The position numbers and the translations under genes were made by a program. The notes beneath the pieces are model-generated. The model had not been told where the DNA came from, searched no databases, and saw only the letters and a program-made list of their open reading frames with translations. Below, piece after piece: positions 1 through 64,000 of a stretch of DNA of 64,000 bases; position 1 is the first letter of the stretch; each line of letters opens with the position of its first letter. The DNA comes from Aeriscardovia sp. (GTDB lineage: Bacteria > Actinomycetota > Actinomycetes > Actinomycetales > Bifidobacteriaceae). Location: contig JAFYHY010000097.1 of the NCBI GenBank assembly GCA_017538895.1, positions 62,001-126,000 on the forward strand, written 5' to 3'.

Positions 1-3000
1 AGCAACAATACTGCAATTACCTTTAGCAAGAGCTAACGCATTGAGTAGCAGCTTATCACCCTCATTAGTATCAATAATGCCAAACTGTTGGAGAAGCTTA
101 CCATGAACTGTTTTAGCAAAGCTTGTGGAAAGAATTAAATCCCCAGCTGGCATACCAGCAACATTTGAAATATCTGCGACACATACTTGAGGAAGCAAAG
201 AAGCTACTTGTGTGTTACGAACAGCAAGATGGTTCAAAGCCTCTGATATCTGCGCAGCATGTGAACGTGTCAATGTCACTACTGACAAATGATATGTTGA
301 CGGTACTCTATATTGGCCGAAACTCTCCGCACGTTTCTTAATCAGATTCAGAACCAGTGCCACTTCATCGCTTGTTGTATCAACTAATCCTGATCCACGC
401 ATTGGTACACCTTTAGCATCAATATGGTGGAAATGAGCATGAAGATTCAACAAGTTACTTGGTGGGAGTGATTCAGTCTGATACCCATGCTGTTCTAAGA
501 ATTGTGTGAGATACGCGTTGGTTGGTGCTAAATCACGTGGAATATTAATATTCTGTAAATAGCGTGAAGCTGCATCGATAATTGGCGAAGAAATAAAGTT
601 TTTATCGGCAATAATCACAGAGATTGGTGCATAAGATAAAACACTAAGAACTTCTGCGCTTGGTGCATGAGAGCATGCATCAACGATAACAACATCAGCC
701 AGCCGTTCATTACTAAATGACGCAGCTAAGTTAGCTGGAGATCCAATCAAAATTGGTTTAGCCGCATGAATCAATTCTGGGTGCTCACGTAGCAGAGCTG
801 ACAATGATGGAGCCACGTCACCTGATAATTGTGTATGTAACTGGTTTGCTTCTTGCGAGTGCGAATAGAGTGCTTCTGCAAGTCGCTTTGACAGTTCTTT
901 GGTGAGTAATGGTCCTATTGAACGGATATGTTCAAGGTCGAGTTCAACGAATCGTTCTGTGGTGTTGGCGAGGAGTTCTCCATCTTGGTTGGCGATCATT
1001 TGTGATGAGCGCACGATGAGTTCGAAAACTGTTGTCCACCATGCTAGTCGTAATTCGTCAGGAGCGTTTTCTGATCGGATGTGGCGTGCGGAAAGATCGT
1101 TGATTAATGGTGTTAAACCGATTTTTTTGAATTCTCGTTCGAGTCGTGCTCGTGCTGGAAGGTTTTCTAATGCTTTTTTATCGTCGTGTAAGCGTTGTAG
1201 ACGATCAGTGAGCATCTCGAAGGCTGCTCCTGAGAGTCCTGGTCCTTCTGGCGTGGTAGCAAGTACTGAATCAAGGGCGGTGATGTCGCTCATGACTGAT
1301 TCGAAGGTTTCAATGATTTGGTCTAGTTGGTCTGGAAGTGTTGGCCATCCATCGAGTGATGACATGGATTTCCAGATTTTAGCGTCGCGTCGTACGATGA
1401 TGAGTGCGCTATGGAGGTCTTCAACGTGTTGTCCTGGTCGGATGAGTGAGCGGATTTCTTTGATGTAGCGGCGTCGTTCCCAATATCCCATGTCGATGTG
1501 GACGTCTTCGCGTGCTTCTTTTGTCATGGTGGCATCAAGCATTGCTGTGATGTCGCGGCTGAAGATTTCAGGTTTAAAGACATCGAGTGTACGGCGCAGA
1601 TTTTGGAGTACTGAGACTTGGCGACCCCATTCTTCGATGGTAATTGGGGTTGGGAATCCACATTTTTCTTCAGTGCTGGTGATTTGCTGTTGGATTTTTG
1701 GTAGTGAGACATCTAGCAAGCGTGTAACGCGTTGATAAGTGTCTTTTGCATCTTCATCCGTAAAAATAGAAGCGCTGTACCATGGTGTATCGCCTGGTTC
1801 AACAGTAAATTCGCCTAGTTCTCCTGCTTCAATGAGTTTTTTGCTCCAGTCATCTAAATGATCTTTGAGAGCGCGTGCTGTTTGTGAGCCGAGACGGATA
1901 CGGTTACTTGGGTGTGTTGGTAGTGCAGCAATGCTAGCCAGTTCTTCGATTGTTTGGTAGGCGGATACACCCCATGGTTGTGCAATGGCGTGAAGATCAC
2001 CAAAGTAACGTGCTAAACGTGATCGTACGCCGACAAGTTCATCAGCAATCTGATTGAAATGAGTGATTGCTTGTGAGTTGCTTCTACGTAATGAGTCAAC
2101 GAGAACATTATCAATTGCATGACGATAGTGGAGATCGTTGGTATCAAGAATAAGAGAGCTGATGCCTGTGTCATGTGCAGCTCGGATGAATTCTTCTTTT
2201 TGTGTTCCAACGCATGGTGTGTAGAGTACTGTTTTACCTTGAGCGATGCATCGGGATGCGATAGCTAATGCTGCGTGTGCGGATTCCATGTTTGCTGATG
2301 CATCAACAAAAACGGAGTGTCCGTTGGCTGCAAGACGAGCTGCACGGCGAACAGCGTTTGAAATATCCCCTACTTCAAATTCGTCATGTGGATCATCATC
2401 GATATCGTCACGATCCATATCTGATTTTCGTGGAGCAAGGAAACGAGCAGCTTTTTCATCTCCTGCGATCGCATCAATGAGTGGAACTCCTGTTGGTCCT
2501 GCTTCCAGACGACAAAGAATTGTTGTTGCTTGTCGTGCAATCATTGTTGCGGAGTTGATAAAGCAACCAACGATATATTGTCGTTCTACAGTGAAGTTAT
2601 TGATGCGTTGTGATCCGTATGCATCAACTTTTTCTAGAACCATCTTTTGGTTGATGACGCCATCAGCATATTCGCATGCTTTTAATAAATCATATGGGTT
2701 AAAAGCGGCGCCTTCTTCACGGAATGCTGCGACAAGTTCTGGGTTCAAATATGGTCGTTCCCAGATGCAGAGTTGTGCGCGAGCGAAACGTTCATTATCG
2801 TTATGTTCAACATAAAGTGGGTAGATTAAAACTGGTATATGTTTGTTCTTCCAAGTGGCAACGCCAGCTATTAAACTAATCGACGCGTAACCGTAGGTTA
2901 TGTGGTTGGTTTGCATTTGTGCATATACATGGCCAAGGTCACGTTCAGCTGCACTCAGCATGGTTGAATCTCTGAAGAGGCTGCCTACTGTTGCATGACC

Positions 3001-3231
3001 GCTTGATAGTAATCGTGATTTACCGTTTGGATTTGCACGAGTTAAATCAAGACGTGCTTTTAAAGCACTTACATCATGCAAAGGATCGACGTCTATGTCA
3101 GTTTCGTAATCGACAACCCATGATGAAACTGTATTCACGTTGGCAAGAGGTTGTGGAAGAGGAGCTGCAGCCGTAGCAGAGTTTTCTTTTTTTCCGGCTG
3201 TAGTACCGTCATGTGAGAAAAGCTTTGCCAC
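1..3231 (-). CDS. Large superfamily-I helicase-like protein with decayed ATPase motifs (3' end outside window)
   Basis: An open frame of 1,077 codons runs off the left edge, so the C-terminus is missing. The GTG start at 3231 lies 2 nt after the stop of the FHA gene, with AAAGG just upstream. The layout resembles large actinobacterial SF1 helicase-like ATPases: an N-terminal domain (about residues 35-250), a P-loop region and C-terminal helicase-like blocks. Where a GPPGTGKT loop would be expected (near residue 305) it reads VFVDASANMES, with no GK[ST]. The motif II position (near residue 850) reads VVDACSHAPS instead of DEAS. I infer a structural or regulatory protein without normal ATPase activity, probably working with the adjacent FHA protein. 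The family assignment is from recollection of related proteins; the open frame itself is certain. Confidence 0.7.
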   Translation of the reverse strand, partial: MAKLFSHDGTTAGKKENSATAAAPLPQPLANVNTVSSWVVDYETDIDVDPLHDVSALKARLDLTRANPNGKSRLLSSGHATVGSLFRDSTMLSAAERDLGHVYAQMQTNHITYGYASISLIAGVATWKNKHIPVLIYPLYVEHNDNERFARAQLCIWERPYLNPELVAAFREEGAAFNPYDLLKACEYADGVINQKMVLEKVDAYGSQRINNFTVERQYIVGCFINSATMIARQATTILCRLEAGPTGVPLIDAIAGDEKAARFLAPRKSDMDRDDIDDDPHDEFEVGDISNAVRRAARLAANGHSVFVDASANMESAHAALAIASRCIAQGKTVLYTPCVGTQKEEFIRAAHDTGISSLILDTNDLHYRHAIDNVLVDSLRRSNSQAITHFNQIADELVGVRSRLARYFGDLHAIAQPWGVSAYQTIEELASIAALPTHPSNRIRLGSQTARALKDHLDDWSKKLIEAGELGEFTVEPGDTPWYSASIFTDEDAKDTYQRVTRLLDVSLPKIQQQITSTEEKCGFPTPITIEEWGRQVSVLQNLRRTLDVFKPEIFSRDITAMLDATMTKEAREDVHIDMGYWERRRYIKEIRSLIRPGQHVEDLHSALIIVRRDAKIWKSMSSLDGWPTLPDQLDQIIETFESVMSDITALDSVLATTPEGPGLSGAAFEMLTDRLQRLHDDKKALENLPARARLEREFKKIGLTPLINDLSARHIRSENAPDELRLAWWTTVFELIVRSSQMIANQDGELLANTTERFVELDLEHIRSIGPLLTKELSKRLAEALYSHSQEANQLHTQLSGDVAPSLSALLREHPELIHAAKPILIGSPANLAASFSNERLADVVIVDACSHAPSAEVLSVLSYAPISVIIADKNFISSPIIDAASRYLQNINIPRDLAPTNAYLTQFLEQHGYQTESLPPSNLLNLHAHFHHIDAKGVPMRGSGLVDTTSDEVALVLNLIKKRAESFGQYRVPSTYHLSVVTLTRSHAAQISEALNHLAVRNTQVASLLPQVCVADISNVAGMPAGDLILSTSFAKTVHGKLLQQFGIIDTNEGDKLLLNALALAKGNCSIVA

Positions 3232-3233
3232 GA

Positions 3234-4661
3234 TTAATTCACCTTTCTTTTGAATGCTTGATATCCAGAATTTGTTTGTAGAGCTTTCTCAATAGAAGGA
3301 TCTTCAATTGCCTCAAGCCATGCATATAAATCATCATAAAGATAAGGATTTAATGCTAAATATGGTAAAAGCTCATGATGTTTCGCCATTTCAAATTGCT
3401 TGCTTTGATCTGGCGTATGCTGTGCATCTTCAGATGTCATAGTATCGTCAATGATGACAGCTGGTTTTGACGTGTTATATTCGCCACGTGTTAAACGATC
3501 AAAAACAGATCCTGGTTCGTATCCCGTTGATCCAGCTGGCTGATAGGACGCACGACGTTGCTGAGGCTGATATGAAACTGGTGTGACTCCTGACTGAGTT
3601 GCGCTGTCAGATGATGCGGTAGGTGTCACAACAGGATTCTGCACTACTGAAGTTTGTGGTTGTATCATACGTTGTGTCATACGTGTACTAGCAACAGCAG
3701 CAACTTGTTGCGCTACAGTTGTTGCACTTCCCTGGCGTGCATGCCACATGTTATTTTCTTGAATCAGTGGAGCAACTTCTGGCTTATGTGAATGCTGTTC
3801 TGCGATTGTTTGTTCAAGATTCTCTTCTTCTCTTGGACTAAATTGATCATTTTTCACAGAGTCAGAGGTTTCTTTTTCGGAGACAGTTACGTTCTCAGCA
3901 GCATCTTTGTGCTGTCGTTCTTCAGCTTGTTTCAGTTCTGCTTCACTTGGCAATGGGACAATAGATTTCTTTTTTTCTACTTCTACTTCTGGTTCTGCCT
4001 GTGATGCTTCTGGTTGAGCTGGTGTTGTTGTGTCTGGTTTAAATGATACTGGTCGTGTTTGTTTCTCTTCCGTTTGCAAAACACGAACCCTTTTTTGTAC
4101 AGTCTGTGCATCAAATGCGCTTGTTGGTTCTCCGGCACGGAGATCAAGAACATCATGAATATCCATGCTGACAGATGGTGCTGTGATGTCATCTGCGTGT
4201 GTGGCATTTATATTTTGTGCTTGAGCAAATAAGTCAACAGCATGTCGTCCTGCTGTTGGAACTGGAGCAAGACGATCCTCAATCATTCCTTCTGGAACTT
4301 TTTCGAGAATAACGCCAACATCACCTAACTGTAAGCGTACTGGTGATTCATCAAGCATAAGACTGCGGTCACTTGGGATACGTGCTAACTCACCGTTTGG
4401 TTTTACAACGTAGGTGCCATTTGTTGATTTAAGATCACGAATCATTGCCTCACCCATATCATTCAGTGTGAGACTAAGATGTTTCTTAGACATTGATTTT
4501 TTAGGATCTTTAATATTAAGTCGTATGATTCCCGCTTGTTCTACTGATGAAGCACGCAATGGAGTTCGTCCAATAATTACTGCATCACCCGGATTAAATT
4601 TACGACGTTGGTCTGTATCGACTACTGTAATAATCCAGCTATATCGCTGAGTACTGCTCAT
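3234..4661 (-). CDS. FHA-domain protein with variable linker and LRV-like C-terminus
   Basis: A 475-residue protein. Residues about 20-105 form a forkhead-associated phosphothreonine-binding domain, with GRTP, the SKKH serine/histidine stretch and the STNGTY loop all visible. Residues about 110-420 are a low-complexity Glu/Gln/Pro/Thr-rich linker, probably disordered. The last ~50 residues (HELLPYLALNPYLYDDLYAW) resemble a variant leucine-rich repeat seen at the end of actinobacterial proteins. The ATG has a strong AAGGAGG site. The helicase-like gene follows after 2 nt, so the two are co-transcribed. The likely role is recruiting a Thr-phosphorylated partner of a Ser/Thr kinase; that partner is not known from the sequence. 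Confidence 0.85.
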   Translation of the reverse strand: MSSTQRYSWIITVVDTDQRRKFNPGDAVIIGRTPLRASSVEQAGIIRLNIKDPKKSMSKKHLSLTLNDMGEAMIRDLKSTNGTYVVKPNGELARIPSDRSLMLDESPVRLQLGDVGVILEKVPEGMIEDRLAPVPTAGRHAVDLFAQAQNINATHADDITAPSVSMDIHDVLDLRAGEPTSAFDAQTVQKRVRVLQTEEKQTRPVSFKPDTTTPAQPEASQAEPEVEVEKKKSIVPLPSEAELKQAEERQHKDAAENVTVSEKETSDSVKNDQFSPREEENLEQTIAEQHSHKPEVAPLIQENNMWHARQGSATTVAQQVAAVASTRMTQRMIQPQTSVVQNPVVTPTASSDSATQSGVTPVSYQPQQRRASYQPAGSTGYEPGSVFDRLTRGEYNTSKPAVIIDDTMTSEDAQHTPDQSKQFEMAKHHELLPYLALNPYLYDDLYAWLEAIEDPSIEKALQTNSGYQAFKRKVN

Positions 4662-4697
4662 CGAGCCTCCTTGTTTCCTCTGGCTCTAATGTACAAC

Positions 4698-4730
4698 GAA
4701 GCCCCGGAAAGTTGAACTTTCCGGGGCTTC
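4698..4730 (-). terminator. Hairpin downstream of rplL
   Basis: A perfect 16-bp inverted repeat around a single base (15 bp or fewer will pair in practice) lies between the rplL stop and the FHA gene start. There is no long T-run on the minus side; the plus side has ATTTTC. It probably ends or attenuates rplJL transcription. Confidence 0.75.
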
Positions 4731-4783
4731 ATTTTCAAGCTATTTGCTCAAAAGCTTATAAAGATTACTTAATTAAGCAATAC

Positions 4784-5164
4784 TCACTTAAGGTCGACGG
4801 AAGCACCGGCGTCCTCGAGAGCCTTCTTTGCCTTCTCTGCATCATCCTTAGAAGCGCCTTCAAGAATGGTGGATGGCATCTTATCAGCAAGAGCCTTGGA
4901 CTCTGCAAGACCCTTCTTGGTGATCTCGCGGATAGCCTTGATGACCTGGATCTTCTTGTCGCCAACAGAAGTGATGACAACATCGAACTCGGTCTTTTCA
5001 TCCTCAGCAGCAGCAGCACCAGCAGCTGGAGCAGCAGCAACAGCTACAGGAGCTGAAGCCTTGACATCGAATTCATCTTCGAATGCCTTAACGAATTCGT
5101 TAAGTTCAACGAGGGTCATATCCTTGAATGCATCAAGGAGCTCATCGGTGGAGAGCTTAGCCAT
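4784..5164 (-). CDS. rplL: 50S ribosomal protein L7/L12
   Basis: A 126-residue acidic protein forming the dimeric stalk of the large subunit, which recruits translational GTPases. The N-terminal dimerisation segment ([20 protein letters not shown]) leads to an Ala-rich hinge (residues ~45-60). The C-terminal domain follows with the conserved KTEFDVV and IKAIREIT stretches. Length and domain order are normal for the family. It lies 94 nt downstream of rplJ in the usual rplJ-rplL order and is followed by a strong hairpin. Confidence 0.98.
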
Positions 5165-5258
5165 AATGGCTTCCTTTCTTTTGTGGTTTTTTAAACCACG
5201 ATTTTCACTGAAATTTCCTTTTTGAAGAACCTAAAACTACTACTCGTAGTAGTTAAGC

Positions 5259-5780
5259 TCAGGCTGCCTTCTCCTGCTTTTCGCGAAGTGCGTCGACAGT
5301 ACGAACAACCTTTGTTGGCAAAGCAGCAACAACTGTTGCAACCTTGGCGATTGTTCCCTTCATTGCACCAGCAAGCTCGGAGAGTGCATCTGTGCGTGTC
5401 TGCATGTCGGCAATCTTGACGACATCAACAGCACTAAGGACAGCTCCTTCAACGTAGCCACCCTTGACGATAAGGTTCTTGTTGCCCTTGGCGAAATCAC
5501 GAAGAACGCGTGCGGCAGCAACGTAATCACCCTTGATGAAGACAAGCGCAGAAGGTCCCTTGATTTCAAGGTCGAGACCATCGATGCCAGCTTCATGAGC
5601 AGCGATACGTGCAAGCGTGTTTTTCGCCACGGTGTAGGAAGTATCAGAGCCCAGCTTGTCTCGCAAATCATTGACCTGTGAGACGCTCAGGCCACGATAC
5701 TCGGTAACGATGACAGCATCCGAGTTCTTGAACTGATCAGTGAGCTCGGCGATCACCTTTTCCTTGTCTGGCCTTTTCAT
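5259..5780 (-). CDS. rplJ: 50S ribosomal protein L10
   Basis: A 173-residue protein that anchors the L7/L12 dimers to 23S rRNA. The family signature is clear: an N-terminal helix (KEKVIAELTDQFKNSDAVIV), the EYRGLSV segment and a C-terminal helix that binds L12. AAGGAAGG lies upstream of the ATG. It heads an rplJ-rplL unit with its own promoter, leader and attenuator. The rplK-rplA genes often found upstream are absent here; glyA precedes it instead. Confidence 0.98.
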   Translation of the reverse strand: MKRPDKEKVIAELTDQFKNSDAVIVTEYRGLSVSQVNDLRDKLGSDTSYTVAKNTLARIAAHEAGIDGLDLEIKGPSALVFIKGDYVAAARVLRDFAKGNKNLIVKGGYVEGAVLSAVDVVKIADMQTRTDALSELAGAMKGTIAKVATVVAALPTKVVRTVDALREKQEKAA

Positions 5781-5833
5781 GGCGTTCCTTCCTTATAACA
5801 AACCGTTGCTTATTCTTGGAAGCCAAGCACATA

Positions 5834-5862
5834 CAAAAAAAGCCCTGCGTTACAAGCAGAGC
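5834..5862 (-). terminator. Attenuator hairpin in the rplJ leader
   Basis: On the minus strand a 7-bp stem (GCTCTGC / GCAGGGC, one G-U pair) with a 7-nt loop is followed directly by a run of about eight T. It sits between the promoter and the rplJ start, so it can terminate transcripts before the ribosomal genes. Confidence 0.75.
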
Positions 5863-5973
5863 ACCATACACAGTATATAAGAGTACATACCATACTATCA
5901 TGACTCGCCTGCGATGGCCTCACAAGAGCTTGGGGAATTTCTTCCAACCAACGGTCTTTGGTTTGCGATGTTT
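5842..5973 (-). ncRNA. L10-type leader RNA of rplJL
   Basis: The transcribed region upstream of rplJ holds the block ACCAAAGACCGTTGGTTGG and the later GCCATCGCAGGCGAGTC, consistent with the L10(L12)4-binding leader that autoregulates this operon in many bacteria. It is followed by the attenuator hairpin. The assignment rests on position and remembered consensus; a covariance-model search would settle it. Confidence 0.6.
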
Positions 5974-6002
5974 AGTATATGTGTTTCCTAGGACAAATGC
6001 AA
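5974..6002 (-). promoter_or_regulatory. Sigma70-type promoter of rplJL
   Basis: On the minus strand a TTGCAT -35 box and a TATACT -10 box are separated by exactly 17 nt, about 200 nt upstream of rplJ. The -35 box overlaps the edge of the hairpin that follows glyA. Confidence 0.65.
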
Positions 6003-6038
6003 AGTGTGGATCCTATTATAGAGCTGGATCCACACTTT
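6001..6038 (-). terminator. Hairpin downstream of glyA
   Basis: A 13-bp perfect inverted repeat (AAAGTGTGGATCC and its complement) with a 12-nt loop lies 10 nt beyond the glyA stop. On the minus side it is followed only by a short T run, so termination may be partial. Confidence 0.7.
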
Positions 6039-6048
6039 TTAAACAGAT

Positions 6049-7314
6049 TTAACGAATAGATTCATAAATTGGATACTGGTGTACGAGATCGTTAACTGTT
6101 GAAATAACAGCGTTTCGACGTCCTTGAGGATCCTCAATCATATCTATAATTAATTGAGCCACAACATCCATATCTTTTTCAGTGAATCCGCGTGTAGTAA
6201 CTGCTGGTGTACCTAAACGCAAACCACTTGTAATGAACGGTTTCTGTGGATCATTTGGCACTGTGTTCTTATTGGCAGTGATATGAACATCATCTAAGTC
6301 TTTTTCAAGCTGTTTACCAGTGATCTGACGATAACGAAGATCAACAAGCATGAGATGATTATCAGTTCCACCCGTTACTAACTCAATTCCTCGTGATAGA
6401 AGACCATTTGCGAGTGCTTGAGCGTTCTTAATGATTTGCTGTTGGTATTGCTGGAAGTCAGGTTGCAGTGCCTCTTTGAAGCTGACTGCCTTTGCAGCAA
6501 TAACATGCATGAGTGGTCCGCCTTGTACTCCTGGAAAAAGAGCTTTATTTAATTTATGTTCTTCGGCGAATTCTGCGCTTGAGAGAAGCATTCCTCCGCG
6601 AGGTCCACGTAATGTTTTATGGGTGGTTGTTGTCACAACATCTGCATATGGGAATGGGCTTGGGTGTAATCCTGCCGCGACTAAGCCAGCGATGTGTGCC
6701 ATGTCGACCATGAGATAAGCGCCAACTTCATCAGCGATTTGACGGAAACGAGCAAAATCGATAGTACGTGCGTAGGCGGAAGCTCCAGCAATGATCATTT
6801 TTGGATGGCATTCATGTGCGATGCGAGCAACTTCATTGTAGTCAATGAATCCTTCATCATTCACGCCATAAGAAACGGCATTAAAATATTTGCCTGATAC
6901 GTTGACTGGGCTACCGTGGGTGAGATGTCCCCCGTTGCTGAGGTCCATTCCCATAAAGGTGTCTCCAGGTTTCAGTAGTGCAAAGAAGGCTATAAAGTTG
7001 GCTTGTGCTCCAGAGTGAGGCTGAACATTCGCATATGTGCAATGGAAAAGTTCTTGTGCTCGTTGTTGTGCTAATCGTTCAATGATATCGACGTATTCAC
7101 AACCACCGTAATAGCGTTTTCCAGGATATCCTTCAGCGTATTTATTAGTCAGTGTGCTTCCTAATGCTGCGAGTACTGCTGGGCTCACGATATTTTCTGA
7201 TGCAATAAGCTCGATGGTATTCTGCTGTCGTTGGGTTTCTTGACGAATTACTTGTGCGATTTCAGGATCAATAGAATCAATATCCTCAAGCGAATACACT
7301 GCTTTTCCTTTCAC
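6049..7314 (-). CDS. glyA: Serine hydroxymethyltransferase
   Basis: A 421-residue PLP enzyme that interconverts serine plus tetrahydrofolate with glycine plus methylene-tetrahydrofolate, the main one-carbon source. The PLP-lysine motif [14 protein letters not shown] lies near residue 230, and the substrate-binding stretches PHSGAQAN and GHLTHG are present. Length matches the family. The ATG overlaps the mtnN stop by 4 nt (ATGA), so it is the last gene of a pepC-mtnN-glyA operon and is probably translationally coupled. It supplies the folate pool made by the fol genes at 36.7-39.2 kb. Confidence 0.97.
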
Positions 7315-8018
7315 AGTTTCTTTAGAATGTTGATAATAATTTGAGATGCAGTATCTGCATATTCAGAAATATCAAAGTGATGGAAACTTTCATATTCTGT
7401 ATCGGTGTTATCGCTCACTGCTCGGAGAACAAGAGCAGGAACGGAATTTTTATCTGCGATATGAATGATAGCTGCGCCTTCCATTTCAACGATATCAGCT
7501 GATGTTTGTTTGCGTGTTTGTTCACGTTTTTCTGCGGTATCAATGAAACGGTTACCGGTTGCGATAATACCAATGATGTAATTGACTTGTTGTTCGCGTA
7601 AGACGTCTTCAGCAATACGAATTAATGAAGCATCAGAGTGATACTCTTTTTCTTCTGGGTATGCTTGCCCAATGAGATCCATATCTGAATCGAGGTATCG
7701 TAATGTACCGCCGAGTACGACATCATTGACGTCTACTTTGTTACTAATATTTCCAGCAATACCAGAGAAAAGAATCGACTCTGGGTGGAAACGTGTAATA
7801 AGAAATTGGGTGGCAGCTCCTGCAGCGACCATTCCCATACCAGCAACAGTCGCAACAACATGAAGATGAGATTGAGAAGTGTCAATTTCTCCCATGAGAA
7901 TATCTAATCCTGCTTCATGTATATATTGCTTATTCTGGAGATGTTGTCCTAGTAACCTAACTTCTTCATCCATCGCTCCAAGAACAGCGATAGTCGATTC
8001 TTTTCTCTCATTCATCAT
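7311..8018 (-). CDS. mtnN: 5'-methylthioadenosine/S-adenosylhomocysteine nucleosidase
   Basis: A 235-residue MTA/SAH nucleosidase that removes adenine from MTA and SAH, clearing the by-products of SAM-dependent reactions. The N-terminal GAMDEEV and the catalytic-region signature [11 protein letters not shown]...LRAVSDNTD are both present. Four-base ATGA overlaps with pepC upstream and glyA downstream make it the middle gene of a tightly coupled operon. Recycling links to methyl-group metabolism, which fits its pairing with glyA. Confidence 0.93.
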
Positions 8019-9346
8019 TCTGCGAGTGCTCCCATTGGATCCCAGGCTGGCAATGAAATTGCTGGCTTTTCGAGGGCTTTTTGTAATTCTTCGCTCAGCA
8101 TGCTCTTTGGTATTGCTACTTCATAAACGTATTCGGTGAACCAGTCATCATCCATAGTGAAGTAACCTTTGTGTGCAATATCGCTTCCCCAGGAATTTTC
8201 AACGCGCCAACGGTTTGTTGTGCCATCTTCGAGGACGTTAACACCGACGAAAGCCATAGCGTGGTTCATTGCTGAGTCGCCGAAACAAACGCGGTCTTCT
8301 TTGCTCATGGTGAAGTCGCTGTTGTAGATGCCTTTATAGTCGAAGAGATCTAAGCTCCAGCTTCCTCCGATACGATCCATGAATGGGTGGCAGTCTGCAC
8401 CGAACCATACTGGGATGTTCTTTTCGGAGAGGATTCGACGGACGCAATCTTTCATGGTTTGAATATCAACGTTGAGGTATTCCGTTGGGTCACCATCAAC
8501 GATGTTGCCGAGGTGCTCGATGGCGATCTTTTGTCCTTTTGGATGATCGTGACGTGGATCGTCAATGAGGCAAATGTATTCGTCAAGGCTGTCACCAACG
8601 TAGGTGTTCCAGAATTCTTGTGGTGTCATTATTCCGGCACGATGGAATTCTCCGTCTTTATCGGTCCATTCCCAGTCAATGTTTTCTGGTGGGTTGCCGA
8701 GATGGATGGTTAAGAGGCGATGAGCGTCTTCAATTCCTGAGGTGATGATTTGTTCAATTTCATCATCTGAGGAGGCTTTTGCCATTTCCATGACGCATTT
8801 ATGAAGGAGGTGTTTGAGCTGAGTATTCATCATTGCGGTATTCTCAGAAGACGCTGTTTCTGGGAAGAAGCTCTTTGGAACAGCACCATATTTCTTATAA
8901 ATATTCATGGCCATGGTCCATTGACCGCCATCACCCATAACATTGCCTAATTGGTATTGGATGAGTTGTCCGTCAATTGGTTCACCCTGGCGTAGAAGGT
9001 CAGCCATGTCTTGTAAGAAGTAGTTGGTGCGTTCTAATTTATCAAAGTACATAGCATATGCTTGTGAGAATTCAAATTCGTCAAGATTTAAATTCTTTTT
9101 TGCGAGAGAACGAGCAACGTTTAAAGAGCTGAAAAGCCAGCAGCGGCCAGATCGTTTTTGATTGGTGACTGTTCCGTCATCAATAGTAATTGAGAATTGG
9201 TATTGGAGTCGACGTGCGGCATTGTAATTGCAAGCGGTAGCGTCGATACCATTCTTAGTAACTGCATCCATTGCCATCCTGTTTTTTGGATCAGCAATAA
9301 ATTGTGAATTCATAGTGCTTAGAATCGATTGATTCAATGCTTTCAT
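8015..9346 (-). CDS. pepC: Aminopeptidase C (C1B, bleomycin-hydrolase family), copy 1
   Basis: A 443-residue cytosolic papain-fold aminopeptidase that removes N-terminal residues from peptides. The catalytic Cys is in QKRSGRCWLF (about Cys69), the His in MNHAMAFVGV and the Asn in VENSWG. Length is typical. It opens the operon with mtnN and glyA. It is the most divergent of three PepC paralogues in this window: its N-terminus lacks the ESDRSNLIAKRAVSTNGIYK block shared by the other two. An AAGGGA site precedes the chosen ATG; Met12 is an alternative start. Confidence 0.95.
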   Translation of the reverse strand: MKALNQSILSTMNSQFIADPKNRMAMDAVTKNGIDATACNYNAARRLQYQFSITIDDGTVTNQKRSGRCWLFSSLNVARSLAKKNLNLDEFEFSQAYAMYFDKLERTNYFLQDMADLLRQGEPIDGQLIQYQLGNVMGDGGQWTMAMNIYKKYGAVPKSFFPETASSENTAMMNTQLKHLLHKCVMEMAKASSDDEIEQIITSGIEDAHRLLTIHLGNPPENIDWEWTDKDGEFHRAGIMTPQEFWNTYVGDSLDEYICLIDDPRHDHPKGQKIAIEHLGNIVDGDPTEYLNVDIQTMKDCVRRILSEKNIPVWFGADCHPFMDRIGGSWSLDLFDYKGIYNSDFTMSKEDRVCFGDSAMNHAMAFVGVNVLEDGTTNRWRVENSWGSDIAHKGYFTMDDDWFTEYVYEVAIPKSMLSEELQKALEKPAISLPAWDPMGALAE

Positions 9347-9410
9347 TTTTTAATCCCTTGAGTAAAGATACGCAGTTGCTATGTATCTTTTATTATTTTA
9401 TTAATTAATT

Positions 9411-9440
9411 CGGCCGTTTTACACAAAGGTAAAACGGCCG
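9411..9440 (-). terminator. Terminator of the DivIVA-like gene
   Basis: A 12-bp perfect stem (CGGCCGTTTTAC and complement) with a 6-nt loop lies 38 nt after the stop of the upstream minus-strand gene. Confidence 0.75.
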
Positions 9441-9477
9441 AAACGCTTTTCATTTATCTAGTATTTTTATACTAGTA

Positions 9478-10860
9478 TCACTGTTGTGTGTTGTCAGTCT
9501 CATCTGCTGGTGTCTCATTATTAGCTTGTTCATTGACAGTCGCTTGTTGAGAAGCGTCAGCATCAAGATTAAGAAGATCTAAATCGTTTGTGCCTTGTTC
9601 TGCTGCTGGTGCTGCCATGCCAAAGTTGCCAAAAGCTTGAGAGAACATTGAACGAATTTCATCAACACGAGCCGTAATTGATGCTTCACGTGTTTGCAAC
9701 TGGGAAATACGAGAGTTCAATCCATCAATTTCTTTTTGTGCTGCAGCACGTTGCTCGTCAATTTGTGCGGACGCTTTTTCGCGTGCTTCTTTCAAAATAG
9801 CTGCAGCTTTTTCTTCGGCTTCTTTACGTTTTGATTCGGCATACGTATTAGCATCTTCTTGTGTCTTATGAGCTTTTGCGAGGATTTCATCACTTTCTTG
9901 CTGGCTCTTGGCACGATGTTCATTCAATTGAGCAATCAATTCGTTAATCTTTTTAGTTGCTTCGGATTGTTGCTCTTGAATCTGGTTACGTACCTTTTCA
10001 TATTCTTGAGCAGCTTTGGATAAGGTATCAGCACGCTGTACATTAGCAGCATCTTGAATTTGGGTTGCTTTTGCAGTTGCTGCATCTGTAATTTCACTTG
10101 CTTGGCGTTGAGCATTGCTGAGCATGGTGCTTACTTGTTCACGCGCCTGAGAAAGCTTCTGATTAGCATTTGCTAATGCTTTTTGAATTTGATCGTTTGA
10201 ATCTGACTTTAATCGTGCGATCTCCTCGTCAGCAGACTTACGTTTTTCAGCAATCTGTGCAGCAGCTTGAGCTTGTTTAGCAGCGATTTGCTGTTCCTGA
10301 CTACTCTTCCATGCTTCGAGCTTCTTATCATGCTCTTGACGTGAATTTTCCAGTTCAATCTTCAAAGATTCACGTTGTTCATCATTCATCTGTTGTGCTT
10401 GAGCATTGAGCTGGTCTGCTTTTTGTTGTGCGGTTGTCAAGATGGTGTTTGCTTGCTCTTTGGCTTTAAAGAGGATTGATGATGATTGTGAATTGGCATC
10501 ATCAATGATTCGTTTTGCCTCGATTGAAGCATTATTCACCATTGTCTCAGACTGTTGTTGTGCTGATTCTTTAATTGTTTTCGCATCAGACTTTGCACGA
10601 TTTAATAACTCTGTACTTGTCTGTTCGGCAGAAGCAAGAAGTTGTTGTGCGTTGGCTCCAAGTGAAGCAAAAGTGTTCTTTGGTGCTTCGCTCTTCTTTG
10701 CTTTTTCATTCTCTAATTCTGCTTCTAATGTCAAAATACGAGAATCATACGTTTTAATCTGCTCGCGCATTAAGCTTGCAGACTGTTCAAGATCAGCAAT
10801 TGCTCGATCTACTTTTTCTTTATCATAGCCACGCAAAACAACTGGGAATGACTCCGCCAT
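9478..10860 (-). CDS. DivIVA-like coiled-coil protein
   Basis: I start it at the ATG at 10860, which has GGAGG 6 nt upstream; a longer ATG at 10893 has no site. The 460-residue protein begins with a short DivIVA-type segment (FPVVLRGYDKEKVDRAIADL). About 350 residues of Ala/Gln/Glu/Lys-rich heptads follow, a very long coiled coil. The last ~45 residues are acidic, Asn/Gln-rich and probably disordered. DivIVA-type proteins bind curved membrane at poles or septa and organise wall growth, so a scaffold role is inferred. It is transcribed alone and ends in a strong hairpin. Confidence 0.8.
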   Translation of the reverse strand: MAESFPVVLRGYDKEKVDRAIADLEQSASLMREQIKTYDSRILTLEAELENEKAKKSEAPKNTFASLGANAQQLLASAEQTSTELLNRAKSDAKTIKESAQQQSETMVNNASIEAKRIIDDANSQSSSILFKAKEQANTILTTAQQKADQLNAQAQQMNDEQRESLKIELENSRQEHDKKLEAWKSSQEQQIAAKQAQAAAQIAEKRKSADEEIARLKSDSNDQIQKALANANQKLSQAREQVSTMLSNAQRQASEITDAATAKATQIQDAANVQRADTLSKAAQEYEKVRNQIQEQQSEATKKINELIAQLNEHRAKSQQESDEILAKAHKTQEDANTYAESKRKEAEEKAAAILKEAREKASAQIDEQRAAAQKEIDGLNSRISQLQTREASITARVDEIRSMFSQAFGNFGMAAPAAEQGTNDLDLLNLDADASQQATVNEQANNETPADETDNTQQ

Positions 10861-11021
10861 CACAAACCTCCGTTTTTGTTGATGCAGTTCCATCAGAAGA
10901 GATTACTCATCATTTTTTTAGCACAATATAAAGATGCATGTGTAGTAAATTCTATTTTCGTTTAAATCTTCCACGATTGTTTTAATTAAAGTCTTCTTAT
11001 CCTCTTTTCATAAAGGATTAT

Positions 11022-11027
11022 TACACT
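11022..11027 (+). promoter_or_regulatory. -10 box placed for a leaderless mRNA (Pcp-like gene)
   Basis: TACACT ends 7 nt before the ATG at 11035 and no Shine-Dalgarno site is visible, so transcription would start at or next to the start codon. No good -35 box is seen. Confidence 0.45.
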
Positions 11028-11034
11028 TAAAATC

Positions 11035-11670
11035 ATGCGAACTTATAGTATTTTGATTGTTGGATTCTCATCCTCTTCTCAAACAGAACAGATGGTTCAC
11101 GAAGCTATTCGGTCTTTAACATGTGATGATTCAAAACAACAGCTTGAAAAAGAGTCACGACATTCGCTTCGCTTTACCTCATTACTATTATCATCTGTTG
11201 ATGAAACCAATCCATGCGAGGTGCTTCAGAATACCTTAGATTCGGTTAATCCTCATCTTATTTTGCTATTGACTGGCATGCCTACTGCGCATGGTGTTGA
11301 ACTGTCGCGATGTGCGTTCCGTACCGATGCAGAGGTAGAAGATCAGACCACTCCTGCAGCGTATTGGACCCGTCTTCCATTAGGACATATTTTGCAAGAA
11401 TTTTCTGGTAAGGTTCCTGCAACAGTTATTGCACGTATGCATCATTCTCTCGAGAACGAATTATTCTATTACATCCTACATTACTGTGATTCAACAGTTA
11501 ATGTTCTCGGTGGAGCAATTAGCCTCCCCCTATTGAAACAGCCTGATGACTTTCAAACCATTGGTATTACACGTGATCAGATGCAGCAAGCAGGATACTG
11601 TATTCTTCAGCAAAGCTTGCATTACATCGATGATATGAGTGTTAGTAGTCATCTTACTGTTGAACAGTAA
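11035..11670 (+). CDS. Pyroglutamyl-peptidase-like protein lacking catalytic Cys and His
   Basis: A 211-residue protein whose length and layout match pyroglutamyl-peptidase I (family C15): an N-terminal ILIVGF strand, a GVELSRCAFR block with the family Glu, and an AYWTRLPLGHIL segment. Where Pcp has the catalytic Cys in SAGTFVCN this protein reads ARMHHSLENELF. The catalytic His in GGFIHVP is replaced, giving GGAISLPL. I therefore infer a pseudoenzyme or a repurposed hydrolase fold. It is convergent with the YfiH gene, overlapping it by 17 nt. Family membership is inferred from spacing and remnant motifs only. Confidence 0.6.
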   Translation: MRTYSILIVGFSSSSQTEQMVHEAIRSLTCDDSKQQLEKESRHSLRFTSLLLSSVDETNPCEVLQNTLDSVNPHLILLLTGMPTAHGVELSRCAFRTDAEVEDQTTPAAYWTRLPLGHILQEFSGKVPATVIARMHHSLENELFYYILHYCDSTVNVLGGAISLPLLKQPDDFQTIGITRDQMQQAGYCILQQSLHYIDDMSVSSHLTVEQ

Positions 11671-12568
11671 GCTCATCCTCATAAGGAACAACTAACGTTA
11701 AGAAACGGCCATTATAGTGTTTATCGTTTGTTAATATGTATTGACGATAGGAATATAATGCTGGGTTCTCTAATGTACAAGTGGCATTAAAAGCGTTCAT
11801 CGTAGCATCATTCTGATAAGCATACTGTTGGGATTGATCTTTTAACGTTGCATACTGTGTATGAATATTGTGAGGCGCAATATTGCTCTCGTGTAGTTCA
11901 TTCAGGATGGCTGCTTCTAGGTCAATGCCCTCTCCTCCGAAACGTGTCTGTGTTATCACAGATGTTTCATAAGGAAAAAATGATGCAAACTGGTGAACGA
12001 CATCTGTACCCGTTTCATAGCAATGACCACAAATGTGTGGTCCTATCCAAACAACAATCGATGAGGTTTCTGCACCTTTGTCAACCATATGATTGACAAC
12101 TTCTCCTGCTATATTAAGTTCTGTTCCTCGTCGCCCAGAATGGCAAGCACCATAAACATTGTGCACAATATCAGCAAAAATAATAGGGACACAGTCTGCT
12201 GTCAAAATACCTAATGCATAATTTTTCTGTGAGGTTACCATACCATCTGCTTCACAGTTAGCTAGATCTTGTAATGACTCTTCTAAAGAGTGATGGTCAG
12301 CATCTTGCCGTTGGAAATATAAATCTAGATCAATGATGCGTTTTGAATGGATCTGATGAAGAATACAGACTGGTCGACCAATAATCTGTTGGAGATCTTT
12401 TTTATTACGTTGTACTGTCTCGTATATTCCCCCATCAGCACGAAAACTAAACGTAAAATCATCATGGGTGATTGGAGAAATCATTGGCGTAACGTACACC
12501 GACGTTGTATGAGAATTTGCCATTTTATATCGGTCTAATAATAATAACTGGCTTATTCCTTGATCCAT
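11654..12568 (-). CDS. YfiH-family (laccase-domain) purine nucleoside phosphorylase / peptidoglycan editing factor
   Basis: A 304-residue Cu/Zn multicopper-like YfiH (DUF152) protein. The metal and active-site residues appear in HQIHSKRI, LTADCVPI, ACHSGRRG and IGPHICGHCYETG. Canonical members read CHAGWRG, so the Trp is replaced by Arg here. Family members act as purine nucleoside phosphorylases or adenosine deaminases, or affect peptidoglycan composition; which applies here cannot be told. It stands alone, tail-to-tail with the Pcp-like gene. Confidence 0.85.
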   Translation of the reverse strand: MDQGISQLLLLDRYKMANSHTTSVYVTPMISPITHDDFTFSFRADGGIYETVQRNKKDLQQIIGRPVCILHQIHSKRIIDLDLYFQRQDADHHSLEESLQDLANCEADGMVTSQKNYALGILTADCVPIIFADIVHNVYGACHSGRRGTELNIAGEVVNHMVDKGAETSSIVVWIGPHICGHCYETGTDVVHQFASFFPYETSVITQTRFGGEGIDLEAAILNELHESNIAPHNIHTQYATLKDQSQQYAYQNDATMNAFNATCTLENPALYSYRQYILTNDKHYNGRFLTLVVPYEDELTVQQ

Positions 12569-12589
12569 TGTGATTCTCTTTCTTGGAAA

Positions 12590-12629
12590 ATAGTGAAAGC
12601 GGCGATCGAAAGATCGCCGCTTTCACTAT
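12590..12629 (-). terminator. Terminator of pepC copy 2
   Basis: An 18-bp perfect stem closed by a four-base loop (TTTC on the minus strand) is followed by TTTT on the minus strand, 28 nt beyond the pepC stop. Confidence 0.85.
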
Positions 12630-12657
12630 CATTGTAGGTGATTCCATAAAATGAATC

Positions 12658-13998
12658 TCACATCATGATTGGGTTTGTTGTATCCCAGAATGGGAGCATA
12701 GTTGGCTCAGTCTCAAATGCTTGACGCTGTTCTTCAGTGAGATACTTCTTGTTGACAGCAACACCATAGGTGTATTCATCGAACCAAGCATCACTCATGA
12801 TCATATAACCCTTGTCTCCGAGTTCATCACCCCAAGAGTTTTCAATCTTCCAGCGAACTGGTTTATCGTCACGAAGATCAACACCAGCAATAACCATACC
12901 GTGTGTTGGTAAGGATTCTTTGGTGTTGTACATATCCTTCTTGGACATGGAGAAATCAATATTGAATAAATCATTGAATCCGTAAAGATCAAGATCTTCA
13001 ACGCCCTTTTGACGGTCGAATTGCTGCATAACGTCGCAAGAGAACCAGACGCCATAACCGTCTTTCAATTGCTGAATAACAGCATCCTTCATGTCTTTAG
13101 CAGGAGTGTTGAGATAAAGGTTTGGACGTCCGCCAACCATATTTCCAGACATCTCAATACTGTAGAGCTTATTGTAATCTACATTTGGAATGTCTTGAAG
13201 AAGAACGAAGTCGTTCAAGTCAAGTCCGATGAACTGCTTGTAGAAATCTACTGGGGTCATTGGACCATACTGGTGTAGTTCTTTTGCGTCTGACGTATCT
13301 TTGAATTCGAAGTTGATCTCTGATGGAGGAACACCAAGAGCAATAGCAAGGATACGATAGTCTTCGTTCAGCATACGGCTACGAACTTCTTCGAGTTGGT
13401 CAGCCTTGCCTTCGTTAACAAGAGAACGAATCTCTAAAGCATCCTTACGGAGCTTACGGTTGAGGATCATGTTGAGTTCGTTAGAAGAAATGGAACAGTT
13501 AGTCTCATTCATTTGATCTTGTGGAACAACACCATACTTGTCAATCAAAGCGCAAACAAGGCACCAATCGCCACCATCTTGCTGTGGTTGATCCATACGA
13601 TGCCATACGAGTGCATCGCTTAATGGACGATCAGCAAGTTCAACCATATTGTCATAGAAGTAATTGCACTTCTCGAGCTTGTCATAGAAGTAAACATAGC
13701 TTTGTGAGAGCTGGAAATCAGGAGCAACCTTGTGTTCCTTCTGCAGATGTTCACGCAGAACGTTCAATGCAGCGAAGATCCAGCAACGACCAGAACGCTT
13801 CTGATTAGCAACATTTTCTGAATCAACATCAATGGAGAATGTGAAGTTCTCATTGGAGTTGCGATCAACAGCATTCATATCTTCAGCAGCTTTATAAATG
13901 CCGTTAGTGCTCACTGCACGCTTTGCGATGAGATTACTACGATCAGATTCAAAACTCTTTTCAAATTCTTGGAGTTCCTCAGCAGTAATTTCTTTCAT
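12658..13998 (-). CDS. pepC: Aminopeptidase C, copy 2
   Basis: I take the ATG at 13998 (446 aa), because AAAGGA precedes it and the N-terminus then aligns with copy 3 (MKEIT.. / MKEIS..). The frame stays open 16 codons further upstream. Catalytic residues are Cys (about 72, QKRSGRCWIF), His (LPTHGMVIAGV) and Asn (IENSWGDE). Residues 17-55 are nearly identical to copy 3 at 20.2 kb, showing a recent duplication. It lies 343 nt downstream of an APC exchanger on the same strand. The gap holds that gene's terminator, so this copy has its own promoter region, with motifs shared with copy 3. Confidence 0.95.
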   Translation of the reverse strand: MKEITAEELQEFEKSFESDRSNLIAKRAVSTNGIYKAAEDMNAVDRNSNENFTFSIDVDSENVANQKRSGRCWIFAALNVLREHLQKEHKVAPDFQLSQSYVYFYDKLEKCNYFYDNMVELADRPLSDALVWHRMDQPQQDGGDWCLVCALIDKYGVVPQDQMNETNCSISSNELNMILNRKLRKDALEIRSLVNEGKADQLEEVRSRMLNEDYRILAIALGVPPSEINFEFKDTSDAKELHQYGPMTPVDFYKQFIGLDLNDFVLLQDIPNVDYNKLYSIEMSGNMVGGRPNLYLNTPAKDMKDAVIQQLKDGYGVWFSCDVMQQFDRQKGVEDLDLYGFNDLFNIDFSMSKKDMYNTKESLPTHGMVIAGVDLRDDKPVRWKIENSWGDELGDKGYMIMSDAWFDEYTYGVAVNKKYLTEEQRQAFETEPTMLPFWDTTNPIMM

Positions 13999-14111
13999 TA
14001 TCTGCGTCCTTTCTTTTTCTTTGACTATGAGGACACGGAAAAGCACGACTGCACCGCGCTCTCTTCTACATAACTATTAACTGTTTTATCAAGAATTTTC
14101 TTTTAGCTACA

Positions 14112-14126
14112 GTAGAATCACCGGGA
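14112..14126 (-). promoter_or_regulatory. Degenerate second copy of the shared motif upstream of pepC copy 2
   Basis: The minus strand reads GGTGATTCTACTG. It lies 19 nt from the first motif, the same distance that separates the two motifs upstream of pepC copy 3 (where it reads GGTGATTTCGTTGCC). Confidence 0.45.
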
Positions 14127-14141
14127 TAAAATAAAATTCAA

Positions 14142-14156
14142 GATGAAATCGTTGCC
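14142..14156 (-). promoter_or_regulatory. Shared operator-like motif upstream of pepC copy 2
   Basis: The minus strand reads GGCAACGATTTCATC, 144 nt upstream of the pepC start. Nearly the same 15-mer occurs upstream of pepC copy 3 and of APC exchanger 1. It fits an imperfect palindrome GGYRA-N5-TYRYC. The 343-nt gap between this pepC and the exchanger contains these motifs and one terminator; I see nothing else in it. Confidence 0.6.
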
Positions 14157-14278
14157 AATCCATCTTAAGAAGGAAGATTCTTTCTGCGACTGATTGCAGT
14201 GTTAACAGCAACTATCTATTTATACTCTTACTTTATACTCTTACCGTATTTTTATGGTGTTTATCAGTTTCCTTCTAA

Positions 14279-14308
14279 AAAGGTCTTGATCGTATGATCA
14301 AGACCTTT
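14279..14308 (-). terminator. Terminator of APC exchanger 1
   Basis: A 13-bp perfect stem (AAAGGTCTTGATC and complement) with a four-base loop, followed by TTTT-like sequence on the minus side, 33 nt after the exchanger stop. Confidence 0.85.
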
Positions 14309-14341
14309 GTCATCAAGTAAGGGATTATTCTTTTGTATTCT

Positions 14342-16054
14342 TTAGTTATTTGCTTGAGCACCTTCAATGATTTCTTGTGGAATGTCCTCTAAGCGAGCAT
14401 CTGGGGAGAAATGATGCTTGACAGGCGTTGACATTGGGTTCTGATCATATGCAAGGATTTCTGAAGGAATGTTAGATAGTGATTTTGTTGGTTTATCGAA
14501 TCCTTCAATTTCCCATGTGAATGGCATAAATTCGTTGTTTTGATCTATCCAAGATGTTGCTTCATTCTTGTTAGCGTGCTTTGCACATGCATACAGGATA
14601 AATCCAACGACTAGGATGAAGACATCGATGCTCAGAATAGTAACGACATAGGTTACTGGTGAGCCGACTTCTTTAGCAACCTGTGCTGGAGGCCAAACTG
14701 CAAGAACAATACCGAAGAGGCAGGCAATGTATCCGATGATGCAGGTAATCCATCCACCAACTTTACCTCCTGGAATAGTAAAGCTGCGGGGACGATTTGG
14801 CTGCGTATACTTTAGGCGAAGATAAGCAGTGAAGAAGATCATGTAATAGACCAAGTAGATCACTGTAATTGCTTGTGTCAGAAGAATAACGAAGCCTTCA
14901 ACATTCGGAAGAAGTTCAACGAGGTAAGCGAAAATTGTCATGAAACCGCACTGAATGTACATCAACTTTGATGGCATACCATACTTGTTGTAGCTTTGAA
15001 GCCACTTTGGAAGGAAGCCAGCGCGAGCTGCTTGACCAAGCATGAAGGATGGGCCAGAGAATTGTGTTACTAAGCTAGCGAATGTGTTGCACAGCAAGGC
15101 CCATGTAATAACCATGTAGAGCCATGGCATTCCGATAGCTGCTCCTAGTGCACGGAAGGTTGCGAACAAAGCATAAAGAACATTCAACTGATTTTCTGGG
15201 ATAACAGTTGCGATGACTAATGTGCCGATGATGAAGATAAGGAGGCACAGAATCATGGAAATGAGGATGGCCTTCGGGAATTCTTTCTTTGGATCCTTCA
15301 AATCCTTAATGTGAGCAGCATTCATATCAATACCTGCGTAGCAGAAGAAGACGCCTGCTGCTAACGATAATGTTGAGATACCGTTCCATTGTGGGATTAA
15401 ATTAGATGGCGCATAGCTGATTGCGGAATGATGACCTTCAGCTACCCAGACGATTGCAAGGATAACCATTAAAGCTAATGGGATCAGTGTTCCAATGAAG
15501 ACACCATATTTTGCAATCTTTGAGAAGGCTTTGACGCCGCGGGTTGACATCCAGCACATGATCCAGAAGAACACAACCCAACCGGTCATGATAGCAAGCA
15601 ATCCACCTTCACCAATGAAGGCACTTGAGTTTTCTGCAAAGGCGACAGCTTTACCAAAATCTGGTGTGTAGAAAAGTATTGTCGCACTAAAGGAAGGAAT
15701 ACTCATCGCCATTGCAATTGATGATTGCATCCACAAAATAATTAAGCAGGTAAAGGCCCAACCTTTACCCATTGCTTCTCCAACCCAGCGGAAGATACCA
15801 CCGCGTTGTGACCAACCAGTTGCCATTTCAGCACAAACTAATGCGGTTGGAATGAAGAAGAATATAGATCCAATAAAGAAAAATGTTATAGATGATAAAC
15901 CGTAGAATGCTTGCTGTGGATCATTAGCAAGTCCTGCGATCATTGAAACATTCATCATAGCAAGAGCAAACATTGACATGTATTGCTTCTTGTTATTTGT
16001 CTCTGTCACAGTTGGATATGAGGAGGCTGATGGAACAGACGATACATGATCCAT
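14342..16054 (-). CDS. APC-superfamily amino-acid exchanger, GadC-like, copy 1
   Basis: A 570-residue membrane protein with about 12 transmembrane segments. The stretches FFFIPTALVCAEMATGW and GGIFRWVGEAMGKGW resemble the glutamate/GABA antiporter (GadC) branch of the APC superfamily. A soluble C-terminal tail (~75 residues) contains EILAYDQNPM, also found in copy 2. There is no glutamate decarboxylase nearby; the partner is a PepC peptidase, suggesting exchange or export of amino acids released from peptides. The substrate is not shown. A strong site (GGAAAGGAAGGAG) precedes the ATG, and the shared operator-like motif lies ~100 nt upstream. Confidence 0.88.
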   Translation of the reverse strand: MDHVSSVPSASSYPTVTETNNKKQYMSMFALAMMNVSMIAGLANDPQQAFYGLSSITFFFIGSIFFFIPTALVCAEMATGWSQRGGIFRWVGEAMGKGWAFTCLIILWMQSSIAMAMSIPSFSATILFYTPDFGKAVAFAENSSAFIGEGGLLAIMTGWVVFFWIMCWMSTRGVKAFSKIAKYGVFIGTLIPLALMVILAIVWVAEGHHSAISYAPSNLIPQWNGISTLSLAAGVFFCYAGIDMNAAHIKDLKDPKKEFPKAILISMILCLLIFIIGTLVIATVIPENQLNVLYALFATFRALGAAIGMPWLYMVITWALLCNTFASLVTQFSGPSFMLGQAARAGFLPKWLQSYNKYGMPSKLMYIQCGFMTIFAYLVELLPNVEGFVILLTQAITVIYLVYYMIFFTAYLRLKYTQPNRPRSFTIPGGKVGGWITCIIGYIACLFGIVLAVWPPAQVAKEVGSPVTYVVTILSIDVFILVVGFILYACAKHANKNEATSWIDQNNEFMPFTWEIEGFDKPTKSLSNIPSEILAYDQNPMSTPVKHHFSPDARLEDIPQEIIEGAQANN

Positions 16055-16153
16055 TTTTGCTCTCCTTCCTTTCCCTAAACGAACACACTCCTTCGTGGGC
16101 TCTTTATTTACACTTAGAATACACCACCCCTTCTTTAAGAAACGGTTATTTTT

Positions 16154-16167
16154 ATGAAATCGTTACC
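16154..16167 (-). promoter_or_regulatory. Shared operator-like motif upstream of APC exchanger 1
   Basis: The minus strand reads GGTAACGATTTCAT, identical over 14 nt to a site upstream of pepC copy 3. A related AACCGTTTC follows 9 nt later. It lies about 100 nt upstream of the exchanger start. Confidence 0.55.
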
Positions 16168-16189
16168 ATAAAAGGTTTAAGACGCACAA

Positions 16190-16223
16190 AAGGGGCTCTT
16201 TACAGAGTTGTAAAGAGCCCCTT
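16190..16223 (-). terminator. Terminator of pnp
   Basis: A 14-bp perfect stem (AAGGGGCTCTTTAC and complement) with a 6-nt loop, 26 nt beyond the pnp stop, followed by TTTTG on the minus strand. Confidence 0.85.
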
Positions 16224-16248
16224 CAGATGCCTAATTTATTGATCTATT

Positions 16249-18849
16249 TCAGTCTTCATTGAAATCTCTGTGTACGATGCGGCGACGTGGACGTTCAGCA
16301 CGTTCATTACGTGCATCACGATATTTACGGTAGTTGGCATCATCAGCAGTAAATTCACGGTTCTTATTGAAATGATGATTAGAGTGTGAGAAACGATGCT
16401 CATCGTGTTCAGAGCGACGGGAATGTTGTTCAGAACGCTTGTGTTCGAAACGTTCTTCGTGAGCAGAGTGGTCACGGTCAGAGCGACGGGATGAACGACG
16501 ATCGGAAGAACGATCATAATCATCGTGGCGACGTGAGGAGCGATCATAATCACGATCGGAACAGCGAGAAGAACGTCGTGAAGAACGTGCAGGAGCTTCT
16601 ACATCTTCTTCGAGGTCTTCATTCTCATCTTGCATGTCTTCGAGTGATTCTTCAGCAACAGGAACAACGAGAGAGATCTTTCCGTGTGTATCGATATCAC
16701 CAATAATGACATCGACTTCATCGCCTTCTTTAACGACGTCTTCAACACGTTCAATGCGGTCACCGTTACGAAGGTTACGGAGTTGAGAGATATGGAGTAA
16801 TCCGTCAACGCCTGGAGTCAAATTAACAAATGCTCCGAAGCTTGTTGTCTTGACTACTTTACCGGTATAGTTCTCTCCTACTCGTGGGATGTGTGGATGT
16901 GCAATTGCATTGATCAATGCTTTTGCTTCTTCAGCACCATTACCACCTTCAGAAGCGATATAAACGGTACCATCATCTTCAATGGAGATTTCAGCACCAG
17001 TCTTTTCTTGCATCTCAGTGATTGTCTTACCCTTTGGTCCGATGACTTCACCAATCTTATTGACTGGGATGCTCATAGAGAGAATGCGAGGTGCTGTCTC
17101 ATTCATTTCAGCTGGTTCATCAATGCATTCATTGATAACTTCGAGAATGGTTTCACGTGCTTCATGAGCTTGCTTTAAGGCGGAAGCAAGAATATCTGCT
17201 GGAATACCATCGAGTTTAGTATCGAGCTGTAATGCGGTGACGAATTCAGAGGTACCTGCGACCTTGAAGTCCATATCACCGAAGGCATCTTCAGCACCAA
17301 GGATATCGGTTAAGGTCTTGTAGGTCATCTTGCCATCAATAATGCCACTGACTAATCCCATGGCGATACCTGCTACTGGTGCACGTAATGGGACACCCGC
17401 ATCTAATAAGGATAAGGTGGAAGCACATACAGAGCCCATTGATGTTGAACCGTTGGATCCGATTGCTTCGGACACCTGACGGATGGCATAAGGGAACTCT
17501 TCTTCATCTGGGATAACTGGAACGAGTGCACGTTCTGCCAGATTACCGTGACCAATTTCACGACGCTTTGGGGAGCCAAGACGTCCAACTTCACCTGTAG
17601 AGAATGGTGGCATGTTGTATTGGTGCATGTAACGCTTGGTATCTGGCCCAGACAAAGAATCAGTTTGTTGTGCCATCTTAAGCATGCCTAATGTAGTGAC
17701 ACCAAGTACTTGTGTCTCGCCTCGCTGGAAGAGAGAAGATCCATGGACACGTGGAACGACATCAACTTCTGCCGACAGCGTACGAATATCTTTTAATCCA
17801 CGACCATCAATACGGTAATCTTCAGTTAGGATACGACGACGTACGATAGAACGTTGTAATTCTTTGAAGGCATTGCTGATTTCTTTTTCTTTTTCAGCCT
17901 CTTCCATATCTTCAAATTCTTCTGCCAAGATAGTGCAAACATTTTCTTTAATTTCTGCAATACGATCTTGACGAGGTAATTTTTCAGCGATGGAAAGCGC
18001 ATCATCTAAATCAGCATGAGCGATTTCATCAATACGGCTGTAAAGTTCTTCTGTATATTCTGGGAATAATTGGAAGACTTTTGTTGGTTTTGCAGCTTGA
18101 GTTTTTAATTCTTGTTCTGCTTCGCAGATAACACGAATGAATGGCTTTGCTGCTTCGATACCACCGGCAACGACTTCCTCATTTGGCTTGATTTGGCCTT
18201 CATCGTAGATAAGATGCCATGCGTTCTTTCCAGCACCAGCTTCGATCATTGCAATTGCAACTTCATCTTGCTCAGTAATACGACCGGCAACGACAATTTC
18301 GAAAACAGCACGTTCACGTTCAGACCAACGTGGGAAAGCAACCCATTGTCCGTCAATCAATGCTAAACGGATTCCAGCAACAGGACCTTCAAATGGAATT
18401 CCGGAGATAACTGTTGAAGCAGATGCTGCATTGAGTGCAAGTAAATCATAGGAATCATCTGGTTCAACAGATAAGACTGTTTCAACAACTTGAACTTCGT
18501 TACGGAGTGTATGTGGGAACAATGGTCGTAAAGGACGATCAATAATTCGACACGCTAAAATGGCTTCCGTTGAAGGATGTCCTTCACGACGGAAGAATGA
18601 GCCAGGGATCTCCCCAGCGGCATACATTTTCTCTTGGACGTCGACAGTTAGTGGGAAGAAATCATAACTTTCTTTTGGACTAGAGCCTGCTGTAGTAGTG
18701 GACAAAACCATCGATTGTCCATCAAGATATGCAGCAACAGCACCATCGGCTTGTTGCGCAAAACGACCAGTTTCAAAACGCAGTGTACGTTGACCAAAAT
18801 GACCGTTATCAATAACGGCTTCTACTGCTGTAATATCGGGACCCTCCAA
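16249..18849 (-). CDS. pnp: Polynucleotide phosphorylase with Ser/Arg/His-rich tail
   Basis: An 866-residue phosphorolytic 3'-5' exoribonuclease of RNA decay. It has two RNase PH-type domains, a KH domain ([20 protein letters not shown]) and an S1 domain ([16 protein letters not shown]). After about residue 733 comes a ~130-residue acidic then SRRSS/DRD/HDD-rich tail, unlike the short tail of typical PNPases. The start is TTG at 18849, with AAGGAGG a few nt upstream and no better ATG. It follows rpsO, the common rpsO-pnp order, but the rpsO terminator lies between them, so expression is at least partly separate. Confidence 0.97.
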
Positions 18850-18989
18850 GGGTTCCTCCTTCTTTGTAATTGATATTATTTTCTTTTACCAAAACCTCGT
18901 ACTCAGGCTTCTTTTTTTCTTAATTTATTACGCCCGCGCTTCTTCTCAAAGTAGGCTCTTTAGCCAAACGTCATTAAACCTGAGATTTG

Positions 18990-19024
18990 AAAAAAGCCCA
19001 GACACCAATACTGTGTGCCTGGGC
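18990..19024 (-). terminator. Terminator of rpsO
   Basis: On the minus strand a GCCCAG-closed stem with a small bulge is followed by six T, just past the rpsO stop at 19032. A classic intrinsic terminator. Confidence 0.85.
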
Positions 19025-19031
19025 AAAAAAA

Positions 19032-19301
19032 TCAGTGACGGAGGCCAAGACGCTCGATCAAAGAACGATAACGATTGATGTCTTCCTTCTTAAGATAATC
19101 AAGCAAGCGGCGGCGCTTACCAATCATCAGCAGCAATCCGCGCTGAGAATGATAATCATGCTTATTTGCCTTCATATGCTCAGTAAGGTCAGAGATGCGC
19201 TTTGTTAAGAGAGCAACCTGAACCTCTGGAGAACCAGTATCGCCTTCGCGTGTTGCGTATTCACTGACGATAGACTTCTTCTCTTCGCTGCTGAGTGCCA
19301 C
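19032..19301 (-). CDS. rpsO: 30S ribosomal protein S15
   Basis: An 89-residue S15 that binds the 16S central domain early in assembly. The family signature [16 protein letters not shown] is intact, followed by [19 protein letters not shown] and the C-terminal RRLLDYLK. The GTG start has AAAGGAGGAG upstream. The upstream region contains an inverted repeat that may be an S15-binding leader. The gene sits between the two exchanger/PepC modules. Confidence 0.98.
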
Positions 19302-19332
19302 AGCTCCTCCTTTTATAGTTTTGTTGCGCGGT

Positions 19333-19355
19333 GTTATTACCAGAATGGTAGTAAC
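19333..19355 (-). ncRNA. Possible rpsO leader hairpin
   Basis: GTTACTACCA and TGGTAATAAC pair (one mismatch or G-U) around a 3-nt loop in the untranslated region 30-55 nt before the rpsO start. S15 commonly represses its own mRNA through leader structures, but no known class is recognised here. Confidence 0.35.
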
Positions 19356-19417
19356 GCTCTCGATCCGCGGGCGGTAAAAATGACGCCACTTTTAGTGTAT
19401 ACATTATTACTTGACAT

Positions 19418-20104
19418 TTAAAAGATTCCTATGCATAAAGCAATACATAGTCCAATGAATTCACATATCAAGAAGAAATAAAATGCCGACCATCCCCGTA
19501 ATAGAACTGTGATACGAGACCCTTTACGAGCGAAAACAAGTAATGAGACAAAAACAATCGAAAAAATAAAGATAGCTGAGGCAGCAGCCACAATACCAAG
19601 ATCAAGCGCATTAGCATACGGCGAACTGTTGCCGTATAGGATATAGGTTTCACTCCAAAAATTCGAACTTAATAATGCCGCTCCTGAGAAGCCTTGTTCT
19701 AAAGCAAAACAGACTAATGCTAACCCAAAGTAAAATCGTCGACGTCTTGTTAATAATGCAGATCCAAGACAGATAAACAAGAGAACAAGAACGAGCCACC
19801 CAATGATTGACCACATGAATGGTGGGAAAAGATGAAAAGTGACAATAATGAAATTTGTTCTATCGTAGGCAATTCTCTGGCCTACCCAGTAGGGGCATAC
19901 TGCAGCAAGAAGGCTTAGAATGATCATAAAAACTGCACGAATAGGATGAGCTTTTTGCTTTTGTTGATCAGCATAGGACAACTCATGATGATGTGTTTCT
20001 AATGATTCTTGCGCTGTCAATGAGGATTTCTGATTATCAACTATGGCTGGATGACCACTCTGTTTATCCTGTAGCCACGTATGCATTGTTTTCTTCCGTG
20101 TCAC
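19418..20104 (-). CDS. Small membrane protein of unknown function
   Basis: I do not recognise this protein. With the GTG start at 20104 (GAGGAG 6 nt upstream) it has 228 residues; an ATG 7 codons earlier lacks a site. The first ~55 residues are soluble, Gln/His/Lys-rich and include a THHHELSYADQQKQK stretch. Four hydrophobic segments follow (about residues 60-80, 97-117, 125-150 and 170-195), plus a last one at the end, with a basic TRRRRFYF loop between. It lies between pepC copy 3 and rpsO. A pepC terminator precedes it, so it is probably a single-gene unit. Confidence 0.75.
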   Translation of the reverse strand: MTRKKTMHTWLQDKQSGHPAIVDNQKSSLTAQESLETHHHELSYADQQKQKAHPIRAVFMIILSLLAAVCPYWVGQRIAYDRTNFIIVTFHLFPPFMWSIIGWLVLVLLFICLGSALLTRRRRFYFGLALVCFALEQGFSGAALLSSNFWSETYILYGNSSPYANALDLGIVAAASAIFIFSIVFVSLLVFARKGSRITVLLRGWSAFYFFLICEFIGLCIALCIGIF

Positions 20105-20171
20105 CACATTCTCCTCATATCGCACTCATGGTCTTATCCTCTACTGTATCGAGGTTGTTATCAATAGACAA

Positions 20172-20214
20172 AAGGGGCACTGTCATCACACATGTGGTGT
20201 GTTCAGTGCCCCTT
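20172..20214 (-). terminator. Terminator of pepC copy 3
   Basis: An 11-bp outer stem (AAGGGGCACTG / CAGTGCCCCTT) encloses a second CACAC/GTGTG stem, 17 nt beyond the pepC stop, with TTTTG on the minus side. Confidence 0.8.
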
Positions 20215-20230
20215 AATAGTTTTATTATAT

Positions 20231-21580
20231 TCAGCGAGTTGGTTGCATAGAATTCCAGAATGGGAGCATAATTGGCTCTTCTTCGAAGGCCTTTAGTTGT
20301 TCATCAGACAAGTACTTCTTATTGATGACGACTTCGTATGTGTACTTCTGGAACCAAGGTTCACCCATAACCATGAAGCCTTTATCACCAATCTTGTCGC
20401 CCCAAGAATTTTCGATCTTGAAACGTGTTGGCTTTTCATCTTTGATGTTGACACCAGTAATAACCATTGCGTGTGTTGGCAGTGATTCACGAGTGGTGAA
20501 CATATCACCCTTCTTGAAATCGAAATCAATATCGAAGAGATCATTAAATCCATACATATCAAGATCCATGATTCCTTTTTGACGATCGAATTGCTGCATA
20601 ACATCGCAACCAAACCAAACATCTTGACCATCTTTCAATTGTTCGATAGTCAAGCGTTCCATTTCATCTCCAGGAACATTGAGATAAATGTTTGGACGTC
20701 CACCAACCATATTTCCAGAGTATTGAACACTGTAGGTCTTGCCATATGGCATATCTTCAACGTCTGGAACGTTCATAATGACAAGATAATCGTTCAAATC
20801 TAAGCCAATGAAATCTTTGTAGAACTCTGCTGGCGTCATTGGACCATATTGATGGAACTTCTTCTCATCAGTGGTGTCTTTATATTCAAAGGTAATTTCC
20901 TTTGGTGGAACACCAAGAGCGATAGCAAGAATACGATAGACTTCGTCGAGCATTCCCTTACGTGTAGAGGAGATCTCTTCTTCAGAAGCATGATCAGTCA
21001 CCATACGACGAAGAACCAGTCCGTCCTTACGAAGCTTACGATTCAGGATTGTGTTTAATTCGCTGGAGTTAATGGAGCAGTTAGTCTCATTCATTTGATC
21101 TTTTGGTACAACACCATACTTGTCAATCAAAGCACAAACGAGGCACCAATCTCCACCGTCTTCTTGTGGTGCAGAGAAGAGGTAGTGAACTCCACGATCG
21201 CTCATTGGTTTGTCTGCAGTCTCAATGACATTCTGATAGAAGTAATTGGACTTTTCGAGCTTGTCATAGAAGTTCTCATAATTCTGAGATAATTCAAAGT
21301 CTTCTGGCAGATTGTACTTCTTGACCATGAAGTTGCGAAGAGTATTCAGACCAGAATAGATCCAGCAACGACCAGAATGATTTTGATTTGATGCACTTAA
21401 CTTGACATCATCTGTGGAGAAGGTGAAGTTCTCATTAGAGTTACGGTCAACTGCATTCATATCTTGAGCAGACTTATAAATGCCATTTGTGCTTACTGCA
21501 CGTTTTGCAATGAGATTGCTACGGTCAGATTCAAAATTCTCTTGGAACTTTGCTAACTCATCAATGCTAATCTCTTTCAT
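20231..21580 (-). CDS. pepC: Aminopeptidase C, copy 3
   Basis: A 449-residue C1B peptidase. The catalytic Cys is at about residue 72 (QNHSGRCWIY), with His in LPTHAMVITGV and Asn in IENSWGDK. It shares the block ESDRSNLIAKRAVSTNGIYK and most of its length with copy 2 but differs around the active site (NHSGRCWIYSG against KRSGRCWIFAA), so specificity may differ. It lies 144 nt downstream of APC exchanger 2 on the same strand with no clear terminator between them, and two shared operator-like motifs lie in that gap. AAAGGGG precedes the ATG. Confidence 0.95.
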   Translation of the reverse strand: MKEISIDELAKFQENFESDRSNLIAKRAVSTNGIYKSAQDMNAVDRNSNENFTFSTDDVKLSASNQNHSGRCWIYSGLNTLRNFMVKKYNLPEDFELSQNYENFYDKLEKSNYFYQNVIETADKPMSDRGVHYLFSAPQEDGGDWCLVCALIDKYGVVPKDQMNETNCSINSSELNTILNRKLRKDGLVLRRMVTDHASEEEISSTRKGMLDEVYRILAIALGVPPKEITFEYKDTTDEKKFHQYGPMTPAEFYKDFIGLDLNDYLVIMNVPDVEDMPYGKTYSVQYSGNMVGGRPNIYLNVPGDEMERLTIEQLKDGQDVWFGCDVMQQFDRQKGIMDLDMYGFNDLFDIDFDFKKGDMFTTRESLPTHAMVITGVNIKDEKPTRFKIENSWGDKIGDKGFMVMGEPWFQKYTYEVVINKKYLSDEQLKAFEEEPIMLPFWNSMQPTR

Positions 21581-21663
21581 TGCACATCCCCTTTCTTAGG
21601 GCAATGAAACCTCTTAGAGAGATTTAAATTCCTCTCTTGTTCTATTAATGATTTTATTATTGT

Positions 21664-21678
21664 GGCAACGAAATCACC
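21664..21678 (-). promoter_or_regulatory. Shared operator-like motif 2 upstream of pepC copy 3
   Basis: The minus strand reads GGTGATTTCGTTGCC, an imperfect palindrome (GGTGA-N5-TTGCC). Its reverse complement GGCAACGAAATCACC matches the other sites, so it lies in inverted orientation 19 nt from motif 1. Confidence 0.55.
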
Positions 21679-21697
21679 ATAAAATATCGAAATTAAT

Positions 21698-21712
21698 GAT
21701 GAAATCGTTACC
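21698..21712 (-). promoter_or_regulatory. Shared operator-like motif 1 upstream of pepC copy 3
   Basis: The minus strand reads GGTAACGATTTCATC. It matches the site before pepC copy 2 in 14 of 15 positions and the one before exchanger 1 over its full 14 nt. It is located 118 nt before the pepC start, just after the exchanger 2 stop. Confidence 0.6.
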
Positions 21713-21724
21713 GGCTTTCGTGTT

Positions 21725-23428
21725 TTAATCTAACGCTTGAGCATCAGCAATAATCTGTGGATCTAAATCAGCCTTCATTGCAGTAGAGGCAAAATGATGC
21801 TTAATTGGCATTCCCATTGGATTCTGATCATATGCAAGAATATCTGAATCAATATCAGAGCTGACTGCTTGCGGCTTAGGAAGACCCTCAATTTCCCATG
21901 TAAATGGAGAGAACTCATTCTGCGGATCTACCCAATCATGACGATTCTTTGCGAGTGCGTAGATGATTGCTGCGACAAGCAGGACGAAAATGACGATGGC
22001 GATAATGGTAACGACGTAGGTTACTGGTGAGCCAACTTCTTCTGACACCTGTGCTGGTGGCAAGATAGAAAGAACGATACCGAATACGCAGGAGATGTAT
22101 CCGATGATGCAGGTGATCCATCCGCCAACTTTGCCTCCTGGAATGGTAAAGCTGCGTGGACGATTTGGTTGCATGTATTTGAGACGTAGGTAGGCAGTAA
22201 AGAAGATGATGTAGTACAGCAGGTAGGTGACGGTGACTGCTTGGTCAAGCATGATGACGAAGCCTTCGATGTTTGGAAGGAGTTCGACGAGGTAGGCGAA
22301 AATGGTCATGAATGCGCATTGTGCATACATAAGTTTTGATGGCATACCGTATTCGTTATAGCTTTGCATTGCTTTTGGTAGATAACCGACGCGTGCTGCT
22401 TGGCCAAGCATGAAGGATGGGCCAGCGAAGCTGGTAACGGTAAGAGCAATGGTGTTGCAGAGTAATGCCCATGTAATGACCATGTATAGCCATGGCATTC
22501 CGATGGTTGCGCCGAGGTCACGGAAGACCGCGAAAAGTGTATAGAGGACATTAATTTGTGATTCTGGGATAACGGTTGCGATGATTAGGGTTCCGATAAC
22601 GAAGATGAGAAAAGCAAGGATCATAGAGACAACCATTGCGCGAGTAAAATCACGTTTTGGATTTTTTAAGTCTTTAATATGCGCTGCATTCATATCAATA
22701 CCTGCATAGCTGAAAAGAACGCCTGCAACAAGTGATAATGATGACATGCCGTTCCATTTTGGAACGAGGTTTGATGGTGCGTAGCTGATAGCTGAGGTGT
22801 GACCTTTAGCTAACCATACAAAAACAAAAATAATCATTAAAGCAAGTGGAATAAGCGTACCGACATAGACGCCAGCTTTAGCGATTTTAGAGAAGGCTTG
22901 AACACCGTGAGCTGCTAAGAATGCCATGAACCAATAGAATAAAACGAAACCAGTCATGATAAGCAATAAGCCTGTTTTGCCAATAAAAGCGTTTGGGTCT
23001 TTTGCGAATTGGACTGCTTTGGAGAAGTTATTGGTATAGAAAAGAAGTGTTGCACTAAACGATGGGATACCAACACCAAGAATAATAGAGGTTTGGAACC
23101 ATAAAATGATCAAGCAGGCAAAAGCCCAACCTTTGCCCATCGCTTCGCCAACCCAGCGGAAAATACCACCTTTTTGTGGCCATCCTGTTGCCATTTCAGC
23201 ACAGACTAATGCGGTTGGAATGAAGAAGAAAATTGCTCCAATTGCAAAATAGGTTACTGAAGAAAGACCATAGAATGCTTGTTGAGGGTCATTTGCTAAT
23301 CCAGCAATCATGGACACATTCATCATTGCTAGAGCAGAAATTGATATATATTCTTTTTTGATTGCAGTATGGTCTCGATGTGAATATGAGGCCAAGCTTG
23401 GTAGATCGCTAGATTGACTACTACTCAC
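21725..23428 (-). CDS. APC-superfamily amino-acid exchanger, GadC-like, copy 2
   Basis: I take the GTG at 23428 (567 aa): AAAGGAAG lies 7 nt upstream and its N-terminus then matches copy 1. An ATG six codons earlier would place that site inside the gene. There are about 12 membrane segments and the same signatures as copy 1 (MMNVSMIAGLANDPQQAFYG, GGIFRWVGEAMGKGWAF, SGPSFMLGQAAR-like). The EILAYDQNPM-type tail is kept as DILAYDQNPM. The two proteins are clearly paralogous over their whole length. With pepC copy 3 immediately downstream it forms the second exchanger/peptidase module. The exchanged amino acids are unknown. Confidence 0.88.
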   Translation of the reverse strand: MSSSQSSDLPSLASYSHRDHTAIKKEYISISALAMMNVSMIAGLANDPQQAFYGLSSVTYFAIGAIFFFIPTALVCAEMATGWPQKGGIFRWVGEAMGKGWAFACLIILWFQTSIILGVGIPSFSATLLFYTNNFSKAVQFAKDPNAFIGKTGLLLIMTGFVLFYWFMAFLAAHGVQAFSKIAKAGVYVGTLIPLALMIIFVFVWLAKGHTSAISYAPSNLVPKWNGMSSLSLVAGVLFSYAGIDMNAAHIKDLKNPKRDFTRAMVVSMILAFLIFVIGTLIIATVIPESQINVLYTLFAVFRDLGATIGMPWLYMVITWALLCNTIALTVTSFAGPSFMLGQAARVGYLPKAMQSYNEYGMPSKLMYAQCAFMTIFAYLVELLPNIEGFVIMLDQAVTVTYLLYYIIFFTAYLRLKYMQPNRPRSFTIPGGKVGGWITCIIGYISCVFGIVLSILPPAQVSEEVGSPVTYVVTIIAIVIFVLLVAAIIYALAKNRHDWVDPQNEFSPFTWEIEGLPKPQAVSSDIDSDILAYDQNPMGMPIKHHFASTAMKADLDPQIIADAQALD

Positions 23429-23623
23429 GATCCAACTTCCTTTCATCGCTGAAGCATCATCGAATTGCCATACAAAATTTAGTAATACGCATGATTCCTC
23501 TGTGACTCAATAGCATACGCAAAAGTAATACGATGACAATTCGTAAGAAATGTATAGAAGAAAGAATAGTTATAACACAATGGAGGTTATGATTACTCTC
23601 TTTCTTTTCCAGTTAAGAAAAAA

Positions 23624-23647
23624 CAAACGTCCGTTTGAAACTCAAAC
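23624..23647. promoter_or_regulatory. Overlapping CAAAC/GTTTG palindromes
   Basis: CAAACGTCCGTTTG is a perfect 6-bp inverted repeat around TC. Its right arm is also the left arm of GTTTGAAACTCAAAC. Three alternating half-sites in 24 nt look like a repressor operator. The 286-nt gap between the sortase stop and exchanger 2 holds this, a weak copy of the shared motif near 23532-23546, and no gene I can support. Confidence 0.4.
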
Positions 23648-23714
23648 ACGGAAATGACGTAAATATTTCAAAACGGGTTTATTTTATCAGAAGGATTGGT
23701 CTTCTTACTGAGAT

Positions 23715-24725
23715 TTAGTAACCGTACCGCATCTTTGCATGCTGCATTTGCTTCCAATGATTCTTTCTCCACACAAGTGGAAGAAGCAAAATAAAGAAGA
23801 GTAGGCCGCCAAAACCACAGCAGATTCCATTCAACAGTGGGTCAGTGACCGCACTTGGGTATGGTGCTTCTTGCGGCATTTTGACTCGTTCCCCAGTTAC
23901 TAACAGACGATGCGTATTAATACCATATGGTGTACAGGTCAGTAAGGTCACTAGATCTTTTCCTGGAACAATAGTGATTGCTGATGCATCTGTTGGAAGA
24001 ATCACCTTAATACTGATAACTTTGTAGGCTAATGTCTCCCCCATGGTTTTGATATAAAAATCATCGCCAATTTTCATTTCCGTTAATCGTGTGAACATTA
24101 ATGCTTTAATAAAACCAGTATGTGCAGCTATCACTGCGCGGGTATTAATACCGCCGACAGGTAGACTCGTTCCATAGATTTGACCAGCTCCAGATGCTAG
24201 TGTTGCTTCACTTGTTCCGTGATAGATCGGAAGGTTCACACCTATTTCTGGGATCACAACAGAACCTTCAATTCCTCCTCCTTCATTCAGAAGAGAAAGG
24301 TAATGTTTATACGCTTTTGATGTTGTGATACTGTCATCTTTTGATTTCTGTGATGAACTACGGTTACTTGCAGTAAGGAATGGATCATCTACTTGACCAA
24401 TGATTGGTTGACCGCTTTCATATAACTGTTTGTTATATTCTTGTGCTGCTTTAATCGCGTTTTGCGCTTCAGGATATGGCCATGATGATACGTTTTTTTG
24501 TCGTTCTTGTACGATAGCTATCTGTTCGCGTTGAGAGATAGTATCCAAAATAAATGGGTAGGCAGCGATAGATAAACCGCTGACAAAAAGAGCAATAAAA
24601 AGAACAAGAAGCGCATTAAGCTGTCGTATTGCACGTCGTTTATCACGTACTTTTTTATCAGATTTAGTACTAAGTTGAGAATTTGTTTTTTGAGTCTTTT
24701 GGTGTGAACAAGACTGATCTACCAT
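23715..24725 (-). CDS. Class C (pilin-polymerising) sortase
   Basis: I start at the ATG at 24725 (336 aa) with AGAAGGA just upstream; a GTG seven codons earlier has no site. There is an N-terminal membrane segment (LLVLFIALFVSGLSIAAYPF) and a lid-type DPF motif (VDDPFLTAS). The catalytic His lies in AVIAAHTGF, and Cys and Arg in LLTCTPYGINTHRLLVTG. A second membrane segment at the C-terminus is typical of class C. It joins pilin subunits through a lysine of the next subunit. It lies directly downstream of the LPMTG pilin, but a strong terminator separates them. Confidence 0.93.
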   Translation of the reverse strand: MVDQSCSHQKTQKTNSQLSTKSDKKVRDKRRAIRQLNALLVLFIALFVSGLSIAAYPFILDTISQREQIAIVQERQKNVSSWPYPEAQNAIKAAQEYNKQLYESGQPIIGQVDDPFLTASNRSSSQKSKDDSITTSKAYKHYLSLLNEGGGIEGSVVIPEIGVNLPIYHGTSEATLASGAGQIYGTSLPVGGINTRAVIAAHTGFIKALMFTRLTEMKIGDDFYIKTMGETLAYKVISIKVILPTDASAITIVPGKDLVTLLTCTPYGINTHRLLVTGERVKMPQEAPYPSAVTDPLLNGICCGFGGLLFFILLLPLVWRKNHWKQMQHAKMRYGY

Positions 24726-24766
24726 TAATTCCTTCTTCGATTTCACTAATTATATCGAATTTGTAA

Positions 24767-24805
24767 GAAAAAAGTGCGTCCGCTAATGTACTCAGCGGAC
24801 GCACT
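24767..24805 (-). terminator. Terminator between pilin and sortase
   Basis: A 12-bp perfect stem (AGTGCGTCCGCT and complement) with a 9-nt loop is followed by six T on the minus strand, 33 nt past the pilin stop and before the sortase start. It should limit read-through into the sortase gene. Confidence 0.88.
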
Positions 24806-24838
24806 CTATCTATTTCTTACTCACCATAATGGGAGATA

Positions 24839-26542
24839 TCAGTCTTGAAGAAGTTCCTTCTTCTTGCGGTAGACAACCAAGACAATTGCAGCGCCACCGA
24901 GAAGAACGATTGCGACGAAGACGCCAAGAATGATGCCTGCGCCACCAGTCATAGGAAGCTGATCGATAGACTTAACGTTTTCGACGGTATCTTCAGAGGT
25001 GTTAACAAGACCCCATGGATCGCCAGTAGCTGTCTTGGAAACAGTTTCTGCAGAACCGTACTTCAAAGTAACAGTGAAGCTTGGCTTAATTGCTTGTGCT
25101 CCTGTTGCTTGGGTAGTTTCTGTAACGGTGTAGGTGCCGTTAGCAAGACCGCCGATTTCGAAAAGACCCTTTTGGTTGACAGAGCTGAATTGCTCTGCAT
25201 CAGCTGTGTTAGTGGTCCAAGCCCAGCTACCAGTAGTGCTGCCAGCCATCAAATATTCAGTAGTACCGTTAACAGTCTTAGAGACTTCGAACTTTGCTCC
25301 AGTTGCAGCTGTTCCATTTGGCCAAATCTTCTGCCACCACATACCAACATTAGTTGCGGATGGTGAAGGCTCATCTGGGCTTACTGGATTTGAATTTGGA
25401 GTATTTGGATTTTCTGGAGTGGAACCTGAATTTGGTGAACCGTTGGTATGAACAGTTGCGCTGGAGTCAGCAGAGGTTGCTCCATTGTTGTTGACACTTG
25501 CAGTGTTGGTTGCAGTTTCATCGGTGACTTGGTTATTGATGAAACCGGTATATGTCATGGTTAAATCGCTACCAACAGAAACTTTTTCTTTAGTCTGGAG
25601 GTAGTCAAGAGCTGCCTTAGAAAGGGTAACAGTTAACTTATCGCTACCGTTGCCAACTAAAGTAGAACCAGATGATGGGTCAACAGTAACAGAACCGGTA
25701 CCTGCATCGGAATTTAACTGAGCAACAGTCAATCCATCAATTTCGATGGAGTTGAGGTTCAAAGTTAAACCAGTTCCTGGGGTATCAACGAATTGGTAAG
25801 TATAGGTAGTGGTATTGGAATCATTTGGCATTGTTCCTTTAACGGAATAGTCAATTGTTTGTCCAATATCGAAGGTGTCATCAGTAGCAGAACCGTTAGT
25901 AACAGTCTTTACAGGAGCCTGTGGTGTTGTTTGATTCTTGATAGCGATGCTGTTTGTCAGATTTGGTGTAACAGTTGGACCACCCTGTGTAGAAATAATA
26001 ATTGGAACAGAAGAGTTAGTTGTTGAGGTATCAACAATTTCATAAACACCAGCTGGAAGAGTTGCAGTAGCAGTAGTTCCGGTGACAGTAGTGTTCAAAG
26101 TAGAACCGTCAGAAGCAGCTACAGAAGCCAAAGCTTGTGCTAACTTACGTGAGTTAGAACTAGAAGTTCCTGTACTTTCCTGACCAAATACTGGCGTGGA
26201 CTGGTTTTCAGCCCATGCTAAAGGATTATCTTGATAGTCGCTTGGAACGGTGTATCCAAGATTCGTTAATTCTGCGCAAATCTGAGATGCGTAAGCAGAA
26301 TTAGTTACTAAACCATATGTACTCGTACCATACTGGGTGTAGCTACCAAGTTGGATGTACTTGAAAGTATGCCCCTGTAACTGTTGACTATCTTGAGCCG
26401 TAAGAGTGATAGTCTCATTTGTAGTAACTGCGGTACCACCAGAAGTAGCTGCATTAGCTGTTGCTACTCCAAAAGCCAAACCACACAGCGACATAGCTGT
26501 AGCTGCCGCACCAGCGACAAACTTTTTGGCATTTCCCTTCAT
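24839..26542 (-). CDS. LPXTG-anchored major pilin / fimbrial subunit
   Basis: A 567-residue surface protein. It has a signal peptide (positive N-terminus, hydrophobic VAGAAATAMSLCGLAFGVA, cleavage near ANA-AT), Thr-rich isopeptide-type fimbrial domains, a Pro/Asn/Ser-rich linker (~residues 365-400) and a Cna-B-like C-terminal domain. An E-box-like TYTVTETTQATG lies there, then LPMTG, a membrane helix and a KKK tail. Lysines in SIAIKNQ could be the polymerising pilin lysine (tentative). It is followed by its sortase. No second pilin lies next to it. AAAGGGGAG precedes the ATG and is part-covered by a palindrome. Confidence 0.9.
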   Translation of the reverse strand: MKGNAKKFVAGAAATAMSLCGLAFGVATANAATSGGTAVTTNETITLTAQDSQQLQGHTFKYIQLGSYTQYGTSTYGLVTNSAYASQICAELTNLGYTVPSDYQDNPLAWAENQSTPVFGQESTGTSSSNSRKLAQALASVAASDGSTLNTTVTGTTATATLPAGVYEIVDTSTTNSSVPIIISTQGGPTVTPNLTNSIAIKNQTTPQAPVKTVTNGSATDDTFDIGQTIDYSVKGTMPNDSNTTTYTYQFVDTPGTGLTLNLNSIEIDGLTVAQLNSDAGTGSVTVDPSSGSTLVGNGSDKLTVTLSKAALDYLQTKEKVSVGSDLTMTYTGFINNQVTDETATNTASVNNNGATSADSSATVHTNGSPNSGSTPENPNTPNSNPVSPDEPSPSATNVGMWWQKIWPNGTAATGAKFEVSKTVNGTTEYLMAGSTTGSWAWTTNTADAEQFSSVNQKGLFEIGGLANGTYTVTETTQATGAQAIKPSFTVTLKYGSAETVSKTATGDPWGLVNTSEDTVENVKSIDQLPMTGGAGIILGVFVAIVLLGGAAIVLVVYRKKKELLQD

Positions 26543-26549
26543 TCTCTCC

Positions 26550-26561
26550 CCTTTCGAAAGG
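26550..26561 (-). promoter_or_regulatory. Palindrome over the pilin ribosome-binding site
   Basis: CCTTTCGAAAGG is a perfect 12-bp palindrome. Its AAAGG half is the start of the Shine-Dalgarno region AAAGGGGAG of the pilin gene, so pairing could hide the site. Confidence 0.45.
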
Positions 26562-26737
26562 AAATTATTGTATTCAAATTGTCCTTATCTTATTCATTTT
26601 TTGCACGACTATCTTAATAACATCATGAACACAGAAAAAGAATAATCAATCCCTTCTAGAATAATCTATGGGATAGGCAATTATATCAAGAAAAACACTC
26701 AATGACCAAGAAGCAAAAATTTAGTGAATTTAGGTAT

Positions 26738-26761
26738 AAAAAAAGCCAACTTTACGTTGGC
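26738..26761 (-). terminator. Terminator of tRNA-Glu
   Basis: GCCAAC-GTAAA-GTTGGC followed by seven T on the minus strand, just past the 3' end of the tRNA. Confidence 0.88.
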
Positions 26762-26767
26762 AACGCG

Positions 26768-26839
26768 TACCCCCGAAGAGAATCGAACTCTTGTTGTCAG
26801 AGTGAAAGTCTGATGTCCTAACCATTAGACGACGGGGGC
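26768..26839 (-). tRNA. tRNA-Glu (anticodon TTC)
   Basis: The minus strand folds as a full cloverleaf. The acceptor GCCCCCG pairs with CGGGGGT (final G-U). The anticodon stem TCAGA/TCTGA holds loop CTTTCAC, and the T-arm is AAGAG-TTCGATT-CTCTT. CCA is not encoded. Confidence 0.96.
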
Positions 26840-26997
26840 CGATAACATCTATTACTATACAATCATTTTTACTGACTACCAAATCTCATCAGTAATCGGC
26901 GTGTCGCATAGGTTCATTGTTATTTATGGCATATTTTTAGAACATACTATTTATATTTAATACGGCAAATAACCTTAAACAGACAAAGAAGAATAAC

Positions 26998-28392
26998 GTG
27001 TCATCACAAACTGAAAAGAAAGCAACGGTAGGCTTAAGTATCGTTGCAGCAGGCTTGCTCGCTTTAACAGGCGTTTTTTCTAACAAATGTATTAATGTCA
27101 TGTTTCCTGATGTTGCTCATGATTTCTCCGTATCAATTGGATCGACACAATGGTTAATCTCAGGATTCATGATGACCAACGCCATTACTGCTGCTACTTC
27201 TGCATATCTCTTAAAAAAGATCGCAGCACAAAAAATTGAATTAGTATGCGCTATTCTCTTTTGCGTTGGCGCTTTAATGGATGCCCTGGCACCATCATTC
27301 CCTATATTAATCGCCGGAAGAATTATCCAAGGCATTGCCTTAGGCCCAGCAATGCCACTTCTCTGGTTCCTTATCTTTACAGAAATATCAAAGTCGCGTG
27401 TCGGAACAATATCTGGTTGGATTGGTGCATCAATTGGCATCGCATGCACCATTGGGCCACTCTATGCTGGATGGGTCTCTGATTTAGGATCATGGCGCCT
27501 TGTATTCTGGACGTTCCTTGTCTTAGCTATTATCAGCTTAATTCTCGGCCAAATTTCCATTCGTGTTATTCCAGAAGGAACCGATTATCATTTTAGTTTT
27601 TCTGGTTTAGCATTCCTTGCTATCTGCTTCTCAGCATTCGATATTACAGTAAGCTCCCTCGATGAACCTCATCTCACTCTCACCTTCTGGTTATCCCTTA
27701 TTATTGGATTCCTTTTCCTCGGCATTTTTATCTTTACAAATAACAGAGGAAAAGCCCGATTATTCAATCTCAAGATATTTGCAATCCCAGCTGTTGCATT
27801 CTCAGCTCTCGCCTATTTCCTTTTTGAAGCTATTAACGTGGGAATGCAAGCACTTGTTCCAACGTACGCGCAATGCGCCTTACGTACATCAGCATTACTC
27901 GGCGGATTTGTGATTATTCCAGGAAGCATTTTAGGATCATTTGGTTCTGTTATAGCTGGTAAATGGGCTGATAAAAAAGGTTATGATATACCAATTATCC
28001 TCGGCGCTTCCTCACTTCTCTTTGGTATCGTAGGAACAGTAATTTTCCAAAAGAATCTAGCTATTTGGTCATTGCTATTACTCTATATATTCCAACGTGT
28101 TGGATTCTCATTTGGATATCAGAACATCGTGTCTCACACCTCACTCATTGTTCCAGCCAGCGAAAAAGCTGATGTCAGTTCCCTCTTTAGTGTCATTGCT
28201 AATTATTCCGGATCTGTTGGCGCAGGATTATTGTTATCACTCTTTGAGATAGGACAAGATTCAGTATCAGGATCCGCAATTACCAAAGCTTTAGCTGGCG
28301 GTCATATTGCTTTCCTCTATGGAACTTTCGGCGCCATACTGATGTTATTGTTCACTATCCTATCTTTCATATCATCACGTAAGAAGGGATAA
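26998..28392 (+). CDS. MFS transporter (DHA2-like), first of a tandem pair
   Basis: A 464-residue integral membrane protein with about 12 or more hydrophobic segments. The pattern of the drug/proton antiporter families is visible: TQWLISGFMMTNAITAATSA in helix 2, GRIIQGIALGPAMP after helix 4 and GWIGASIGIACTIGPLYAGW (motif C-like) in helix 5. It starts at GTG with only a weak AAAGAAG upstream. A homologous transporter gene follows after ~60 nt on the same strand. No regulator is adjacent and the substrate is unknown. Confidence 0.85.
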   Translation: MSSQTEKKATVGLSIVAAGLLALTGVFSNKCINVMFPDVAHDFSVSIGSTQWLISGFMMTNAITAATSAYLLKKIAAQKIELVCAILFCVGALMDALAPSFPILIAGRIIQGIALGPAMPLLWFLIFTEISKSRVGTISGWIGASIGIACTIGPLYAGWVSDLGSWRLVFWTFLVLAIISLILGQISIRVIPEGTDYHFSFSGLAFLAICFSAFDITVSSLDEPHLTLTFWLSLIIGFLFLGIFIFTNNRGKARLFNLKIFAIPAVAFSALAYFLFEAINVGMQALVPTYAQCALRTSALLGGFVIIPGSILGSFGSVIAGKWADKKGYDIPIILGASSLLFGIVGTVIFQKNLAIWSLLLLYIFQRVGFSFGYQNIVSHTSLIVPASEKADVSSLFSVIANYSGSVGAGLLLSLFEIGQDSVSGSAITKALAGGHIAFLYGTFGAILMLLFTILSFISSRKKG

Positions 28393-28453
28393 TAAACAAG
28401 AATCCTCATTCGTGCTTTTGCTTATCATTCCTAAAACGACTAGGCTTCTGGTA

Positions 28454-29818
28454 GTGACCACAAAAAACTTAAAATCAAAGCATGTTTACTTAGCAGTCAT
28501 TTCAGCAGGTCTTCTTGTTTTTCTTGGATCCTTTGCGAACAAAAGCACAAATGTTATGTATCCTGCCATTGTCCGGCAATTTCATCAACCACTTAACATA
28601 ACACAATGGATTAGTACGGCCTATATGCTGGCTAATACTCTTTCTATTACTACTACTGCTTATCTTCTACGACAATATTCGGCTCGTTCTATAGAACGTG
28701 TTGCCGCATTCTTCTTTATTATTGGAACATTTCTTTGTGGTCCAGCATTGAATCTTCCTATGCTTTTCATTGGAAGAACATTCCAAGGAATTTCTGACGG
28801 CTTATGTGTCGCTGTTATGTTCTTCATTATCTTTACCCAGATACCTCAAGATCGTCTAGGTTTGATGTCAGGTGTATCTGGTGCGCTAATGGCATTGGCT
28901 TGTTCCTTAGGACCAACATATGGTGGATGGCTTTGTGACACTATATCTTGGAGAGCTGTTTTCTGGAGTATTTTACCGATTGGTTTTCTTAGTCTGATCT
29001 GTGGCGAGATCTTTATTCGTAATACACCGCAAGGTAATTCGCATGCTTTCAGTTACACGAGTATGGTTTTCATTTCCTTGTCCTTCTTCTGCTTTGATTA
29101 TTCTGCGACGATGATGGGGTCAACAGGTTTTCAATGGCAGTTCTGGGGACTTTTTGCTCTTGGTATTCTTTTTCTTGTTGGTTTTATTGTTGCTAATAAT
29201 CGTGGTAAAACTCGTCTTTTTTATTTGGATATTTTCCGTATACCAGCTATTCGTTGGGCGACTTTTAATTACTTTTTAATGCAAATAATTGCTGCTGGTA
29301 TTATGGCAGTCATTCCTACGTATGCTCAATATATATTGAAAACTAATGCTTTGTTATCTGGTTTTATTCTTTTCCCTGGAGCTTTGTTGGGAGCAGTGAC
29401 ATCACCTTTATCTGGTAAATGGGCTGATCATAAAGGATCTCGTTATCCTGTCATTGCTGGAGGATTGTTACAACTTTGTGGCGCATGTATCATGCTTATC
29501 TGTCAACGGTATCTTACTGTTGTCTTTCTTCTCATCTTGTATGTTATTTCTCGAGTAAGTTACAACCTTATGTACACGAATACCATTGCATATGCGTCAC
29601 TGATTGTTCCCGAAAAGCATAAATTAGATGTCAATTCTGTTTTTAATACGGCAGAAGACTTTGGCGGATCATTAGGGGTTGATCTTTTTATGTCAATCTT
29701 TGCGTTAACTCAGCATAATGGTTTAGGTATGTTTACAGGTGGAACCATTATTTTCAGTCTCATTATTGGAATAAGTGTCATGATGCTGTTATGTATCAAA
29801 CAAACATATAAACGCTAA
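28454..29818 (+). CDS. MFS transporter (DHA2-like), second of a tandem pair
   Basis: I place the start at GTG 28454 (454 aa) because the N-terminus then aligns with the first transporter. The frame is open to an in-frame GTG at 28412, and neither start has a good Shine-Dalgarno site. Motifs correspond point by point: TQWISTAYMLANTLSITTTA, GRTFQGISDGLCVAVMFF and GVSGALMALACSLGPTYGGW. The pair arose by duplication and probably forms one transcript. Whether they act as a heteromer or as separate exporters cannot be told. Confidence 0.83.
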   Translation: MTTKNLKSKHVYLAVISAGLLVFLGSFANKSTNVMYPAIVRQFHQPLNITQWISTAYMLANTLSITTTAYLLRQYSARSIERVAAFFFIIGTFLCGPALNLPMLFIGRTFQGISDGLCVAVMFFIIFTQIPQDRLGLMSGVSGALMALACSLGPTYGGWLCDTISWRAVFWSILPIGFLSLICGEIFIRNTPQGNSHAFSYTSMVFISLSFFCFDYSATMMGSTGFQWQFWGLFALGILFLVGFIVANNRGKTRLFYLDIFRIPAIRWATFNYFLMQIIAAGIMAVIPTYAQYILKTNALLSGFILFPGALLGAVTSPLSGKWADHKGSRYPVIAGGLLQLCGACIMLICQRYLTVVFLLILYVISRVSYNLMYTNTIAYASLIVPEKHKLDVNSVFNTAEDFGGSLGVDLFMSIFALTQHNGLGMFTGGTIIFSLIIGISVMMLLCIKQTYKR

Positions 29819-29883
29819 CAGGAGAAATGTTTTAAAGCTGATAACGTTTTCTTTTTTAAAGTCACGGAATGAATAAAAGAAAA

Positions 29884-29902
29884 GGGCTAGCAAAGCTAGC
29901 CC
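29884..29902 (-). terminator. Terminator of tRNA-Gly
   Basis: GGGCTAG-loop-CTAGCCC followed by TTTTCTTTTATT on the minus strand directly after the tRNA. Confidence 0.85.
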
Positions 29903-29908
29903 TGCTAG

Positions 29909-29979
29909 AGCGGACGACGGGAATCGAACCCGCGTAATCAGTTTGGAAGACTGAGGCTCTACCATTGAGCTACATCCGC
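29909..29979 (-). tRNA. tRNA-Gly (anticodon TCC)
   Basis: The minus strand gives a complete cloverleaf: acceptor GCGGATG/CGTCCGC (one wobble), anticodon loop CTTCCAA and T-arm GCGGG-TTCGATT-CCCGT. CCA is not encoded. Confidence 0.96.
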
Positions 29980-30076
29980 AGTAACAACAAAGAATACTAT
30001 ACACTATTTTTAAAAAAATATCTACTGTGTCGTTTGTTAGTGTTTTTACTTATTCACAGATTACTTTATTATGCAA

Positions 30077-30082
30077 TAGCAT
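30077..30082 (+). promoter_or_regulatory. -10-like box placed for a leaderless mRNA (pepO)
   Basis: TAGCAT ends 6 nt before the ATG at 30089 and no Shine-Dalgarno site is present. It is a weaker match than the other leaderless candidates. Confidence 0.35.
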
Positions 30083-30088
30083 ATAAGT

Positions 30089-32137
30089 ATGACTAGCATT
30101 AACTTAGCTGTGGATCAGCCACGTCCGCAAGATGATTTTTACCGTTCTATTAACGGTGAGTGGATTAATACCTATGAGCTTCCAGCTGACCGTTCTCGCT
30201 TTGGCGCTTTTGACAAGCTTGCTGAAGATTCTGAGAAGGCTGTTAAGGAAATTCTTGAGGATGAATCTACGCCAGCTCCAAAGTCAACTGCACTTTATAA
30301 GAGCTTCCTTGATACCGATGCTCTTGAAAAAGCTGGTATTACACCGATTGAGAACACTTTGAAAGATATTGAAGCTGTTTCTTCAAAAGAAGATTTAATT
30401 AAGCTTCTTGGTACATTAAATCCAGCAGGCGGCCCAAGCTTCTTAGAGATCGCTATTTTTGCTGATCCAGGTGACCCATTCACTAATATTGCTCATATTT
30501 TGCAAAACGGTATCGGTTTGCCAGATGAAGCGTATTATCGCAAAGATCAATATAAACCAATTCGTGAAGCTTATGTCAACATGATCGCAAAATTCTTCGT
30601 CTTAGCTGGTCTTAATGATGAAGAATCTGCACAACAACGTGCTCTTGATTTCCTTGATTTGGAAACAAAGATTGCTTCACATCATTGGGATAATGTTACT
30701 GATCGTGATGATAATAAGACCTATAACCCAGCTTCATGGGATGAATTGTGCAATAAGCTTCCACATATGAATTTTGCAGAGTGGGCTGATGCATGGCAAA
30801 AGTCGTATGATACTACTGCTGCTGCTCAATTAATTCCTCTCAGTTTCAAAGATGCCTTATCTCATGTCATTATTCATGAGCCAAGCTTCCTTGAAGGTCT
30901 TGACAAGGAATGGGATGAGCAGTCTCTTGATAGTTGGAAGACTTGGGCTCTTGCTCATGTCTTGATGAGCTCTGCAAACTATTTAACCAATGATTTTGAA
31001 ACTGCAGCATTTGATTTCTATGGACGTGCACTTTCTGGAACCACACAAATTCGTGATCGTTGGAAGCGTGGTGTTGCACTGATTAATAATGTTAGCGGTG
31101 AAGAAGTTGGTCGCGAATATGTTCGCCGTTATTTCCCAGCTTCCTCAAAGCAAAAGATGGAGACATTAGTTAATAATCTCCTTGCTGCTTATCGTGTTTC
31201 CATTTCCAATAGCTTGTGGCTTGGTGTAGAAACAAAGGTAAAGGCATTAGAGAAGCTTGATCTGTTTACACCAATGATTGGTTACACAGAACATTGGCGT
31301 GATTATTCTGCTCTTGATGTTACTGCTGAACATAGCTTAATGGAGAATCTTGCTGCCGCAAATATCTATGAGAATAGCTTCCAAATGAGTAAAGCAGGAA
31401 AACCAGTTGACAAGGGTGAATGGTTAATGAACCCACAAACGGTTAATGCTTACTACGAGCCATCCATGAATGTTATTGTCTTCCCAGCAGCAATTCTCCA
31501 GCCTCCATTCTTCGATCCTGATGCTGATGATGCTACTAACTATGGTGGTATTGGTTGCGTTATTGGACATGAAATTGGTCACGGTTTTGATGATCAAGGA
31601 AGCCGCTATGACGGTACTGGCAAGTTAAACGACTGGTGGACTGATGTTGACCGTGAGAACTTCACCAAGTTAACAAAGGCTCTTATTGATCAATATAGTC
31701 AACTTGTTCCTTTACAACTTGAGCAGAAATATGCTGAAGAAGGTAAAGCTGATCAAGCGCCTCACGTTAATGGTGGATTAACCATTGGAGAAAATATTGG
31801 CGATTTATCTGGCGTTAATATTTCTCTGAAGGCATACGTTCTTTCACAAGGTGGAAAAGCAAATAATCAGGATGAACTTGAAGCGTCTCTTACACAAACT
31901 CCAGTTATCAATGGTATGACTGCTGTACAACGCTTCTTCCACTCCTATGCAACAATCTGGCGTACCAAGCAACGTGATGCATTCGCCGAGCAACTCCTGG
32001 CAATTGACCCACACTCACCAGCAGAATTCCGTACCAACCAAATCGTGAAGAATGTTGATGCTTTCTATACCGCATTCGATGTTCATGAGAATGATGGTAT
32101 GTGGCTTGCTCCAGAAGATCGTGTTCGTATTTGGTGA
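30089..32137 (+). CDS. pepO: M13-family metallo-endopeptidase (neprilysin-like PepO)
   Basis: A 682-residue zinc endopeptidase that cuts oligopeptides. The zinc motif HEIGH is in VIGHEIGHGFDDQG, the third ligand in TIGENIGDLSGV, and the substrate-binding NAYYEPSMNVIVFPAAILQ is typical of M13. There is no signal peptide, so it is cytosolic, fitting use on imported peptides upstream of the three PepC aminopeptidases. It has its own terminator and lies between tRNA genes. Confidence 0.96.
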   Translation: MTSINLAVDQPRPQDDFYRSINGEWINTYELPADRSRFGAFDKLAEDSEKAVKEILEDESTPAPKSTALYKSFLDTDALEKAGITPIENTLKDIEAVSSKEDLIKLLGTLNPAGGPSFLEIAIFADPGDPFTNIAHILQNGIGLPDEAYYRKDQYKPIREAYVNMIAKFFVLAGLNDEESAQQRALDFLDLETKIASHHWDNVTDRDDNKTYNPASWDELCNKLPHMNFAEWADAWQKSYDTTAAAQLIPLSFKDALSHVIIHEPSFLEGLDKEWDEQSLDSWKTWALAHVLMSSANYLTNDFETAAFDFYGRALSGTTQIRDRWKRGVALINNVSGEEVGREYVRRYFPASSKQKMETLVNNLLAAYRVSISNSLWLGVETKVKALEKLDLFTPMIGYTEHWRDYSALDVTAEHSLMENLAAANIYENSFQMSKAGKPVDKGEWLMNPQTVNAYYEPSMNVIVFPAAILQPPFFDPDADDATNYGGIGCVIGHEIGHGFDDQGSRYDGTGKLNDWWTDVDRENFTKLTKALIDQYSQLVPLQLEQKYAEEGKADQAPHVNGGLTIGENIGDLSGVNISLKAYVLSQGGKANNQDELEASLTQTPVINGMTAVQRFFHSYATIWRTKQRDAFAEQLLAIDPHSPAEFRTNQIVKNVDAFYTAFDVHENDGMWLAPEDRVRIW

Positions 32138-32159
32138 TTAATTATCATTAATGTCACTC

Positions 32160-32190
32160 GAGGGGTTCTGGGATGTCTCCTGAACCCCTC
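32160..32190 (+). terminator. Terminator of pepO
   Basis: A 9-bp perfect stem (GAGGGGTTC / GAACCCCTC) with a 13-nt loop, 22 nt after the stop. No strong T-run follows. Confidence 0.65.
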
Positions 32191-32261
32191 TATCTGTGAA
32201 AAAATCAGCTAAAAATAAGCGATCATTACCATTTCAGATTTTTTTCTGATAAATTTGTTAT

Positions 32262-32335
32262 GGGGATGTAGCTCAGTCGGTTAGAGCAGCGAACTCATAA
32301 TTCGTCGGTCCAGGGTTCAAGCCCCTGCATCCCCA
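32262..32335 (+). tRNA. tRNA-Met (anticodon CAT, elongator type)
   Basis: A complete cloverleaf with acceptor GGGGATG/CATCCCC, anticodon loop CTCATAA and T-arm CAGGG-TTCAAGC-CCCTG. It lacks the three G-C pairs of the initiator anticodon stem. A lysidine-modified tRNA-Ile with the same CAT anticodon cannot be excluded by eye. Confidence 0.92.
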
Positions 32336-32464
32336 CTCGTACGCTTTTTATACTTTTATCATTATTTTTCTTCTTTTTTGCTTGTTCTTATCGAAGATTT
32401 CTTAGTATTTTTGTTAAACTCATTAAAAAATTACTTTGAAAACTGCAATCGTAAAGGACAGAAC

Positions 32465-34147
32465 GTGGCAGAATTCATTTTCCAAATGTATAAAGCCCGC
32501 AAAGCATTTGGCGATCATGTCATCCTCGACGATGTCAGTATGAGCTTCTACCCTGGAGCAAAGATTGGCGTTGTCGGCCCAAATGGCATGGGTAAAACTA
32601 CTCTCCTCCGTATCATGGCTGGTTTAGAACCATTATCTAATGGTGAAGCTCGCCTCTCCCCTGGTTATACCGTTGACATTCTTCATCAGGAACCTCCATT
32701 AGATGAATCAAAAACTGTTATGGAAAACATTGCTGAAGCTGTCGGACCTATCAAAGCTAAACTTGATCGTTTCAATCAAATTGGCGATGAAATGGCGACA
32801 GATCCTAATGCTGACTATGAAGCACTCATGGAAGAAATGGGCAAACTTCAAACCGAGATTGATGCTGCTGATGCATGGGATTTAGACAACCAGCTCCAAC
32901 AAGCTATGGATGCTTTACAATGCCCTCCACCTGATTCTCCAGTCACAAAATTATCTGGTGGAGAACGTCGTCGTGTCGCATTATGCAAGATTCTTCTTGA
33001 AGCTCCAGATCTTCTTTTGCTTGATGAGCCAACCAACCACTTGGATGCTGAATCCATTCTCTGGTTAGAAAACTTCCTTCATAATTATCCAGGCACAGTC
33101 GTCGCTATTACCCACGATCGTTCCTTCCTTGACTCTGTTGCGGAATGGATATGCGAAGTTGACCGCGGACAGTTATACCCATATCAAGGAAACTACACCA
33201 CCTACTTAGAGACCAAAGCAAAGCGTCTTGAAGTTCAAGGTCAAAAAGATGCCAAGCTTCAGAAACGTTTGAAGAGTGAAATTGAGTGGGCACACAGTTC
33301 ACAAAAAGCTCGTCAAGCGAAGAACAGGGCTCGTCTTGAACGCTATGAGCAGATGGAAGCTGAAGCTGCGAAATCAAAGAAACTTGATTTCTCAGAAATT
33401 CAAATCCCACCTGGGCCACGCCTTGGCACAACCGTTCTTGAAGTTGAACACTTACATAAAGAATTTGACGGTCGTGTCTTGATTGATGATTTGAGCTTTA
33501 CCTTGCCTCGCAATGGTATTGTCGGCGTCATTGGACCAAATGGTGTCGGTAAATCAACACTCTTTAAGATGATCGTCGGTAAGGAACAACCAACCAGCGG
33601 TTCTATTCGTGTGGGTGATACTGTTTCTATCAGTTATGTTGATCAGAACCGTGAAGGCATCGACCCAAATAAAACCTTATGGGAAGTTGTTTCTGAAGGA
33701 TCTCAATTTATTAATGTTAATAATGTTGAAATTCCATCCCGAGCCTACACCGCAAGCTTTGGCTTTAAGGGATCTGACCAGCAAAAGTTAGCTGGTGTTC
33801 TCTCTGGTGGTGAACGTAACCGACTAAATCTTGCATTGACTCTTAAACAAGGTGGAAACCTTCTTCTTCTCGATGAGCCAACCAATGATCTTGATGTTGA
33901 GACTTTGGAAAGTCTAGAGAATGCTTTGTTAGAGTTCCCTGGATGCGTTGTGGTTATTTCACACGATCGCTGGTTCCTTGATCGTTTAGCTACCCATATT
34001 CTTGCATGGGAAGGCACTGATGATGATCCAGGTAACTGGTATTGGTATGAAGGAAACTTCCAAGCATATCAAGAAAATAAAGTTGCACGATTGGGTGAGG
34101 AAGCTAGTAAGCCTCATCGTCTGCATCGTAAGTTAACGAGGGATTAA
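32465..34147 (+). CDS. ettA: ABC-F translation factor EttA
   Basis: I use the GTG at 32465 (560 aa, the family length), which has AAAGGA 8 nt upstream; the open frame extends 29 codons further but without a site. There are two ABC domains with Walker A (GPNGMGKTT, GPNGVGKST), signatures LSGGERRR and LSGGERNR, and Walker B followed by EPTNHLD/EPTNDLD. Between them lies the helical linker with an RARLERYEQM-type segment that contacts the ribosomal P-site tRNA. EttA gates the first elongation step according to energy state. tesB follows after 2 nt. Confidence 0.96.
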   Translation: MAEFIFQMYKARKAFGDHVILDDVSMSFYPGAKIGVVGPNGMGKTTLLRIMAGLEPLSNGEARLSPGYTVDILHQEPPLDESKTVMENIAEAVGPIKAKLDRFNQIGDEMATDPNADYEALMEEMGKLQTEIDAADAWDLDNQLQQAMDALQCPPPDSPVTKLSGGERRRVALCKILLEAPDLLLLDEPTNHLDAESILWLENFLHNYPGTVVAITHDRSFLDSVAEWICEVDRGQLYPYQGNYTTYLETKAKRLEVQGQKDAKLQKRLKSEIEWAHSSQKARQAKNRARLERYEQMEAEAAKSKKLDFSEIQIPPGPRLGTTVLEVEHLHKEFDGRVLIDDLSFTLPRNGIVGVIGPNGVGKSTLFKMIVGKEQPTSGSIRVGDTVSISYVDQNREGIDPNKTLWEVVSEGSQFINVNNVEIPSRAYTASFGFKGSDQQKLAGVLSGGERNRLNLALTLKQGGNLLLLDEPTNDLDVETLESLENALLEFPGCVVVISHDRWFLDRLATHILAWEGTDDDPGNWYWYEGNFQAYQENKVARLGEEASKPHRLHRKLTRD

Positions 34148-34149
34148 TT

Positions 34150-35223
34150 GTGGCAGAACAGTCTAAAGAGAATCTACCAAGTCTTCATATGAATGCTGGA
34201 GCAGCAAATATCAGTAATTTTGCTTCTTCATTGTCTCTCGCAGGAAAAGCAATGCGAGAAAACTTATATGAGGCTCTTGATCTTGTTACTGACCATGACA
34301 CACCAGACCAAATGATGCTGCATGGAAAAACACTGTATTTTCCTACAGGTCGTACGTATGGCGGTCATATTATGGCGCAATCTATTGTTGCCGGAGCAAT
34401 GAGTTTACCTCAAGATGGTCGTATCCCTCATTCAGCGCATGGATATTTTATTACTCCAGGACGCTTAGGAGAAGATATTCATTTTGAAGTGAATAAGATT
34501 CGAGATGGTAGATCCTTTAGCCAACGTTCTGTTCTCTTATCTCAAGGTGCGCACAGTCTGCTGCGAACGATGGCCAGTTATCAGGTCAATGGTCAAGAAG
34601 GCATCGATTTTTCAACACCAATGCCAGAAAATGTGCCTGATCCGGAATCATTACCAAGTTTGATTGACTTGATGCAATCATATGCTGATAAATCAGCTTT
34701 TGCTCATTATTATGCGAAAGTATCCAGCTTTGATATCCGTCATGTATCAGATCCTGTTTTCATTACCTATGACGATTCAGGGATAACAGCATTACCAGAC
34801 GGGCAATTACAAGGTCAAGCAAAAGCACGACCAGCAGATAAACCACAGCAAATGGTATGGATGAGACTGCTACCAGAAGGTATTGGATCATATCCCTTAA
34901 CCATTGATGATCAGATTCATCAACGTGCGCTTCTTGCGATGGGATGTGATCAGATTATGACTGAACCAGCATTACGTCAATCTGGTTTAAGTCTCACCAC
35001 ACCAGGTATCACTATTGCCACACTGGATCATTCCATGTGGTGGTATGCCGATATTGATGTAACAAAGTGGCATTTGTATGTGCAGAATGCGCCAGTTGCT
35101 GGTCATGGACGTGTGTATTGTCGTGCTCGCGTATATCAAGATGGTCGTTTGCGCGCAGAAATCACACAAGAAGCGTTATTGCGTGTACCAAAAACCGTGC
35201 AGCCTCATCAGCATGCTGACTGA
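34150..35223 (+). CDS. tesB: Acyl-CoA thioesterase II (TesB family)
   Basis: A 357-residue protein with a double hot-dog fold that hydrolyses acyl-CoA. The N-terminal hot-dog reads FPTGRTYGGHIMAQSIVAGA. The C-terminal one contains ATLDHSMWWYADIDVTKWHL with the catalytic Asp of LDHS, and then RLRAEITQEALLRVP with the catalytic Gln. It is longer than the usual ~290 aa because of an N-terminal extension and a central insert near residues 195-240. It starts at GTG 2 nt after ettA, so the two are co-transcribed. Confidence 0.92.
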   Translation: MAEQSKENLPSLHMNAGAANISNFASSLSLAGKAMRENLYEALDLVTDHDTPDQMMLHGKTLYFPTGRTYGGHIMAQSIVAGAMSLPQDGRIPHSAHGYFITPGRLGEDIHFEVNKIRDGRSFSQRSVLLSQGAHSLLRTMASYQVNGQEGIDFSTPMPENVPDPESLPSLIDLMQSYADKSAFAHYYAKVSSFDIRHVSDPVFITYDDSGITALPDGQLQGQAKARPADKPQQMVWMRLLPEGIGSYPLTIDDQIHQRALLAMGCDQIMTEPALRQSGLSLTTPGITIATLDHSMWWYADIDVTKWHLYVQNAPVAGHGRVYCRARVYQDGRLRAEITQEALLRVPKTVQPHQHAD

Positions 35224-35246
35224 TAAACAATAAGGCTATTACACAG

Positions 35247-35281
35247 TAAAAGGGGGCAGTATTTATGTGCTGTCCCTTTTA
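35247..35281. terminator. Bidirectional terminator between tesB and the unknown gene
   Basis: TAAAAGGGGGCAG pairs with CTGTCCCTTTTA (one bulge) around a ~10-nt loop and gives T-runs on both strands. It lies between convergent genes. Confidence 0.75.
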
Positions 35282-35283
35282 TT

Positions 35284-36189
35284 TTATTCTTTATGACGAG
35301 GGCACATACGGTTAGCAAGATTAGTGACTGTGACCTGCGTGCCACTAGTAAGATCTAAACGCGTAGCATCATACCCAGTTTCTATTTCATCTCCTGGAAC
35401 TAATGACGCGGTACCATATCCTGTTTTGAAATGAACTTCAATTGGTGTGCCAGAACTGATAACACCCATTTTGTTATCTTTGACCTGCGCGCGAATCCAT
35501 TCTGCAAAACTATGATCATTATGGAAAACAAGCATATTGGAATCGTTCATCAGTCGAGCTATCTGCCGATATGATGGGAAACTGAGATCATTAACAATAT
35601 TTTTCCGTAGTGTAACAGCATCATCAAAAGACTCAAAGACAGCAGTGATACCACGATACCCGTAGAGAGGATCTTTGAGCTGATTAGTCCGGTTAAAAAC
35701 TTGCGTAACATACCATGCTTGCGGATTAATTAACTGTGTTGCATACGGTTGATTTTTATTCCAATTATGAGATTTACGAACATCAATAATAGGATCAGCA
35801 TCACGGCATACCACTGAGGTAACAATATGTTGCTTCATCTTGTCCCATAGTTGACGCGCATCATTATAACGCACAATCTCCCCGGAACCATCTGAAGACA
35901 ATCGCTGCGCGCGTCGAGCTAATGTACGAAGAGTGATAGATGATGCATGAGATGCTTTCAGAGCATTAGGATCTTCAGTAACAGAAATACCTTGAGGACC
36001 ATATCCGTCTGCAAGATCAAGAACATCAACAAATAAATTTGACTCATTTGAATAGTAACGATCACTGTACAGTGGATACATTTCATAATCATGATATGTC
36101 TGTACGGTTATTTCTTCAGTCTGAAGATCAGTCATTACTAATGAAATATCACTGCCTGATCGTGACGCTGTAAACCTAAACGACTTCAT
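35284..36189 (-). CDS. Protein of unknown function at the end of the folate operon
   Basis: I do not recognise this 301-residue protein. It has no signal peptide or membrane segment. The C-terminal third reads SSGTPIEVHFKTGYG then GDEIETGYDATRLDLTSGTQ, suggesting a beta-rich domain. The middle is charged and rich in aromatic residues. It starts 23 nt after the DUF3180 gene on the same strand and ends at the operon terminator, so it is probably the last gene of the 35-47 kb run. No strong ribosome-binding site is seen. Confidence 0.7.
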   Translation of the reverse strand: MKSFRFTASRSGSDISLVMTDLQTEEITVQTYHDYEMYPLYSDRYYSNESNLFVDVLDLADGYGPQGISVTEDPNALKASHASSITLRTLARRAQRLSSDGSGEIVRYNDARQLWDKMKQHIVTSVVCRDADPIIDVRKSHNWNKNQPYATQLINPQAWYVTQVFNRTNQLKDPLYGYRGITAVFESFDDAVTLRKNIVNDLSFPSYRQIARLMNDSNMLVFHNDHSFAEWIRAQVKDNKMGVISSGTPIEVHFKTGYGTASLVPGDEIETGYDATRLDLTSGTQVTVTNLANRMCPRHKE

Positions 36190-36212
36190 GCTTCAATATT
36201 GCCACGTTTTCC

Positions 36213-36746
36213 TTATTTTGAATGAATTTCATTATCATATTCATTGCTATACCCGTGTGGTTTTTTACCTCGATATCGTTGAATATGAGGGTTTTCAGGA
36301 CCTTCAGTAGGAGGTAAAACACACCAATGTTCAGCAATGATGCCACACACTAAATCAATCATTCCCGCGATAACAGCAAACCCACATTCAAAAAGAATTT
36401 TCTTATAATAATCCACATCATTATGAGGAATAATAACTAAAAATTGACCAATATACCATCCGCAGAGCAAGGCGCCAGCAAGCGACACAGCTTTCGCAAT
36501 AATCAATGTATTAGCAGCTCGATTAGGCGCAATATCACGTGTTTTATCATGAATATATTTATGAACAGTCCATCCAAGTTCTAATGTCAATAAACCTAAA
36601 GTAATCAAAATGATAGAAACAAAATACGGTGTTCCTAAAACTTCAAATCGTGTTGTTTCTGTTGCTTTTGCTAAGAAAAGACCACCAACAATACCCAGAA
36701 TAAGCAACAAGACAAACAAATACCAAGGAGTCTGTCGTGCTTTCAT
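36213..36746 (-). CDS. DUF3180 membrane protein
   Basis: A 177-residue protein with four hydrophobic segments (about residues 8-26, 40-60, 85-103 and 120-142) and a basic C-terminal tail. DUF3180 proteins are small actinobacterial membrane proteins almost always found just after folK, exactly the position here. The ATG overlaps the folB-folK stop by 1 nt (TAATG). The function is unknown; a role near folate or the envelope is only suggested by context. Confidence 0.85.
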   Translation of the reverse strand: MKARQTPWYLFVLLLILGIVGGLFLAKATETTRFEVLGTPYFVSIILITLGLLTLELGWTVHKYIHDKTRDIAPNRAANTLIIAKAVSLAGALLCGWYIGQFLVIIPHNDVDYYKKILFECGFAVIAGMIDLVCGIIAEHWCVLPPTEGPENPHIQRYRGKKPHGYSNEYDNEIHSK

Positions 36747-37696
36747 TAGTACACACTTTCTTCAGGTGTCTGTGCATTACCTAATATCCATGTTGAAGAA
36801 ATCCGTTTCACATTATTCTTATCAGGACAATTCTCTAACAAATCGGTAATATATCCACCGTGTTCTCCAGGAATAAAAGCATCAGGATCAAGATCACTCC
36901 ACGGTGCAAGAACAAACGCTCTTTGCCATGCACGAGGATGAGGCAACATGACAAACGGATCATCTGATATACGACCATCAAAATCAATGATATCAATATC
37001 CAAGGTACGGGATCCCCAATGTTCTTCACGAATACGACCATGCGCAGCTTCGATAATATGAATAGCTTGAAGAAGCTCTGTTGCCTCTAACGTTGTTGTT
37101 AATTGTAAAACCGCGTTAGAAAAGTTAGGAGTTCCCTCTTTCATTCCCCATGGCATGGTCTGATATAACGGTGAAATACCAATCACTTGTGTTTCTGGCA
37201 AATTATCTAACGCGACCACTGCTTCTCGCAATGTCTCCTGTGAATTACCAAGATTACTGCCAAGGGCTAACACAACGGTATGGACACTTCGTTCTACTTC
37301 CTTATTTTCTTTTTTTGATGTAGAAGAATCAATATAGCGAGAACGCTCAATAGTAACAGCAACATCATGGAAAGGAACTGTGATCGGCGCAGCAGGCTTG
37401 TGTACTGTAATCTGTGTTTTTTCTAATTGTGGAAACTTGGCTAATAAGGCTGCAGCAATATGTTCTGCGAGTGTTTCAATGAGGTCGCAGTGGGGTCCTT
37501 GAATGAGGTCTACGATGATACGTGCAGCGTATCCATAGTCAATGGTTGTTTGGAGTTGGTCGCTTTGTCCTGCTTCACTCAGATCGAGTATGAGGGTGGC
37601 ATCGACGGAGAAGGTTTGTGCTCGTTCTTTTTCAAAGTCGAGTACTCCGTGTGTTCCTTGAGCGGTAATACCTGTGAGTGTAATCGAATCAGTCAT
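36746..37696 (-). CDS. folB-folK: Fused dihydroneopterin aldolase / HPPK
   Basis: A 316-residue bifunctional enzyme for two consecutive steps of folate synthesis. Residues 1-125 are dihydroneopterin aldolase (LTGITAQGTHGVLDFEKERA, VHKPAAPI). Residues about 145-300 are hydroxymethyl-dihydropterin pyrophosphokinase, with ALGSNLGNSQ, GSRTLDIDIIDF and LPHPRAWQRAFVLAP. A short charged linker (KKENKEVERS) joins them. The start overlaps folP by 8 nt. The order folE-folP-folBK-DUF3180 is the actinobacterial norm. Confidence 0.96.
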   Translation of the reverse strand: MTDSITLTGITAQGTHGVLDFEKERAQTFSVDATLILDLSEAGQSDQLQTTIDYGYAARIIVDLIQGPHCDLIETLAEHIAAALLAKFPQLEKTQITVHKPAAPITVPFHDVAVTIERSRYIDSSTSKKENKEVERSVHTVVLALGSNLGNSQETLREAVVALDNLPETQVIGISPLYQTMPWGMKEGTPNFSNAVLQLTTTLEATELLQAIHIIEAAHGRIREEHWGSRTLDIDIIDFDGRISDDPFVMLPHPRAWQRAFVLAPWSDLDPDAFIPGEHGGYITDLLENCPDKNNVKRISSTWILGNAQTPEESVY

Positions 37697-38534
37697 TCTG
37701 TTGATTTGCTTTCCATTGTTGTGCTATTGCGAGTGCGATAGCTGAGTCGTGAACGTTATGGACTCGTACGCCCCATATTGGTTGTAGAGAGCAGTATGCG
37801 GTGATAATTGCTGTTGCGATATCAAGGTCGTGTTGTGTGGGTTTTTGTGGTGTGAGTGTGGTTTGGAGGAATCGTTTTCGTGATGCTCCGATGAGTACGG
37901 GGTATCCTGATTGAGTGAATTGGTGGAGGTGTGTGAGGAGTGGGTAGTTGTGGTGTGGTGTTGGTTTGGAGAATCCTAGTCCTGGGTCGATGATGATGTT
38001 TTGTGGTGGGACGCCTTTGTTGAGGACGTTGTCGACTTGGTGCATAAGTTCGGTGTAGACGTCGGTGAGGACACCGTGTGTGTACTGTGTTTGTGGTTTG
38101 GTGAGGTCTAACCATTGTCGCCAGTGTTGGACGATATATTGGCAGTTATAGTCGGCTACGAGATTTGGTAGTTGCGGGTCGAGTGTTCCACCTGAGACAT
38201 CGTTGATGATGTCTGCGCCTTGATCGAGAGCACACTGTGCGACGGATGATCGTGTGGTATCGATGGAGATCAGGAATTTTTGGTGTGTGTCTTGACGCCA
38301 TTGTGTGAGGATACAGACGATTGTTTGGATTCGTTGTTGTTCTATATTTTCGGTAACACGTTGTGCGCCTGGACGTGTTGATTCAGCACCAATATCAATG
38401 ATGGTAGCTCCATCGCTGATCATGTCTTGTGCATGACGGAAGGCTTGTTGTGGGTCTAACCATAATCCTCCGTCTGAGAATGAGTCAGTGGTGATATTGA
38501 GGATTCCTACGAGGTGTGGTGCTGCGATCATCAC
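37689..38534 (-). CDS. folP: Dihydropteroate synthase
   Basis: A 281-residue TIM-barrel enzyme that joins p-aminobenzoate to hydroxymethyl-dihydropterin pyrophosphate. The signatures LVGILNITTDSFSDGG and IIDIGAESTRPGA are intact, as are DIINDVSGGTLD and the C-terminal R-H pair in VRVHNV. AAAGGA precedes a GTG-ATG pair; either may be used. Base use is unusual: the coding strand is strongly A/C-rich over most of the gene, unlike ffh or ettA. It overlaps folB-folK by 8 nt. Confidence 0.96.
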   Translation of the reverse strand: MMIAAPHLVGILNITTDSFSDGGLWLDPQQAFRHAQDMISDGATIIDIGAESTRPGAQRVTENIEQQRIQTIVCILTQWRQDTHQKFLISIDTTRSSVAQCALDQGADIINDVSGGTLDPQLPNLVADYNCQYIVQHWRQWLDLTKPQTQYTHGVLTDVYTELMHQVDNVLNKGVPPQNIIIDPGLGFSKPTPHHNYPLLTHLHQFTQSGYPVLIGASRKRFLQTTLTPQKPTQHDLDIATAIITAYCSLQPIWGVRVHNVHDSAIALAIAQQWKANQQND

Positions 38535-38548
38535 GGTTCCTTTTATTG

Positions 38549-39160
38549 TTAGTTGCTTTTTTGCATGATGAGTTGAAGAGCTTCTGATCGTACTGATGGA
38601 TTAGTGAGAGTACCTCGCACAGTGGAAGTAAGAGTGGTTGATTCTCTTTTTTCAACACCACGCATCATCATGCACATGTGATGTGCCTCAAGGACGACAA
38701 TAACCCCTTGCGCGTGCGCATATGTGACTAAGGCATCAGCAATTTGTTCTGTTAAACGTTCCTGTACTTGTGGGCGTCGAGCATAGACTTCTACGAGACG
38801 TGCGAGTTTGCTTAAGCCAACGACATGTGATTCTTGTGGGATATACCCAATATGAACAACACCAAAGAATGGAAGTAAGTGATGTTCACACATTGAGAAG
38901 AAGTGAATATCACGAACGAGAACCATGCTAGAAGTCTTCACTTCAAAATGCTTGGCAAAAATGTCTTCTGGAGTGTGAAAGAGGCCACCGAAGATTTCAT
39001 CACAGGCACGAGCAATACGATCTGGCGTATCCTGTAATCCTTCACGATCAGGATTATCACCAATAGATTTAAGAAAGAGGCGAACCGCCGCCTTCACTCC
39101 ATCATGATCAATGGAATGAGAGACGGCGGTTGTATTCTCCAAAGGAGAAGATTCAGTCAT
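38549..39160 (-). CDS. folE: GTP cyclohydrolase I
   Basis: I start at ATG 39160 (203 aa), which overlaps the ftsH stop by 8 nt and has GGTGG upstream; the frame is open far into ftsH but that part is ftsH sequence read out of frame. The enzyme makes dihydroneopterin triphosphate from GTP, the first step of folate synthesis. Visible signatures are [20 protein letters not shown] (zinc ligands Cys and His), [20 protein letters not shown] and [14 protein letters not shown]. It is co-transcribed with ftsH and the other fol genes. Confidence 0.97.
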
Positions 39161-41198
39161 TATTACCACCTGCAACAGTGCTACGCAATGTTTCTGGGAT
39201 CGGTACTGGAGGAATATTTGGTAATGGTCGATTTGGATCCGATAACCATTCAGTACGTTCCGGAGACATACGAACGTTTGCAAACAACCGTTCGAGATCA
39301 TGCTCATCAAGAGTTTCTTTCTCAAGAAGCTCACGAACCATCTCATCGAGAATGTCACGGTTGTTATTAATCACATGCCATGCTTCTGTATGAGCATTCT
39401 CTACAAGATCGTGAACTTCACGATCAATCTCAGCTTGTGTGGCTTCAGAATAGGCATGTGGCCGAAGATCAGATTCATCTCCGTTGCTTCCTGCTGTACC
39501 CCACTTTATTGCTCCGAGTGTGGTAGAGAAACCATATTCCATGACCATGGTACGAGCAATATTTGTTGCCTTTTCAATATCGTTTGAAGCGCCTGTTGTT
39601 GGATCATGGAAGACAATTTCCTCAGCTGTACGACCACCCATCGCATACGCCATTTGGTCAAGCAAGGCGGCTCGTGATTCTGAATAGCGATCAGCTTGAG
39701 GCATAACAGCGGTATAACCGAGAGCACGACCACGAGGAAGAATAGTTACTTTCGTTACTGGATCAGTGTAATGCATAGCGGCAGCAACAAGAGCATGCCC
39801 AGACTCGTGATAAGCCGTGTTACGTAATTCATCAAGAGCCATACCCTTCCATTGACGGCGTGGTCCAGCCATAACTCGATCAATTGCTTCATCAATCGCA
39901 CGATTATCAATTAATTGTGCATTAGAACGTGCGGTTAATAATGCTGCTTCATTCAACACATTAGCAAGATCAGCGCCAGTAAATCCAGGGGTTCGTACTG
40001 CAATCATATGCAAGTCAATATCCGGAACGAATGGCTTACCTTTTGCATGAACACGGAGAATTGCTTCACGACCTGCAAGATCTGGAGCTTCAACAGTAAT
40101 TTGACGATCAAAACGACCTGGACGGAGAAGAGCAGAATCGAGAACATCTGGACGGTTCGTTGCAGCAATAACAATGATTCCTGTTTCATTGCTAAAACCA
40201 TCCATCTCAACAAGTAGCTGGTTGAGTGTCTGTTCACGCTCATCATGACCACCAGTCATACCAGAACCACGTTTACGACCAACTGCATCGATCTCATCAA
40301 TAAAGATAATTGCAGGAGCATGCTTCTTTGCTTCAGCAAATAAATCACGAACACGAGAAGCACCAAGACCAACAAACATCTCAACAAAATCAGATCCGGC
40401 CATCGCGTAGAATGGTACACTAGCTTCGCCAGCAATAGCACGAGCTAACAGGGTCTTACCAGTTCCTGGAGGACCATACAATAACACGCCGCGAGGAATA
40501 CGAGCACCTAAACGACGGTACTTTTCTGGATTCTGAAGAAAATCTTTAATTTCTTTGACTTCTTCCACTGCTGCTGGTTCACCAGCAACATCCGAAAACT
40601 TCGTATTTGGAATCTCAGATTCAGGCAAACGTTTATTACCTTTACCTGCGCCAAGAAGACCACCAGCTCCTCCTTGGAGCTTACTCATTGCCCACCAGAA
40701 AAGAAGAAGAATAATAACAAATGGAAGTAGACTTGTAATCAAATAAGTCCACATACTGTTATCAGGAACAATAGAATTATACGTGTATCCTTCAACAGTG
40801 GCAGCATTCTCAACAGCTTCAACAATCTGTGGGCCTTGTGATGCTACATAGTAGAACTGAACTGCTTTACCATAATTAACAGTATGGTTATCAATCTTCT
40901 GCTGGAAGTTACCACTCAATTTCAAGGTAACCATCTGCTTCGTACCATCAATGGTTGCAGATTTAACCTGAACAGATTGATCTTGTTTCAGAAGACTGAA
41001 ACCTTGTTGAGTAGTTACTGTTCGCGCTGAACGGGCATCAGAAAACTGGAAACCAAACAATGCAATGATAATAAGTAAAATAATCCAAAACCATGGTTGT
41101 TTCCAAAATGGTCGCCCATCCTTTTTACGCCCATCCCCACTATTCTGTGGCGGTATCATCGGACCTCCCGGCCCGCCTTGAGGTTGAGGCATGCTCAT
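39153..41198 (-). CDS. ftsH: ATP-dependent zinc metalloprotease FtsH
   Basis: A 681-residue membrane protease that degrades unassembled or damaged membrane proteins and regulators. It has an N-terminal membrane segment (~35-52), an extracytoplasmic region and a second segment (~145-165). The AAA+ module follows with Walker A (GPPGTGKT), Walker B ([10 protein letters not shown]) and the arginine-finger region. The zinc site is HESGH. The C-terminus is shorter than in E. coli-type FtsH. The start overlaps hpt by 4 nt (ATGA), and folE starts inside its end. Confidence 0.98.
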
Positions 41199-41770
41199 GC
41201 TTTGTCTCCTTGGTGTTTTGGTTTCATGACCACGATGGAATCGAGGTTACGATAACGCTCATCATAATCAAGTCCAAAACCAACAACGAATTCATCTGGA
41301 ATCTCATACCCTGGATACTTTATGTCAATATCGTAGAGACGTCGCGCGGTCTTCGTTAAAAGCGGAAAAACTTCAACAGAGCGAGCACCACGTTCCTTCA
41401 AATTATTGATAAGCCAATTTAAAGTAAACCCAGAATCAATAATATCCTCAACAATTAAGATATCTTTATCTTTAACTTCTGCGGTAAGGTCAGCACGAAT
41501 AGTGATCTGACCACTCGATTCACGACCACCTTCACCATATGTGGAAATACTCATGAAATCCATTGGAGCTGTAGTATGCATATGCGCATTTAAACCAACC
41601 ATGGTATTAATAGCGCCTTTCAGAACAGCAACCATCAGAAGATCTTTGTCTTTATAATCTTCATCAATCTTCCTGGCTACTTCTTCTAACTTAGCTTCAA
41701 TTTGTTCATGGGTTAAGAGAACATGATCAACTGCAATATCAGGATCGTTGTGAACGTCTTCTACTTTCAT
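41195..41770 (-). CDS. hpt: Hypoxanthine phosphoribosyltransferase
   Basis: A 191-residue purine salvage enzyme using the ATG at 41770; a longer frame exists but lies inside tilS. The PRPP motif is ILIVEDIIDSGFTL; the PPi loop VLKGAI and the C-terminal VGFGLDYDERYRNL match the family. The start lies within the last 32 nt of tilS and no clear Shine-Dalgarno site is seen, so translation is probably coupled. tilS-hpt-ftsH-fol order is widely conserved. Confidence 0.96.
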   Translation of the reverse strand: MKVEDVHNDPDIAVDHVLLTHEQIEAKLEEVARKIDEDYKDKDLLMVAVLKGAINTMVGLNAHMHTTAPMDFMSISTYGEGGRESSGQITIRADLTAEVKDKDILIVEDIIDSGFTLNWLINNLKERGARSVEVFPLLTKTARRLYDIDIKYPGYEIPDEFVVGFGLDYDERYRNLDSIVVMKPKHQGDKA

Positions 41771-42890
41771 GTCGTATATTTTTGCACATTTTAATGACGA
41801 AATGATGACGTATTGCTGAAATACTACGGGAAATGCAGACTTCACCAGCTCCTTTCTCTTGAAGAATCAACATTTCCAGGCTTTGAACTTGTTTTTCTAT
41901 CTGTGTTTTCTTCACGGAAGGACAACTATCCAACGCAGCTTTAATCGCTTGTTCACACACACGACGACGTAACGCAGGATGCATAGAACGTAAGTAACGA
42001 ACATCTAAATCAAACGGTACTTGTGGATGCATGCCACATAAAGTAACAAATTCCTCACTAGCACAACGATCCAGAAAATCCTGATCCTCTTGTTGCAGTT
42101 CCGCAAAAGCTGCTAGATGATCACGAACAGATGAACCACCAACTTCTTGTAACACAGGAAAAACAACTTGTCGTATTTGTGATCGGCGTGGCAATAAATG
42201 CATCAGCTGTCGGTCAACAGAATCACCATTGGTGGGATCATCCCACCACGTTAAGCCAAGGTCCATGCAAATAGAGGTTGTATCCTCGCGCGTGATATGA
42301 AGAAGCGGTCGTAAATGTAAGATCCCAGTCTCTGTTTGCGAAAAACGAGGCATACCAGACAATGCTTGCGGCGTTGAATTCCTCACAGCCCCCAAAAGAA
42401 CTGTTTCAGCCTGATCATCACGCGTATGCGCAAAACAAATAGCATGCGCATGCACACGTTCTGCAAACGAGTCAAGAGCCTGATAACGAGCTTCACGTGC
42501 CGCTGACTCTTCCCCATCTCTTTTACACGTATCTGCAGAAATCATAATTGTCTCAATATGAACCAACGAAATACCTAAATGACGGCACACGTCTGCTGCT
42601 TGTTCAGCAACACGATGAGAGCCTTCTTGCAATTGATGATCAATGATAATAACACCATCACGCAGCCCATTCATACCAGCAACAACATGAGTTAATGCAG
42701 CTAACGCTAACGAATCTCGACCACCAGAACACGCAACCAGAACGAGAGGCGCTTGTGGAGCAGCATGATGCACCCCATGCTGCTCTACTCCCTGACGTTG
42801 AGAAACCTCACGCTGTGGTCCAAGCCCATGCTGAGAAAAACAGGACCTCACCTCACCAATTGCTTTTTTTAGACGTGATGAATAAACCAT
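41739..42890 (-). CDS. tilS: tRNA(Ile)-lysidine synthase
   Basis: A 383-residue PP-loop ATPase that converts C34 of tRNA-Ile(CAT) to lysidine so it reads AUA. The PP-loop VLVACSGGRDSLALAAL is intact, and FAHTRDDQAETVLL and LTWWDDPTN mark the N-terminal domain. The C-terminal part (~residues 230-383) is a weak match and ends in a basic RHESRRRSQRS tail. It overlaps hpt. Its substrate tRNA may or may not be the CAT tRNA at 32.3 kb. Confidence 0.93.
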   Translation of the reverse strand: MVYSSRLKKAIGEVRSCFSQHGLGPQREVSQRQGVEQHGVHHAAPQAPLVLVACSGGRDSLALAALTHVVAGMNGLRDGVIIIDHQLQEGSHRVAEQAADVCRHLGISLVHIETIMISADTCKRDGEESAAREARYQALDSFAERVHAHAICFAHTRDDQAETVLLGAVRNSTPQALSGMPRFSQTETGILHLRPLLHITREDTTSICMDLGLTWWDDPTNGDSVDRQLMHLLPRRSQIRQVVFPVLQEVGGSSVRDHLAAFAELQQEDQDFLDRCASEEFVTLCGMHPQVPFDLDVRYLRSMHPALRRRVCEQAIKAALDSCPSVKKTQIEKQVQSLEMLILQEKGAGEVCISRSISAIRHHFVIKMCKNIRHESRRRSQRS

Positions 42891-42897
42891 ACTACTA

Positions 42898-44340
42898 TCA
42901 GACTTGTGTCAATCCGCCAACAAACGCATCAATCACATCCTGCGCAGCAGTGAGGTTTGTTGGATTATTAATAATCACAGAGAAGAACAGTAAACCGCCC
43001 TTAGTACGTAGCACATTACCAGACATTGAACTTACATTCGACAATGTTCCTGTCTTTGCACGCACAAGACCATACGTTTCTGGCGTGAAATTATGCTCTA
43101 ACAGTGTACCAGAGAAACCTGAAACACCCATACCTTCCAAGGATGCAGCATTTGCAGAATCATAGAATTGACGTTGTACCTGTACAAGAGCAGCAACAGT
43201 GGCTGTAGACCCATTAGATAATCCACAACAATCAGCCATATGAACACCAGTCATATTAATGCCAAGTTTTTCATCAATACTGGTCACAGCAGATGTTGCT
43301 CCAGCTGTTGAATTTGCTGCATGCACTTTATTAGCAATTAAGCGGCCAAAAAGTTCCATTAATGAATTATTAGACTGCTGTAACGTTAAACGAAGAATTT
43401 CCCATAATGGTGCGGAATGAACTTGCGCTAACTGTGTCTTACTTGTTTCCTCAGCCATTTGCTTTGCATTCGCAAAATTATATTGCCCATTCGCTGCAAT
43501 ACCATCTTTCTGAAGCAAAGAAGCAAACGTATCAACAACAGACTTTACAGGATTTGTTTCACGAGGAAGATACGCATTCTTAATGCTATCCGGATTAGAT
43601 CCAAGGGAACCAATTTTTCCTTCGTCAATAGCCATAGAAACAATTGGTGTGAAATATCCCTGAGATGAAGCATCAGCAATCATAGTTGGAGGCATGTCCT
43701 CAGAACCAAAAAGCGAATTATCCGCATCAAGAGTAATAGTTGTAATCCCCTTCTTCTTCAAAGCGGCTACTGTCTGTTCCGCAAGAGTTGCTAATCCAGC
43801 ACGACCAAAAATATGATTTGGATCATTATAACCTGATCCAAGAAGCATATCTCCACCACCCTTCAACACCACAACCGCATTAGAAGGAGTGGAATTCACC
43901 AAATAGGTTGTTGTATTTAAAGTGGAATTCATATCCAACGTGTGAACTGCAGCGAGTGCAGTGAACGTTTTCAAATTAGAGGCTGGAGTTCGTGGTGTAT
44001 TTGGATTGACAGAGAGAAGAACATGGCCATCAGGCTGTTCCACGATGATGGAATAATCTTTACCGACATTTAGGTTTGATTCAAAGGTCTGAAGGTCTTG
44101 TTTTAAAGCTGCTGTATCAATAGGCTGCGCGTTAGCGGTCGCTTTATTCACTAAGGCTGCTGGCGCTGCTGCTTGTTCGATAGGAATCAGCGTATCTTGC
44201 TTTTTTTGTTGAACGAGACGATGAACGTATAATCCGCCAGCGAGAATGACACATGCAACGATGAGAGAGGCAATAAGCCATGAGATAACATGTTTGTGCC
44301 GTTTATCAGCTGTAGTCTTACTATGAGCTGCACGTGTCAT
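42898..44340 (-). CDS. dacB: D-alanyl-D-alanine carboxypeptidase / endopeptidase (PBP4, S13)
   Basis: A 480-residue penicillin-binding protein that trims peptidoglycan peptides. An N-terminal membrane anchor (VISWLIASLIVACVILAGGL) is followed by a Gln/Ala-rich linker. Catalytic motifs are SNLK (SxxK, in TPASNLKTFTAL), SNN (QQSNNSLMEL) and KTG (VRAKTGTLSN). A large insert between the first two motifs is typical of family S13. It overlaps the upstream glycosyltransferase by 4 nt and precedes tilS by 7 nt. Confidence 0.93.
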   Translation of the reverse strand: MTRAAHSKTTADKRHKHVISWLIASLIVACVILAGGLYVHRLVQQKKQDTLIPIEQAAAPAALVNKATANAQPIDTAALKQDLQTFESNLNVGKDYSIIVEQPDGHVLLSVNPNTPRTPASNLKTFTALAAVHTLDMNSTLNTTTYLVNSTPSNAVVVLKGGGDMLLGSGYNDPNHIFGRAGLATLAEQTVAALKKKGITTITLDADNSLFGSEDMPPTMIADASSQGYFTPIVSMAIDEGKIGSLGSNPDSIKNAYLPRETNPVKSVVDTFASLLQKDGIAANGQYNFANAKQMAEETSKTQLAQVHSAPLWEILRLTLQQSNNSLMELFGRLIANKVHAANSTAGATSAVTSIDEKLGINMTGVHMADCCGLSNGSTATVAALVQVQRQFYDSANAASLEGMGVSGFSGTLLEHNFTPETYGLVRAKTGTLSNVSSMSGNVLRTKGGLLFFSVIINNPTNLTAAQDVIDAFVGGLTQV

Positions 44341-45602
44341 TTTTTACCTTTCATTACCTCATTTTGTTTATGATGGGCAATTGGTTTCCATGATGATTTT
44401 GAGAATAATGCGACGAATGAAATCGGCACATAGCTCAACGCATACAACGGAAAACTCAGTACATACGCAATCAGTTCACGTGATGTTGCTCCTATTTTTT
44501 TCCGTTCAGCGACTACTGTAATCGCTGCAGCTACCATCATGATGAGTGAACTCCAGATTGTACTATAGATCCAGAGTTGAATGTTATAGAACTGTGATTG
44601 CCATGTGACGAAGCCGCACGCTGCAAAGAGAAGTCCTAAGATCTCACGAGCTGCCCATAGGATCGTCAGTGGGCAAATCATCAGCATCATATCAACTGAC
44701 GAAAAATCACCATCTACTAACGCCTTTTTTATCAACGGTTCCCCATAATATCGGAAAACCTGTAAAAATCCCTTAGACCATCGCACACGTTGACGCCAAC
44801 TTTGTGCGAAACTCGTTGGCTGCTCATCATATAAAATTGCCTGACCCACATACCCAACACGATCACCATGAATAACGGAATCAAGCGTAAATTCAATATC
44901 TTCCGTAAGAAGATGGAATTTCCACCCATCATTACGTTCCATAATCTCACGTGAAAACATAAATCCTGTGCCACCAACATGACAACTCGAATGAAGAAAC
45001 ATACGAGTATTATTCAAAAAGCGTGACTCACGAATAAACCATAAAGCAGCACCACTGGATACCCAATTATCAACATTCTTAGAATTACGGTAACTCGTCA
45101 AAATTTTGAATCCTGCATGGAACCCATCATTCATATAACGGATATATTGCGGATCAAGAATATTATCTGCATCAAAAACCAGAAAAGCATCATATTGCTG
45201 AATAGCATCTAATTTCGACATCTGATTCAACAAATACGTTAACGCATATCCCTTACCAATATGCTCCGTATCATGTCGCTCAATAACATGCTCCCCTAAT
45301 GAACGAACATAATCCGCTGTATGATCGGTACAATTATCAGCAATCAGCCAAATGTCAATCATATATTGCGGATAATCATTAGTACGAATCGAATGAATCA
45401 GCTCTCCAATAACATTTTCCTCATTACGCGCACTAATAAGAATGGCATATCGTTTATCAGACGGTGCTTGTGGAAAATCAAACGGTTTCACAAACATACC
45501 AATCAACATATAAAGAACCTGGTAGCCGATCATTATGCCACCAATAATGCTTAACAGCCAATCAAGAAAAGTCAAAAGAGCCACAATTAGTTTTCTTTCC
45601 AC
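44337..45602 (-). CDS. Membrane glycosyltransferase family 2
   Basis: A 421-residue processive-type glycosyltransferase. A hydrophobic N-terminus (LLTFLDWLLSIIGGIMIGY) leads to the GT2 domain (ILISARNEENVIGELIHSI). It contains a DAD metal motif (FLVFDADNI), a TEDIEF acceptor motif and the QRVRWSKG synthase motif, then three or four membrane segments. Such enzymes polymerise or transfer sugars at the membrane; the product is unknown. The GTG start lies inside the end of the AI-2E gene (16-nt overlap). It precedes the PBP4 gene, so an envelope role is likely. Confidence 0.88.
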   Translation of the reverse strand: MERKLIVALLTFLDWLLSIIGGIMIGYQVLYMLIGMFVKPFDFPQAPSDKRYAILISARNEENVIGELIHSIRTNDYPQYMIDIWLIADNCTDHTADYVRSLGEHVIERHDTEHIGKGYALTYLLNQMSKLDAIQQYDAFLVFDADNILDPQYIRYMNDGFHAGFKILTSYRNSKNVDNWVSSGAALWFIRESRFLNNTRMFLHSSCHVGGTGFMFSREIMERNDGWKFHLLTEDIEFTLDSVIHGDRVGYVGQAILYDEQPTSFAQSWRQRVRWSKGFLQVFRYYGEPLIKKALVDGDFSSVDMMLMICPLTILWAAREILGLLFAACGFVTWQSQFYNIQLWIYSTIWSSLIMMVAAAITVVAERKKIGATSRELIAYVLSFPLYALSYVPISFVALFSKSSWKPIAHHKQNEVMKGKK

Positions 45603-47116
45603 AGCGTACGTTTTGACTTCGTCTCATTACCTGTGTCTGGTAATGATGACTGCGCAAGTTTCTCAAAACGTTCCTTTTGCGTTGCAATTGTATCCTGCTT
45701 ATGTTGCTTCGGGATTGCAATTGTCGCAGACTCATCAAGTTTATTCGTTGGAATGTAATTATCAAAAGCGCGCGCAGCCTCACGAAGCTGCTCTTGCGTA
45801 GACATCACACGATGCGTTGAACCACGAACAGCACGAGGAACCAATGGCGTCAGCTTCTCATTCAATGCCTCACCCGCTTTCACAATCTGTGATTTCTTCG
45901 CTGGCTTCGGATCATTCAACAATGGAGAATCAATCAAATCTTGACGCTTTACATACGCATCAAAAATCACTTGTAAACTTGCCGTCACAGGCAAAGCCAA
46001 AAAAGCCCCTAAAAACCCAAAAATAGCTCCAAAAATAAACACAGACAGCAAACCAACCGCCGCGTTTACAGACATCGTCCTCTGCTGCACCAAAGGAGCA
46101 ATAAGATTATTCTCGATCTGCTGATAAATAACCACATAAATCAGCAAAAATAATGCACTATTAGTATCCTGATTCGACCAAGCAACAATAATCGGAAGAA
46201 TAGCACCAATACCTGCTCCCACCATAGGAATAAATTGCGAAATAATCGAGTACAAAATACTCAATGGCAACCAGTATGGTACATGCATAATGAGCATATA
46301 AATAGACATACAAATGCTAGAAATGACAGCAAGAATAATGCGAGAACTCAAAAAACTTGATACCTGACCTTGAACAACAGTCCATACAACAAGGAACCGT
46401 TTTTGTCGATCGGGCTTCAACCATGAACAAATAACACGTCGAGCAGCAGGACCACTTGCCATCATGTAATATGTCACAAACAAAATCAGCAACAGTGACA
46501 TCACAAACGACCAAACAGACTCCGCACTCGACAAAGCCGTACCAGCAAAATTAGTTACCCACGACGTCTGAATATTACGAGTCAGAATACTGCCAAGATC
46601 ATCAATATGCGGCATACGATACGACGTATGCATATCAATAAACGAAGCCAAATTACCATACAGCTTTGGCGCATTCCCAACCAAACCAGTAAGCTGCATT
46701 AAAAACATTTGACCGAAAATCCAAATCAGCCCACTAAACGCAGCAAGAACAGTTAACCATGTAATAATCGCAGCAACTGGACGACGCCACCCATGCCGAA
46801 CCAACCATTGGACAGCAGGCTCCATAGCCAACGACAAAAACAAACAAATAACAAGATCAACAGCAATCCACGAAACTTTTCCCCACGAATCCCAAACAAA
46901 CGTAAAAATAAGAATGGCAATCGCAACCATAAGAAGAGCTCGTGAAAGCCATTCCGGAGGTCTCCTAGGATCACCATTACCAGGAATTAATCCATCCAAA
47001 TCATAATGTGTAGTAGCATCATCTGCAGATAAGATAGTTTTTTCACTAGCAACTGTCTTCTTCTGCTTTGTAATATCCTCCCCCTGCTGCATATCGCTAT
47101 TATCGCGATAAATCAT
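45587..47116 (-). CDS. AI-2E family (TqsA-like) membrane protein
   Basis: A 509-residue protein of the PF01594 family. Cytosolic ends flank about eight membrane segments, with the family stretch FIPMVGAGIGAILPIIVAW and the later IFGFLGAFLALPVTASLQVI. The last ~130 residues are charged and extend beyond the family. Members include autoinducer-2 exporters and Na+/H+ antiporters, so the name does not prove function. The ATG at 47116 has no Shine-Dalgarno site but a TATATT -10 box 6 nt before it. It heads the long minus-strand run. Confidence 0.88.
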   Translation of the reverse strand: MIYRDNSDMQQGEDITKQKKTVASEKTILSADDATTHYDLDGLIPGNGDPRRPPEWLSRALLMVAIAILIFTFVWDSWGKVSWIAVDLVICLFLSLAMEPAVQWLVRHGWRRPVAAIITWLTVLAAFSGLIWIFGQMFLMQLTGLVGNAPKLYGNLASFIDMHTSYRMPHIDDLGSILTRNIQTSWVTNFAGTALSSAESVWSFVMSLLLILFVTYYMMASGPAARRVICSWLKPDRQKRFLVVWTVVQGQVSSFLSSRIILAVISSICMSIYMLIMHVPYWLPLSILYSIISQFIPMVGAGIGAILPIIVAWSNQDTNSALFLLIYVVIYQQIENNLIAPLVQQRTMSVNAAVGLLSVFIFGAIFGFLGAFLALPVTASLQVIFDAYVKRQDLIDSPLLNDPKPAKKSQIVKAGEALNEKLTPLVPRAVRGSTHRVMSTQEQLREAARAFDNYIPTNKLDESATIAIPKQHKQDTIATQKERFEKLAQSSLPDTGNETKSKRTLWKEN

Positions 47117-47122
47117 GACAAC

Positions 47123-47128
47123 AATATA
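47123..47128 (-). promoter_or_regulatory. -10 box for a leaderless AI-2E gene mRNA
   Basis: TATATT ends 6 nt before the ATG at 47116 with no Shine-Dalgarno site. It is divergent from a second leaderless candidate at 47199. Confidence 0.5.
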
Positions 47129-47198
47129 AGAATCTCTTAATTTTTAGTGAAAAAGACTATTTTCTACCGTCAATTAGGTTACGTCTCAGTAAGTCAAC

Positions 47199-47204
47199 TA
47201 TTCT
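47199..47204 (+). promoter_or_regulatory. -10 box for a leaderless glycosyltransferase mRNA
   Basis: TATTCT ends 7 nt before the ATG at 47212 with no Shine-Dalgarno site. The same hexamer and spacing occur before the genes at 50947 and 58373. Confidence 0.55.
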
Positions 47205-47211
47205 TAGAAGT

Positions 47212-48141
47212 ATGGTGACAGTTTCGATTATTATCCCGGCTTGGAATGAGGCCGAACACATTGCAGATTGTTTAATGAATGCAACGCGGCAGACAGTAGC
47301 TGCAAAAGAAATTCTTGTCGTTGATAACAAATCAACTGATAACACGATGGCTATTGTAAAACAGTTCATTGCAGAAAACCCAGATTGTAACGTCAAACTC
47401 TTAGAACAAAACGAGAAACAGGGTCTTATTCCAACCCGTAATTATGGTTTTAATCATGCCATAGGAGATGTCTACGGTCGCATTGACGCTGATTGCATGC
47501 TGCGACCTGATTGGGTAGAGCGAGTAACTAAAACTTTTGCTCATGATCGATCAGCGATGGGCGTTACTGGACCTGTTACCTATTACGATATGCCAGCTGC
47601 TGATATTAGTTTAGCTGGCGATAATCAGATTCGCCGTCATGTCTATAAAGCGGATGGAGGACGTACTCTCCTATTTGGCTCTAATATGGCTATCCGAGCT
47701 AAAGCATGGAAAGTTATTAAAGATCAAGTATGTGCTGATGAAGAAGATCTCATGCATGAAGATATTGATCTGTCTCTTCATCTTATTGCGAATGGTTTAA
47801 AAACTGTTTATAACCCTAAAGTGGTTGTTGGAATGAGTGCACGACGTATGGATACGTCTCTTCCAAGTTTCATTAATTATATGAAACGGTTTAAGCGAAC
47901 GTTTGATGCGCATCCTGGTCATACGCGAACCAGTCGACCTGAGTATATTTTTACTGCGCTTTATCCTGTATTGCATGCGTGGTATCCGGTTTATCAGAAG
48001 CAGCTTCATGATACTCATATTGATCCAGCTCGACGTATTTGGTTCCGTAAGCAGATGCAATTAGCTCGTCGCCGTGAATTGGAGACATATTCGACATATC
48101 AGGCATTTGAGTCGCAACAGCGTCGTCAGACGAAAAATTAG
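47212..48141 (+). CDS. Glycosyltransferase family 2
   Basis: A 309-residue soluble GT2 enzyme. SIIIPAWNEAEHIADCL is the nucleotide-sugar binding start; VVDNKSTDNT and the metal-binding GRIDADCMLRPDW follow, and LMHEDIDLSLHL is the catalytic-base region. There is no membrane segment. It is divergent from the AI-2E gene and ends at its own terminator. The sugar and acceptor are unknown; galE next door could supply UDP-galactose. Confidence 0.9.
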   Translation: MVTVSIIIPAWNEAEHIADCLMNATRQTVAAKEILVVDNKSTDNTMAIVKQFIAENPDCNVKLLEQNEKQGLIPTRNYGFNHAIGDVYGRIDADCMLRPDWVERVTKTFAHDRSAMGVTGPVTYYDMPAADISLAGDNQIRRHVYKADGGRTLLFGSNMAIRAKAWKVIKDQVCADEEDLMHEDIDLSLHLIANGLKTVYNPKVVVGMSARRMDTSLPSFINYMKRFKRTFDAHPGHTRTSRPEYIFTALYPVLHAWYPVYQKQLHDTHIDPARRIWFRKQMQLARRRELETYSTYQAFESQQRRQTKN

Positions 48142-48179
48142 TGAATAGTATTAGCGTTGAGTATGTTTTGATGTATAAG

Positions 48180-48216
48180 AAAAGGGTGAGTAAAATGTAG
48201 GTTTTCTCACCCTTTT
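48180..48216. terminator. Bidirectional terminator between glycosyltransferase and galE
   Basis: An 11-bp perfect stem (AAAAGGGTGAG / CTCACCCTTTT) with T-runs on both strands between convergent genes. Confidence 0.8.
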
Positions 48217-48245
48217 CTTATTTATTTTGTGCGTTGATTTGAGTT

Positions 48246-49256
48246 TTAGTCAATTTGTTTCCATGATTCAACGTCGATATGGTGTTCTGGATTTGCTTGC
48301 CATGCTGCCCATGCGGATTCAACGATTTCTTTGACACCATACTTTGCATGCCAGTCCATGACTTCGTTGATGCGTTGTGGGGAGCCGATTAACATTGGTG
48401 GGTCTCCTGCACGGCGGTCTTCGATCTTTTCAGTGAATGGGAGTCCAGAGACTGATTTGATTTCATCAACGATTTGGCGGACGGAGGTACCTTCACCGGT
48501 TCCGACGTTGAAGGCGCTGTATGGGCGGTCGTCACGATCGAGGTAGTGTATTGCGGCGATGTGAGCGTCAGCTAAATCGGAAACGTGGATGTAATCGCGG
48601 ATGCAGGTTCCGTCTGGTGTTGGGTAGTCAGCGCCGAAGATTGCTGGTGCTTTTCCTAATTTGAGGTTACGGAGAACCATTGGTATAAGGTTCAGTGTTG
48701 CTGGATCTTCGAGTTCAACTGGTCCGCATCCAGCGACGTTGAAGTAGCGGAGTGCGCAGAAGCGAATTCCGAAAGTTTGAGCTGCGGCGTTGCCCATCCA
48801 TTCACCGAAGAGTTTGGTTTGTCCGTATGGGTTGATTGGAACCATTGGGATAACGTCTTCTGGGACGACGTCAACTGGAGGTTCACCGTAGGTTGCTGCG
48901 GAGCTGGAGAAGACGAGTTTATTGACTCCTGTGTCGGTCATAGCTTGAAGTATGTTCAGCATTCCGTTGATGTTTTGGCGGTAGTACCATAATGGTTTTT
49001 CAACGGATTCACCGACTTGTTTGCGAGCAGCGAAGTGAATGACAGCGTCTACAGCATACTTTTTCATTGCATCGGCTAATACTTTGTCTGCGCCTGGTGC
49101 AGAAACATCTTGGACGATGAGTGGTGCATCGCCGATACGTGTTTTTTTGCCGTAGCTTAAGTCGTCGACGACGACAACTTTTTCTCCAGCTTGATGCAAT
49201 GCGTAAATAACGTGTGCGCCAATATAGCCGCAACCGCCTGTAACAAGAACTGTCAT
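48246..49256 (-). CDS. galE: UDP-glucose 4-epimerase
   Basis: I start at ATG 49256 (336 aa) with GGAGGA 6 nt upstream; the longer in-frame ATG would put this site inside the gene. It is a short-chain dehydrogenase-type epimerase that interconverts UDP-glucose and UDP-galactose. The NAD motif is TGGCGYIGAHV. The catalytic S-YxxxK pair is in VFSSSAATYG and NPYGQTKLFGEW, and GTCIRDYIHVSDLADAH is the family signature. It is central to bifidobacterial galactose use and provides sugar donors for glycosyltransferases. Confidence 0.97.
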   Translation of the reverse strand: MTVLVTGGCGYIGAHVIYALHQAGEKVVVVDDLSYGKKTRIGDAPLIVQDVSAPGADKVLADAMKKYAVDAVIHFAARKQVGESVEKPLWYYRQNINGMLNILQAMTDTGVNKLVFSSSAATYGEPPVDVVPEDVIPMVPINPYGQTKLFGEWMGNAAAQTFGIRFCALRYFNVAGCGPVELEDPATLNLIPMVLRNLKLGKAPAIFGADYPTPDGTCIRDYIHVSDLADAHIAAIHYLDRDDRPYSAFNVGTGEGTSVRQIVDEIKSVSGLPFTEKIEDRRAGDPPMLIGSPQRINEVMDWHAKYGVKEIVESAWAAWQANPEHHIDVESWKQID

Positions 49257-49334
49257 ATAGAGTCCTCCGTTTTCTTTTGACATCTGTCTATTGCAAAAGG
49301 AATTGTTTTCAGAATACTTGTTTCGATGAACAAG

Positions 49335-50003
49335 TTAGTTGAATAACATATTTTGTAGATCATCGAGTAAGGCTCTCATTGCGTGCCCGCGATGGGAAAT
49401 TTGATTTTTTTGGTCTGTTGATAATTGCGCGCAAGTGAGTGGTTTAGTGTCCCAGAGTATGCATGCAGAGGTGGTGTTCTGTGTTGGTTGTTCGTCTGGG
49501 ATAAAGATTGGATCATATCCAAATCCTTGTGTTCCACGTGGTGTATGTGCGAGGTGACCATTCATGCGACCGTATTCGACTTTTTCACGTGAGTGTTGTG
49601 GGTCGACAAGGGCGGCACAACATTCGAAGTGAGCAGTGCGAACATTATCTGGTATGTCTTCTAGTTGAGCGAGTAGGAGGTCCATGTTGGCGTGATCATT
49701 GCCGTGTTGTCCTGACCATCGTGCTGATAAAATTCCTGGTGCTTTTCCTAGAATGTCGACAATGAGTCCTGAGTCGTCAGCAATTGATAGGTATCCTGTA
49801 CGTTGGGCAACAAAACGAGCTTTGAGTAAAGCGTTTTCTTCGAATGTGGTGCCGTCTTCAACAGGATCTGGGATACCGAGTTCTTTTGCACTGATTATTG
49901 TTATGGTGTGATTTGTTGGGCAGATGATACGTTCTGCAACCATCTGTTTGAGTTCGGAAACTTTTCCTTCGTTATGTGTCGCTAGAACGATAGTGGTATT
50001 CAT
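49335..50003 (-). CDS. rdgB: dITP/XTP (non-canonical purine NTP) pyrophosphatase
   Basis: A 222-residue Ham1/RdgB-family enzyme that hydrolyses ITP, dITP and XTP to keep them out of nucleic acids. The signatures IVLATHNEGKVSELKQM, FVAQRTGYLSIADDSGLIVD and GFGYDPIFIPD are all present. It starts 1 nt after the rph stop; the rph-rdgB pair is a common operon. Confidence 0.96.
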   Translation of the reverse strand: MNTTIVLATHNEGKVSELKQMVAERIICPTNHTITIISAKELGIPDPVEDGTTFEENALLKARFVAQRTGYLSIADDSGLIVDILGKAPGILSARWSGQHGNDHANMDLLLAQLEDIPDNVRTAHFECCAALVDPQHSREKVEYGRMNGHLAHTPRGTQGFGYDPIFIPDEQPTQNTTSACILWDTKPLTCAQLSTDQKNQISHRGHAMRALLDDLQNMLFN

Positions 50004-50004
50004 A

Positions 50005-50772
50005 TCAGTCCTCTGCTAGTGCTTTGAGCTGAAGTTTTTGGAGTTCTTTGTTTCCTTTGGTAGCAAGGTCGAGAAGGGTGTTTAACTCGTCTCGGTCAAA
50101 TGGTCCGTGTTCTGCGGTTCCTTGAATTTCGATGAATTTTCCGCTTCCGGTCATGACAACGTTCATGTCGGTTCCAGCATTGGAATCTTCTGGATAAGGG
50201 AGGTCAAGCATTGGGTGGTTTTGAATGACTCCGACAGAGATTGCGGAGACTTGATCTAAGAGGATATGAGCGTCATCGCTGATATAGTGTTGATGTTTTG
50301 CCCAGCGGATTGCGTCAGCAACTGCTACATAGGCGCCTGTAATGGATGCGGTTCGTGTTCCACCGTCGGCTTGGAGGACATCACAGTCAACGATAATTTG
50401 GTTTTCTCCGAGGGCTGCCATGTCGATAACACCGCGGAGGGATCGGCCAATAAGGCGGCTAATTTCGTGTGTACGTCCGCTGACACGTCCACGAATGGAT
50501 TCGCGTTCGGTACGTTCTCCTGTTGCGCGTGGGATCATTGAGTATTCTGCAGTGACCCAGCCAAGTCCGCTTCCTTTGCGCCAGCGTGGTACGCCCACTT
50601 GCCATGATGCAGTGCAGAGAACGCGTGTGTTACCGCATGAGATGAGGACGGATCCTTCTGGATTGGATGTCCACTTTCGTTGAATGGTAACAGGACGGAG
50701 TTCATCCATATGACGTCCATCGAGACGTACAATTTCTCCGTCTATAACTTTTGTCAGGATCATTTCAGCCAT
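50005..50772 (-). CDS. rph: Ribonuclease PH
   Basis: A 255-residue phosphorolytic exoribonuclease that trims tRNA 3' ends. The signatures [35 protein letters not shown] and [19 protein letters not shown] match the family. AAAGGAG lies upstream of the ATG at 50772; ATG at codon 4 is an alternative. It is first of the rph-rdgB pair. Confidence 0.97.
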
Positions 50773-50933
50773 GACACCCAGCTCCTTTTACTTTATTTAC
50801 TAAATTCACACTTATTTAAAAAACGTTACGGTTACGTAACTATTGCAACGTTTTTGAATAATCTTTGTCTACTTTACGACGCTTATTGTCCTAGTACTGT
50901 AAAAAAGTGGCTTCTTCAAATACCTTTTAACAG

Positions 50934-50939
50934 TATTCT
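50934..50939 (+). promoter_or_regulatory. -10 box for a leaderless Pr6Pr-like gene mRNA
   Basis: TATTCT ends 7 nt before the ATG at 50947; no Shine-Dalgarno site. The hexamer lies inside the inverted repeat AACAGTATTCTGTT. Confidence 0.5.
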
Positions 50940-50946
50940 GTTATTT

Positions 50947-51714
50947 ATGCGCAAAAGAAAAATTTTTATCTCACTGTTTGAATTCCTCATTGTGCTCTGT
51001 GCATGGGGAGGAATTTCACAATCGTATTGCCAAGGACAATGGGAAGAATTATGCTATTTCACTTATCAAACAAACTTCCTGGTCGGTGTTGTTTATTTGT
51101 GGTCTGCTATTGCCACTTTAACCGGTAAACGTCGCCCTTGGCCATGGTTACGTGGTTTAGCTCTTGTTTTTATTTTTGTTACTGGTCTTGTTGCTAATAC
51201 CATCCTTCCAGCTCCAAATTATGCAACCGAATATCGTGCTTATGGTTTTATTCCCAATACGTTGCTCGTGCATATTACTGTTCCACTCTTATGCTTGATT
51301 AACTTCATTCTTTTCGAACGTCATAAGCATTACAAGTGGTGGTTCCCACTCACCTGGCCGTTATACATTTATGTATGGTTTGATTTCATTGTTATCCGTG
51401 CTGATATCTTCCCACATGCTGGTGTTGATCCGGGATCTCATAACCCATGGCCGTACTGGTTTATCAATGTTAATAAGGTCGGTTGGGCATCAATTCCACG
51501 TACTTTCCTCCTCTTTACTATTTTCTTCCTTATTTTGGGTTATATTCTATTTACTGCTGACCATTTCCTTCCACGTACCGCTGTTGTGAAGACAACTACC
51601 GAGGAAGAAATCATTCAGTATCTTCAAACCCGTAAGATGAAGAAAATTCAGAAAATTGCTACTTCATTCCCTCAGATTGATTTATCAGATTGTTCTTTTA
51701 ATGAAATAAAGTAG
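50947..51714 (+). CDS. Pr6Pr-like integral membrane protein
   Basis: A 255-residue protein with six to seven hydrophobic segments. FTYQTNFLVGVVYLWSAIAT, NTLLVHITVPLLCLINFILF and PYWFINVNKVGW are in line with the Pr6Pr/FAR-17a-like membrane family. I start at ATG 50947; the open frame upstream overlaps rph and reads as low-quality sequence. The function is unknown. It has its own -10 box and terminator, so it is a single-gene unit. Confidence 0.75.
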   Translation: MRKRKIFISLFEFLIVLCAWGGISQSYCQGQWEELCYFTYQTNFLVGVVYLWSAIATLTGKRRPWPWLRGLALVFIFVTGLVANTILPAPNYATEYRAYGFIPNTLLVHITVPLLCLINFILFERHKHYKWWFPLTWPLYIYVWFDFIVIRADIFPHAGVDPGSHNPWPYWFINVNKVGWASIPRTFLLFTIFFLILGYILFTADHFLPRTAVVKTTTEEEIIQYLQTRKMKKIQKIATSFPQIDLSDCSFNEIK

Positions 51715-51743
51715 TAGTTACTTATTCATTCGACTTTTATTAG

Positions 51744-51775
51744 GGGCCTTTACCATCTCTCCCTGGTAAGGGCCC
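51744..51775 (+). terminator. Terminator of the Pr6Pr-like gene
   Basis: A 12-bp stem (GGGCCTTTACCA / TGGTAAGGGCCC, one G-U) with an 8-nt loop, followed by TTTAGTGTTT. Confidence 0.8.
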
Positions 51776-51844
51776 TTTAGTGTTTCTAATGAATGGTTCG
51801 TAGAATGGAAAAAATATAATTCTTCCATAAGGAGCCACCCACAT

Positions 51845-53242
51845 ATGATGCCTCAGACGAATACAACACCTACTGCATTCATTGACCCTAGCATTGAAAC
51901 TCCAGTCTTAATGACTGACATGTATGAATACACAATGCTTGAAGCCGCAATGCAAGATGGAACAGCATCACGCCCCTGTGTTTTTGAGGTCTATGCGCGT
52001 CATCTTCCGAATGGTCGTCGTTATGGTGTAGTTGCTGGATTAGGTCGCCTGCTAACAGCTTTGCAGAATTTTCGTCCTAATGAGCAGCAGATCCAGTTTT
52101 TATGTGACCGTCATATTATTAGTCCTGTAACAGCACAATGGTTAGAAAACTATACCTTCCATGGATCAATACGCGCGTATCCTGAAGGAGAATTATATTT
52201 CCCTAACTCTCCTCTTCTGCAAGTAGAATCTACGTTTGCTGAAGGCACTTTGTTAGAGACTCTTATTCTTTCTATTTTGAATTATGATTCAGCTATTGCG
52301 TCAGCTGCGTCACGTATTGCGACTGCTGCTGGTAACCGTCCATGTTTTGATATGGGTGCGCGCCGTATGAATGAATCAGCTTCTATTGCAGCAGCACGCG
52401 CAGCAATCATTGGTGGGTTTGAAGGAACTTCCAATTTAGCTGCAGCAATGCGATATGATCTTCCGTGCATCGGTACCTCTGCTCATGCTTTCACGTTGGT
52501 TCATGATTCCGAAGAAGAAGCTTTTCGTTCACAAATTCATGCGTTAGGAGAACAAACAACCCTGTTAACTGATACGTATGATATGTCGGAGGCAATTCGT
52601 ACAGCTATTAATGTTGCAGGCCATAATCTTGGGTGTGTTCGTATTGATTCTGGTGATCTTGCTCATATGGCGCGTGCTGCTCGTCAAGAGTTGGATTCTT
52701 TGGGAGCAACTGAAACAAAGATTACTGTGACCAATGATCTTGATGAGTATGCAATTGCTGCTTTACAGAATGCGCCAGTTGATTCATATGGTGTTGGTAC
52801 ACGTTTGGTGACAGGATCGGGATACCCGACATGTGGCATGGTGTATAAGCTGGTGGAACGACAAGGTGGTGATGGGGTGATGCATCCTGTTGCTAAAAAA
52901 TCTTTTGGAAAGCAGACTATTGGCTGGCGTAAGGATGCGTATCGTGTTTATACCGCTGATGAAGCACATAATGGTATTGCTGAATTAGAACTTGTGTGTG
53001 CTGGTACGCGAGAGAAATTAGATTCTCTTTCTCTTGATGGGATTGTTGGTCCGACTGAAGATGTCAGGAATCTGCTGATCACGGCGATTGATCATGGAAC
53101 AGTGAATATGGAGTTGACAAGTCACCAAGCATTATATGCTGCTCGCGGGTGGCGGAAGCACCAGCTTGAGGAACTTCCGCTCACTGCTTTGGGCTTGTCG
53201 CAGGATGATCCTGTACTCTCCACACAGATTATTGAGTTATAG
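51845..53242 (+). CDS. pncB: Nicotinate phosphoribosyltransferase
   Basis: A 465-residue NAD-salvage enzyme that makes nicotinate mononucleotide from nicotinate and PRPP. VLMTDMYEYTMLEAAMQ, FEVYARHLPNGRRYGV and GCVRIDSGDLAHMAR are family signatures. TATAAT lies about 25 nt before AAGGAG, and the start is at one of two consecutive ATG codons. It is transcribed alone, convergent with the DUF3039 gene. Confidence 0.95.
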   Translation: MMPQTNTTPTAFIDPSIETPVLMTDMYEYTMLEAAMQDGTASRPCVFEVYARHLPNGRRYGVVAGLGRLLTALQNFRPNEQQIQFLCDRHIISPVTAQWLENYTFHGSIRAYPEGELYFPNSPLLQVESTFAEGTLLETLILSILNYDSAIASAASRIATAAGNRPCFDMGARRMNESASIAAARAAIIGGFEGTSNLAAAMRYDLPCIGTSAHAFTLVHDSEEEAFRSQIHALGEQTTLLTDTYDMSEAIRTAINVAGHNLGCVRIDSGDLAHMARAARQELDSLGATETKITVTNDLDEYAIAALQNAPVDSYGVGTRLVTGSGYPTCGMVYKLVERQGGDGVMHPVAKKSFGKQTIGWRKDAYRVYTADEAHNGIAELELVCAGTREKLDSLSLDGIVGPTEDVRNLLITAIDHGTVNMELTSHQALYAARGWRKHQLEELPLTALGLSQDDPVLSTQIIEL

Positions 53243-53255
53243 GATTCGTTAATGA

Positions 53256-53594
53256 TTAGCGTCCCATGTTCATCATCTGATTGTAGATGTGTTTGCATTC
53301 TGGGCAAATTGGATAATCTTTTGCATTATGTTTTGGAATCCATACTTTCCCGCATAAGGCAACAACTGGGCGTCCTGTGAGCTGTGATTTCAGCATTTTA
53401 TCTTTAGAAACATAGTGAGCATAACGATCAGAGTTACCGCCATCGTCTTTCAGAGGTAGTTCTTTTTCTTCTGGTTTTTCAAGAAGTGCGGTATTTGAAG
53501 TCTGGTCTGGTGTTGCTTGTATATCATTCCAAATGATGACATGGTTTTCAGCAGAAATATTTTGGTTGTTCTGCATCACTATTTTCGTGCTCAT
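53256..53594 (-). CDS. DUF3039 putative zinc-binding protein
   Basis: A small actinobacterial protein (112 aa from ATG 53594; an upstream extension is possible). The conserved C-terminal half reads RYAHYVSKDKMLKSQLTGRP then VALCGKVWIPKHN and CPECKHIYNQM, giving Cys, His and CxxC residues that probably bind zinc. The N-terminal ~45 residues are variable. AAGGG sits unusually close to the ATG, so the true start is uncertain. The function is unknown. Confidence 0.78.
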   Translation of the reverse strand: MSTKIVMQNNQNISAENHVIIWNDIQATPDQTSNTALLEKPEEKELPLKDDGGNSDRYAHYVSKDKMLKSQLTGRPVVALCGKVWIPKHNAKDYPICPECKHIYNQMMNMGR

Positions 53595-53728
53595 GCCCTT
53601 ATTGTAAATGACATTAAGAAGTAAAAGGAAATTTCTTTTATATTTGTAATAAGGGTCCATAAAAACTGAGATACTAAGAAGATAGTAGAAGATGTTCAGC
53701 CGAATGTTACGAGAAGAGGGTCTCTTTC

Positions 53729-54391
53729 ATGAGTGTGAACGGTGAATCAAAGATTTCTGATTTTAATCGTAGAGAACAAGAAGAAGCAACAGAACAGCAA
53801 TCCGTGCAGGACACATCACATGCCTCTTCTCACGCGGAGTTTACAACAGCATTTGATATCATTGATGCCTTGCAACAGATGCTCGGTGAAGCTAAACCTG
53901 TTATGTTTTCTCAAGCATTTGTCAAAATTGATCATGATCAATTTAGTAATGAATTAGATGAGCTCAAGAAGGTATTACCAGTACAGTTAGAGCGTGCATC
54001 TGCACTGATGCGTGAGTCTGAGCATCGTTTACAGAATGCTAATGATAAAGCAGATTCTATTCTGCGTAATGCTCGTACTCAGGCTGATCAAATTATTCAG
54101 AAAGCAAATGAGCAAGCTGATTTTCTTGCCGGTCATCAAAATGTTATTGCTATTGCAACGCAGAAGGCGCAAAACATTGTTGATGAGGCGCAAGCCCAGG
54201 CTGATCGTATTACTGCCGGTGCAAATGAATATTCTTCACTGATGTTGACAGGATTAGGTGAGGAATTAAGCAAGTTACAGCGTGATGTTAACGGTGGTTT
54301 AACTGTCTTGCAAAGCCGTCAGCAGCAGGCTGCAGCACGTTTACGTGCAAAGCAACAAAATGGTCAAGAGCAGCAAGCTATTGAACAATAG
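53729..54391 (+). CDS. DivIVA-like coiled-coil protein upstream of yceD
   Basis: A 220-residue protein. After a charged N-terminus comes FDIIDALQQMLGEAKPVMFSQ, then the segment IDHDQFSNELDELKKVLPVQLERA that marks actinobacterial DivIVA-like proteins next to yceD-rpmF. Long Ala/Gln coiled-coil heptads follow (residues ~100-200). It is likely a membrane- or septum-associated scaffold; the exact role is unknown. AAGAGGG precedes the ATG. yceD follows after 19 nt. Confidence 0.82.
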   Translation: MSVNGESKISDFNRREQEEATEQQSVQDTSHASSHAEFTTAFDIIDALQQMLGEAKPVMFSQAFVKIDHDQFSNELDELKKVLPVQLERASALMRESEHRLQNANDKADSILRNARTQADQIIQKANEQADFLAGHQNVIAIATQKAQNIVDEAQAQADRITAGANEYSSLMLTGLGEELSKLQRDVNGGLTVLQSRQQQAAARLRAKQQNGQEQQAIEQ

Positions 54392-54410
54392 AATACGTGA
54401 GGTATCTACC

Positions 54411-55046
54411 ATGAAAGCAAATGATCATACTCGCTTTAAATATCCGAACCAGTCCCCTTGGGCTGTTCCTGTTGCTCAAACAGTCAGCCATCCTGGTGAT
54501 ATGCAGGATTTAAAGGTGACATTCCCTGCGCCAGAAGGTATTGGAGATAGCTTCTATGGTATCCCGGAAGGCTCTGATGTCTCTGTTTCTGGTACTTTTT
54601 CATCACTTCAATCTGGACTAATGTTTACAGGAACGTTTAAAGCTACGACTATTGGTCAATGTTCTCGCTGCCTTACTGATATTTCTGCAGATGAAGACGT
54701 TGAATGCTCCGTTTTTATGCCAATTGTTGAGAGTACTAATGCTCGTGAAGATCGTCTTGGTCTTGGCTCAAAAATCATTGAACGTACGTTAACTGAAGAA
54801 GAAGATGACGAGGATATTTATCCTTTAACAGGTAATGGTGCTTTTGCTGATTTTGAAGATCTAATTCGAGATAGTTTTGTTCAGATTATTCCATCGACTC
54901 CACTATGCTCACCTGATTGTCAAGGTCTTTGCCCTCAATGCGGAGTCAATTTGAATGATTATCCTGATCATCATCATGAAGAACATGATGACCGTTGGGA
55001 TATTCTTGAACAATTGAAAAAAGACTTAGAAAAGAATCAAAAATAA
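54411..55046 (+). CDS. yceD: YceD/DUF177 family protein
   Basis: I start at ATG 54411 (211 aa) with GAGGT upstream; the frame is open 22 codons earlier but overlaps the preceding gene. Conserved blocks are GTFKATTIGQCSRCLTDIS, DLIRDSFVQIIPSTPLC and CQGLCPQCGVNLNDYPD, with paired Cys that may bind metal. YceD is linked to 23S rRNA processing and commonly precedes rpmF, as here. Confidence 0.9.
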   Translation: MKANDHTRFKYPNQSPWAVPVAQTVSHPGDMQDLKVTFPAPEGIGDSFYGIPEGSDVSVSGTFSSLQSGLMFTGTFKATTIGQCSRCLTDISADEDVECSVFMPIVESTNAREDRLGLGSKIIERTLTEEEDDEDIYPLTGNGAFADFEDLIRDSFVQIIPSTPLCSPDCQGLCPQCGVNLNDYPDHHHEEHDDRWDILEQLKKDLEKNQK

Positions 55047-55062
55047 CTTTTGACTATCAAGT

Positions 55063-55091
55063 ATGACAAATTCCAGTCTCTAGTATAGACT
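55063..55091 (+). promoter_or_regulatory. Promoter of rpmF
   Basis: ATGACA and TAGACT are spaced by 17 nt, ending 50 nt before the rpmF start. This may give L32 its own transcript in addition to read-through from yceD. Confidence 0.5.
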
Positions 55092-55141
55092 ATTGAAGGC
55101 TTAAGCTATCATACAATTTCGATCGAAATAGAGGATATACT

Positions 55142-55336
55142 ATGGCATTGCCAAAATATAAGACATCGCGCGCAAATACTCATATGCGCCGTTCTGCATG
55201 GAAGGCTGCAGCAGCTAAGACTGTTATTTGCCCAAACTGTGGAGCTGAAACTCTCCCACACATGGCTTGCCCAAGCTGCGGTTCATGGCGTGGACGTGTC
55301 TACTCTCAGGCTATCAAGTCTGATATGAACAACTGA
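55142..55336 (+). CDS. rpmF: 50S ribosomal protein L32
   Basis: A 64-residue L32. [20 protein letters not shown] is typical, followed by a four-Cys zinc ribbon (CPNCG and CPSCG), so this is the zinc-binding form. The ATG has GAGG upstream. A strong terminator follows. Confidence 0.97.
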
Positions 55337-55369
55337 GTACGACAGACTGAATTGTAAAGTCAGTTTATG

Positions 55370-55395
55370 ACCCTGCCATCGACGGGTGGCAGGGT
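55370..55395 (+). terminator. Terminator of rpmF
   Basis: A 9-bp perfect stem (ACCCTGCCA / TGGCAGGGT), an 8-nt loop and TTTTCTTTTTG. Confidence 0.9.
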
Positions 55396-55474
55396 TTTTC
55401 TTTTTGTTAATCTTCTCTATATTATTGAGTATTAAATATCAAACACTCCTTGAGAGTAAGAGGAATCGGCAACC

Positions 55475-56332
55475 ATGGCGCATAGTACAGATCGTCAAAG
55501 CTCAGAACATTTATTACCTAAGAATTTCACATTAAAAAGTAAAAAACATCATCGTCTTGATAATAAAGGGGCGCAATATTCCTTTGTTATTGATAATTCT
55601 GATCAGTTACTACATAATCTGGGTTTTTCTTTAGAGCCTTCCCTTCTTATTCAAGCTTTAACTCACCGTTCTTTTGCGCATGAGAATCCTGGTTTACCTA
55701 ATAATGAGCGTTTAGAATTTCTAGGTGATTCTGTGCTTGAGTTTGTTGTTACGGAAACACTGTATGATAAGTATCCAGAATGGCCTGAAGGTCGTCTTGC
55801 AAAGATGCGTGCCAAAGCAGTTTCTGAAGGTGCTCTTGCTCATGTTGCTCGTACAAAACTACAGCTTGGTAGTTTTGTTCTTCTTGGCCATGGTGAAAGT
55901 ACTGGTAATGGGTCTGATAAAGATTCAATTTTATGCGATACTGTTGAATCGTTAATTGGGGCTGTTTTCTTGGAACATGGTATTAGTGGCGCACGATTAA
56001 TAATTCATCATCTTCTAGATGATACATTAAATGAGGTAGCGAAAGAAGGTCCAGCGTTGGATTGGAAGACGGCTTTGGTTGTTCTGAGCCATCATCTCAA
56101 GATTAAAGAACCTCAATATGTGATGGAAGCAGATGATAATCTGACCTCACCAACTTTTACTGCGCATGTTATTATTCCACAGTTGAATGGTACTCACAAT
56201 GAGTTGACTTCTGCTCAAGGTCCAAGTAAACGTAAAGCGCAATTAGCAGCTGCAAAAAATGCGTATCGTATTCTTTCAAAAGATATGACTATTGATAAGC
56301 GTGCAGATGAGTTTGTTGCACAAGAACATTAA
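55475..56332 (+). CDS. rnc: Ribonuclease III
   Basis: A 285-residue dsRNA endonuclease for rRNA and mRNA processing. The catalytic signature NERLEFLGDSVLEFVVTE and the later DTVESLIGAVFLEHG are intact; a dsRNA-binding domain ends with GPSKRKAQLAAAKNAYRIL. About 45 basic residues precede the catalytic domain, an extension not seen in short RNase III proteins. Its own terminator follows; rpmF-rnc order is conserved. Confidence 0.97.
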   Translation: MAHSTDRQSSEHLLPKNFTLKSKKHHRLDNKGAQYSFVIDNSDQLLHNLGFSLEPSLLIQALTHRSFAHENPGLPNNERLEFLGDSVLEFVVTETLYDKYPEWPEGRLAKMRAKAVSEGALAHVARTKLQLGSFVLLGHGESTGNGSDKDSILCDTVESLIGAVFLEHGISGARLIIHHLLDDTLNEVAKEGPALDWKTALVVLSHHLKIKEPQYVMEADDNLTSPTFTAHVIIPQLNGTHNELTSAQGPSKRKAQLAAAKNAYRILSKDMTIDKRADEFVAQEH

Positions 56333-56334
56333 AC

Positions 56335-56373
56335 AAAGAGGGTTGTTGTTTTTCTTCTACAATAACCCTCTTT
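56335..56373. terminator. Bidirectional terminator between rnc and uup
   Basis: A 15-bp stem (AAAGAGGGTTGTTGT / ACAATAACCCTCTTT, one G-U) with T-runs on both strands between convergent genes. Confidence 0.82.
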
Positions 56374-56389
56374 TTAGTAGTGAACTTTA

Positions 56390-58204
56390 TTAGCTTTCGA
56401 GGAATTCTCCTAATTCAATCCATTCATTTTCGAGATCTTCGATTTGCTTATCAATTTGTTGGATGGTTGCATCGAGGTCAGAGAGTTGTTCATAATTATT
56501 CTCTGCTGCTTTTTGGGCCATTTCTTGTTCAACATCTTGTTTTTGTTCGTTGAGTTTTTTGATTTTCCTGTCGATAGCAGACACACGCTTTTGGGCATCA
56601 AATTTTTTGCGTTTTAATTCTTTTGAATCTTGCGCGCTCATTTCTTCTGTTTTCTCCACGGTATCTGACAAGTTATTCGTTGGTTGTTCAAGTAAATGAA
56701 GATACTCATCGATTCCGCCAGGAAGATGATGTATAGTCCCGTTCATGAGCGCGAATTGTTGATCAGTCACACGTTCTAGTAAGTAACGATCGTGTGAAAC
56801 AACGACAAGTGTTCCGGCCCAGTTATCTAAGACATCTTCCATTATTGCCAACATGTCTGTATCGAGATCATTGCCAGGCTCATCAAGAATTAAAACATTT
56901 GGTTCGCTAAGAAGAATCAGCATCAACTGCATTCGTCGTTTTTGTCCACCTGATAAATCACATACTGGTGTCATCATTTGTGCTGGGTCGAAACCTAGTT
57001 GTTCAAGCAAACCTGATGGTGAATAGTCTTTGTTTCCAATACGATATGTGGAGTGGTATCGGGTTAAAACTTCCGTGACTTTCGCGTCACCTAAGGCTTC
57101 AACTTCATCAAGACGCTGGGAAAGAATGGCATACTTTACTGTTTTGCCAATTTTGACATGACCTTCAGTTGGTGTGATGGTTCCGTCAATAAGCCCAAGA
57201 AGAGTTGATTTTCCTGCACCGTTCACACCAACAATACCGAAGCGATCCCCTGGTCCAATAATCCAATTAAGGTGATTAATCACTATTTTTGTTTGGTCTG
57301 TTTCCCCGATCTGATATGTCTTAACGACATCTTTAAGGGTGACAACATCTTTGCCAAGTCGTGCAGCTGCCATGGCTTTCAGTTCAAGTGAGTTACGTAC
57401 TGGTGGTACGTCTGCAATGAGGGCTTCTGCTTCTCGAACATGGAATTTTTGTTTTGTGGCGCGAGCGCGGGCTCCTCTTGTAAGCCATGCAAGTTCTTTG
57501 CGTGCAAGGTTGCGTCGTTTTTCTTCGGTAACTTGTGCTTGTCGGTCACGTTCAACACGTTGCATGATGTAGGCGGAGTATCCGCCTTCGAAAGGATCAA
57601 TTGTACTATTATGTACTTCCCACATGCGAGTGCAGACGTCGTCGAGGAACCAGCGGTCGTGGGTGACGACGAGGAGTGCGCCTGTTCCTTTTTGCCATCT
57701 GTTGTTGAGGTGGTTGGCAAGCCAGTGAATGGTTGCCATGTCGAGGTGGTTGGTTGGCTCGTCGAGTGCGATGATGTCCCAGTCGTGTAGGAGTAGTCGT
57801 GCGATGTCGGCGCGGCGGCGTTGTCCTCCGGAGAGTTCTTTGATTTTTGAGTCGAGTGATATGCCTGATAAGAGTGTGGTGACGATTTCTCGTGATTGGC
57901 TGTCAGATGCCCATTCGTGGTCTTCTTTGTTTTCTAGTGCTGCTTCTCGGATGGTTGCGTTGTCGTCGAGGTTGTCGCGTTGTCCGAGGATGCCCATGGT
58001 GAGTCCACCTCGTCGGATGACGCGTCCTGAGTCTGGTGTGATGATGCCTGCGAGGAGTTTGAGGAGTGTAGATTTACCGTCTCCGTTGCGACCGACAATG
58101 CCGATTCGGTCTCCTTCAGTGACGCCTTGGGTGACGTCGGTGAAGATAGTTTTTGTTGCATAGGATAGTGACAGGTGTTCGCATCCGAGGTCAAAAGTTG
58201 GCAT
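56390..58204 (-). CDS. uup: ABC-F ATPase, Uup-like
   Basis: A 604-residue protein with two ABC domains: Walker A GRNGDGKST and GVNGAGKST, signatures LSGGQRRR and LSGGQKRR, and Walker B followed by EPTNHLD and EPGNDLD. The last ~75 residues form a coiled coil (KRVSAIDRKIKKLNEQKQD) like the DNA-binding tail of Uup. Uup-type proteins act in ribosome function and repeat stability; the precise role is not shown. The half encoding the N-terminus uses many C-ending codons, the other half A/T-ending codons. Confidence 0.9.
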   Translation of the reverse strand: MPTFDLGCEHLSLSYATKTIFTDVTQGVTEGDRIGIVGRNGDGKSTLLKLLAGIITPDSGRVIRRGGLTMGILGQRDNLDDNATIREAALENKEDHEWASDSQSREIVTTLLSGISLDSKIKELSGGQRRRADIARLLLHDWDIIALDEPTNHLDMATIHWLANHLNNRWQKGTGALLVVTHDRWFLDDVCTRMWEVHNSTIDPFEGGYSAYIMQRVERDRQAQVTEEKRRNLARKELAWLTRGARARATKQKFHVREAEALIADVPPVRNSLELKAMAAARLGKDVVTLKDVVKTYQIGETDQTKIVINHLNWIIGPGDRFGIVGVNGAGKSTLLGLIDGTITPTEGHVKIGKTVKYAILSQRLDEVEALGDAKVTEVLTRYHSTYRIGNKDYSPSGLLEQLGFDPAQMMTPVCDLSGGQKRRMQLMLILLSEPNVLILDEPGNDLDTDMLAIMEDVLDNWAGTLVVVSHDRYLLERVTDQQFALMNGTIHHLPGGIDEYLHLLEQPTNNLSDTVEKTEEMSAQDSKELKRKKFDAQKRVSAIDRKIKKLNEQKQDVEQEMAQKAAENNYEQLSDLDATIQQIDKQIEDLENEWIELGEFLES

Positions 58205-58359
58205 AGAGTAATGTCACTCTTTCTAGTTTTGTAAGCTGATTCTTGTTTGTTTTATGTGTACATGTGTGAATCGCTGTTTTCTTATTCTTTTTCTTCATTC
58301 TTTTTATCGCATAGCATGAATATTCGGAGTAATTGTACTGTATCTGTCCGAAAGAGTTA

Positions 58360-58365
58360 TATTCT
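58360..58365 (+). promoter_or_regulatory. -10 box for a leaderless cysS mRNA
   Basis: TATTCT ends 7 nt before the ATG at 58373; there is no good Shine-Dalgarno site. Confidence 0.5.
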
Positions 58366-58372
58366 CGAAAGT

Positions 58373-59926
58373 ATGGAAAATATTGCACAGCATGTATCAG
58401 AGGATGTGTTATCGGAATTGCATCTTTATGATTCTGCGACACGTTCGAATAGTGTTTTTGTCCCTGTTGTTCCTCACGAAGTGAGTATTTATGTGTGTGG
58501 CGCAACTGTACAAAGTTCTCCTCATATTGGTCATATGCGAGCTGCAGTTGCGTTTGATATTCTTCGTCGTTGGTTAATGAAGCTTGGGTATAAGGTAACT
58601 TTTGTTCGTAATGTCACTGATATTGATGACAAGATTCTTAAAAAGGCTGCTGAAGCAGGTGAAGAATGGTGGGCTCGTGCGTATCGATATGAACGAGAGT
58701 TTACTGAAGCGTATGCGTCGCTTGGTGTTCTTCCTCCAACATATGAGCCTCGTGCTACTGGTCATATGATGGAGATGATTCAGTTAGTTCAACGTCTGAT
58801 TAATCGTGGTCATGCGTATATTGTTCCGAATAGTGATGGAACACCATCAGGAAATGTTTATTTTGATGTGGAGTCGTGGCCTGAGTATGGTTCATTAACA
58901 CATCAGCAAACTGGTACGTTACCTGCAGATAAGGATGAGCTGGTTGCTTCGCAGATGGGTCCTTCTGTTGATTCTTCTGTTGAGGATGAGGATTCTGCTC
59001 AGATCTCTGATAAAAAGAATCCTCGTGATTTTGCATTATGGAAGGCTGCTAAACCGTTTGAACCGTTGACTGCGAGTTGGGAGGCTCCTTTTGGTGCAGG
59101 ACGCCCGGGATGGCATTTGGAATGTTCTGCGATGAGTCATCGTTATTTAGGTGATGATTTTGATATTCATGGGGGCGGTTTAGATTTACGTTTCCCTCAT
59201 CATGAGAATGAAATAGCTCAATCACGTGCTGCAGGCTGGGGATTTGCTCACCGGTGGATGCATTCCGCTTGGGTAACTCAAAAGGGTGAAAAGATGAGTA
59301 AATCTCTTGGAAATGGTCTTTCTGTCGGCCAAATCCTTGAGAATCATTCTGCGTGGGTTGCTCGGTATGCATTAGCCAGTGTTCATTACCGTTCTATGTT
59401 GGAATGGAGTGACCAATCTTTAAATGAGGCGGAAGCAGCCTATGCTCGTTTATCTCATTTCTTAGAAGCAGCTGATCGTTCCTTAGATACACTGCTCACC
59501 TATGATGAGGTTCGTTCCACTACGGTTGATTATCTTCCAAGTGATTTTATTGCTGCGATGAATGATGATATTAATGTGTCTGGCGCCTTATCCATTATTT
59601 TCCAGAAGACTCGTGAAGGTAATACGCTTCTGACATCTGGTCACGCTGCAAATAAGGAAGATATTGCACGTCTTCGTCTTCAAGTCCATTCTATGCTCGA
59701 TGTCTTTGGTCTTGATCCATTAGACTCACAGTGGCAGCAAGTGTCTTCGAGTGATCAGAAATCTCTTGATGCACTCTCCTATCTGGTACAAGATCAGTTA
59801 GATCAACGTCAGGAAGCACGTTTACACCGTGATTTTGCAACAGCAGATCATATTCGTGAGGCATTAAGTACTGCTGGTATTGCAGTAAAAGATACAGCAG
59901 ATGGTTCTACCTGGAATTTGCGGTAG
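58373..59926 (+). CDS. cysS: Cysteinyl-tRNA synthetase
   Basis: A 517-residue class I synthetase from ATG 58373; the open frame extends upstream but without family sequence. SIYVCGATVQSSPHIGHMRA holds the zinc Cys and the HIGH motif. WHLECSAMS carries a further zinc Cys, IHGGGLDLRFPHHENE is present and GEKMSKSLGN is the KMSKS loop. An acidic insert (about residues 195-225, SSVEDEDSAQISDK) precedes the catalytic WK segment. It is divergent from uup. Confidence 0.97.
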   Translation: MENIAQHVSEDVLSELHLYDSATRSNSVFVPVVPHEVSIYVCGATVQSSPHIGHMRAAVAFDILRRWLMKLGYKVTFVRNVTDIDDKILKKAAEAGEEWWARAYRYEREFTEAYASLGVLPPTYEPRATGHMMEMIQLVQRLINRGHAYIVPNSDGTPSGNVYFDVESWPEYGSLTHQQTGTLPADKDELVASQMGPSVDSSVEDEDSAQISDKKNPRDFALWKAAKPFEPLTASWEAPFGAGRPGWHLECSAMSHRYLGDDFDIHGGGLDLRFPHHENEIAQSRAAGWGFAHRWMHSAWVTQKGEKMSKSLGNGLSVGQILENHSAWVARYALASVHYRSMLEWSDQSLNEAEAAYARLSHFLEAADRSLDTLLTYDEVRSTTVDYLPSDFIAAMNDDINVSGALSIIFQKTREGNTLLTSGHAANKEDIARLRLQVHSMLDVFGLDPLDSQWQQVSSSDQKSLDALSYLVQDQLDQRQEARLHRDFATADHIREALSTAGIAVKDTADGSTWNLR

Positions 59927-59940
59927 ATGAAAAATAAGCG

Positions 59941-59974
59941 TTGCCGTTTTCTCTCTGAGATGAGAAGGCGGCAA
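59941..59974 (+). terminator. Hairpin between cysS and ffh
   Basis: A 13-bp stem (TTGCCGTTTTCTC / GAGAAGGCGGCAA, two G-U pairs) with an 8-nt loop, 14 nt after cysS. No T-run follows, so termination may be weak or protein-dependent. Confidence 0.5.
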
Positions 59975-59983
59975 TGACTAGGA

Positions 59984-59989
59984 TAAACT
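59984..59989 (+). promoter_or_regulatory. -10 box for a leaderless ffh mRNA
   Basis: TAAACT ends 6 nt before the ATG at 59996 (TAGGAT at 59979 is an alternative). There is no clear Shine-Dalgarno site. Confidence 0.42.
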
Positions 59990-59995
59990 AAAAGC

Positions 59996-61606
59996 ATGTC
60001 TACAGCTTTTAGTTCTTTGACCGACAGACTATCGAATGCTTTTAAGCATCTTCGTACCAAGGGTAAACTGTCTGAAAATGATATTAACGATACTGTTCGT
60101 GAGATCCGTCGCGCATTGCTGGATGCGGATGTTGCGTTACCAGTTGTGCGTCAATTCTGCGCTCAAATTAAGGAACGTTGTTTAGGAACTGAGGTTTCTA
60201 AAGCGTTAAATCCAGCTCAACAAGTTATCAAAATTGTTGATGATGAGTTAACAACTATTCTTGGCGCTAATGTTGATAGGCCTTTAAACTTCTCAAAGAA
60301 ACCTCCAACAGTTATTATGCTGGTTGGTTTACAGGGTGCTGGAAAGACAACCTTGGCTGGAAAGCTTGGATACTGGTTCAAGGATTCTGGTCATACTCCG
60401 CTCCTTGTTGCTGCTGATTTGCAACGTCCAAATGCGGTAACACAGTTACAGATTATTGGTGAACGTGCTGGTGTTCCTGTTTTTGCTCCTGAAGCTGGTG
60501 TTACCAATGAGACCGGTGGTGCAGTTGCTCCATCTGAGACCACTGGCGATCCTGTTCAAGTTGCAAAAGATTCTATTACTTTTGCTCATCAAAAACTGTA
60601 TGACACAGTGATCATCGATACTGCTGGACGTTTGGGCGTTGACGAAGAATTGATGCAGCAGGCACGTGATATTCGTGATGCCGTTCATCCAGATGAGGTT
60701 CTGTTCGTTATTGATGCGATGATCGGTCAGGATGCTGTTCATACAGCTGAAGCTTTCAACGAAGGTGTTGGCTTCACTGGCGTTGTCTTATCAAAGCTTG
60801 ATGGTGATGCGCGTGGCGGTGCTGCTCTGTCTGTTGCTTCTGTTACTCATCAACCAATCTTATTTGCTTCGACTGGTGAAGGTTTGAAAGACTTTGAAGT
60901 CTTCCATCCAGATCGTATGGCAAGTCGAATTCTTGATATGGGTGATGTTCTGACTTTGATTGAACATGCTCAAAAGCAATTCGATGAGAAAGAAGCTATT
61001 GCAGCTGCTCAAAAAATCCATGATGGTAGTTTCGGTTTAGATGATTTCATTGCTGAGCTGGAACAAGTTCGTCAAATGGGTTCTATGAAGAAGTTGTTAA
61101 TGATGGTTCCTGGTATGGGACAGTATCGTAAACAGTTGGAGAATTTTGACGAGTCTAAGGTAGATCAGACTGAGGCCATTATTAAGTCTATGACTCCTGC
61201 AGAACGCCGTGATCCAAGTATTATTAATGGTTCTCGGCGTGCTCGTATTGCTCTTGGTTCTGGTGTAACTGTTGCTGATGTTAATGGTTTGATTACTCGT
61301 TTTAATCAGGCTGCAAAGATGATGAAACGTATGAGTAATAAGATGGGTCCAGTTGCGAATGGAATGGCCGGTTTTGGTGGTGGTTCTAAGGCAATACAGA
61401 AGAAAAAAGGCAAGAAGAAAAAAGGCAAATCTGGTAATCCAGCAAAGCGTGAAGCTGAAGAAAGAGCATTACGTGATCGTCTTTCTGGACAGTCTGCTCC
61501 AATGTCGTTTGGAAATCAAGATGTATCGCTTGATGATTTAAAGAACCAAATTAGCAATGGCCATCTTCCTGATCTTTCTAGCTTAAGTGGAATGCTTGGT
61601 CACTAA
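59996..61606 (+). CDS. ffh: Signal recognition particle protein (SRP54)
   Basis: A 536-residue GTPase that, with 4.5S RNA, delivers nascent membrane proteins to FtsY. The N domain is followed by the G domain with GLQGAGKTTLAGKLG, DTAGRLGVDEELM and SKLDGDARGGAAL. The Met-rich M domain has FIAELEQVRQMGSMKKLLMM and MTPAERRDPSIINGSRRARI. The C-terminus is Lys-rich (KKKGKKKKGK) and longer than usual. The EEP gene follows after 27 nt. Confidence 0.97.
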   Translation: MSTAFSSLTDRLSNAFKHLRTKGKLSENDINDTVREIRRALLDADVALPVVRQFCAQIKERCLGTEVSKALNPAQQVIKIVDDELTTILGANVDRPLNFSKKPPTVIMLVGLQGAGKTTLAGKLGYWFKDSGHTPLLVAADLQRPNAVTQLQIIGERAGVPVFAPEAGVTNETGGAVAPSETTGDPVQVAKDSITFAHQKLYDTVIIDTAGRLGVDEELMQQARDIRDAVHPDEVLFVIDAMIGQDAVHTAEAFNEGVGFTGVVLSKLDGDARGGAALSVASVTHQPILFASTGEGLKDFEVFHPDRMASRILDMGDVLTLIEHAQKQFDEKEAIAAAQKIHDGSFGLDDFIAELEQVRQMGSMKKLLMMVPGMGQYRKQLENFDESKVDQTEAIIKSMTPAERRDPSIINGSRRARIALGSGVTVADVNGLITRFNQAAKMMKRMSNKMGPVANGMAGFGGGSKAIQKKKGKKKKGKSGNPAKREAEERALRDRLSGQSAPMSFGNQDVSLDDLKNQISNGHLPDLSSLSGMLGH

Positions 61607-61636
61607 ATTTAATTGTGTTGAAAGGACGAACCTTTG

Positions 61637-62845
61637 ATGGTTTGGTTATGGATTCTTATTGCGTTTATTGGCTTATGGATGTTTTTACGGCATCTTCCAG
61701 CTGGTTTTGACGCGAAAAGACCAGTGGGAGAATTATTGGCATTAACTCCCTTGCTCATGATTCCGCTTGTTATTTTGACAATTTTATCTGCTGTTTTCTG
61801 CGCATGGGGGCCTTTTATTCTTGGTCTTCTTTTATTGGGCTATGAATTGTATTTTGTTCGTAGTTATTTCTTTGGGAAGAAGCCACAGTCCCGTCAACAA
61901 CAATTTGAGAAAGATAATGTTTCCTTGGATGAGCTTCTCAAGTCAAAGAATCCACTTGATCGGCTCATCTTTGAGAATGAGGAGCAGGATCAGAAAAAAA
62001 CTCCTAATGCGTTCTTAGAAAATACGCTTGGTACGGCACAGGTATCCGAAGAAGCTGATGAGCATTATGTTTATGATGAGGATCAGTATGTCACTGTGAT
62101 GACGTTGAATTGTCGTTATGGTCGCGCTGATGCGGATACGATTCGTGATTTGGTTCATGAGTATCATGTGGGTGTTCTTGCGCTTCAAGAGGTCACTGAT
62201 GATTTGAAAGAGGCGTTAATTAAGAATCGTTTGATTCTTGATCTGCCGTATTATACAGCGGGTGAACAGTCTGCTAATGATAATGGTGGTTTTAACATGA
62301 TCTGGACGCGTCAGTCTCCAGAAATATTAAAGAAATCAACGATTGATCTTGAGGCTGCTGCAGCACCAGGTGCTGTTATTAGTGTGGGTGAGCATCGTCT
62401 GTTAATTGCAAGTGTGCATCCTAAGTCTCCGCATCGTGGTGGTGCTTATTGGGGATATGGTATTACACATCTTTCTCAGTTCATCACGTATACCGGTGCT
62501 TCTGCTCCGAGTATTCCTTCCCATGCTCCTGCTGCTGTTGATCCTGTTCAGAAACAGCCGCCAGAGAATATAGCTGATAGTGCTATTGTCATGGGTGATT
62601 TGAATTCTAGTCTGGATCTTCCAAGTTTCCGTTCTGTTTTGGATGCTGGGTTTACTGATTCCTCATTGGAGATTCATTCTGGATTCCATTTGACGTTCCC
62701 AACCTCATGGCCTGCTGTACCGCGATTATTGGAGCTTGATCATGTTCTTCATACTGCTGGTTTGGAAGCAGTTGAGGTGCATTCTATTGTTGTTCCTGGA
62801 ACAGATCATGCTAGTTTGATCGCTGTTTTACGTGACAATTCGTGA
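61637..62845 (+). CDS. Membrane-anchored endonuclease/exonuclease/phosphatase (EEP) family protein
   Basis: A 402-residue protein using ATG 61637 (a TTG lies 3 nt earlier; AAAGGA precedes both). Three hydrophobic segments occupy the first ~85 residues. The EEP domain starts near residue 150: VMTLNCRYGRAD, LALQEVTDDL, VHPKSPHRGG, VMGDLNSSLDLPSF, ELDHVLHT and GTDHASLIAVL hold the metal- and phosphate-binding Asn, Glu, Asp and His. The substrate is unknown. It follows ffh and may share its transcript. Confidence 0.88.
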   Translation: MVWLWILIAFIGLWMFLRHLPAGFDAKRPVGELLALTPLLMIPLVILTILSAVFCAWGPFILGLLLLGYELYFVRSYFFGKKPQSRQQQFEKDNVSLDELLKSKNPLDRLIFENEEQDQKKTPNAFLENTLGTAQVSEEADEHYVYDEDQYVTVMTLNCRYGRADADTIRDLVHEYHVGVLALQEVTDDLKEALIKNRLILDLPYYTAGEQSANDNGGFNMIWTRQSPEILKKSTIDLEAAAAPGAVISVGEHRLLIASVHPKSPHRGGAYWGYGITHLSQFITYTGASAPSIPSHAPAAVDPVQKQPPENIADSAIVMGDLNSSLDLPSFRSVLDAGFTDSSLEIHSGFHLTFPTSWPAVPRLLELDHVLHTAGLEAVEVHSIVVPGTDHASLIAVLRDNS

Positions 62846-62860
62846 AATAGAATTTTGACT

Positions 62861-62889
62861 ATAACGCGTCCTATAATAGGACGCGTTAT
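62861..62889 (+). terminator. Perfect inverted repeat after the EEP gene
   Basis: ATAACGCGTCCTAT is followed by one A and its exact reverse complement, a 14-bp stem. No T-run follows on either side. Confidence 0.6.
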
Positions 62890-62952
62890 CCATATTGAGG
62901 GAGCCCTCAGAGCCCAAAATATGGGGAGCAAGCTGGGCAATGCCCATCCCCA
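62890..62952 (+). ncRNA. Structured leader upstream of rpsP
   Basis: Nested inverted repeats (CCATATT/AATATGG enclosing GAGGG/CCCTC, then TGGGGA/TCCCCA enclosing GGGCA/TGCCC) fill the untranslated region just before rpsP. The 3' stem ends 45 nt before the start. No known class is recognised; ribosomal-protein autoregulation is the simplest guess. Confidence 0.4.
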
Positions 62953-62997
62953 CATGGTACTTTGCACAGCAAAGATAAAATATGCAAGGAGACTCTT

Positions 62998-63417
62998 TTG
63001 TCTACTAGGATTCGTCTGAAGCGCATGGGTAAGATCCATTACGCTTATTATCGTGTTGTCGTTGTTGATTCTCACAAGAAGCGTGATGGTCGCGTTATTG
63101 AAGAAGTGGGAACATACAATCCAAACACCCAGCCATCCACAATCCAGGTCAAGTCTGATCGTGTTCAGTACTGGCTTGGCGTTGGTGCACAGCCATCTGA
63201 TCCAGTTCTGTCCCTTCTTAAGGTCACCGGTGATTGGCAGAAGTTCAAGGGCCTTCCAGGTGCTGAAGGTACTTTGAAGATGGTTGAGAACAACAAAAAT
63301 GCTGCTGAATCTGTTGCTAAGGTCGCTGATGAAGCTCAGAAGCTTAAGGCTGACAAGGCTGCAAAAGAAGAAGCTACAAAGAACGAAGCTGAATCTGCTG
63401 AAGAGAAAGCTGAGTGA
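62998..63417 (+). CDS. rpsP: 30S ribosomal protein S16
   Basis: A 139-residue S16 starting at TTG 62998, which has AAGGAGA just upstream and gives the family N-terminus [20 protein letters not shown]. An upstream in-frame ATG has no site. The core ends near residue 85 and is followed by an Ala/Lys/Glu-rich tail (~50 aa). A TTG start is unusual for a highly expressed ribosomal gene. khpA follows almost directly. Confidence 0.97.
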
Positions 63418-63422
63418 GAATT

Positions 63423-63656
63423 ATGCTCGCTGAAGCACTTGAACATCTTATTCGCATGATTGTTGATTTTCCTGAGGATGTATCAGTGAAGTCCTATGAC
63501 AATAGTCAAGGAGAATTACTTCGTGTTCGTGTGAACCCTGAAGATATTGGGCGTATTATCGGGCGGTCAGGACGGACTGCTAATGCGTTGAGAACAGTGA
63601 TTCAAGCTATCTCTGATCATCATGTTCGTGTCGATATTATGGATGTACGTCGATGA
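63423..63656 (+). CDS. khpA: KH-domain RNA-binding protein KhpA
   Basis: A 77-residue protein from ATG 63423 with GAGTGAG upstream; a GTG at 63414 that overlaps the rpsP stop is possible. The single KH domain shows VNPEDIGRIIGRSGRTANAL with the GRSG loop (GxxG). It binds RNA, in other bacteria as a KhpA/KhpB dimer affecting cell elongation. It lies between rpsP and rimM as is usual, overlapping rimM by ATGA. Confidence 0.95.
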   Translation: MLAEALEHLIRMIVDFPEDVSVKSYDNSQGELLRVRVNPEDIGRIIGRSGRTANALRTVIQAISDHHVRVDIMDVRR

Positions 63657-64000
63657 CAAGCGCTTCATTCCATGCTTCGGCAGACCCTCAGCAATTTCGA
63701 TTGCTGAGGGTCTGCCGTATAGGCAGAGCACAAGGATTAAAAGGTGAAGTCAACGTCCTAAGCTTCACTGATAATCCAGAGTTTCGTTATGCCCCAGGTT
63801 CTCAATTAGTAACTAATGAAGCAGAAAAACGTGAGTTTACCATTGTCTCTTCACGTCATTTTAAGCAACGATGGATTCTTCGATTCCGTGGTATTACTGA
63901 TCGTAATGCTGCAGAGTTGTTGAATGGCGTTGAATTGTTTGTTGAAGAACCATTAGATAACGCTGATGATGAGGATGATGGCATCTATTTTGATGATCTT
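63653..64000 (+). CDS. rimM: 16S rRNA processing protein RimM (3' end outside window)
   Basis: A partial 116-codon frame. ATG 63653 overlaps the khpA stop by 4 nt. LLRVCRIGRAQGLKGEVNVL is the RimM N-terminal signature, and the PRC-barrel part lies beyond the edge. RimM aids 30S head maturation around S19. The first ~16 residues precede the conserved domain and are encoded by an 18-bp hairpin, which is unusual. Confidence 0.93.
   Translation, partial: MTSASFHASADPQQFRLLRVCRIGRAQGLKGEVNVLSFTDNPEFRYAPGSQLVTNEAEKREFTIVSSRHFKQRWILRFRGITDRNAAELLNGVELFVEEPLDNADDEDDGIYFDDL
63678..63717 (+). repeat. 18-bp perfect hairpin with TTCG loop inside rimM
   Basis: CGGCAGACCCTCAGCAAT is followed by TTCG and its exact complement. 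It spans codons 9-22 of rimM and has no T-run after it. It may control rimM translation or mark an RNA cleavage or termination site within the operon. Confidence 0.8.

Follow-up and report, generated by a model that had tools for sequence, protein, structure and literature searches.

Is the gene at this locus of an Aeriscardovia sp. still a peptidase gene and, if its catalytic residues are gone, what is the protein kept for? The DNA analysed, called the window here, is a stretch of 64,000 nucleotides. The first-pass annotation had placed an open reading frame at 11035–11670, and the frame was confirmed there on the + strand. It is intact, with 211 codons and no stop or frameshift in an AT-rich genome. 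The GC content at codon positions 1, 2 and 3 is 0.54, 0.38 and 0.31, respectively, which fits a coding sequence in such a genome. The gene and the codons at its former active site are as follows.

11035..11670, + strand: pseudopeptidase gene, named PcpL here; C15 fold, 211 aa
11305..11307, + strand: codon of Ser91, in the column of the catalytic Glu81 (alignments)
11452..11454, + strand: codon of Glu140, in the column of the catalytic Cys144 (alignments)
11521..11523, + strand: codon of Ser163, in the column of the catalytic His168 (alignments)

A remote homologue of pyroglutamyl peptidase

The Pfam scan of the window protein gave Peptidase_C15 as the sole family to pass its threshold, by a narrow margin (23.6 bits against 22.7; E 6.1e-5). 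The score with TIGR00504 was 25.9 bits, below the equivalog cut-off of 201.75. When solved structures were searched with the single sequence, chains of pyroglutamyl peptidase I (Pcp) came out on top, with a best E-value of 6e-4. Judged by single-sequence E-values alone, the match to C15 is weak. A profile of the PcpL family, however, matched 1aug with an E-value of 2.1e-40, and all 46 clade members in alignment A3 matched Peptidase_C15 at E ≤ 0.001. Clade members score between 38.4 (L003) and 148.3 (L185) with TIGR00504, with L182 at 146.3 and L249 at 139.5, again set against the cut-off of 201.75. The positive control, the true Pcp at locus L033, reached 247.5 bits with TIGR00504 and 286.2 bits with NCBIfam PRK13197.

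An AlphaFold2 model of the window protein was obtained with an input alignment of 47 sequences (the window protein and 46 relatives). The mean pLDDT is 89.6 and the pTM is 0.86. Superposed on solved structures, the model recovered the Pcp fold: ranks 1–23 are all Pcp, with Z scores between 19.3 and 22.6, whereas the best other fold reaches 12.2. The best match is 1iu8_A (Z 22.6, rmsd 2.8 over 184 residues). The model of another clade member, L185, superposes on 4hps_B with a TM-score of 0.83. Core residues that occupy invariant columns of the 47-sequence alignment are still present in the window protein (Trp111, Thr112, Pro115, Tyr145, Gly160 and Pro165). Fold, length and order of blocks are those of Pcp (C15; PF01470; 1aug, 3lac, 1iu8).

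The family profile, the predicted model and the tree described below establish the window protein as a remote but real C15 homologue. The profile and the tree speak against a chance match of one odd open reading frame. The kinship with C15 that the first-pass annotation drew from size, block order and spacing is thereby borne out.

The catalytic triad in the window protein and its family

Residue numbering is that of 1aug, counted on the 1aug row of the HMM-PDB alignment, and we take the catalytic triad of 1aug to be Glu81, Cys144 and His168. All three columns are substituted in the window protein: Glu81 is replaced by Ser91, Cys144 by Glu140 and His168 by Ser163. The earlier reading from the letters had reported the replacement of Cys and His; the alignments agree and add the Glu. 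Most residues of the Cys loop are also gone, in the window protein and in its genus. A misalignment at the His column was considered and rejected, as two alignments and the HMM-PDB alignment gave the same outcome and every control read has the full triad. With the triad wholly lost, peptidase activity of the window protein by the C15 mechanism would be very unlikely. Taken with the Pcp fold and the intact frame, the name pyroglutamyl-peptidase-like pseudoenzyme is apt.

Relatives were sought in 189 genomes of Bifidobacteriaceae. The C15 model matched in 171, and the matches are of two kinds: true Pcp (kind A) and the His-less clade to which the window protein belongs (kind B). Kind A, with E < 1e-50, is patchy and occurs in 34 of the 189 genomes, whereas kind B was found in 168. 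We read the triad columns of kind B in 153 of these 168 genomes (146 and a further 7; 15 were left unread). His is present in 0, Cys in 149 and Glu in 150 (0, 142 and 143 in the first 146). Written in the order Glu81-Cys144-His168, the 146 genomes have Glu-Cys-Ser (120), Glu-Cys-Asn (18), Asp-Cys-Cys (2), and Glu-Cys-Ala, Glu-Cys-Gly and Glu-Ser-Ser (1 each); the three genomes of the window genus carry Ser-Glu-Ser (the window), Glu-Ser-Glu and Glu-Ala-Glu. The further seven have Glu-Cys-Ser (5) and Glu-Cys-Asn (2). After realignment the triad of G094 reads Glu-Cys-Ser, and a stop flagged in the clade locus of G046 is an ordinary frame end.

A scan of contigs with the window protein as a single sequence found no relative. 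The alignment-based scan confirmed 197 loci, and triads were taken from the 80 named loci that were kept of these: 64 have Glu-Cys-Ser and 16 Glu-Cys-Asn, in a set that overlaps with the 153 genomes. The hosts of these 80 loci are Bifidobacterium, Gardnerella, Scardovia, Pseudoscardovia, Galliscardovia and other Bifidobacteriaceae.

The losses of the window protein are therefore shared by its relatives only in part. The absence of His is common to all 153 genomes. Cys is missing only from the window genus (three of three genomes) and from G101, which has Ser. In the Glu81 column, Ser occurs only in the window species, and G001 and G002 have Asp. Among the members read of this bifidobacterial His-less version of C15, the window protein has degenerated furthest.

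No substitute for the lost His is apparent. A search for His-rich columns in 151 distinct clade sequences found His in at most 74 of the 151 in any column, so the clade has no conserved replacement. This would speak against a triad re-formed from other positions; by alignment position alone, His136, His137 and Cys93 would be the candidates for a relocated Cys-His pair in the window protein.

The controls behave differently. True Pcp of the family has the full Glu-Cys-His triad in all 30 of the 34 genomes that were read. Relatives from the same order but outside the family, chosen non-randomly and mostly from the highest scorers, keep the triad in 19 of 19 read and all score higher with the kind A model. 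The tree was built from 65 rows (34 kind B, 12 kind A and 19 others), and its root was not inferred by the method. Kind B forms one side of a branch with 100/100 support, and kind A groups with Pcp from elsewhere in the order. The true Pcp of Bifidobacteriaceae (for example L033) thus shares host family and fold family with the clade but is separate from it in the tree. The window row clusters first with its own genus (99/95), and this group in turn joins genus g2 (99/98). At 1.67 changes per column, the window row has the longest end branch in the tree.

As His is absent from every kind B sequence read and the full triad is present in all controls, the loss of His is ancestral. The simplest account would be that His was lost once, before the clade diversified. 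On the same account, Cys would have been lost later in the window genus and separately in G101, and the Glu81 column would have become Asp in two g2 genomes and Ser in the window species.

The distribution of true Pcp bears on one possible role. The window protein could be a non-catalytic subunit or a regulator of a true pyroglutamyl peptidase, with which it would form mixed oligomers. The shared fold favors this, and Pcp forms tetramers. The co-occurrence opposes it: true Pcp is found in 34 and the His-less protein in 168 of the 189 genomes, and in the genome of the window no C15 match other than the protein itself reaches E ≤ 0.001. Mixed oligomers are on these counts highly improbable, and regulation of the true enzyme is an unlikely role.

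The pocket of kind B was compared in 151 distinct sequences, with the window genus left out, against 49 comparison sequences. Cys144 is kept in 150, Glu81 and Asn19 in 149 each, and Asn145 and Gly140 in all 151. Asp138 is present in 149, where the comparison sequences mostly have Thr (0.73 of 49). Tyr replaces Phe13 in 145. Gln71 is mostly Leu in kind B (89% of 151), and is Gln in 67% of the 49. Lys72 (K78 of the first row of A3, numbered by alignment) occurs in every one of the 46 A3 sequences. Asn19 and most of the Cys loop are thus common to Pcp and the clade and absent from the window protein, while His168 is lacking throughout the clade. The kind B pocket has had one catalytic residue removed with most others held, a pattern that is not one of general decay.

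An altered enzyme in the members that keep Cys is possible on this evidence. Cys144 and Glu81, with the clade-specific Asp138 and Lys72, could form a His-free thiol site for another substrate or reaction, with the state of the window protein a secondary loss. The near-invariance of Cys144, Glu81, Asn145, Gly140, Asp138, Lys72 and the Tyr in place of Phe13 is unlike drift. The retained residues may, however, serve binding or folding instead, and the gene is retained where the Cys is absent (the window genus) or replaced by Ser (G101). We consider such an activity unlikely.

One biochemical report touches on the same idea. In the accessible part of one paper, pyroglutamic acid arylamidase is positive in two strains of B. 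asteroides, and the enzyme table gives genus values of 9% for beta-galactosidase and 100% for arginine dehydrolase (PMC8950671). In group g6, each of the 27 genomes yields only one C15 match, and the 23 that were read are all Glu-Cys-Ser. This group holds B. polysaccharolyticum, and we take it to be near B. asteroides. Arylamidase-positive B. asteroides, together with a group that has only the His-less protein, would speak for activity without His. The genus values of the table (9% and 100%) are at odds with the traits of bifidobacteria, and this clash counts against the argument. A His-free thiol enzyme throughout the family (Cys144-Glu81, Asp138 and Lys72), which may explain arylamidase activity of the pyroglutamyl type without a true Pcp and would leave the window protein as a kept scaffold with an abandoned site, is in our view improbable.

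Gene order and constraint

The neighbors that define the locus are listed below.

8015..9346, − strand: pepC-like gene (Peptidase_C1_2, Pfam), next in the conserved order
9478..10860, − strand: DivIVA-like coiled-coil gene, conserved neighbor (Pfam DivIVA 24.6 bits, under the cut-off of 28); start chosen by comparison with L185
11654..12568, − strand: yfiH (Cu-oxidase_4), conserved neighbor (PF02578, 153 bits)

In relatives the usual order, on one strand, is yfiH, kind B, the DivIVA-like gene and pepC; in L185 an ispD-like gene follows yfiH, as judged by reading. The DivIVA-like gene is near kind B in 144 of the 146 fetched stretches. yfiH is present in 127; in 13 of the 19 stretches without it, the flanks covered only some 1.5 kb. 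A pepC match was found in 101, with many stretches stopping short of its place. In the window, yfiH is convergent with the pseudopeptidase gene, and their 3' ends share 17 bases. The DivIVA-like gene is divergent from it, whereas in most relatives the two are on the same strand. Kind B is opposite in strand to both neighbors in 10 of 144 genomes: G036, three genomes each from g2 and g9, and those of the window genus. The flipped relatives of the window gene are G001–G003, G036, G163–G165, G182 and G183, and G036 belongs to a genus group separate from the other nine.

The gene can be absent. In G090, G091 and G113, yfiH and the DivIVA-like gene are adjacent, and tblastn at E ≤ 1 detected no remnant of kind B in the interval; no kind B match was found in five small-genome relatives, group g13, that have a close DivIVA-like gene. 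The pseudopeptidase gene is therefore usual but dispensable, and an obligate partnership with the DivIVA-like protein is opposed by genomes that have the DivIVA-like gene and lack a clade match. Two of the three genomes with gene-less loci (L317, L318 and L319), namely G090 and G113, carry true Pcp.

The surroundings are rich in peptidases, as had been remarked at first sight, with three Peptidase_C1_2 (PepC) genes and one M13 peptidase. The PepC genes lie on the − strand within about 14 kb (8015–9346, 12658–14001 and 20231–21580). Two of them adjoin genes of amino acid permeases (14342–16054, by Pfam, and 21725–23446, by resemblance). As a side reading, genes for the use of peptides or amino acids are locally expanded here. 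At 6049–9346 (− strand), genes for SHMT, a nucleosidase (PNP_UDP_1) and PepC follow in succession with overlapping ends, in an operon-like arrangement. At 23715–26542 (− strand), there is a sortase gene with a pilin-backbone-like protein bearing a C-terminal anchor of LPMTG type, read by eye; this is likely a sortase pilus locus. The base composition of the window genus is very uneven: loci L002, L180 and L181 are at 40% (window), 57% and 63% GC.

Selection was estimated from the sister pair G182/G183, both of which lack Cys and His. The dN is 0.094 and the dS is 0.413, which gives a dN/dS of about 0.23 (bootstrap 95%, 0.14–0.33). Among six neighboring genes in this pair, the pseudopeptidase has the highest dN/dS (0.236), near that of yfiH (0.210), and the other four lie at 0.05–0.11. 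The protein is thus still constrained, less than most of its neighbors. For the window gene itself dN/dS is unobtainable, as synonymous sites are saturated. Its product is 36% identical to that of G182, the lowest of the six genes (yfiH 44%, DivIVA-like 82%). Constraint on the gene is relaxing in the window lineage.

These values invite the explanation that the window gene no longer has a function and is decaying, and that a first stop or frameshift has simply yet to occur. The entire triad and most loop residues are lost, the end branch is the longest in the tree, the identity is the lowest among neighboring genes, and the gene is missing from some relatives. Against decay stand the open frame of 211 codons in an AT-rich genome, the confidently predicted fold with its core residues kept, and the dN/dS of 0.23 in Cys-less sister genes. 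We hold a functionless relic to be doubtful.

A candidate role for the protein

The window gene probably encodes a folded, non-catalytic C15 pseudopeptidase that is kept for binding or structure under relaxing constraint. The tree and the counts support an ancestor within the Bifidobacteriaceae in which a C15 protein other than true Pcp lost its catalytic His. The column would then have become Ser or Asn in nearly all present members, with Cys144, Glu81 and the Cys loop retained. In the three genomes of the window genus, Cys and most of its loop are missing too, and the window species has also lost the Glu. The window protein would then perform no Cys-His cleavage of pyroglutamyl peptides. Its role would be non-catalytic, most simply the binding of a ligand or peptide in a remodelled pocket or the provision of a structural surface, in cells whose locus also carries the DivIVA-like coiled-coil gene, yfiH and pepC. 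The long branch and the lowest identity among neighbors also fit decay, and the dN/dS of the gene is the highest of six in the sister pair, though near that of yfiH. A binding or structural role is favored; for the window species, the chief competing reading is decay.

Human PGPEP1L is a C15 pseudopeptidase of eukaryotes. In other peptidase families, yeast Ecm14 (M14) and the pseudo-caspase FLIP(L) have, according to the accessible parts of their descriptions, a peptidase fold without the required catalytic residues, as the window protein does. A literature search, with most subscription journals outside its coverage, yielded no description of a C15 protein without His in bifidobacteria, and the accessible main text of PMC4921777 contains no word that begins with "peptidase". 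Within this partial coverage, the His-less bifidobacterial clade is a previously unreported variant of a known family.

For this clade, Gardnerella included, a match to the C15 family alone is poor ground for annotating a pyroglutamyl peptidase. The family offers a graded natural series: true Pcp has the full triad, most bifidobacteria keep Cys and Glu but no His, the window genus has no Cys and the window species none of the three. With this series, the questions of when a peptidase stops being one and what keeps its gene become directly testable.
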